Under the pieces are notes generated by a model. The model was given only the letters and a program-made list of their open reading frames with translations. It ran no database searches and was not told the DNA's origin. 38,960 nucleotides of DNA from Magnetococcales bacterium. Its GTDB lineage: Bacteria; Pseudomonadota; Magnetococcia; Magnetococcales; UBA8363. Positions 1 through 38,960 of this stretch are shown here, in pieces. A program made the translations under genes and the position numbers. How positions within the stretch are numbered: the first letter of the stretch is position 1; every line of letters begins with the position of its first letter. The stretch lies in the NCBI GenBank assembly GCA_015232645.1, contig JADFZF010000007.1:1-38960 (forward strand). The letters run 5' to 3'.

Positions 1-216
1 CACTTCTCCCCTGGAACGTTAAAAAAAATTCGGAGAAAAGCAAGACACCTTGAGAACGGCGTTCGTTCGGCGCTTACCATTCTCGTGGGTTTTAGCCTCT
101 CAAACTTGGGTGTAGGCTACTTCGACAAGGAACGTCTCCGACGTTTGTCGCTCCTGCTGGCGGGTGGGGCGGGTGTTCTGATCGTGTTGCAATCTTTTTA
201 TTCCTGGCTCCCCTGA
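1..216 (+). CDS. C-terminal fragment of a membrane protein (truncated by window edge)
   Basis: Frame 1 is open from base 1 to TGA at 214-216: HFSPGTLKKIRRKARHLENGVRSALTILVGFSLSNLGVGYFDKERLRRLSLLLAGGAGVLIVLQSFYSWLP*. Two hydrophobic segments. Absent from the ORF track because it has no start in the window. Confidence 0.6.
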   Translation, partial: HFSPGTLKKIRRKARHLENGVRSALTILVGFSLSNLGVGYFDKERLRRLSLLLAGGAGVLIVLQSFYSWLP

Positions 217-269
217 TTGACCCACCGTGGCTCAACCGGTCCAGGGATAAGGCTCGTCGCGATCGTCGT

Positions 270-938
270 TCAATCCAATCCCGACTCGTCGTCTTCGAGT
301 CGCGGATCACGCATCCCCCCGGGAGGCTTCAAAGCACGCCTCTGGCCGGAACGAATCTCCAAAAACGAATTATCGGAGTAAAGCTTTTCCAGGATCTCTA
401 TGACCGAGTTGTCGGGTTCAAAAATACGGCGTGCCCAGGCAAACTCCCATAATTTCCAAAATTTTTCGCGGCACCGATCCTCCCCGCTGTTGGTGCCGTG
501 ATCGCACAGACATGATGTTTCCAAATCCATGATCTCTTGCAACAATTTAGCATTTCCCTCCCTATCCACCGCCAAGCTTTGCGCCCGAACGGCACTGGGA
601 AGGCGATTTTCAAGATCGAACAAGGCCTGCTGCAGGACCCGCGCCAGGGGGATGGCAAAACGGCTGTTTTCGATCGCGGGAGTCCTCAACGTGTGAGTCA
701 CAGCTTGAAATGAACGCGGATAAAAATCGGGACCAACGGCCCCCAAGGCCTGCCGCAATGGATGAAAGGTCCCTTCCCTGGCCAAGGTGACAACCTTTTC
801 CACTCCCGGGTCCTCCAACGTTTCCTGGTCCAACAGGTCTTCCAACTGCTCCGGGGTCATGCGGTCGTACCGCAGGCTGCCATCGGAGCGGAGAATGATA
901 TTGAGCAATTTTTTTGCCTTGTCTTCTTCGTCAGACAT
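270..938 (-). CDS. Hypothetical protein (MSDEEDKAKKLLNIILRSDGSLRYDRMTPEQLEDLLDQ...)
   Basis: Long ORF; likely start is the internal ATG at 938 (MSDEEDK), giving a charged soluble protein. No family recognised. Confidence 0.65.
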   Translation of the reverse strand: MSDEEDKAKKLLNIILRSDGSLRYDRMTPEQLEDLLDQETLEDPGVEKVVTLAREGTFHPLRQALGAVGPDFYPRSFQAVTHTLRTPAIENSRFAIPLARVLQQALFDLENRLPSAVRAQSLAVDREGNAKLLQEIMDLETSCLCDHGTNSGEDRCREKFWKLWEFAWARRIFEPDNSVIEILEKLYSDNSFLEIRSGQRRALKPPGGMRDPRLEDDESGLD

Positions 939-1004
939 CGCTTTCCTTATCCATCTCTTTCCACCGGCCATTGACGAACTACCAATCCAGACCCCCGTCC
1001 CTGG

Positions 1005-2240
1005 TCAGACCATGGTTTGGGCAACCCGGATGGTCAAATCTCCAAGAAGGTTGGCATAACTTCCCAATTCATTGTCATACCACCCGAAGATGGTGGCCTG
1101 GGTCACCGGAATTTCCAATGGTTGCTGATGACGAAGCGTCGAAGCATCGATCCCCGAAGCGGCGAGGCGTTGAGGATCAATGGTAATGAAACCGGTGCGC
1201 GTGTGGGTTTCCCGGGCCTCGATGATGGCCGCCTTGCGAGGAAAACCGATGATGTCCGACGATACATTCTGCTCCTCGGAGAATTCCATCCACGAAGCAT
1301 AAATCCCATGGGCCGCCCGACGGTACACGTCCAAGATGTCTTCGCGATCGATATGGCTTTCCCGACCGTCGGATTGAAGATTGACGTTGAGGACAATCAA
1401 AGATCCGGTGGAGGTCGGAATCCGTACCGACTCGGCCATAAAACCGATACGGGCCATCTCCGGCAGCACCAGCCGCAGCGTATTGGCGGCACCAGTAGTG
1501 GTGAGGATGATGTTATTCATCACGCTCCTGGTTTTGCGTAAATCGGTCGCCCCCGCCTTGGGGACCGAGTCCAATACCTTCTGACTCGGAGTTGCAGCGT
1601 GTACCGTCACCATGGACGCTGACAAGAGGCGACCGGTACCAAAATGGTCCAAAAGCGGTTTCATCATGAAGGCCAAACAGGTCGTGGTACAGGAAGCACT
1701 GGAAACCAAGGTATGACGACTGGGATCAAAATCGGCATCGTTGATCCCCATCACCATGGTCAGCGTATCTTCAGGCATCGGTTGGCCCTTGTTTTTAATC
1801 TTGAATGGGGCCGACAGGATCACCTTGGTGGCTCCCGCCTCCAGGTGGCCTCGTAAGGCTCCTCCGGCAACATTGGCCGCGGCGGCGGGATCCATGAAAA
1901 CTCCGGTACAATCCACCACCAACGCCACCCCGTGATGGTGCCATTGAATGTCCTTGGGGTTGCGATGGCTGCGCAGGAATCGTACAGGGATGCCGTCCAG
2001 GGTGGCCGTTCCCGCTGTTTCATCCATATTTTCGATCACCCGCCCACCCCGGTAGCCGTGCAGCCAAACTCCAAGATGACCAAAGGTGCTATCTTTCTCC
2101 AAGGTTTGCAACAGATCGGACAAGCCCTGCCCCACCTCCCGACCAACGTTTACCACGATCTCGGAAAAATGCCTCTTGGCAACATGATTCCACACCGACA
2201 ATTTGCCAATGCGTCCCATGCCATTGATACCAATTTTCAT
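1005..2240 (-). CDS. Glyceraldehyde-3-phosphate dehydrogenase family protein (divergent, about 411 aa)
   Basis: N-terminal MKIGINGMGRIGKL Rossmann motif; catalytic-type SASCTTTC; KAGATDLRKTRSV; C-terminal GWYDNELGSYANLLGDL. Confidence 0.9.
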   Translation of the reverse strand: MKIGINGMGRIGKLSVWNHVAKRHFSEIVVNVGREVGQGLSDLLQTLEKDSTFGHLGVWLHGYRGGRVIENMDETAGTATLDGIPVRFLRSHRNPKDIQWHHHGVALVVDCTGVFMDPAAAANVAGGALRGHLEAGATKVILSAPFKIKNKGQPMPEDTLTMVMGINDADFDPSRHTLVSSASCTTTCLAFMMKPLLDHFGTGRLLSASMVTVHAATPSQKVLDSVPKAGATDLRKTRSVMNNIILTTTGAANTLRLVLPEMARIGFMAESVRIPTSTGSLIVLNVNLQSDGRESHIDREDILDVYRRAAHGIYASWMEFSEEQNVSSDIIGFPRKAAIIEARETHTRTGFITIDPQRLAASGIDASTLRHQQPLEIPVTQATIFGWYDNELGSYANLLGDLTIRVAQTMV

Positions 2241-2392
2241 GATCCCTTCTCCTTCAATCACACAATACGCTATTCACCCCTGCCCTTGATCATCCAAATT
2301 GACCCGGTGTGAATCAAGGGTTTATCATACGACCACTGCAGCCGATAAAAAAAATTTTATTGGCATAGAACATTACTCAACCATGCCCCGTT

Positions 2393-2494
2393 TCAGTTGC
2401 AGCAACAGGTTCCGAGGAGGTCATCGTCAGGTTCCTGATCCGTGACCCGAGTCAGGTTGAGGTTTCCCTGTGGATCCTGTTGGAAAGAGACCAA
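2393..2494 (-). CDS. Possible small ORF, 33 aa, ending GTCCCN
   Basis: Minus-strand frame from TTG at 2494: (M)VSFQQDPQGNLNLTRVTDQEPDDDLLGTCCCN*. It lies about 150 bp upstream of the GAPDH start. Non-ATG start and short length. Confidence 0.3.
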   Translation of the reverse strand: MVSFQQDPQGNLNLTRVTDQEPDDDLLGTCCCN

Positions 2495-2555
2495 TTCCTG
2501 GCTGATCCCCTTTCCACTTTAAATATCAACAAACTCCAATTCAGAGAACAAATCC

Positions 2556-2978
2556 ATGTTACAGGAAATCCACTCGGACCGTTTTTTCATGGGACGCCTC
2601 CACCATGGGGATGACCTTCTGGAGGCGTTGCATCGCGCCTGTCGGGAATGGCATATCCACTTGGGGAGGGTGACCGCCATCGGTGCCGTACAAAAGGCGA
2701 CTTTGGGCTATTACGACCAGACACTTCACACGTATCAAACCATTCAACTGGACCGGCATCTGGAAATCGTCCAGTTGACTGGCAACATTTCCGTCAAGGA
2801 TGACAAACCTTTTGTCCATGCCCACGTTACCCTGTCCGATGCCTCTGGCAGGACCTATGGTGGGCATCTTTTCCCAGGAACAGCGGTGTTCGCCTGTGAA
2901 ACCGTCATCGAATCCTTCCGTGGCCCCGTGTTCCGCCGCGCCTCGGATCCCATCACCGGCTTACCTCTTTGGCAATAG
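2556..2978 (+). CDS. PPC (DUF296)-domain protein
   Basis: 140 aa; GRLHHGDDLLEALHRACREWHIHLGRVTAIGAVQKATLGYYD... HAHVTLSDASGRTYGGHLFPGTAVFACE matches the PPC/DUF296 pattern. Confidence 0.85.
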   Translation: MLQEIHSDRFFMGRLHHGDDLLEALHRACREWHIHLGRVTAIGAVQKATLGYYDQTLHTYQTIQLDRHLEIVQLTGNISVKDDKPFVHAHVTLSDASGRTYGGHLFPGTAVFACETVIESFRGPVFRRASDPITGLPLWQ

Positions 2979-3087
2979 AAAAAAATTTCAGCCCCATCCT
3001 GGACACGCGACTTGAACGGTTGAGTGTGCATCCGTCGGGGCAAAAAAAAAACGAAACCAAACCCTTTAAGCCTCGCCCCGAACCCCA

Positions 3088-3113
3088 CTGGGAAGAGATT
3101 CGTCCCTTCCCAG
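3088..3113. repeat. Palindromic hairpin CTGGGAAGAGA-TTCG-TCCCTTCCCAG
   Basis: 11-bp stem with one mismatch and a TTCG loop; flanked by CGCCCCGAACCCCA and ACCCC; shares flanks with 10506-10530. Confidence 0.6.
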
Positions 3114-3223
3114 ACCCCTCCCCTCAATTTGTCATGATTATTTTGTCCATTGGCACCGCCACGCTAGCTTAATCAAGTCATTTGATTTCCTTGCTTGAAT
3201 ACCATCCAACCAACGCCTCCCGA

Positions 3224-6200
3224 TCACATGCGGTCGAGTTCCACGCGATGTTCCGTCGGAAACCATCCCCAATACAACAATCCACGAAAACCATCGATGC
3301 TGATCGGATCTCCGCAACGAATTTCCCGACCCGACTCGGCGTTGGTTGCCGAATCCTTTGCGACCACCAGCTCCTCGCATCCGACGACGCAGGTCTTGGC
3401 CATTTTGGCGGCAACGATGGCGGCGTGGCACGTTTGCCCCCCACGACTGGTCAACAAGCCCTGGACCAAGGACACCTCCTTGATGTCATCGGGAACGGTA
3501 TCATGACGGATGAGAATCAGAGAATCGCCGGGATGGTGCTTTTGCAACTGCCGAATCTGTTCCAGATTGAATACCGCCCGTCCACATAAGGCCCCGCCAG
3601 AAACGCCGATTCCTTGAACGATCCGGCTGCCGCGCAAGGCAGGACTGTCGATAAACCGATGACAAGCGGAGGCCCTATTTTTGGAGGTGACCATATCCCG
3701 ACTCTGCAGCAGATGCAGGTCGATTCGGCGTGCCCCTTCGAAGGTAAACTCCAATTCCTGAGGATTCCAACGGCGCTCATAGATCAAATGGGTGGCTATC
3801 TCGAACAATCGCGCATACGTCTCGGGATAACACCGCTCCAGACTCGATTCGGGATCTCGTCCTTCATACTCGCACTGATCCAGGGAAATCGGACGCGTCG
3901 TCACCAAGCCGTTGACGATATCTTCACCCTGGTTCCCGGTCGTGTAATCGCCCCAGAGCAACACCCGATCCAATTTGCGATGTGGATGAGCGGTAAACAA
4001 CACTCCAGAGCCTGCATTGCGGTAACGATTGCCGAACACCATCCGCTGGATCACTACCGCCGTCCCCCAGGCATCCGACAGATCCATGATCTGACGATAT
4101 TCGCGCGCTTTGGGGGAATCCCACGAATCCACCACCAGGTCGATGGCTCCCAAGAGTTGTTTCATAGGATCGTCGGGAATGACGACGTCATGATCACGGG
4201 CTGCCGCCAGATAATCCAGAGCCAAGGCGCGAATCTGCTCGGCATTGAATTCCTGTTTCCACCGAATTCCCGCCTTTTTTTTATGCGCACGCATCAAGTC
4301 CAAAAAAATGGTGCGATCCATATCCAAGGTGGCGCACCAGGATTGGACAAAACGACGGTAGTTATCCCAGGCAAAATAAGGATTTCCAGTCTGAGTCGCC
4401 AAGGCCTGGGCGACATCGGGGTTGATTCCGACGTTATGGATCGTCTGCATCATTCCAGGCATGGAAAACAGGGCGCCGCTACGGACCGACAGCAGCAAGG
4501 GGTGGGCTGGATCGCCAAAAGTCAATTGGGTATGCGCCTCGATGTGGCCGATATGGGCCTTGAGCCGCGCCATGAAATCCTCCTTGGCTGGAGGATAGGC
4601 GCGAATCACCTCCCGACAACGAAAATATTCAGTCGTCAACACGGTTCCGGCCGGAACCGGCATATGATCCGCTGCCAAGTCCAACAGATTGAAGCCTTTC
4701 GCACCCAAATGCAACAGGTTCCAGGTCTCCTTCCTGGGGTCGGTGAATGAATGAAACAACCGACCGGGATGATAGTTCATGAGTTGATTGAGCAACGGTT
4801 GCGCCAGGCGTTCCCCTTGACGACTCAAAAGTTGCAACAATCGGGAGATGAATCGATCAAAGGCTTGCAGGCCGAACGCCTCCGCCACCAAGTCACGAAG
4901 AAACGATTCAGTGATCCGTTCCACCGTTATCGCTACATCTTCCGCATCCACCAGCGGATGATATTTTGCCAACAAGGCGGAACGGGGAATCATGGGTATG
5001 ATGATGGCCAGAGTATCACGATGGTGGGTGGTGAAGTAAGTGTTGATGACATCCTTGACCCCTTCGGCAAAACTGCGGAATACATCCAGATACTGGTGAA
5101 AGGAAAAATCATTGAACTCGAGAAATCTTTGCAGGACATCATTGAGGTTGTCCAGCTTGCGCGATGAGACGCCATCCAACCGCAACGACCTGAGGAAGAA
5201 CCGAGTAAAGCGGTGAACTTTAAAAAACGCCGATCGAGTAATGAAATCGCTGGGGATTTCCTCAACCAGCTTTTCCAACTCCACGGTAGCCAAATTTTCC
5301 AATCGAAAACTCAGGGAAAGGGCATCAAATTTCTTTTCCGAATAACGACCATAGACTGAAGGAATATCAACCGCAATATGACGCTTTTGATAGATTTCCT
5401 CATGGGCTGGAAAGCATTCCTCACTCAAAATAATGGCATTGAGCCCCTCCAGGGCGTCCAATAAAGCCTCAAGTTTGGCGTGATCTCCATACCCTTCTTC
5501 CGACGTCAACAGTCGATGCAGAGCGGCCAGGCCAGGAATACCGGCACTCATCGCCTGTTTGAGGGAGTCCTGGATATCGTGGAAACCGAGGTTGTACTTA
5601 TGGTCCAACAGATGGTAAAGCCTTATAACAAGCCATACCCGCTCCCTCTCGGCGGCTGGGCCGGAAGCCTGGTCCATGATCCACCTTTCCACCGCGGCAC
5701 TCGGCCAATCCAAAGGATCTCCCGTGCCCGGGGACGGGCCTTGAGCAAACAATTCCCGAGTAATCTGGTGGACCTCGTCAAACAGCGGTCCCGCAGGCTC
5801 AATGGTGGCGAGCACCTGATCACTGACCAGACCACGCAGCTGCTCTCGATCTCCGGTATGCCAATAGTACAAAATCCCTCGGACCAGGCTGACGATCCTG
5901 TTGGTACTTTCGACGTGACACTGTTTACGCAAAAAATGGATCAGGGTATCCTGGCGCTGATGAGTTTCATCCAACTGCGTCGACACATCGCGCAACAACC
6001 CTTCGGCGCCAATTTCGTTGTAGTAAACCGGAAGCAGGCGACAAAACTGTCGCACCAGGTTGTAAACCGGACGGATACCGCTATTCAGCAGGTGGGTAAT
6101 CTCTTTTTGAAATACATCGGTGTCACGGATCAATACCCCAGTCAATTTCAGATTGATGATCAAGGCAGAAAATAGGGTTGGGCTCCAGGGAGGATTGCGA

Positions 6201-7543
6201 CGAATCAGGTTGAGCCAGACCCGAATATTGTAAAGATGAGTGGGATTACAAAGCGGCTGCCATTCGGAACTGACCCCAGTGACTTGGCTGTATTCAAAAC
6301 CGAAAGCCACCGTTCGTTCCAAAAAAATTTCCACCAGTCGGCTGTTGTCGCGTTTGAAAACCTCGTCTCCCAGGATTTCTATGGATTGTAACGCCGTATG
6401 AGGGTAGGTGGCGACATTTTCCTTGAAAAAAGTAAAGGCTTCATGAAAATAGTTACGGAGCTCATCAAACCCTTGACGCATGCGCACCAACTGGCTCAGG
6501 GTTTGATTGATGCTGCGCAAAGTTGTTTCATGAATCAGGCGCAGCCCGTCGATACGCATGATATGAAACAAAAATATCAACTTTCGATTTTGTATCTCCT
6601 GCTCACTGACCTGCTCCCCCTCTCTTGGGGTTCCCAAGAGGTCCTGAGCCTGATTGTAACCTCGGACGATATCCATAAAATCGGGCAAGGCCAACAGCTT
6701 CTCCAAATTGTCCGCCCCCGGGGCCATGGCATCCAATTCGAGCAGACGGCTCTTGATTCCTAACAAGGCCTCATGGCCAATATCGGCTACCGCCACCAGA
6801 TGTCTATGAGCCAAAGAGGCGGGATCGGGAACTGAGAGCCAATAGTCCAAACTGGCCAACAAACTCATCCGGCAATAACTTTTCAGGCTGCCCCAGTCCA
6901 ATGGCTCCCCCCCAGCCTCCCGCACCCGGGTCAACAGGGTAACCATACCCCGCCTCAGGGAAAAAGGAGATTGACCGAGAAGACGCAACTGCTCCCGAGG
7001 CAGGTTGGCGAGGTCAGAAAATATGTCACGAAAGGCGGACGAAAAAATATGAAGCCTTTGCGGAGGAATCAGATCCATCGCACGTACCAAACACGCACTC
7101 AATGCCTCCAACGCCGGTCGCGACAGATCGGCGCGGATTCCCTCACCCTGGGCTCGAAGAAACTGATGATAAAACAAAACCAAACATTCCGGACCCCGGT
7201 CGTGATTGATGTAGACTGCCAGGTTTTTCAATACGAAACTTCTAAGCTCGGGAAGAATGACGATCCAATTGCGAAAAGGATGGCTGAGTTCCCTGAGAAG
7301 CCGATCCAGGGCATCCCCGATCCCTTGATAGTCCCGAACCACCTCCTGCAATACCTCATATTCCGGGTCGATGGTGATCCCATCAACCTTGGTTTGCGCC
7401 AGGTTGGCCATCAGCGCGCTGGAATTCGTCAAAGGACCCGTTGAAACGCCAAATGTGTTATTCACGATGTCATCCTTAAGGAAATACCTACGTTGACCCG
7501 TTCTTCCAGGGGTTGCTGGCCGCCAATCAGGTCCAAATCGCAA
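3224..7543 (-). CDS. PEP/pyruvate-binding (PPDK N-terminal-like) and PEP-utilising swivel domain protein with a large N-terminal extension
   Basis: 1439-aa ORF. C-terminal half has KGFNLLDLAADHMPVPAGTVLTTEYF, LLSVRSGALFSMPGMMQTIHNVG and the phosphohistidine motif GGQTCHAAIVAAKMAKTCVVGCEEL. The N-terminal roughly 850 aa is unassigned. Confidence 0.85.
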   Translation of the reverse strand: MRFGPDWRPATPGRTGQRRYFLKDDIVNNTFGVSTGPLTNSSALMANLAQTKVDGITIDPEYEVLQEVVRDYQGIGDALDRLLRELSHPFRNWIVILPELRSFVLKNLAVYINHDRGPECLVLFYHQFLRAQGEGIRADLSRPALEALSACLVRAMDLIPPQRLHIFSSAFRDIFSDLANLPREQLRLLGQSPFSLRRGMVTLLTRVREAGGEPLDWGSLKSYCRMSLLASLDYWLSVPDPASLAHRHLVAVADIGHEALLGIKSRLLELDAMAPGADNLEKLLALPDFMDIVRGYNQAQDLLGTPREGEQVSEQEIQNRKLIFLFHIMRIDGLRLIHETTLRSINQTLSQLVRMRQGFDELRNYFHEAFTFFKENVATYPHTALQSIEILGDEVFKRDNSRLVEIFLERTVAFGFEYSQVTGVSSEWQPLCNPTHLYNIRVWLNLIRRNPPWSPTLFSALIINLKLTGVLIRDTDVFQKEITHLLNSGIRPVYNLVRQFCRLLPVYYNEIGAEGLLRDVSTQLDETHQRQDTLIHFLRKQCHVESTNRIVSLVRGILYYWHTGDREQLRGLVSDQVLATIEPAGPLFDEVHQITRELFAQGPSPGTGDPLDWPSAAVERWIMDQASGPAAERERVWLVIRLYHLLDHKYNLGFHDIQDSLKQAMSAGIPGLAALHRLLTSEEGYGDHAKLEALLDALEGLNAIILSEECFPAHEEIYQKRHIAVDIPSVYGRYSEKKFDALSLSFRLENLATVELEKLVEEIPSDFITRSAFFKVHRFTRFFLRSLRLDGVSSRKLDNLNDVLQRFLEFNDFSFHQYLDVFRSFAEGVKDVINTYFTTHHRDTLAIIIPMIPRSALLAKYHPLVDAEDVAITVERITESFLRDLVAEAFGLQAFDRFISRLLQLLSRQGERLAQPLLNQLMNYHPGRLFHSFTDPRKETWNLLHLGAKGFNLLDLAADHMPVPAGTVLTTEYFRCREVIRAYPPAKEDFMARLKAHIGHIEAHTQLTFGDPAHPLLLSVRSGALFSMPGMMQTIHNVGINPDVAQALATQTGNPYFAWDNYRRFVQSWCATLDMDRTIFLDLMRAHKKKAGIRWKQEFNAEQIRALALDYLAAARDHDVVIPDDPMKQLLGAIDLVVDSWDSPKAREYRQIMDLSDAWGTAVVIQRMVFGNRYRNAGSGVLFTAHPHRKLDRVLLWGDYTTGNQGEDIVNGLVTTRPISLDQCEYEGRDPESSLERCYPETYARLFEIATHLIYERRWNPQELEFTFEGARRIDLHLLQSRDMVTSKNRASACHRFIDSPALRGSRIVQGIGVSGGALCGRAVFNLEQIRQLQKHHPGDSLILIRHDTVPDDIKEVSLVQGLLTSRGGQTCHAAIVAAKMAKTCVVGCEELVVAKDSATNAESGREIRCGDPISIDGFRGLLYWGWFPTEHRVELDRM

Positions 7544-7669
7544 ATCGGGTCATGGAAAAAACCGGAATTCATGGACCCTTGCTCAACATTGCAATATGCT
7601 TGAGGCTGAAGAGATCGCAACGGCACTTCATCGACAACAATCGCACCCCGCAGACACCACGAACCTTAT

Positions 7670-8122
7670 ATGCCAAGAATACGCGTCAGTGAAACCCTCC
7701 CCTTCTCCCCCAGGCAGATTTATGACCTCGTTGTCGCTGTGGATCAATACCCACAATTCTTGCCGTGGTGCGTGAAATCCCGCATTTGGGACCAGCAACC
7801 CAACCAGTTCATGGCCGAGCTGACGGTTTCGTTCAAGGGCATTCGCGAAAGCTTTCAGACATTGGATATCGTGGTGCCGGAAAAGAAAATCGAAATCAAT
7901 CTTAAATCAGGTCCATTTCAATACCTTGTCAGCACCTGGCTCTTTTCCGGGGATACCTCAGCCACCAAAGTGGATTTTTTTATCGATTTTAAATTCAACA
8001 ACCGCATGAAAGAAATGATTATGGGCCCGGTCTTTTCTCAGGTATCCAAACAAATGATCAGCGCCTTCCGAAAACGGGCCCTTGAACTCTACGGACGCGG
8101 AGGTCCTCATGCCCAAGCGTAA
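7670..8122 (+). CDS. COQ10/RatA-like START-domain protein (copy 1)
   Basis: MPRIRVSETLPFSPRQIYDLVVAVDQYPQFLPWCVKSRIWD... FIDFKFNNRMKEMIMGPVFSQVSKQMISAFRKRALELYG. Confidence 0.85.
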   Translation: MPRIRVSETLPFSPRQIYDLVVAVDQYPQFLPWCVKSRIWDQQPNQFMAELTVSFKGIRESFQTLDIVVPEKKIEINLKSGPFQYLVSTWLFSGDTSATKVDFFIDFKFNNRMKEMIMGPVFSQVSKQMISAFRKRALELYGRGGPHAQA

Positions 8123-8540
8123 TGCCAGCGTCCAGGTCCCCTTTTCCGCCCGGCAAATGTTCGACCTCGTCGTCGATATGGACCGCTATCCGGAATTCAT
8201 CCCCTGGCTGGTCAAATCCAGAAAATTCGATGTGTCCGAAAACCGCTTCAAATCAGAAATGACTTTCTCCTTCAAAGGATTGAGAGAAACTTTCTTTACC
8301 CTCGACGAACTGGATCCCCCGCACCGCATCACCATCTCCAATCTTTCCGGCCCCTTCAGCCATTTGAACAGCGAATGGCGCTTTATCGATACCCCCAATG
8401 GTTCCAAGGTCGAGTTTTTCATCGATTTCAAATTCAGTAAAAAACTCATGGATATCGCCATGGGACCCGTATTCAGCAAGGCTTCCCACTCCATGGTTGA
8501 ATCCTTCCGCAAAAGGGCCGACGCTGTCTATGGCAGGTAA
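8109..8540 (+). CDS. COQ10/RatA-like START-domain protein (copy 2)
   Basis: MPKRNASVQVPFSARQMFDLVVDMDRYPEFIPWLVKSRKFD... FIDFKFSKKLMDIAMGPVFSKASHSMVESFRKRADAVYG; clear paralogue of copy 1; 14-nt overlap with it. Confidence 0.85.
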   Translation: MPKRNASVQVPFSARQMFDLVVDMDRYPEFIPWLVKSRKFDVSENRFKSEMTFSFKGLRETFFTLDELDPPHRITISNLSGPFSHLNSEWRFIDTPNGSKVEFFIDFKFSKKLMDIAMGPVFSKASHSMVESFRKRADAVYGR

Positions 8541-8601
8541 CCGTTTGTTCTTATCCTAAGCATTCTCTTCCTTTTTCCACTTTTCCAAGGATTTTTGACC
8601 T

Positions 8602-9573
8602 ATGAAACGTTTTTGCAGTCCGCTCCTGTCAGGTTTGGTGGCGTTGTTGACCTTTCCCGCTCTGGTCCAGGCTGAACCCGCTGCCCGCATCGGTGACTGG
8701 ACCCTCGATCTGGCCAAGGTGGATGCCATGCTGACAGGACAGATTCATGAGCTCAGAGTGGAAAAAATTGAATCCGAGGTGTTGGACCATCTGTTGGAAC
8801 TGGAAGCCAAGGCCAATAAGATTCCCAAGGATCAAGTCGAAGACAAAATGTCGGCCAAATACCTCACCCCGGTCACGGAAGAGCAAATCAAACAATTCAT
8901 GGAATCCAACAAGGAAAAAATTCCCGTCAAGGAGACTGGCATCAAGGAAAAAATCAAAACCTTCCTGGAAAATCAAGCTCGCAACAACGCCAAGACCAAA
9001 TACCATGAAGAAATCGCCGAAAAATACAAGGTTGAAATCCTCCTCGAAGAGCCACGCTACACCCTGACGGGTCCCCAGGACCTCACGCGTGGTCTGGCCC
9101 AGGCCCCGATCACCATTACCGAATTTTCCGATTTCGAATGCCCCTATTGTCGCAAGGAACAAGCGGTATTGGGGCAACTGAAGAGTACCTACGGCGACAA
9201 ATTACGTTTCGTCTTCCGCCACTATCCCCTTCCATTCCACAAACATGCCCCCAAAGCTTCGGAGGCATCCATGTGCGCTCACGAGCAGGACAAATTTTGG
9301 CAGTACCATGACGCCCTGTTCACCGATTCGCAATCCATCGCCGAGGAAGGGCTGAAGGAATTGGCCAAAAAGCAGGGCCTTGATGAGGCCAAATTTGACG
9401 AATGCTTGAAAAGTGGCCGTCACACCGCTCGCATCGCCGCCGATACCGCCGAAGGAAAACAGCTGGGAATTACTGGAACTCCAACATTTTTTGTCAATGG
9501 CTTCAAAATGGTCGGTGCCATTCCTCTGAACAACTTCAAAGAGGTCATTGACAGAGAGCTTAAAGTAAAATGA
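8602..9573 (+). CDS. Exported DsbA-family thioredoxin-fold protein with N-terminal helical extension
   Basis: Signal peptide MKRFCSPLLSGLVALLTFPALVQA; ITITEFSDFECPYCRKEQAVLGQL (CPYC); GTPTFFVNGFKMVGAIP cis-Pro region. Confidence 0.88.
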   Translation: MKRFCSPLLSGLVALLTFPALVQAEPAARIGDWTLDLAKVDAMLTGQIHELRVEKIESEVLDHLLELEAKANKIPKDQVEDKMSAKYLTPVTEEQIKQFMESNKEKIPVKETGIKEKIKTFLENQARNNAKTKYHEEIAEKYKVEILLEEPRYTLTGPQDLTRGLAQAPITITEFSDFECPYCRKEQAVLGQLKSTYGDKLRFVFRHYPLPFHKHAPKASEASMCAHEQDKFWQYHDALFTDSQSIAEEGLKELAKKQGLDEAKFDECLKSGRHTARIAADTAEGKQLGITGTPTFFVNGFKMVGAIPLNNFKEVIDRELKVK

Positions 9574-9632
9574 TAATGGTTTTCCAAATCAATAGCTGAT
9601 CCTCCAATTCAACCGGAAAAGGATTTTATACC

Positions 9633-10367
9633 ATGTGTATTGATCATGTGTCGCGTCGTCATGTCCTTGCAGGGGTCGCCACGGGTCTTGCTGCCCTCGT
9701 TTTGCCCAGGCTGCCATGGGCCAACGAGCCGCAGCATGGCCAAGGAGCAGCTACTCAACCTGCCGCTCATTCAGCCCCTGCCGTATCCGCCGATCAAGCA
9801 TTACAATGGCTCAAGGAAGGAAACAAACGCTTTCTCGATGGCAAGGCGGAACGTCCCAATCTGTCCCCTGATCGAATCGCCGACACCTTCGCCAATGGTC
9901 AACATCCCTTTGCCACCATCATCTCCTGCTCCGATTCCCGGGTACCGGTAGAACACGTTTTTGATCGCGGCATCGGTGATCTGTTCGTCATTCGCGTCGC
10001 CGGTAACGTCGTCCACACCGATGAAACCGGAACGACCGAATACGGCGCCGGCCATTTGAATACACCATTGGTTGTGGTCATGGGACATACCAAATGCGGT
10101 GCCGTCACCGCCGTGGTCAAAGGCGACAAGGTCGGAGGAAGCATTCCCAAACTAGTGGATCGTATCGTTCCGGCCGCCGAAAAATCCAAAGCCAAAGGCC
10201 TCAAAGGCGATGAATTGATTCTCGACGCCATTCGCGAAAATGTCCGCCAGGCCATTCAAGATTTGAACTCCGGCAGTGAAGAACTGCAACATCTGAGCAA
10301 AGAAGGAAAAATTAAAATCATCGGCGCCATCTATCACGTCGAAAACGGCGTGGTGGAGTGGATCTGA
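9633..10367 (+). CDS. Beta-class carbonic anhydrase with Tat-like signal peptide
   Basis: SRRHVLAGVATGLAALVLPRLPWANE leader; CSDSRVPVEHVFDRGIGDLFVIRVAGNV and GHTKCGAV zinc-ligand motifs. Confidence 0.92.
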   Translation: MCIDHVSRRHVLAGVATGLAALVLPRLPWANEPQHGQGAATQPAAHSAPAVSADQALQWLKEGNKRFLDGKAERPNLSPDRIADTFANGQHPFATIISCSDSRVPVEHVFDRGIGDLFVIRVAGNVVHTDETGTTEYGAGHLNTPLVVVMGHTKCGAVTAVVKGDKVGGSIPKLVDRIVPAAEKSKAKGLKGDELILDAIRENVRQAIQDLNSGSEELQHLSKEGKIKIIGAIYHVENGVVEWI

Positions 10368-10505
10368 TTGACAATTGGACTGTTGCTTCATTCCATACAG
10401 AAGATAAGCCCCAGGATGCACGTCTGTTGGCAATCCTTGCGATCCACCACGGGCTCCCGGGGCATCCGCCATAATCAAAGCCATTGGACTTCGCCCCAAA
10501 CCCTG

Positions 10506-10530
10506 CTGGGAAGGGACCATCCCTTCCCAG
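10506..10530. repeat. Palindromic hairpin CTGGGAAGGGA-CCA-TCCCTTCCCAG
   Basis: Perfect 11-bp stem with 3-nt loop, flanked by CGCCCCAAACCCTG and ACCC; same family as 3088-3113. Confidence 0.65.
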
Positions 10531-10735
10531 ACCCATGAATGGTCCGCCCCGAGCGGAGCCAGGAATTAATCTCAAGTTTCTCAAGTTGTGGAAAGGTGCT
10601 GGCACCCTGGGCCGTTTCTCCTCATCGCGTCATCAGCCAGCTCCTGAAAGAATGCTTTCCGCCTGCTTGATGTCACCCCGTGAGTCTACGCAGATGCTTT
10701 CGCTGCAGACCGATCCGTTTCCAATAACAGTTTCT

Positions 10736-10771
10736 GCAACCATTCCGAACCGGGGGGATCGGAATGGTTGC
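10736..10771 (-). terminator. Strong hairpin 8 nt downstream of the trpA stop
   Basis: GCAACCATTCCGA / TCGGAATGGTTGC, perfect 13-bp inverted repeat with 10-nt loop. No clear U tract, so a 3' stabiliser or factor-assisted terminator is equally possible. Confidence 0.5.
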
Positions 10772-10778
10772 CAATTTG

Positions 10779-11564
10779 TTACATTAATCCGGCAAAAAAT
10801 TGCCCAACCGCATCTGCCCCCTGAGCCACATGAATCTCAATGGCAGCCGTTCCGACCACGGCAATCTCAACTTGACCTTGCAGGCTGACGATATCATCCC
10901 GAGAACGAACGCCAAACCCAAGGGCCAAAGGAACGTGAGTGGCCGCACGACAACGGGTCAAAAACTCCATCAGGGCAGGGTCGAATTGAGTACGTTGCCC
11001 AGTCACCCCGCGCCGGGCGACACAATAGACCAAGCCGGAAGCCTCCCGTCCCAGCAGATGTAGGCGAGCATCGGGAGTCGTCGGGGTGAACAAACGGATC
11101 CAGTCCAAATGCCCCTGACCATAGTGACGACACCAGTGCAACGCCGGCCCCGCTTCTTCCAATGGCAGATCGGGAACAATCAATCCCTGGACACCCATAT
11201 CGGCAACATGTTTGATAAAAGCTTCCATCCCCCGAGCCATGATAATATTGGTGTAGGTCATGATCAGGATGGGGATCGGATAACGCAGTACACTCTCGGC
11301 GATGAAGCGTAGTCCTTCCTCCACCCGAAACCCTCGTTCGATGGATTCCTGATTGGCCCGGGCGATGATCGGACCATCGGCAATGGGCTCGGAAAAAGGA
11401 ATTTGCAATTCGATCATGTGAACCCCGGCATCTACCATCCGGTCCATGACCAGACGATTCTCCTCCAGGGAAGGATACCCCAGAACCAAGTGCGACATGA
11501 TCTGCATGGAATCGGCTTTGTTGCGAATCCGGGTTTCGAGGGAACTGGAAAAAACAGTGTTCAT
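10779..11564 (-). CDS. trpA: Tryptophan synthase alpha chain
   Basis: MQIMSHLVLGYPSLEENRLVMDRMVDAGVHMIELQIPFSEPIADGPIIARANQESIERGF; ATGA overlap with trpB stop at 11561-11564. Confidence 0.9.
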   Translation of the reverse strand: MNTVFSSSLETRIRNKADSMQIMSHLVLGYPSLEENRLVMDRMVDAGVHMIELQIPFSEPIADGPIIARANQESIERGFRVEEGLRFIAESVLRYPIPILIMTYTNIIMARGMEAFIKHVADMGVQGLIVPDLPLEEAGPALHWCRHYGQGHLDWIRLFTPTTPDARLHLLGREASGLVYCVARRGVTGQRTQFDPALMEFLTRCRAATHVPLALGFGVRSRDDIVSLQGQVEIAVVGTAAIEIHVAQGADAVGQFFAGLM

Positions 11565-12826
11565 GGCTCGGACGTCCTGGCAGGTGGCAAACAATTGACT
11601 GGGCGATTTTGATATTGCCGGGCCTTATCCAAAATGAACGATCGCCATCCCGGATCGTCCAGGGCATCGGCGATGGTGAAGATATCCTTGTCGCCCCGAC
11701 CGGACAGGTTGATGATGACGATGGCCTCCCTGGGCAGGCTCGGCATTTCCGCAAAGGCCCTGGCTACGGCATGCGCGGACTCCAAAGCCCCTATCAATCC
11801 CTCATGACGCATGAGCATTTTGATGGCGGCAATCACCTCACGGTCATCCGCCGCTTCGAACCGGACACGACCAGTGGCATGCAAGTGGGCAAGAATGGGT
11901 GAAACCCCGACATAGTCAAGACCCGCTGCCACCGAGTGGGTTTCACGCATTTGGCCATCATCGTCCTGGAGAAACAAGGTGCGATAGCCGTGAGCGATCC
12001 CCTGACGACCATCGCCGGAGGCCAGACGGGAAGCATGACGACCCGATGCGATCCCTTCACCCGCCGCTTCCACGCCGACCAGCTCTACTTGAGGATCATC
12101 CAAGAATCCTTGGAAAATCCCCATGGCGTTGGAGCCACCACCGACGCAGGCGTAAACCCGTTGCGGCAGGGATCCCACTTGTTCAAGAATCTGCCTCCTT
12201 GCCTCGACGCCAATGATGGATTGAAACCATGAGACCATTTCCGGAAAAGGGTGCGCCCCGCAAGCGGTACCCAGGACATAGTGGGTTTCGTCCATGCTGC
12301 CGACCCAGTCGCGCAGGGCTTCGTTGATGGCATCCTTGAGAATGGCGGAACCCGATGTGACAGGAACGACCGTCGCCCCTAATTGTTGCATCCAGAAGAC
12401 ATTGGGACGTTGGCGCTCCACATCCTTAGCCCCCATATAGATGACGCATTCGAAGCCCATGCGGGCCGCCATGGTGGCAGTGGCTACGCCATGCTGACCC
12501 GCCCCCGTTTCGGCGATCACCCGTTTTTTCCCCATACGCCGCACCAGCAACCCCTGCCCCATGACATTGTTGGCCTTGTGGGCGCCGGTTTGATTCAAAT
12601 CTTCTCGTTTGATATAGATTCGCCGACCAAAGTGGGCTGAAAGATTCTCTGCAAAGGTCAACGGGGTCGGCCGACCAGAATAATTCTCCATGACATGCAG
12701 ATAATCCTGCCAGAAACCAGGATCATTACGGGCCTGTTCGTAGGCTTCGGTCAGACGGCGAAAAGTCTCATGGAGGATTTCTGGTATATAGGCGCCGCCA
12801 AAGGTGCCAAAATAGCCTTTTTTCAT
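11561..12826 (-). CDS. trpB: Tryptophan synthase beta chain
   Basis: MKKGYFGTFGGAYIPEIL; KREDLNQTGAHKANNVMGQGLL (PLP lysine); AETGAGQHGVATAT; CVGGGSNAMGIF. Confidence 0.95.
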   Translation of the reverse strand: MKKGYFGTFGGAYIPEILHETFRRLTEAYEQARNDPGFWQDYLHVMENYSGRPTPLTFAENLSAHFGRRIYIKREDLNQTGAHKANNVMGQGLLVRRMGKKRVIAETGAGQHGVATATMAARMGFECVIYMGAKDVERQRPNVFWMQQLGATVVPVTSGSAILKDAINEALRDWVGSMDETHYVLGTACGAHPFPEMVSWFQSIIGVEARRQILEQVGSLPQRVYACVGGGSNAMGIFQGFLDDPQVELVGVEAAGEGIASGRHASRLASGDGRQGIAHGYRTLFLQDDDGQMRETHSVAAGLDYVGVSPILAHLHATGRVRFEAADDREVIAAIKMLMRHEGLIGALESAHAVARAFAEMPSLPREAIVIINLSGRGDKDIFTIADALDDPGWRSFILDKARQYQNRPVNCLPPARTSEP

Positions 12827-13145
12827 CGTCAACCCCAGGTAGATGAATCAAAAATAAGGGCGACTATAGCCTCTTGCGGGACCTTCGTGAAAGAGCCGAC
12901 TGAAAAAAATCCAAAAAATCTGGTCCCCTCGCCAATCATGGATCCATCCTTTGATTCCCGGTCAGGAGGAGAGCGAAAATAAACCTGACAAAACCAATCG
13001 AACGAATCGGAAAAAAAGCCGCCATCGGTCACCTCGTGTGGTATATTCAACCCGCTGCCTTCCACCCCGAGGGCCATGGTCAGCCCAATCTTAGACCCGA
13101 AACGACAGGGTTTCCCAGTCAGGTCTTTATGGATGGAATCACGGT

Positions 13146-14477
13146 ATGGATGCAATTGCCGAATGGATTTGGAATCCACTGCTCAGCTTGGTTTATATCG
13201 AAACGGGCATACTCTTTTTACTTATTACCCGGGGACTTTCCCTGCGTAAACCGATTGCCGTTTTCCGCCGGATCAGGAGCGATGAACCCAGGTCCGGCAC
13301 CAAGGAACACCATATTTCCCATATGCATGCCCTGAGTGCCACCCTGGCTGCCAGTGTCGGCGTCGGCAACCTCGCTGGAGTTGGAACTGCCATACACCTG
13401 GGGGGACCAGGAGCCATGTTCTGGCTTTGGATCTCAGCCCTTGTCGGCGGCTCGTTTCAAATGTGCTCCACCTACCTGGCGGTACGCCACGGACCCAAAA
13501 ATCCCGATTCCATTCACTTTGCCACCCCCATGTCCTACATGGTCAAGTTTCTCGGCCATTCCTGGCCCATGCTGGCACCCTCGCTCGCGGGACTGATCCT
13601 GTTTTATGGCATGGTCAGTGCCAACCTGATCCAGGCCAATTCAGTCTCCCGAGCCTTGGCCAAAGAATGGGGCTCTTCCGATATACTGGTGGCCATAACC
13701 CTTTTTATCGCCGTCGCGGCCGTGATTATCGGCGGCGTCAAATCGATCGTCCGTTTCAGCGCCGTCATTGCACCGTGGATCATCGCCCTTTTCGTAACGA
13801 GCGGTCTCGTGATCCTCGTGCGCCACCCATTGGCCACGATCCATGCGATCCAAATGATTTTTCAGGCCGCCTTTCATCCCTATGCCATCGGTGGCGGCCT
13901 GGCGGGGTATACCGTCATGCAGGGGATGCAATTTGGCGTGGTACGCGGAGTATTTTCCCACTTTTCCGGTTTGGGAATCGCGCCCTTCTTCCAAAGCGCC
14001 AACGACGATCACCCGGCCATCGGCGCCTATATGGCCGCTCTGGTACCTCTGCTCGATTCCCTGGTCGTCTGCTCGATCACCGGACTGGTCATTTTGAGTG
14101 TCGGTGATTGGCAACAGTTCACCGGCGCCTATCTGACCGCTACCGCTTTCCAAACCGGCCTGGGAGACATCGGTCGCTGGATCATTTTTCTCTGCATGGG
14201 GGTGTTCGCCTATACCACCATCATCGGTTGGGCCCACTTCTCCGAACGCTGTTACCACTATCTGGGTGGACGCCGGCACATCGCTTTTCGTTGGGTCTTT
14301 GCCGGCGTCACCTTTTGTGGTCCCTTCATGCCGGTGGAACCCATCTGGTCCATGGCCGATATCGTCATCGGCCTGATGATCGTCACCCATCTGTTTCCCA
14401 TGACCTACATCGTTATCAGAACCTTGCCAGAAATGCTCGCCGATCTGATTCGACCTCTCTCCCGTCGATTATCCTGA
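13146..14477 (+). CDS. Sodium:alanine symporter (AGCS) family protein
   Basis: Polytopic membrane protein; ASVGVGNLAGVGTAIHLGGPGAMFWLWISALVGGSFQMCSTYLAVRHG AGCS signature region. Confidence 0.9.
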   Translation: MDAIAEWIWNPLLSLVYIETGILFLLITRGLSLRKPIAVFRRIRSDEPRSGTKEHHISHMHALSATLAASVGVGNLAGVGTAIHLGGPGAMFWLWISALVGGSFQMCSTYLAVRHGPKNPDSIHFATPMSYMVKFLGHSWPMLAPSLAGLILFYGMVSANLIQANSVSRALAKEWGSSDILVAITLFIAVAAVIIGGVKSIVRFSAVIAPWIIALFVTSGLVILVRHPLATIHAIQMIFQAAFHPYAIGGGLAGYTVMQGMQFGVVRGVFSHFSGLGIAPFFQSANDDHPAIGAYMAALVPLLDSLVVCSITGLVILSVGDWQQFTGAYLTATAFQTGLGDIGRWIIFLCMGVFAYTTIIGWAHFSERCYHYLGGRRHIAFRWVFAGVTFCGPFMPVEPIWSMADIVIGLMIVTHLFPMTYIVIRTLPEMLADLIRPLSRRLS

Positions 14478-14521
14478 ATAAAGATACGGCAAACCAACCA
14501 TTTCAGGTAGTTGAATCCACT

Positions 14522-15733
14522 ATGGAAGACCTGCTTTTCTTATGCCACCGCATCCCCTATCCCCCCAACAAGGGAGACAAGGTACGATCGTATCATCTGT
14601 TGCGTTTTCTGAGCCGATATTACCGGGTTCACGTCGGGGCGTTCATCGACAACCCGACCGACTGGGACCATGCGAAAATCCTGCAGCAACTCTGCACCGG
14701 CGAAACCTACTGGGCAGGAATCCGTCCGAAAATGGCCAAATTACTGGCCCTCCGTGGTTTTTTGGGCTGCCAATCGCTGACCTATCATTATTATGCCCAT
14801 GGGGGTATGCAGCGGTGGGTCGATGGACTGATGGAACGATTGAAAATTCCCCGTATTCTGGTCTATTCCGCCGCCCCCAGCCGGTTCGTTCTAAAACCAT
14901 GGCCGCATCAGCCACGGCGAGTGATCGATTTTGTCGATGTGGATTCGGAAAAATGGTCCGCCTATGCCCAAGTCAGCCGCGGTTTCATGAACGCCGTTCA
15001 TGCGCGTGAGGCCAGAACCCTCCAGGCCTGGGAACGCACCATCGCCAGCCATTTTGACGCCTCGCTCTTTGTCAGCGCCGCCGAAGCGGAATTGTTTCAA
15101 CACCTGGCCCCAGAAGCGGCTGACCGGATCGGCTATTGGGAAAATGGGGTCGACAGCGTTTTTTTCAACCCCCAGGAAAGCTTTCCCAACCCCTACGGTC
15201 CCGGAGAGACGCTCGTCTTTACCGGAGCCATGGATTACCTGCCCAACGTACAAGGGATCATCTGGTTCGCCGAACGTATCTTCGGCATGATCAGACATAA
15301 ATCACCCTCCACCCGTTTGGCCATCGTCGGCGCCCGACCCCATGGATCCGTCAGACGCCTCGCCAAGCAGGAGGGGATCGAAGTGGTCGGAGCGGTGGAC
15401 GACATTCGACCTTATCTGGCCCATGCCCGGGTGGCGATCGCACCACTGACCATCGCCCGAGGCATTCAAAACAAAGTCCTCGAAGCCATGGCCATGGGAA
15501 AACCCGTCATCGCTACCCCTCACGCCATGGAAGGAATCCGCTACCAGACCCAACTCCACCACTGGGTCACCGACAAACCCGAACTGTTTGCCCATTATGC
15601 ACTCAAGCTGCTGGATCCCAAGGATGGCTTCAAACGGGCCCAGGACTATGGCCAGATCGGCAGAGACTTCGTCCTGGAAAATTATCAATGGGAAACCAAC
15701 CTGCATAAAGTGCTGGAAATTCTGGAAGCCTGA
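14522..15733 (+). CDS. Glycosyltransferase resembling the PEP-CTERM/XrtA-associated TIGR03087 family
   Basis: MEDLLFLCHRIPYPPNKGDKVRSYHLLRFLSRYYRVHVGAFID; VIDFVDVDSEKW; VFTGAMDYLPNVQGIIWFAERIF; C-terminal GT-B donor site. The ORF-track start at 14108 lies inside the AGCS gene and is rejected. Confidence 0.87.
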   Translation: MEDLLFLCHRIPYPPNKGDKVRSYHLLRFLSRYYRVHVGAFIDNPTDWDHAKILQQLCTGETYWAGIRPKMAKLLALRGFLGCQSLTYHYYAHGGMQRWVDGLMERLKIPRILVYSAAPSRFVLKPWPHQPRRVIDFVDVDSEKWSAYAQVSRGFMNAVHAREARTLQAWERTIASHFDASLFVSAAEAELFQHLAPEAADRIGYWENGVDSVFFNPQESFPNPYGPGETLVFTGAMDYLPNVQGIIWFAERIFGMIRHKSPSTRLAIVGARPHGSVRRLAKQEGIEVVGAVDDIRPYLAHARVAIAPLTIARGIQNKVLEAMAMGKPVIATPHAMEGIRYQTQLHHWVTDKPELFAHYALKLLDPKDGFKRAQDYGQIGRDFVLENYQWETNLHKVLEILEA

Positions 15734-15737
15734 GGAT

Positions 15738-16868
15738 ATGCGTATCGTCCATCTGCTCTACAGTCTGGATGTGGGTGGCCTGGAATCGGTGCTGGTTTCT
15801 CTGATCAATCACCTCCCCTGGGACCGTTTTGAGCATCATGTCATTGCCCTCACCCGTTGCGGCCAGTTGAAAAATCGCATCCAACGTTCCGACGTCCATT
15901 TTTATGATTTGGAAAAACAACACGGCAAGGATTGGTGGGTCTGGTTCAGATTATGGAAACTATTGCGGCAGATCAGGCCCGACCTGATCCATTCCTTCAA
16001 CATTGCCACCCTCGAAGGGGCTGTTTCTGCCTTTTTTGCCGGTCGCCCCGTGGTTGTCCATGCGGAACACGGACGTGACAGCTATGATCCCAAGGGAGAA
16101 AATCGGACCTACATCCTTTTGCGCCGAATACTCAATCCCTTGGTGGACACTTTCATATGCGTTTCCCGTGATCTCCATTCCTGGCTGCGGGAACGCGTTC
16201 ATATTCCCGAAAGGAAAATTCGTCTGATCGTCAATGGGATCGATACGCAGCATTTCGCTCCTGGAAGCAAAACTCTCCCTCCTCGCCCCGGTTTTGCCGA
16301 TGAAGCGCATTTTATTATCGGTACCGTCGGTCGGCTATGGCCGATCAAGGACCAGGCCAACCTGATTCGGGCCCTGGCGCTAATGGGCGAACGCGATCCG
16401 CTGGCCTTGAACCGTTCTCGGGTCGTATTGCTGGGAGATGGTCCGCAGCGACGGGAATTGGAACAACTGGCCCAAAACCTCGGAGTGTTCGACCAACTAT
16501 GGATCACCGGTTGGCGCGACGATGTGGCGCAATTGTTGCATTGTTTTGATCTGTTTGTACTGCCTTCCCAGGCGGAAGGGACACCGTTGACGATCCTCGA
16601 AGCCATGGCCAGCGGGCTGCCGGTGGTGGCAACCAACGTTGGCGGTGTGGCGGACGTGATTCAGGATGAAAAAACGGGAACTCTTGTGCCCCCCCAGGAT
16701 TCGGAAGCTCTGATGGAAGCAATCCTCCGTCACCTTCACAACCCGCACTGGTCACGGCAACTGGGTACAGCCGCAAGGCAACAGGTGCAGACCCGCCACT
16801 CGCTGACCGCCATGGTGGAAAGTTATCGTATTCTGTTCCTGAACCGTTTGTTACAAAAGACAGAATAG
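15738..16868 (+). CDS. Glycosyltransferase resembling the PEP-CTERM/XrtA-associated TIGR03088 family
   Basis: MRIVHLLYSLDVGGLESVLVSLINHLP; HAEHGRD; VNGIDTQHFAPG; GTVGRLWPIKDQ; EGTPLTILEAMASGLPVVATNVGGVADVI. Confidence 0.87.
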   Translation: MRIVHLLYSLDVGGLESVLVSLINHLPWDRFEHHVIALTRCGQLKNRIQRSDVHFYDLEKQHGKDWWVWFRLWKLLRQIRPDLIHSFNIATLEGAVSAFFAGRPVVVHAEHGRDSYDPKGENRTYILLRRILNPLVDTFICVSRDLHSWLRERVHIPERKIRLIVNGIDTQHFAPGSKTLPPRPGFADEAHFIIGTVGRLWPIKDQANLIRALALMGERDPLALNRSRVVLLGDGPQRRELEQLAQNLGVFDQLWITGWRDDVAQLLHCFDLFVLPSQAEGTPLTILEAMASGLPVVATNVGGVADVIQDEKTGTLVPPQDSEALMEAILRHLHNPHWSRQLGTAARQQVQTRHSLTAMVESYRILFLNRLLQKTE

Positions 16869-16977
16869 ATTACAATTCTTCTTTTGATTTTTTCTTGTGG
16901 AACGTGTACCCTCATGATAGGCGTTGACGGCAGGTTGGCGTTTTTGAAATCGCGCATGGAGTTAAGGACGATCAGCC

Positions 16978-17475
16978 ATGGTTGACGGGCAGGATGATCC
17001 ATCGGTAGTCTCGGACTCGATCATAACGGGTGACGCCGCTCCAACGCCGGCTGCGACCTCCCCCCTTGATCCTAAGCTGGCACGCAGACGCCTCCTGCTC
17101 AAAAGCATCGCTGCAGGGGTTCCCGCCGTCATTACCTTGCAAAGTTCCCTATCTGCTTCCGCCGCCGCCACCTCCATGGCCAATTGTATTGCCCGTGACA
17201 ATATCCAGACGCTGACCAGTTATGGCGGTTCCCGTTGCATGAATTCCACAGCCGCCGGTACCAACAGTCTCAAAACCCTCGCCTACAATGACTCGCACTG
17301 GAGTGGCACGGGGCCTTGCACCGCCAGTCAATATGGGGTTGTTTATGTCGATGCTTCAGGTGTCGTCCCCACCACCGCCAATTACGGCGGCAACGGTACC
17401 CCCACTGCCGCCCCGGTTTCAGGGACCTCTGGGTATTACGCCATCACCAAATCCTGCTGGGGCTCTTTTCACTAG
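16978..17475 (+). CDS. Small secreted protein with Tat-like leader; candidate substrate of the adjacent PqqD/HprK/sulfotransferase genes
   Basis: ARRRLLLKSIAAGVPAVITLQSSLSASAA leader after an N-terminal extension; mature region rich in Ser/Thr/Gly/Ala with 4 Cys and repeated Tyr (SYGG, AYND, QYGV, VYVD, NYGG, GYY). AAGGA upstream of the ATG. Confidence 0.75.
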   Translation: MVDGQDDPSVVSDSIITGDAAPTPAATSPLDPKLARRRLLLKSIAAGVPAVITLQSSLSASAAATSMANCIARDNIQTLTSYGGSRCMNSTAAGTNSLKTLAYNDSHWSGTGPCTASQYGVVYVDASGVVPTTANYGGNGTPTAAPVSGTSGYYAITKSCWGSFH

Positions 17476-17568
17476 AGCCTGTTGACGGAAAGATTGACCT
17501 TTTCCCAGGCCCATCCCCTCAACCAAAGCGCAACCGTCTGAAAATTCAAATCAACCACTTGGTGGGAG

Positions 17569-17904
17569 ATGTCCATCCCCTTTCCTGCTCAACCCTCGAA
17601 CTCCGCCGACGACCTCCCTCCGCAACCCACACCGGGACGATGGCAACGACGTGCCGATCTGTCCTTTTCTTCCGTACCATTCGACGGTAGTTTCATTCTC
17701 TTCAATCCCAGATCGGGTCAGACCCATCTGGTCAATGAACTGGTCATGGATATCCTGGAAGCCTTGCTGCACCATCCCATGGATGGCAGGGAACTGGTCG
17801 CCAGCCTGAATCTGGAAGCGGACGAAAAGGAGGCTCTGCCGAAGATGGAACGAATCCTGAGCGAATTGGATCATTTGGGTCTGATTTTCCCGGTCGATCC
17901 GTGA
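17569..17904 (+). CDS. PqqD-like peptide chaperone (HPr-rel-A system type)
   Basis: FDGSFILFNPRSGQTHLVNELVMDILEALLHHPMDGRELVASLN... MERILSELDHLGLIFP: PqqD winged-helix pattern. Confidence 0.75.
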   Translation: MSIPFPAQPSNSADDLPPQPTPGRWQRRADLSFSSVPFDGSFILFNPRSGQTHLVNELVMDILEALLHHPMDGRELVASLNLEADEKEALPKMERILSELDHLGLIFPVDP

Positions 17905-18815
17905 ACATCGCTCAATTACCTGACAAAGATTTGCTCAGCCGCTTGCGGTCGGCCGGGCTCCGATGGCTGGTCGGTCCCTTCACGATCCACCTTCGTTCCC
18001 GTGTGCCCGAATTTCCGCGCTATCTGCGAACCTTTTATGCCGATAATCAGGTTTTGACGCCACCGTGGGAGGATATCGCCGATTTTCATGTCACCTTGCA
18101 CCCCTCCCTGGGATGGCGCCGTTATTGGCGGCCCAAGGTCCATTTCCGCCTGGATGGAAACTCTTTTTTCGCCCCTTTTCCTCTAAGTCATGCCCCGCCC
18201 ATGTTCGAGTGGGGCCTCAACATGGCCATCGCCTCCCGCTGTAATCAATATCTGCTGCTGCACGCCGCTGTTTTGGAAAAGGATGGATTCGCTCTGGTCA
18301 TGCCGGGCTCCCCCGGTTCGGGAAAAAGCACCTTGAGTGCCGCCTTGATGCTTCGAGGATTCCGTCTGCTTTCCGACGAATTTGGATTGTACTCCCCCGG
18401 GAAAAACCGTTTTGCAGCCAATCCACGTCCTGTTGGACTGAAAAACGAATCCATTGATGTCATTCGTATGTTTGCCCCCAAAGCGACCCTCAGCGAAGAA
18501 TATACCCAGACCAAAAAAGGGACAGTCAGTTTTTTACGGATTCCCGCCACGAATGTTCTTGAATCCCATCGTCAGGCCGAACCCCGATGGATCGTGTTTC
18601 CCATGTTCCAACGGGACGATCCCACCTATCTGGAAAAACTTCCTCGGGCGGATGGTTTTTTACGTCTGGCGGCCAATGCCTTCAATTATGAAACTTTGGG
18701 ACAGACTGGATTTGATGGCGTTACCGACATCATACGCAGGTCGCAGGTTTTGCAACTTCGCTTTGGTTCTTTGGAGGAGGCGGTGGGAAAGTTGGAAGCC
18801 TTGACTTCCACTTGA
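17901..18815 (+). CDS. HprK-related kinase A-type protein
   Basis: GTG start overlaps the PqqD stop (GTGA, 17901-17904); P-loop ALVMPGSPGSGKSTLSAALMLRGFRLLSDEFGLY; NPRPVGLKNESIDVI. Confidence 0.82.
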   Translation: MNIAQLPDKDLLSRLRSAGLRWLVGPFTIHLRSRVPEFPRYLRTFYADNQVLTPPWEDIADFHVTLHPSLGWRRYWRPKVHFRLDGNSFFAPFPLSHAPPMFEWGLNMAIASRCNQYLLLHAAVLEKDGFALVMPGSPGSGKSTLSAALMLRGFRLLSDEFGLYSPGKNRFAANPRPVGLKNESIDVIRMFAPKATLSEEYTQTKKGTVSFLRIPATNVLESHRQAEPRWIVFPMFQRDDPTYLEKLPRADGFLRLAANAFNYETLGQTGFDGVTDIIRRSQVLQLRFGSLEEAVGKLEALTST

Positions 18816-20512
18816 CCCGCTTGCCGACGGGGGAAATGAACGGCTTGGAAACCATTCCGGTGCTCGCTTCAGGTCGGGAAAAAATGTTTCTGGCTTTCAC
18901 CCGGCCGCTGATGGCCGCATTGAGACTGATCATCGCCATTTTTCCCAACCATTGCCCGGCCTGGTATTTTTTCGGCCACCTGCTGCAGCGGAGCCAAAGA
19001 AACGCCGAAGCGGTAACGAGTTTGAACAAGGCCTTGGAGAAAGGATGCCGCAAAGCGACGGTTTATGCACTCCTGGCCAAGGCCTATGCCCAGTCGCAGC
19101 GGCACATGGCGGCGGAAACTTCCATGCGCCAGGCCCTGGAACTGCAACCCGACAATCCAACCTGGTGGTTGGAGCTGGGAGTCATCTTGACGTGGCGCCG
19201 TCATCGCAATCACGCTCTGCAGGCGTTCATGAAGGCGGTCGAAATCAAACCCGATTTGGTGGCGGCCTGGCATCATCTGTCTCTGTTGCACCTGGAGGCC
19301 CCCTTTTTCGAGGCCGCGTTGGCGGAAGATTTCAGCCGCCGGGCCTTGGGCATCGATCCCGATCATCCGGGCTGCCTGTCCTGCCGCGCCTATGCCCTGG
19401 AGTTATTGGGCCGACTGGATGAGGCGGCGGTGCTGCACCAACGCATTCTGGCCCGTTTTCCAAATGACGCCAATGCTTTGGAAGGCCTGACCGCCATGGA
19501 CCGCCTCCCCGATGGCTTCGGGAAGGAAGGTGTCCCCGGTAGCGCGGGTGCCCATCCCATGGAGTTGGCAAAAATACATTTCATCATGGCAAAGATCGAT
19601 TTGAAAAACAATAATATTGACCAATCCTTTACCGGGTATCGACTGGGTAACCAGCTTGTACGGCAAACCTATTTTTATTCCATCGACCAGGATGCCCTGG
19701 AGGGACAGCGCATTCGAACGGTATTTGATCCTGCCTTTTTTTCCGTTCGCAACGGATGGGGCGACCCATCCGCCAAACCCATTTTCATCGTTGGCATGCC
19801 CCGCTCCGGCACCACTCTGGTGGAACAGGTGCTGGCCAGTCACCCCTCTTGTCACGGTGGTGGAGAACGTTTCGAAATTCATGAGTTGGTCAATTCCATG
19901 GGTATTTTTTCTCAAACCTATCGAGGCTTTCCAGAAGCGGCCCGGGAACTGGGACCGGAAGATACCCGGACCTTGGGACAGAGTTATGTCCAATCCCTGA
20001 CACTGTCTCGTCCCGACGCCGACAAAATCACCGACAAGCTGCCACATAATTTCATGTATATTGGACTGATTCACTTGCTCTTGCCACGAGCCACCATCAT
20101 CCATTGTCAACGTCACCCCATGGATACCTGTTTGAGTTGCTATCAGCACCTGTTTGCCGGCAGCCATCCCTACGCCTACGACCTGGAGGAGTTGGGACGG
20201 TATTATCGTATCTACGACCACCTGATGCAGCATTGGCGCGAAACCTTGCCCGAACGGATGTTGGAAATCAAATATGAGGAAATCATCCATCGTCCGGAAG
20301 AAATGATCGATCGCATACTGAAGCACTGCGGGTTGCCTTGGGATGATCGCTGTATTAACTTCCATAAGACCGAACGCCAAGTGGAAACCGCCAGCCATAT
20401 TGAAGTTCGGCGACCCCTGTATCGGACATCGGCAGGACGTTGGAAGGTTTTCGAGCCCTATTTACAGCCATTGCGCCGCGCTTTGGGAGATGTGCTTGAT
20501 CGTTGGGATTAA
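18812..20512 (+). CDS. TPR-repeat sulfotransferase family protein
   Basis: N-terminal TPR-like repeats (AVTSLNKALEKGCRKATVYALLAKAYAQ, AETSMRQALELQPDNPTWWLELGVIL); PAPS-loop PIFIVGMPRSGTTLVEQVLASHP; IHCQRHPMDTCLSCYQ. Start uncertain (TTG 18812 or ATG 18836). Confidence 0.88.
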   Translation: MTRLPTGEMNGLETIPVLASGREKMFLAFTRPLMAALRLIIAIFPNHCPAWYFFGHLLQRSQRNAEAVTSLNKALEKGCRKATVYALLAKAYAQSQRHMAAETSMRQALELQPDNPTWWLELGVILTWRRHRNHALQAFMKAVEIKPDLVAAWHHLSLLHLEAPFFEAALAEDFSRRALGIDPDHPGCLSCRAYALELLGRLDEAAVLHQRILARFPNDANALEGLTAMDRLPDGFGKEGVPGSAGAHPMELAKIHFIMAKIDLKNNNIDQSFTGYRLGNQLVRQTYFYSIDQDALEGQRIRTVFDPAFFSVRNGWGDPSAKPIFIVGMPRSGTTLVEQVLASHPSCHGGGERFEIHELVNSMGIFSQTYRGFPEAARELGPEDTRTLGQSYVQSLTLSRPDADKITDKLPHNFMYIGLIHLLLPRATIIHCQRHPMDTCLSCYQHLFAGSHPYAYDLEELGRYYRIYDHLMQHWRETLPERMLEIKYEEIIHRPEEMIDRILKHCGLPWDDRCINFHKTERQVETASHIEVRRPLYRTSAGRWKVFEPYLQPLRRALGDVLDRWD

Positions 20513-20639
20513 GCGTTGGCATGGCATTCGATCCCACGCGGATGTCGAAGCGGCTCGTCGTCGCACGTAGACGTTATCAATCGCTTTTTGCCCGAGCGAC
20601 ATCGTGTCTCCATAACACAGGAAGGGGAGAAATCAAGCG

Positions 20640-21011
20640 ATGGACTGTATCATGATTCGTGATTTACATCTGCGTTGCGTGATCGGCATTCAAGGCTGGG
20701 AACGTCAAACCCTTCAGGACGTCATCATCTCCCTGACCCTTTTTTCCGATCTGCAACAAGCGGTCGGATCGGACCGAATTGAGGATACAATCAACTATAA
20801 AACCTTGACTAAAAAAATTATCCGGCACGTAGAGGCGTCCACCCATTTTCTGGTCGAGACCTTGGCGGGCGATATCGCCCGTCTGGCCCTGGAGGATCAC
20901 CGGGTGCAACGGGTCAAGGTGGCGGTGGAAAAACCGGGAGCCCTCAGGTTTGCCCGAAGTGTTGGGGTGGAAATCGAACGGGACCGTTCATGGCTCCCTC
21001 TCCAGTCCTGA
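20640..21011 (+). CDS. folB: Dihydroneopterin aldolase
   Basis: MDCIMIRDLHLRCVIGIQGWERQTLQDVIISLTLFSD... DTINYKTLTKKI... FLVETLAGDIARLAL... VAVEKPGALRFARSVGVEIER. Confidence 0.9.
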   Translation: MDCIMIRDLHLRCVIGIQGWERQTLQDVIISLTLFSDLQQAVGSDRIEDTINYKTLTKKIIRHVEASTHFLVETLAGDIARLALEDHRVQRVKVAVEKPGALRFARSVGVEIERDRSWLPLQS

Positions 21012-21559
21012 TCGCTTTCGGATCCAACATCGATCCCCTGAACAATCTGCAACGGGGGCTTGATTTACTGCACCGGCTGATTGGCATTCAACGGGTCTCG
21101 ACCGTCTGGCGTTCACCCGCCCTGGATGATCCCGAACGACCGGAGGCGGAGGGAAAAGGCGGCGATTATTTGAACGGTGTGACCATGTTGCATGAACGGG
21201 CCGCCAACTTCGATCCACTGCAATTACGGCAATGTCTGCGCCAAGTTGAGCATCAGTGTGGTCGCACTCGCCAAGCTTGGCGTTATGCGCCACGAACCCT
21301 GGATCTGGACATCACCTTGATGGGATCCCTGGTCTTCGCCGCCGAGGGAATCATCCTTCCGGACCCCGACCTGCTGGTGCGACCTTTTATCGCCCTCCCA
21401 TGCGCCCAATTGGCTCCAGATCTGGTGCATCCTGAAAAAAAGGTCTCATTGGCCGCCCTGGCTCAAAGCCTCTCTGCCCATCCCTGGGACATACAGCCCG
21501 ATTTTGAAGCCAGTTCCCGGCTTGCCACCTTTTCCCAAGGGAATCCTGGCAACCCTTGA
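20990..21559 (+). CDS. folK: 2-amino-4-hydroxy-6-hydroxymethyldihydropteridine diphosphokinase
   Basis: IAFGSNIDPLNNLQRGLDLL; YLNGVTML; RTLDLDITLMG; PDPDLLVRPFIALPCAQLAPDLVHP. Confidence 0.92.
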   Translation: MAPSPVLIAFGSNIDPLNNLQRGLDLLHRLIGIQRVSTVWRSPALDDPERPEAEGKGGDYLNGVTMLHERAANFDPLQLRQCLRQVEHQCGRTRQAWRYAPRTLDLDITLMGSLVFAAEGIILPDPDLLVRPFIALPCAQLAPDLVHPEKKVSLAALAQSLSAHPWDIQPDFEASSRLATFSQGNPGNP

Positions 21560-21683
21560 GATTGGACCTCATGTTAAGTTAACCTGTCAAGTTGATGGTA
21601 TTGCAAACAAGGGTTCGCCCCCTCCATGGGCGATTTCATAATCACCATATCTTAACTTTCCTTAGACGTTCAACCTGGGATTC

Positions 21684-22571
21684 ATGGCCATGTTTAAAGG
21701 GGTTTATACCGCCCTGATCACACCTTTCAACAAGGGTGGCATTGACTGGGATGCGCTGGGACGGTTGCTTGACATTCAGATCGATGCCGGGATCGCCGGA
21801 GTCGTCCCCTGTGGTACCACCGGCGAGGCGGCCACCTTGAGCCACGAGGAACATCGCCAAGTTGTCCGTTATTGTGTCGATCGGGTTCAAAAACGTATCC
21901 AGGTGGTGGCTGGCACCGGCTCCAATGCCACTCAGGAATCCATTGACCTGACCCGTTATGCCCGCGACGCCGGCGCCGATGGCGCGCTCATCATCACACC
22001 CTACTACAACAAACCGGGTCAGGAGGGGCTGTTTCAGCATTACTCCCGCATTGCCGAATCGGTCGATCTTCCCATCATCCTCTACAACGTCCCCGGTCGT
22101 ACCGCCGTCGATATGACCCCCGATACCGTCCTCCGTTTGTCCCGGATCAAAGGAATCGTCGCCATCAAGGAAGCGACTGGAAATATGGAACGGGCTGCGG
22201 TCATTCACCATCGTTGTGGCGAGGCCATGACCTTGCTCTCCGGAGACGATGCCACCTTTCTCCCTTTTCTGGCCGTCGGCGGCCAAGGAATCATCTCCGT
22301 GACCGCCAATATCGCCCCCCGCCACATGGTCGGAGTTTGGAAGGCTTGGCAGCAGAGGGATATTTCCCTCGCCATCAGCAGGCATGAGCAGCTCCTGGAC
22401 CTTAATCGAATCCTCTTCTGCGAAACCAACCCCATTCCGGTCAAGGCCGCCGCTGCCATGCTCGGCATGTGCTCCGATGACATTCGTCTGCCTCTGACCC
22501 CTCTGGGCAAAGATAACCAAACCTTGGTACGCGACGTCATCAAGGCCATGGGGTTGTTTGGATCGGTTTAA
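21684..22571 (+). CDS. dapA: 4-hydroxy-tetrahydrodipicolinate synthase
   Basis: MFKGVYTALITPFNKGGIDWDAL; CGTTGEAATLSHEEH; ITPYYNKPGQEGLFQHY; VAIKEATGN Schiff-base lysine. Confidence 0.95.
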   Translation: MAMFKGVYTALITPFNKGGIDWDALGRLLDIQIDAGIAGVVPCGTTGEAATLSHEEHRQVVRYCVDRVQKRIQVVAGTGSNATQESIDLTRYARDAGADGALIITPYYNKPGQEGLFQHYSRIAESVDLPIILYNVPGRTAVDMTPDTVLRLSRIKGIVAIKEATGNMERAAVIHHRCGEAMTLLSGDDATFLPFLAVGGQGIISVTANIAPRHMVGVWKAWQQRDISLAISRHEQLLDLNRILFCETNPIPVKAAAAMLGMCSDDIRLPLTPLGKDNQTLVRDVIKAMGLFGSV

Positions 22572-22597
22572 AATTTTTTGGGGAAACTCTCAGGTCT

Positions 22598-22684
22598 CTG
22601 TTTGTTACCCAGGTGGAGAAACATGGGCCCAAGGCTCTGGGCGAATCCCGACGGGGGATTTTTTCCTGGGTTACCTAAAAACAG
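22598..22684 (+). other. Predicted structured RNA / terminator region between dapA and a cytochrome c gene
   Basis: Outer pairings CTGTTT(22598)/AAACAG(22684) and ACCCAGG(22607)/CCTGGGT(22671) enclose hairpins GCCCA/TGGGC (22627-22642) and AATCCC/GGGATT (22644-22660); the latter is followed by a T run. Confidence 0.45.
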
Positions 22685-22752
22685 TTGCAAATGACGTTGG
22701 GTTGGTGTTAATAGTTCGGTTTCGTATCCCCATCTCTAACCAAGGTGAAATC

Positions 22753-23163
22753 ATGAAGAAAACAGCGCTTTTCCTGTCCGCAGCCTTTCTGACAGTCTCC
22801 ATCGTCGGGTCCAGTGCCTGGGCCGCTGGCGATGCCGAGAAGGGCAAAAAAGTGGCCGAGCAAAAATGCACCACCTGCCATACCTTCGGTAAAGCGATTG
22901 CCAAGGCTGGCAAAGTTGGACCCACCCTGGAGAATGGTATCGTAGGTAAGCCCGCTGGAAAGGTTCAAGGTTTCTCCTACTCTCCCGGCCTACAAAAAAT
23001 GTCTGAAGGGGGCTTGACCTGGACAGAAGAAAATCTCGACAAATTCCTGACCAACCCCAAGGGTTTCATCCAGGGAACCAAAATGATGGCCTTCCCCGGT
23101 TTGCCCGCCGAGGGAGAACGCGCTGATGTCATCGCCTTTCTGAAGACACTCCCGGTTCCTTGA
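22753..23163 (+). CDS. Exported monohaem c-type cytochrome (cytochrome c2-like)
   Basis: MKKTALFLSAAFLTVSIVGSSAWA signal; CTTCH haem motif; GIVGKPAG... FSYSPGLQKM... GTKMMAFPGLP. Confidence 0.93.
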   Translation: MKKTALFLSAAFLTVSIVGSSAWAAGDAEKGKKVAEQKCTTCHTFGKAIAKAGKVGPTLENGIVGKPAGKVQGFSYSPGLQKMSEGGLTWTEENLDKFLTNPKGFIQGTKMMAFPGLPAEGERADVIAFLKTLPVP

Positions 23164-23190
23164 TCGGTTGTGATAATGAATGGTGAAAAC

Positions 23191-23215
23191 AGGGCGGCCG
23201 ATGCCGCCCTTTTTT
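23191..23215 (+). terminator. Intrinsic terminator after the cytochrome c gene
   Basis: AGGGCGGC-CGAT-GCCGCCCT perfect 8-bp stem followed by TTTTT. Confidence 0.9.
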
Positions 23216-23426
23216 CTTACCCTCGCTCGACACCTCAAACCTCAATCTATAATATTAATAAGAATTATAAAAGTTTATTCCCTATAGTTAATATCCATGT
23301 CTGATACATGATCTGAAGCACTGTCCTATTGTCCCTGCTGATGTTCGGAGACCAGGAACAATGTTGGGCATGGGCTCATACAGGCTGGGATGCCGTACCG
23401 GGACCATCATGTGACGGTGGGAGGTT

Positions 23427-24281
23427 ATGAGGATGACTGGCAACAAGGATTTTGTCGCTGTGCTGATGACGGTGGTTGGTGTTCTTATTTTTGTTGGTTT
23501 TTTTTTAATCTTCGGTGATGAATCACGACATGGTTCAGACTCCTCTTCGACCACTGTTCCTTCAAGCCCGGTAGACAAGGGGAGACGCCTGGCCAGGGAT
23601 TGCACCCCCTGCCACGATATGACCAGTTCCCACAGGTTGACCCAGGCTGGGCCGCCGCTGTGGGGAATCGTCGGGCGACGGGCCGCCTCCATGCCTGGAT
23701 ACAAATATTCTCAGGCCCACATGAAGGCGGGCCAGGGGGGGCTGGTTTGGGATGAATCGTCTCTCGACCGCTATTTGGACAACCCCAAGGAATTCATTCC
23801 CGGCAACAAGATGGCTTTCGCCGGATTGCATGGTGCCGAAGAACGCAAAGCGGTGATTGAATATTTAAAAACCTTGCAGGATAATAATGAGGGTCGCATT
23901 TCTCCTTTGATCGGCCAGGCCATTCTTTCATTATCGGCAGCCGAGGATGGCTTCAGTTCCGAGGAACGCATCAAGCGGGGACGAATCGAAGCGGAAAAAT
24001 GTGGTGCCTGTCACGATTTGGGACCGACGCGCAAAAATATCGTTGGTCCCTGGCTGCTGGGGGTTGTTGGGCGACCCGTGGGAACTGTCGTAGGCTATGA
24101 CTTTTCCCCCGCTTTCAAAGAGGCCGTCAAACTGGGACTGAAAACATGGACCACCAAAAATCTGGATCAATTCCTCGCCCATCCCAATGCCATCATTCCG
24201 GGGACCCGAATGGTTTTTGCCGGTATCGAGGATGAACAACGCCGACGGGATTTGATCATTTATCTTCGTACGTTGAAGTGA
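23427..24281 (+). CDS. Membrane-anchored dihaem c-type cytochrome with two c2-like domains
   Basis: N-terminal TM FVAVLMTVVGVLIFVGFFLIF; CTPCHDM and CGACHDL haem motifs; both domains carry GxVGR... F/KYSxA... IPGxxMxFAG. Confidence 0.88.
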   Translation: MRMTGNKDFVAVLMTVVGVLIFVGFFLIFGDESRHGSDSSSTTVPSSPVDKGRRLARDCTPCHDMTSSHRLTQAGPPLWGIVGRRAASMPGYKYSQAHMKAGQGGLVWDESSLDRYLDNPKEFIPGNKMAFAGLHGAEERKAVIEYLKTLQDNNEGRISPLIGQAILSLSAAEDGFSSEERIKRGRIEAEKCGACHDLGPTRKNIVGPWLLGVVGRPVGTVVGYDFSPAFKEAVKLGLKTWTTKNLDQFLAHPNAIIPGTRMVFAGIEDEQRRRDLIIYLRTLK

Positions 24282-24286
24282 ACTCT

Positions 24287-24736
24287 ATGGGTATCAAGAT
24301 CATCAGCGACAATCGCAAGGCGCGCTTTAACTATGAAATTCTTGAAACCTTGGAAGCGGGAGTTGCTCTGACCGGAACCGAGGTCAAGTCCCTGCGGGCG
24401 GGCAAATTAAGCATGGGGGAATCCTACGCCACGGTGATGCGGGATGAATTGTTCTGGCTGCGCGCCAACATCCCCGTTTACAGTCATGGCAATCAATTCA
24501 ACCATGACCCCCTTCGTATTCGTAAACTGTTGGTCCACAAAAAAGAGCTGAATCGGTTTATCGGTCTTCTCCAGGAAAAAGGGCTGACTCTCATCCCATT
24601 GAAAGCTTATTGGAAGGATGGCCGGGTTAAATTGGAGTTGGGGGTGGGACGGGGGAAAAAACTCTATGACAAGCGTCAGACCATCCGCGACCGGGATTGG
24701 AATCGCGACAAGGCACGCATCCTTAAAGGGGAGTAG
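24287..24736 (+). CDS. smpB: SsrA-binding protein
   Basis: KIISDNRKARFNYEILETLEAGVALTGTEVKSLRAGKLSMGESYA; KRQTIRDRDWNRDKARIL. Confidence 0.95.
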   Translation: MGIKIISDNRKARFNYEILETLEAGVALTGTEVKSLRAGKLSMGESYATVMRDELFWLRANIPVYSHGNQFNHDPLRIRKLLVHKKELNRFIGLLQEKGLTLIPLKAYWKDGRVKLELGVGRGKKLYDKRQTIRDRDWNRDKARILKGE

Positions 24737-24929
24737 CCCTGGATTGTTTCTTTCCTGTTGAATCGTTGGCCGGGGACATATTCAAATAACATTAGGCTTC
24801 GTTGATAAAATTTCGGATGAGAAATCAAAGGGTGGATCCCACTTTCCAGACCCATCCGCAATAATTTGTCGATGTGATACAATATTTCATTATTAATAAT
24901 AAGAATTATTGATATCAATTCCTTCTTTC

Positions 24930-25544
24930 TCAAAGTCTCAAAAAACGTTGCCAATCCGCCGGCCTATCCACATCCCATTGCATCGGTAGTTCATGCCACC
25001 GCCAATCCAAAGCAGTCAAACGATCCCTGGTTTCGGCGGCAACGGCAGCGGTTCCCCAGGAAATGTTTTGAAATAACGATGGATGATACCTGTTCAAGGC
25101 AAGAAGGATATAACCACCATCTTGTGCCGGAGCCATGACGGCATCACGATGAAGCAACGCCGCCTGGGTTGCGTCGAGAAGAATCGTGGAGACCGAAGCG
25201 GCATCTCCCCCCAACAGAAGGACACCTTGGCCCTGGTTGATTTGTGATGCGGCAATATGGTCGAGACGAACCCCCAAATCCCCTTCAGGTTGCAAGCGAC
25301 GTTGATCGACGGGTAGCAGATCATCAAAAAAAGGATGAAGATGGTCAGGGGTACACCACAGGAGGAGATGTCGCCCCGATTGGGCCTGTACCCAAGTCCT
25401 GGCAACCCGAATGACATGAGCCAAAAGTTGTTCATGCGCCCGTGTGGCGCCACTGACCCCAAGAGCCGGGATCAGCCGGGTCTTGACCATTCCCTCCTCC
25501 GGGGAACGGCCCAGGACATTAAGGATAATTGGACGAGGGGTCAA
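24930..25544 (-). CDS. DUF2064 / TIGR04282-type glycosyltransferase
   Basis: LNVLGRSPEEGMVKTRLIPALG; GVLLLGGDAASVSTILLDATQAAL; APAQDGGYILLAL; QWDVDRPADWQRF. Confidence 0.8.
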   Translation of the reverse strand: MTPRPIILNVLGRSPEEGMVKTRLIPALGVSGATRAHEQLLAHVIRVARTWVQAQSGRHLLLWCTPDHLHPFFDDLLPVDQRRLQPEGDLGVRLDHIAASQINQGQGVLLLGGDAASVSTILLDATQAALLHRDAVMAPAQDGGYILLALNRYHPSLFQNISWGTAAVAAETRDRLTALDWRWHELPMQWDVDRPADWQRFLRL

Positions 25545-25550
25545 AAAAAT

Positions 25551-26522
25551 TCATTTGCTAACGTCAGGAGACCGTACCTCTTCCCGATCGATGATGGCGC
25601 GGATTTTTTTCAATAGTTCTGGCAATTTACGCATCATGACGATTTGAATTTTATTGTCACGATGGTTTTGTCCCCACCATCCCGACCAAGTGGCGCCATC
25701 GGGGACATCTTCCGCTACGCCGGTACTGGCGGCAATGCGCGCCCCCTGGCCAATGGTGACATGGGGAACCACGCCCACCTGACCGGCCAGGACGGCGAAA
25801 TCCTTGATGTGACAAGAGCCGGAAATGCCGACCTGGCCAACGATAATGCAATTTTTGCCAATCTGACAATTGTGAGCGATCTGCACCAAGTTGTCGATTT
25901 TGGTGCCATCGCCGATGGTGGTGGCGCCGAAACGGGCACGATCGATGGTGGTACAGGCGCCGATTTCGACATCATCGCCGATGGTCACGGTACCGAAATG
26001 GGGAATTTTGATGTGACGGCCCTGGACGAATTCATAACCGAAGCCATCAGCGCCGATGACGGCATTGGCTTGGACGACACAGCGAGCCCCCATGACGGTG
26101 CCGCGATGAATGACGGCACCGGCATGGATGAGACAGTCATCACCGATGAGGCAGCCATCCCCGATACAGGCGCCGGCACCAATGCTGACCCTGGCTCCCA
26201 ACCGAGCGCCGGGATGGATGATGGCCTGAGGATGGATGCCTGGATCCATACCGAAAGGAGTCATGCCCAAAAGGAGGCCGGCCCGGGCTGCGTCCAAGGC
26301 GGGATGATCGCTCACCAGGCAAGGTCGATCCAGAAGGTTGGAAGCCAATTGTTTGCGCACGACCCACGCACTGGCGGCATTAGGCTTATTCAACCATTTT
26401 GAGTCATTGACAAACGAAAGGTCCCCCGACCGGGCCTGCTCCAATGGAGCGACCCTGGAAACATCCGCATCCATTCCCAAGCGTTCCAGACCCAACGTTT
26501 GGGCGATTTCAGAAAGTTTCAT
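25551..26522 (-). CDS. lpxD: UDP-3-O-acylglucosamine N-acyltransferase
   Basis: Left-handed beta-helix hexapeptide repeats; [59 protein letters not shown]. Confidence 0.95.
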
Positions 26523-26552
26523 TGTCATCCTCCTTGTATCGAATGGTCGCGG

Positions 26553-27710
26553 TCAGATGGTGCCGCCATGTTGTTTGGAATGTATGCTGACATGAGCCAT
26601 CAACCCCATGGCAATCATCAGGGTCAGCATGGAACTGCCGCCATAACTGATCATGGGCAAGGGGATACCCACCACCGGCAGCAGGCCGATGACCATGCCC
26701 ATGTTGACCAGGACCTGAAAGGAAAACAATGCCGTCAATCCGACCACGGTCAGGAATCCGAAACGGTCGGAGGCCATGTTGGCAATAATCAGGGTTCTTA
26801 AAACGATCATACAATAAAGCGAAAGCAAGAGCAGGCCACCGATGAGACCCCATTCCTCAGCCAAAACTGAAAAGATGAAATCGGTATGTCGTTCAGGCAA
26901 AAAGTTGAGCTGACTTTGACTTCCGGCCATGAATCCCTTTCCGGAAATCCCCCCGGAGCCGATGGCAATTTTGGACTGGATGATGTGATAACCAGCGCCA
27001 AGAGGGTCTTTTTCTGGAGAGAACAGGGTTAAAATTCGCCGGCGTTGATAATCGTGCATCATGTTCCAGCCCAGAGGCAGAGAGGCGCCGATGAGGAACA
27101 AAACCCCGAAAAAAAGACGCCATTTGAGTCCGGCGGCGACGACGACGACCATGCCGACGGTGATCAGCAGGATGGAGGTCCCGAGATCGGGTTGTTTAAC
27201 GATCAGGGCGGTGGGGAGGATAATCATGACCATGGGGATCCACAGATGAACGAGACCGATACCCATGGGAATGGCACGGTCGTGGAAATATCGGGCCAGG
27301 GCCAGAACCAAAGCCACTTTCATCAATTCCGATGGTTGCAGATTGAGGAAACCGAGGGCCAGCCAACGACGGGCCCCCATGCCGATGGAACCGGTCAGAA
27401 AAACCACGATCAAGAGCAGAAGGGCGATGGTGTAGAGGAGATAGGCGTAACGGCGATAAATTTTCTCGCTGCCAAAAAGGGCAATGATCAACATCAATGC
27501 CAGACCGACGCCGAAACGTGCCACCTGACGCCAAACATAACCGTTATTTTCCGCCCCACCCACGGCAGAATACAAGACGACGAAACCGCCCAGGGATAAG
27601 AGGGTAAGGAGGATGACCAGACTGGTGGGGAACCGGGCCAACCGATCGCGCCATCCCAGGCTGCTGGACCCCAGGAGGCGGGTATTTTTATCATCGGGGG
27701 GGATGTTCAT
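26553..27710 (-). CDS. rodA: Rod shape-determining SEDS protein
   Basis: Polytopic; LNLQPSELMKVALVLALARYF; KQPDLGTSILL; LPERHTDFIFSVLAEEWGL; VGIPLPMISYGGSSMLT. Confidence 0.95.
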   Translation of the reverse strand: MNIPPDDKNTRLLGSSSLGWRDRLARFPTSLVILLTLLSLGGFVVLYSAVGGAENNGYVWRQVARFGVGLALMLIIALFGSEKIYRRYAYLLYTIALLLLIVVFLTGSIGMGARRWLALGFLNLQPSELMKVALVLALARYFHDRAIPMGIGLVHLWIPMVMIILPTALIVKQPDLGTSILLITVGMVVVVAAGLKWRLFFGVLFLIGASLPLGWNMMHDYQRRRILTLFSPEKDPLGAGYHIIQSKIAIGSGGISGKGFMAGSQSQLNFLPERHTDFIFSVLAEEWGLIGGLLLLSLYCMIVLRTLIIANMASDRFGFLTVVGLTALFSFQVLVNMGMVIGLLPVVGIPLPMISYGGSSMLTLMIAMGLMAHVSIHSKQHGGTI

Positions 27711-29527
27711 GACTCGGAGGTTCCCAACTTGTCAAAGAAAAAATTCATGATCCTTTGGGCCACCGGGGCGGCAGCGGTACTCCCGTGGCCGCCGTGTTCC
27801 ACGATGACCGATATGGCAATACGGGGTTGATCCACGGGAGCATAGCAGACAAAAAGGGCATGATCCTTGAATCGTTCATTGTCTTCCTTGATGAGCTTGC
27901 CCGATTTTTCCCGTTTGTGTTTGACCACCTGGGAGGTTCCGGTTTTTCCTGCGGCGATGACCTTGTCCGGCTTGAACTGGCGTGCGGTTCCCGACTTGCC
28001 ATTGATAACAGCGGTCAAACCTTTACGTACCAAAGCGAGATGGGCAGGCTTGAAGGTATTGGCATGCAACAAAACCGGAGGTTGATCTTTCGAAGTGAGC
28101 GCGAAGGTTGGGCGATAGACCCGGCCCCCATTGGCCACGGCGGCGACCATATTGGCCAGTTGCAACGGCGTCGCCAGGACCGCACCCTGACCAATGCCGG
28201 TCACCAACGTTTCGCCGGGATACCAGGCATGACCGAAAGTCGCTTTTTTCCAGGCCCGCGAGGGCATGAGGCCAGGTCTTTCCCCTTCCAGGCCAATTTC
28301 GGTCAACGATCCCAGACCCATATTTTTTGCCTGGCGCGCCAGGGCGTCGATACCCAAGGCCTCGGAAACCTTGTAAAAGAAGACATCGCACGACTGTTCC
28401 AGGGCCGAAACGACATCCATCGAACCGTGGCCGCCACTTTTCCAGCAATAGAAGGTGTGGTTGTCCCGGGTCAAGCTACCGCCGCAGTGATGACGGGTGG
28501 AGGCATCGATTTTCCCTTCCGCCAGGGCCGCCAGGGCGACGACCATCTTGAAGGTGGACCCCGGAGGGTATTGACCCTGAATCGCCTTGTTGATCAGCGG
28601 TCGCTTGGGATCGGTCACCAGTCTTTTCCACTCGTCATTGGAAAAACCGCGGATAAACTGGTTGGGATCGTAGGAAGGTTGACTGACCATGGCCAACACT
28701 TCACCATTGTTGGGATCAAGGCAGACCGTCGCCCCGGAAACACCCGACAGCGCCCGCTCCGCCTCCGCCTGCAGTTCCATGTCGATGGTCAAACGCAGAT
28801 CGGGACCCGGTCGGGCCGGCTGCCGTTTGAGTTCGCGAATATGGCGACCCACGGCGTTGACTTCCATTTCCCGAACCCCCTCCTTGCCCCGCAAGACCAA
28901 CTCGAACATTCGTTCCATGCCGGTCTTGCCGACAATATCACCGGAACGAAAGTGGATGGATGAAAATTGGAAGGAGTCCTTGTCATTGACTTCGCCAAGA
29001 TAACCCAACAGATGGGCTGCAACATCACCATTGGGATAACTGCGGGTGGTTTGAACCTGAATGGAAGCTCCCGGAAAAGTATGGATACGGGATTCGATCT
29101 GATTGACCTGGGCCCAGGTGAGATGGGATTGAATCATCAATGGCAGAAAACTACGTTGCCGGTGCATCTGACGCACAATTTTTTCAATTCTGTCGGGAGT
29201 CAGATCGACGTAGGACTGGACCCGTTTGAGAAAAGCATGCAGATTTCCGATCAGCTCGGGGATGACGGAGAGTTGGAAATCGGGACTGTTATCCACCAAA
29301 ATTCGTCCATGGCGGTCGAGGATGCGCCCGCGCAACGCTGGGATGGGTTGCAGACTGATGCGATTGTCTTCCGCCAGGTTGCGATATTCACCGCCATTCA
29401 TCACCTGCAGATGGAACAACTGCCCACCGATGAGCAATGCCCCCCCTGTAAACAATCCGCCCAATAGGATCAGCCGTCGCCGGGCATCGACCTTGAAATG
29501 TTCATACTCGTTTTCCAGGGACGCCAT
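27707..29527 (-). CDS. mrdA: Penicillin-binding protein 2
   Basis: YPPGSTFKMVVALAAL (SxxK); GKTGTSQVV (KTG); RGRILDRHGRILVDN; 4-nt overlap with rodA. Confidence 0.95.
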   Translation of the reverse strand: MASLENEYEHFKVDARRRLILLGGLFTGGALLIGGQLFHLQVMNGGEYRNLAEDNRISLQPIPALRGRILDRHGRILVDNSPDFQLSVIPELIGNLHAFLKRVQSYVDLTPDRIEKIVRQMHRQRSFLPLMIQSHLTWAQVNQIESRIHTFPGASIQVQTTRSYPNGDVAAHLLGYLGEVNDKDSFQFSSIHFRSGDIVGKTGMERMFELVLRGKEGVREMEVNAVGRHIRELKRQPARPGPDLRLTIDMELQAEAERALSGVSGATVCLDPNNGEVLAMVSQPSYDPNQFIRGFSNDEWKRLVTDPKRPLINKAIQGQYPPGSTFKMVVALAALAEGKIDASTRHHCGGSLTRDNHTFYCWKSGGHGSMDVVSALEQSCDVFFYKVSEALGIDALARQAKNMGLGSLTEIGLEGERPGLMPSRAWKKATFGHAWYPGETLVTGIGQGAVLATPLQLANMVAAVANGGRVYRPTFALTSKDQPPVLLHANTFKPAHLALVRKGLTAVINGKSGTARQFKPDKVIAAGKTGTSQVVKHKREKSGKLIKEDNERFKDHALFVCYAPVDQPRIAISVIVEHGGHGSTAAAPVAQRIMNFFFDKLGTSES

Positions 29528-29528
29528 A

Positions 29529-30023
29529 CTATCGGACCTCCAATAACGAACGATGGAGGAAAATAAGCAGACGGACCTGCAACGGCATGACGATCAAGGT
29601 GGCCACGGGACGTCCCGCCAAGATGTCCCAACGAAAGCTCAACCCATTGTTCACAACTACCCAGGTAAACTGAATCACCTCGTCGATCAGGACAAAAATG
29701 GCGATGACGGGAAGTAAAAGGAGAAAGTCCATGGCCCGGAATAATTTACCATAGCGGCTGGCCAAGAGGATCAGGATCACTTTGGACAGGGCATTCAAAC
29801 CGATGGGGGTGGTGGAGATCATGTCCAACAGCAGGCCGGTGATGAAGGCAAGCACCGGTCCACACAGATCGGGGCGGTAAATACGCCAATAAAACAGGGC
29901 GATGATGACCATATCGGGACGCAGCACGGTCCAGGAGGCCAGAGGGAGGGATGTTTCCTGAATCGCCATCGCCATAAAGATGGTCAACGCCGGCAAAAAT
30001 GGGGCAAAGCTGGAAAGAATCAC
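29529..30023 (-). CDS. mreD: Rod shape-determining protein MreD
   Basis: Small polytopic protein, position between mreC and mrdA; RPDLCGPVLAFITGLLLDMISTTPIGLNALSKV. Confidence 0.9.
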   Translation of the reverse strand: MILSSFAPFLPALTIFMAMAIQETSLPLASWTVLRPDMVIIALFYWRIYRPDLCGPVLAFITGLLLDMISTTPIGLNALSKVILILLASRYGKLFRAMDFLLLLPVIAIFVLIDEVIQFTWVVVNNGLSFRWDILAGRPVATLIVMPLQVRLLIFLHRSLLEVR

Positions 30024-30898
30024 GGTTTTTTCATGACATTGAGATGTTTGGATGAGTCGATAATGACCGATTGCCGCCCGGGAATGAGCAGACGGACCTC
30101 CTCAACGCGATCAAAATCGACCGACGGTTGGATTTCGACATGCTGAAACAACCCGGTGTCCCCTTCCTTGACCTCAAGGACAGTTCCGATGAGCAACCCT
30201 TTGGGAAACGATCCGGCGATACCGGAGGTCAGAATCTGATCGCCAACGCGCACGTCGTCATCCTTGCCGATGTATTCCATGCTGAGTTTTTGTCCATTGA
30301 TTCCGGCGACGATGCCTCTGACCCGGGTGCGCTGGACCATGGCGGGGACCCGGGAATTCAGATCGAGAAGGGTCAGGACCAGAGAAGAGGTGGTACCGGT
30401 TTGAACAACACGGCCAACGATGCCCTCGGGAACCAGGACCGATGCATTGATTTTGACACCTTGGTCGCGACCGGCATCGATGAGCAGCACGTTGGCAAAG
30501 GCGGTGGAGGTGTCGCCCACCACGCTCGCCCCGAGACTCTTCAATCCCGGATCCAGGGACATGTTCAGCAGTTGCCGCAAACGGCGGTTTTCCATTTCCA
30601 ATTCCACAACCCGGGTACCGAGGGGACGCAACAATTTTAATTCTTCGGAAAAACGACGATTTTCTTCATCAAGGTTTTGCCATTGCCCGAATTTGGTGGC
30701 CAAATCGCGATAGGCCAGTACCGGACTTTGGACGATGTTCTGGATGTAACCGATGGCATCGAGAGCCGCATCTTCCAGGAACTCGGGGCTATGGGTGCCA
30801 GGCCGCACCGCCAGCAGCAGCAGCAGCGAAAGGATCAGCATGGATGCCGCAACGATGGCATGGCGATGTTCGCGGATGAGGACCAGGAAATAGTCCAA
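30020..30898 (-). CDS. mreC: Rod shape-determining protein MreC
   Basis: TM plus coiled coil; LRQLLNMSLDPGLKSLGASVVGDTSTAFANVLLIDAGRDQGVKINASVLVPEGIVGRV. Confidence 0.93.
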   Translation of the reverse strand: MDYFLVLIREHRHAIVAASMLILSLLLLLAVRPGTHSPEFLEDAALDAIGYIQNIVQSPVLAYRDLATKFGQWQNLDEENRRFSEELKLLRPLGTRVVELEMENRRLRQLLNMSLDPGLKSLGASVVGDTSTAFANVLLIDAGRDQGVKINASVLVPEGIVGRVVQTGTTSSLVLTLLDLNSRVPAMVQRTRVRGIVAGINGQKLSMEYIGKDDDVRVGDQILTSGIAGSFPKGLLIGTVLEVKEGDTGLFQHVEIQPSVDFDRVEEVRLLIPGRQSVIIDSSKHLNVMKKP

Positions 30899-30916
30899 GG
30901 GATGGCCTCCCCGGTG

Positions 30917-32014
<1,098 letters not shown>

Positions 32015-32095
32015 TTAATTTCGCATCAGGGATACGGTTCCACGTAAGGTGAGACTAACATCCCCTGCAAACCCCATCAAGGTTGAGAAAAGGTC

Positions 32096-34900
32096 TTGGA
32101 CAACAACGTTCCCACGCACAGAAAACTCCCGGTCATCCCCAAAGAATTCGTGGTCAGCGACTTTTTGGATTCCATCGGATTCGAGGCCAAACTGAATGCT
32201 TTGTTGCCTCAACAGATGGAGACCACCATTGCCGATGAAACCAGGCATCAAATAATTGACGTATTGCGAACCACCATCCGTCTGGGTCGAGAGAAGCTGC
32301 ATGCCATTCATCTGCAGGGAGCCTCCGGCGAATTCATCGTCAAGGGACATGCGGCGTTAACCGATGTCTGTCTGAAACGTATCTTCAGCATCATTCATTC
32401 CCATCCCGTCCAGGAGGAAGAATTCCTTACGCTGGTCGCTACAGGCGGCTATGGTCGTGGGGAGCTGGCCCCCTTTTCCGATATCGATCTGTTGTTCATC
32501 CTCCCCAACGACAGCCGTCCCAAACATGAAAAAATGGTAGAACGAATGCTTTATTGTCTATGGGACCTGGGGATGGATATCGGCCATGCGGTACGTCAAT
32601 TGGATGATTGTGTGCAACAGGCACGCCAAGATCTGGAAGTGCGTACATCCATGTTGGAATCCCGGTATCTGGCCGGCAACAAAGAACTATTCGACCATTA
32701 TAAAAGAAAATTGTTCAGAAAAGTACTCGACAAGGATCCCGACAGCTTCTTGCGTGCCAAATTGTTGGAACAGACCAAACGCCACGACAAATTTGGCAAT
32801 TCTTTCTTCTATCTTGAACCCAATATCAAGGAAAACCCCGGGGGATTGAGGGATATTCAAACGTTCTCCTGGATTTCCAAATATCGTTACAAGGTCGATC
32901 ATGTCAAAGACCTGGTGGATACCGGTATCATCACCCATCAGGAATATCGCGTTTTCACCCGCAGCCTCTCTTTTCTGCGGCGGGTTCGCAATGCATTGCA
33001 TTACCGGGCGGGACGCCGCGAAGATCGCCTGACCTTTCAGCACCAGATCGAAATTGCCCGCGAGTTTGGCTATCGGGACAGGCCCGGGCGGCAGGGGGTG
33101 GAACAATTCATGCGCCGTTATTATCAGGTGGCGCAACAAGTGGGCGACCTGTCGCGTATTTTTCTACGAAAATATCAGGAAGAACACCTGAAGATCCGCT
33201 GGTGGAACAAACGTCGGCTGGAAGAAAACTTTCAGTTGCTGGGCGACAAGGTGGCGTTGCGTTTTCCCGACCTGATCCAAACTGATCCACTGTTGCTTAT
33301 GAAAATTTTCAATGTGGCCCAGCGTCACCTCAAGACGATCCACCCGGAAACCGAACGCCTGATCCGTCGGCGTCTGGATCTGATCGACCGCGATTTTCAA
33401 CGCAACCCGGAAGCGGCAGCCCTGTTTTTACGTATTCTCAGCGGTCGGCAGGCGGTGGCCTGGACCCTCAGGCGAATGAACCAGATCGGGGTGTTGGGCC
33501 GCTATCTTCCCGAATTCGGTCGCATCATGTGGCAATCGCAGCATGACATGTTTCACGTTTTTACCGTCGATGAACATACGTTATTGGCAGTGGCTGCGGT
33601 CAGGCAGATCCAGGACGGCAAATTGCGCGACGAGTTGCCGTTGGCCACCAAGGTGCATGCCGAATTGGAAAACCCCACCCTTTTGATCCTTGCGGTCCTG
33701 TTTCACGATATCGCCAAAGGACGGGGCGGCGATCACACCCGCGAAGGAGCGGTCATTTCCAGGGATATTTGCCAAAGGCTGGGACTGCCCACCGCAGACA
33801 TCGACATGGTCGCCTGGCTGGTCGAAAACCATCTGTTGTTTTCCCGTACCGCCTTCCGGCGGGATCTGGGGGATCCCACCACCATTACCATGTTTGCCGA
33901 ACAAATGGGTAATGTCAAACGGTTGAAACTTCTATTTTTGCTGACCATCGCCGACATTCGCGCTGTCGGACCAGGAGTTTGGACCCCTTGGAAGGCCACA
34001 CTGCTGTGGCAGTTATATAATTTTGCCCTGGAGACGCTGGAAAAAGGCGCCTTCCGCATCAGCGATATCGCCCGGCATGCCAGAATTCGCCGCGAGGAAG
34101 CTAGGCAACTGCTGGTTCCGGAAAATGATCCAAAAATTGTCGATGCCCATTTTGATCGTTTTTATCACGATTATTTTATCCAGTACGATGTGCGTACTCT
34201 GGTGGATCATTTCCGCGCATTCGCGCCCCTGCGAGAGGAACCCATGGGGGTGGTTTTCTGGACCACCCCTGCGACCAACACCACGGAGTTGCTCCTGCAC
34301 ACCCCCGATCATCCCGGACTGATGGCACGTATTTCCGGTGCCCTCACCTCCGAAGGGGTCAACATCCTTTCCGCCAGCATTTCCACCACCAAGGACGGCA
34401 TGGCATTCGACTCATTCGTGTTGCAAAACAATCAGGGTAAGGCCATCGAAAGCAAACATCGTCTGGACAAGATCGAACAAACCTTGATTGCGGTCCTGAA
34501 AGGAAAGACCTGGCCGGAAGCCTTGCTATCCCGCGCCACTTCCGCCATCCCGACCTCCAGCCCGTTCCGGGTTCCGGTCTCCATCGAAGTGGATAACAGC
34601 TTCGACGGTTTCACCATACTGGAGGTGACCTCATTGGATCGTGTCGGTCTGTTGTATACCATCACCCGAGAGCTTGAACGACAAGGATTGCAAATTCGCA
34701 CAGCGAAAATTTCAACCTATGGTGAACGTGCTGTCGATGTGTTTTATTTACGGGACATTTTCGGTCTGAAATTAAACAGCCGCAAAATTGAAATCCTGAA
34801 ACAACGGCTGACCAAAGCCATTGAGACCATGGACGGTCGCGGAGTCAGTCCGCCATCGGGGTCCATTCTGACCAATTCGATCGAAGAGATGGATGCCTGA
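32096..34900 (+). CDS. glnD: [Protein-PII] uridylyltransferase / uridylyl-removing enzyme
   Basis: [19 protein letters not shown] nucleotidyltransferase motif; [19 protein letters not shown] motif; two C-terminal ACT domains ([36 protein letters not shown]). TTG start predicted. Confidence 0.95.
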
Positions 34901-35012
34901 TGTCAACCGGTTGACTTTGTCAATAGAAAATGACACATCATGGAGCCTGGATACTGGATTTGATTTTTTCCCAACCGATTGTTCACCTCATATACTCTTA
35001 AGGAAGAAGACC

Positions 35013-36362
35013 GTGTCTGAAAGCTGGACCCCCGAATCATGGAAACAATACCCGGCCCTGCAGCAACCCGAATGGCCTGATCCAGCCGAGCTGGCCCGGA
35101 CCTGTGATCGTCTCGCCAGTTATCCCCCCCTGGTATTTGCCGGAGAGGCCAGATCGCTCATGAGCCAACTGAAAAAGGTTACTCAGGGCGAAGCCTTCTT
35201 ACTTCAAGGTGGGGACTGCGCTGAATCGTTCAACGAGTTTACCGCCAACGCCATACGCGACAAACTCAAAGTATTGTTACAAATGGCCGTCATACTCACC
35301 CACGGCATTGGCAGACCCATCGTCAAGGTCGGGCGTATTGCCGGGCAATTCGCCAAACCGCGTTCCAGTCCGACCGAAACCAAAGGTGGCGTCTCCCTCC
35401 CCAGTTTTCGCGGCGAGTCGGTCAACGATGCCGATTTTTCCGAAGAGGCCCGACAGCCTGATCCCAGCCGCCTGGAGCGGGCCTACTTTCAATCCGCCAG
35501 CACGCTGAATCTGCTTCGGGCCTTCACCAGCGGCGGCTATGCCGATTTGAAACAGGTTCACATCTGGAACCAGGATTTTGTCGCCGCCTCGTCCCAAGGG
35601 CAACGCTACAGCAAGCTGGCTGATCAAGTCAGTGAAAGCCTCAGGTTCATGGAGGTCCTGGGGATCAATTCCAGCAACAGCCCTATCCTGCGGGAGGTGG
35701 AGTATTTCACCAGTCACGAAGCCTTGATTCTGGAATACGAAACCGCCCTCACCCGACAGGACTCCCTCACTGGAGACTACTATGACTGCTCCGGTCACAT
35801 GTTATGGATTGGCGAACGGACCCGACAACCCGATGGCGCCCACGTCGAATTCCTACGCGGGGTTAAAAATCCCCTCGGCGTCAAGATCGGCCCCGATGTC
35901 CGGCCCGAAGATATTCGCTTGCTGTGTTCCCGTCTCAACCCCGAAAACATTCCCGGTCGTCTGACATTGATCGGACGCTTTGGTCATGGAAAGATCGGCA
36001 AGTGTCTGCCTGATATCATTCGCGCCTGCAAGGCTGAAGGATTCCAGGTCGTCTGGAGCTGCGATCCCATGCATGGCAATACCTATGGCACCCCCAATGG
36101 GTACAAAACCCGCTCCATCGAACACATTCTATCGGAATTGAAACAGTTCTTTGCCATCCACAAGGCTGAAGGGACTTGGCCTGGTGGCGTTCATTTCGAG
36201 CTGACGGGTGATAACGTCACCGAATGTGTCGGTGGTTCTCAGGAGGTCCTGGAGGAACACCTGGAAAGACGCTATCACACCACTTGCGACCCCCGACTCA
36301 ACGCCGCTCAAAGCCTTGATGTGGCCTTTCTTGTCGCGGAGGCTTTGAGACGAATGGAATAA
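35013..36362 (+). CDS. Class II 3-deoxy-7-phosphoheptulonate synthase (DAHP synthase)
   Basis: [66 protein letters not shown] start at 35013 is more consistent than the upstream ORF start. Confidence 0.93.
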
Positions 36363-36398
36363 AGGGTCCCTTGATGGTGCGAGGAGGTAATAGACCTG

Positions 36399-36423
36399 CA
36401 GGGGGGAGACGTTTTCCCCCCTG
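36399..36423 (+). terminator. GC-rich hairpin downstream of the DAHP synthase
   Basis: CAGGGGGGA / TCCCCCCTG inverted repeat with 7-nt loop, 37 nt after the stop; no clean U tract. Confidence 0.45.
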
Positions 36424-37008
36424 GGGGAATAGAATTTCCGAATTGATCAAACGCATGAGCAGACTCCATACGATTGTAGGGTCAAACCGGACCAGCATGC
36501 CTTCTTAAACCGGTGTAACCTTGATTAAACACCCGGCCACAGCCCCATGGCCATGAGCAACGAAACACCAAAACTGATGACGGTCAGCGTCGTGAACAAT
36601 TTGGTCTCCATGGATTCCACGCCACAAGGTCGCGACTCCTGGACCGTACTACTGTCGATGCGGGATCTGATTGAAATAGGACAATGCAGGGTACCTATTC
36701 CTTCGGCATTGTTGGTCCATTTTCCAGTCATGGTGTGTACGCTTTCCTCTGGTTTGCAGGTTCAGTAAGCAACAATCAGCAGCCGCATCTGTTAATGCAA
36801 GCTTCCTGCCAATATTGAAAGTTACGATACATGATTGATTTTATAATATTTTGTCTGAAAATCACTACAACGTTTCTCTCTGTCAATAACTCGACGTTGC
36901 ATTCATGTCGGCCAGTGGAAAGGATGATGTGAAGGAGGTTGGGAGCCAGGCCGATTTGCTCTTCCGGAGTGGCCTGGTTGGTCATTGTTGCCAATTCATG
37001 GAACGACG

Positions 37009-38769
37009 ATGAGAAAATCTTTGTCGAATTCATTTTTCAAAAGATGGTTGTACCAGGAAGTCCAACCGGTTTGGGCACACCAATTCTTGGATGCCTTGGG
37101 TGGAGAGGATACGCGCGCCAAAAAGCTTGCCGTTGTCGATTTTTTGTCGAGGATTCAGGTTGAGGAATCTTCCGGCTTGATGTTGATACAGGACCGAACC
37201 CCAGGGGAGCGTCGGGCGGTATTCGAAGAAATTTATAAACTTTTCGGTGGGGAAGAGGGTTTCAGAAAAAAAATAGCTGGTGAAAGCTGGACCATGGCGG
37301 TCCTGGAAAAAAAGGAAGAGTTATGGCGGGTTCTGGCCGCTTCGAGGAGAAAACATCAAATTCTCCTATGGGGTGGTTTGTTGGGAACGATCGGGGTGGT
37401 CGTTGGGACTGCACTGGTTCTGTGGTTGGGAGAGAATGGCCCCGATTTTTTTGGCTCCGGCGATTCACAATCGTTCCTGTTACCGGACCGAACTTTAACC
37501 AGGATCAAAGGGCCGCAGGACTTTTCTCCGCAACCGCCATTGCCTGGGCAGAAGAACCTTATAGTATACGAGGTTATGGGCAAAACTTCCCCGGATCGAG
37601 AAACGCCTGCTCCAGAAAAGGCTTCCCAGAGTGATACCAACCATCGGACAACGAATACGGCCTCAGCCGAAATAATGCTTTCAGAGCCCAAGGCTCAGGT
37701 GCAAAAAACAGAAGAAATCGCCCAATCCAATGAAGAAAAAGCCGAGCTGGGCTCTACTCCATTGTCGGCTGACAAAAAAACGGATGGTGGACACAACCTC
37801 CCGCAAGCTCCCAGTGTTCCTGCCCCTGAGTCGGTTCGCCCTGCGACCGATCAAGCTCCGGCGACGACGGGAATGGAACAGGATCGGACAAGGTCAGCGG
37901 CACCTGAACCGGTGGCCGTCGCCCAAGCGTCCAAGTCCGAAGAACCCTCCTCCAATTCAACCCCGGAGGTCAATGCCTCCACCTCAGCCAACGATAAAAT
38001 GCTTGGGCAATCGATGCTGGCTATCGCCGACCGGGAAATGGAATCGTTGGCTGATGATGTGGAAAAGACAACCGCGCCGGCGATGCCAGCGACGGCGCCC
38101 TCCGTCATTCCCTCTCCTCCCAAGGAAACAGAAACAAGCCACCAGGAGAAACCAACTGACATAAAGAATCCAAAAGAGAAAGATTGGGCTGAGACTCCTT
38201 TACACTTCATTTCCCTGGGACCGTTGTCTGTCAAACCGGTCCAAACAGGTGTTGATACATCATGGATCAAGGAGGGGGAGACGTTTTATGCCACGCCCGA
38301 TGACAAACCACTTGTCCCCAAAAAGGTGACCATCGTTCGCCATTGGCAGTCGCCGTACACCTTGATTGGCGATGATACCAATGGCAACGACACTGGACTC
38401 CATGTTTCGCTTCCCGACCAACAGCACATCCGATTCTCCATTGCATCCTTGTTGGGAAGAACGGCATTTCGTGAAGGGGAGCGATTTGAGATTACCAAAG
38501 ACATTCTACGTGAAATGGCCTTGTTCATACAAATCGTTCCCAGGGAGGCGTACCAATTGGAATTCGATGCTTCAGGGGTGATCACCATTCCACGATCCTT
38601 TTGGAACCGTGTCCTTGAGGCTGGCGGCAAATGGGTGACGGTCAGTCGCAAAATACCACATGCCGACACCAGCAAGCTCCATATTCGCGATATCGCCTCT
38701 AAAAAAATACCGGATATTCAAAAGGATCTGGGCGCCGATTCGATCAGTGAAACAAAACGGGCAGACTGA
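37009..38769 (+). CDS. Unassigned single-TM protein with low-complexity linker and C-terminal globular region
   Basis: MRKSLSNSFFKRWLYQEV... N-terminal domain; TM ILLWGGLLGTIGVVVGTALVLWL; Pro/Ser/Glu/Thr-rich linker; C-terminal region DTSWIKEGETFYATPDDKPLVPKKVTIV... No family recognised. Confidence 0.75.
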   Translation: MRKSLSNSFFKRWLYQEVQPVWAHQFLDALGGEDTRAKKLAVVDFLSRIQVEESSGLMLIQDRTPGERRAVFEEIYKLFGGEEGFRKKIAGESWTMAVLEKKEELWRVLAASRRKHQILLWGGLLGTIGVVVGTALVLWLGENGPDFFGSGDSQSFLLPDRTLTRIKGPQDFSPQPPLPGQKNLIVYEVMGKTSPDRETPAPEKASQSDTNHRTTNTASAEIMLSEPKAQVQKTEEIAQSNEEKAELGSTPLSADKKTDGGHNLPQAPSVPAPESVRPATDQAPATTGMEQDRTRSAAPEPVAVAQASKSEEPSSNSTPEVNASTSANDKMLGQSMLAIADREMESLADDVEKTTAPAMPATAPSVIPSPPKETETSHQEKPTDIKNPKEKDWAETPLHFISLGPLSVKPVQTGVDTSWIKEGETFYATPDDKPLVPKKVTIVRHWQSPYTLIGDDTNGNDTGLHVSLPDQQHIRFSIASLLGRTAFREGERFEITKDILREMALFIQIVPREAYQLEFDASGVITIPRSFWNRVLEAGGKWVTVSRKIPHADTSKLHIRDIASKKIPDIQKDLGADSISETKRAD

Positions 38770-38884
38770 TGATCCCGGACCGGAATCAACGCAGGCCGGT
38801 TAATTCTACCTTGTCACATTCATTAATTGAAATGGATGGCTAATTATTTATTGCTATATGACAATATTGAAAGAAAAAAGGGGT

Positions 38885-38902
38885 CTGGGGGATTGCCCCC
38901 AG
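38885..38902. repeat. Hairpin CTGGGGG-ATTG-CCCCCAG flanked by GGGGT and GGTTTTGATTTTG
   Basis: Perfect 7-bp stem. On the minus strand it reads AACCCTGGGGGCAATCCCCCAGACCCC, resembling the flanks of 3088-3113 and 10506-10530. It could also serve as a terminator for the upstream gene. Confidence 0.5.
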
Positions 38903-38960
38903 GGTTTTGATTTTGTTTTTGACTTTGATTTTCAGGCGCCCGTTGATCCGAAGCCAGATT

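Follow-up and report, generated by a model that had tools for sequence, protein, structure and literature searches.

A twin-Arg-leader protein family linked to HPr-rel-A kinases and PqqD-type chaperones as probable target of C-terminal serine modification

Organization of the locus

The window analyzed here is a stretch of 38,960 nucleotides from a Magnetococcales bacterium (assembly GCA_015232645.1, contig JADFZF010000007.1, positions 1 to 38,960). It belongs to a draft genome of 3.39 Mb that is 74% complete. A first-pass annotation had placed four co-oriented genes at 16978–20512, and all four were found as ORFs on the + strand. In order, they encode a small secreted protein of 165 aa (16978..17475), a PqqD-family peptide chaperone of 111 aa (17569..17904), an HprK-related kinase A of 304 aa (17901..18815) and a TPR-sulfotransferase of 566 aa (18812..20512). 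The GTGA overlap reported for the PqqD and kinase genes is present: the PqqD stop codon TGA lies at 17902–17904 and the kinase starts with GTG at 17901. The TTGA overlap reported for the kinase and sulfotransferase genes is possible with a TTG start at 18812, but this start is not supported by homologues. An in-frame ATG at 18836 is an equally plausible start.

Two glycosyltransferase genes assigned to the PEP-CTERM/XrtA system lie upstream on the same strand. The first (14531..15733) matches TIGR03087 over 14531–15730 with 489 bits against a cut-off of 316.65, and the second (15738..16868) matches TIGR03088 with 469 bits against 409.05. A scan for promoters and terminators gave no signal exceeding the shuffled expectation.

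The small secreted protein

Searches of the 165-aa protein against Pfam and NCBIfam returned no model matching over threshold. As read from the sequence, RRRLLLK is followed by a hydrophobic stretch and an A-x-A motif. The twin-Arg leader RRRLLLKSIAAGVPAVITLQSSLSASA (17083..17172, + strand), with a conserved P and T in its hydrophobic part, is proposed to be the signal for PqqD binding and export on the basis of alignment A2 and a leader motif test. A TatC gene was found in the genome. The mature part comprises about 100 residues and contains conserved Cys. R37, R38, K42, P49, T53, C70, C87, C160, W161 and S163 are invariant across the Magnetococcales sequences of alignment A2. An AlphaFold model of the protein was of low confidence (pLDDT 61).

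At the C-terminus, residues 159–164 form the motif SCWGSF (17452..17469, + strand), in which the invariant S163 is the likely site of modification as judged from sequence conservation. The leader motif P..TLxSG occurs in 50 of 67 small proteins, compared with 1 of 131 control twin-Arg ORFs, and the C-terminal motif [ST]CxxS[FILMVA] occurs in 55 of 67 (33/33 Magnetococcal and 22/34 others), compared with 0.4% of shuffles; both counts are partly biased, that of the leader upward, since similarity or an HMM containing the leader was used to find the proteins. The sequence of the leader's hydrophobic part is conserved, unlike that of an ordinary export signal, and this makes the stretch a natural candidate for the PqqD-binding site.

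The consensus of the C-terminal motif is [ST]-C-[W/L/Y/M]-x-S-[F/L/V/I/M/A], and the motif Ser is followed by 1–16 residues. Where the Cys or the first Ser is lost, as in the variants SSGASI, SAGTSI and ACWGSV, the last Ser is still present, which points to this Ser rather than the Cys as the relevant residue. A natural miniature is found in genome G046 (L092, 6094–6423), where the leader is followed by about 20 residues that include ASCLDSF. The secreted proteins of Oxalobacteraceae and Thioalkalivibrio loci have no CxxS motif and end in sequences such as YLSGTMD. They form other classes, in which a Thr–hydrophobic pair near the end might take the part of the Ser; unless it does, the putative modification site is not universal.

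The kinase and its PqqD partner

The PqqD-family protein scores 56.3 bits with TIGR04353 (cut-off 35; alignment A3) and the kinase 345.3 bits with TIGR04352 (cut-off 200). The locus thus has the two components of the HPr-rel-A system, both above the curated cut-offs and here encoded by overlapping genes, in agreement with the earlier description of an HPr-rel-A pair that has been named computationally and is uncharacterised. A non-exhaustive literature search found no paper using the HPr-rel-A names. Other assignments of the kinase were rejected: it scores 16.3 bits with the canonical HprK model TIGR00679 (cut-off 240), 23 bits with HprK-related kinase B (cut-off 200) and 16 bits with ScmC of SynChlorMet (cut-off 125). 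The SynChlorMet cassette and HprK-related kinase B are also cases of HprK-like proteins in small cassettes.

The kinase alignment has invariant columns for a His (18261–18263), the P-loop GSPGSGKST (18306–18332) and an Asp-Glu pair (18375–18380), all on the + strand. In a structural model of high confidence (pLDDT 94.6), the kinase has a fold that matches those of PEPCK and HprK. Compared with structures of HPr kinase/phosphorylase HprK, the kinase profile retains the His, the P-loop Lys and the first catalytic Asp, while the second Asp is replaced by Glu. As the kinase keeps these residues and the HprK/PEPCK fold, it is likely to be active.

Co-occurrence of the small protein with PqqD and the kinase

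A set of 60 relatives was searched for TIGR04352 and for the small protein, and the small-protein alignment was then used across the whole class. Among 48 Magnetococcia genomes, 35 have both the kinase and the small protein, 12 have neither and none has the small protein alone. The single genome with a kinase and no small protein (G047) has its kinase cut by a contig end. The association is significant by genome (Fisher p 2e-10) and by genus (14 vs 3, p 0.0015), the latter being the fairer figure because genomes are not independent. The small-protein, PqqD and kinase genes are contiguous and in that order in 30 Magnetococcia genomes.

The kinase alignment was also scanned against 84,980 species genomes, which gave 294 relatives, and the best 80 of the 294 were read. 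Of these, 55 are from outside the Magnetococcales and include Thioalkalivibrio, Methylococcaceae, Chromatiaceae, Massilia and Duganella. An HMM built from the small proteins of Magnetococcales matched directly upstream of PqqD in many of the non-Magnetococcal loci. A twin-Arg secreted ORF stands just before PqqD in 49 of the 51 non-Magnetococcal loci with upstream room (46 recognized by a regular expression for twin-Arg and a hydrophobic stretch, and three of the five negatives by the HMM). The twin-Arg test was positive for 127 of 2808 control ORFs from other parts of these loci; since several ORFs were tried per locus, the chance per locus is above 4.5%, yet far from 90%.

The small protein is therefore conserved beside PqqD and the kinase across the class as well as in beta- and gammaproteobacteria, and it is absent from Magnetococcia without the kinase. 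This is the behavior expected of a substrate. Lack of such conservation had been put forward as grounds for abandoning the cassette, and the result gave no such grounds. The role of the small protein as the substrate is strongly indicated; the membership of the sulfotransferase in the cassette was not supported as stated, as described below.

It is also conceivable that the small protein is a client of PqqD, which merely escorts the Tat precursor, while the kinase acts elsewhere, on a regulator or on a sugar or lipid intermediate of exopolysaccharide synthesis. The genes would then be grouped since all of them serve exopolysaccharide. HprK-fold relatives do have varied substrates. Moreover, the small protein and PqqD form a tighter pair with each other than with the kinase: G008, G020 and a second G017 copy have the two genes together at a distance from the kinase, and in G043 the two are inverted as a unit with respect to it. 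Against this, the Magnetococcia kinase is never seen without the small protein save at the one contig end, and a precise C-terminal Ser motif fits what HprK-like peptide kinases are known to do. We regard a separate target of the kinase as unlikely, and the neighboring genes bear further on the question.

The nucleotidyltransferase and XrtA-type neighbors

A PF14907 nucleotidyltransferase, detected by HMM and overlooked in the first-pass annotation, is a core partner of the system. Among the best 80 of the 294 kinase relatives, it lies within 5 kb of the kinase in all 53 testable non-Magnetococcal loci and immediately downstream of it in 39 of the 53. It is present in 36/36 kinase-bearing Magnetococcia genomes. 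In the genome of the window it is unlinked and is found on contig C58 together with the XrtA amidotransferase TIGR03108.

XrtA-type glycosyltransferase genes, also passed over previously, adjoin the module in most Magnetococcales relatives. The XrtA/PEP-CTERM markers TIGR03087, TIGR03088 and TIGR03108 are all above their cut-offs in the genome of the window, and genomes that lack the module also lack the XrtA glycosyltransferase and the nucleotidyltransferase. The latter pattern would suit a kinase that serves exopolysaccharide rather than the small protein. Outside the Magnetococcales, however, the amidotransferase is found in only 5 of 55 loci (best 80 of 294) and the glycosyltransferases are often absent, while the set of small protein, PqqD, kinase and nucleotidyltransferase persists.

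No match to the exosortase PF09721 was obtained in the genome of the window or in any of the eight genomes of the genus. A PEP-CTERM is likewise absent from the small protein, whose assignment as an exosortase substrate was rejected. No paper joining an exosortase with PqqD was found in the non-exhaustive literature search.

Comparison with lasso peptide tailoring

In lasso peptide biosynthesis, HprK homologues (PadeK, ThcoK and PsmK) phosphorylate the C-terminal Ser of the precursor, the nucleotidyltransferase PsmN adds hexoses to the C-terminal phosphate, and the PqqD-like B1 protein binds the leader (PMC9266682, PMC8498205). Nucleotidyltransferase and sulfotransferase genes are found in some lasso clusters (PMC9266682, PMC8498205; the sulfotransferase genes are noted in PMC8498205). 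The locus and its partners thus have a tailoring set in common with the paeninodin (PadeK), ThcoK and pseudomycoidin (PsmK/PsmN) systems, namely a PqqD-type chaperone, an HprK-like kinase, a nucleotidyltransferase and an occasional sulfotransferase. The small protein and the lasso precursors are also alike in having a Ser at or near the C-terminus. They differ in that the residue modified by PadeK-type kinases is the C-terminal one, while the Ser here is followed by 1–16 residues, and the second Asp of the lasso kinases is Glu in this HPr-rel-A kinase.

The shared genes, to which an AsnB-like protein can be added, raise the question of whether the locus belongs to the lasso-peptide clusters, or to RiPP clusters of another kind, and makes a small secreted natural product. 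The B2 leader protease PF13471 (Transglut_core3) was found neither in the genome of the window (74% complete) nor in the other seven genomes of the genus, and it is missing from nearly all kinase-bearing Magnetococcia. By contrast, three weak kinase matches near a B2-type gene (G048, G060 and G017:C406) lie in loci that are lasso-like. The AsnB-like protein on C58 scores 226 bits with the lasso cyclase model NF033535, far under its cut-off of 525, and there is no match to this model in the window locus; the protein is instead the amidotransferase TIGR03108, with 873 bits and above cut-off. The lasso clusters' B2 protease and cyclase being absent, assignment as a lasso peptide cluster was rejected. 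The precursor, with its twin-Arg leader and a mature part of about 100 residues, is an exported protein and not a short threaded peptide. A natural-product cluster is thus an extremely improbable reading.

Proposed modification pathway

The reading that we favor, and hold to be fairly probable, is that the locus represents, in local form, a widespread HPr-rel-A module in which PqqD presents a small exported protein, the kinase phosphorylates the Ser of its C-terminal motif, and export follows, probably after further modification. The small protein travels with PqqD and the kinase and usually ends in the Ser motif, so it is probably what the kinase modifies before export. Phosphorylation of the C-terminal Ser is the chemistry with the best support, since a lasso-type enzyme set is combined here with a substrate that has a conserved Ser motif at its end.

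The precursor would be made with the conserved twin-Arg leader. PqqD would bind this leader, probably at RRRxLLK...P..TLxSGAA, and bring the precursor to the kinase, which is predicted to phosphorylate the Ser near the C-terminus within the consensus given above. By analogy with the hexose-adding PsmN, the PF14907 nucleotidyltransferase may then modify the phospho-Ser further. The modified protein would be exported, probably by Tat, and may work at the cell surface with XrtA-type exopolysaccharide, a role that is proposed because the XrtA-type glycosyltransferase genes share the locus. In an extension that we consider quite unlikely, the kinase would phosphorylate the C-terminal Ser, PF14907 would add a sugar, and the XrtA-type glycosyltransferases would extend this sugar or join it to exopolysaccharide. 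Such a phosphoserine-linked glycan, if real, would be a new coupling of a secreted protein to a polysaccharide via a C-terminal phosphodiester.

The HPr-rel-A system as named consists of the kinase and PqqD, and this computational name was already known. To these two components the present analysis adds a family of proposed secreted substrates with its motifs, and a nucleotidyltransferase as a constant partner, although the small proteins may have been noticed by others in papers or databases. Many proteobacteria have annotated HPr-rel-A kinases with no known substrate. Gene position, a shared pattern of presence and absence, and a terminal Ser motif now connect one unannotated protein family with these kinases. 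If the favored reading is correct, the chemistry of lasso tailoring (a C-terminal phospho-Ser, then a sugar) extends to ordinary exported proteins, and PqqD acts on a Tat-type leader, possibly at an interface between protein and exopolysaccharide.

The sulfotransferase as a lineage-specific accessory

The fourth gene (18812..20512, or from ATG 18836) encodes TPRs and a Sulfotransfer_3 domain (E 2e-49). It had been counted as a member of the cassette, but it is linked to the system only in the genus of the window and in some members of Magnetococcales families f9 and f13. The gene neighborhood of relatives led us to reject it as a core component, and it is best described as a lineage-specific accessory. 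The closest structures by sequence similarity are protein-tyrosine sulfotransferases. The domain resembles those of TPST and of RaxST, which carries out tyrosine sulfation of RaxX; the protein here differs in its TPR fusion and in not being conserved with the system. An APS kinase gene was found in the genome. In the genus of the window, the enzyme might modify the small protein additionally, a possible acceptor being the Tyr pair that immediately precedes the C-terminal motif.

Sulfation could also be the main modification of the small protein. The gene is adjacent to the kinase and possibly translationally coupled to it in the window, and the likeness to protein-tyrosine sulfotransferases and the presence of APS kinase would fit. 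TPR-sulfotransferases are, however, common and may act on glycans, and the gene is not beside most relatives of the system. Sulfation as the principal chemistry is accordingly a very improbable reading, and phosphorylation of the motif Ser remains preferred. All 12 small proteins linked to a sulfotransferase have an aromatic–Tyr pair just ahead of SCW, as do 7 of 21 others, a comparison confounded by descent because the groups are not independent; the pair is a lead that may tie the small protein to the sulfotransferase.

The genes for the nucleotidyltransferase (PF14907) and the XrtA amidotransferase (TIGR03108) are linked to the kinase gene in genomes G003, G004 and G007, and unlinked from it in the window's genome and in several further members of its genus. 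On contig C58 of the window's genome (G000; locus L213, 1105-4126) the two genes overlap each other. XrtA-type glycosyltransferases (TIGR03087, TIGR03088) and the amidotransferase are retained across the whole genus, despite no exosortase being found in any of its eight genomes.

A trypsin/HtrA-like protease gene (PF13365) recurs at about 20 loci, chiefly beta/gamma (for example L131, 5348-6157), where it lies some 2.5 kb upstream of the kinase gene of the HPr-rel-A system. The exported small protein could be processed by this protease.

In genome G046 the small protein is a miniature (locus L092, 6094-6423), comprising the leader and about 20 residues that include SCLDSF, and is followed directly by PqqD. 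In other relatives, Transglut_core3 genes (PF13471) adjoin weak kinase matches at G048:C93, G060:C21 and G017:C406, which look like lasso-peptide clusters.

The window also encodes, at 22558-24281, two neighbouring homologues with c-type cytochrome-like domains: one has a single domain (22558-23163) and the other has two in tandem (23427-24281).
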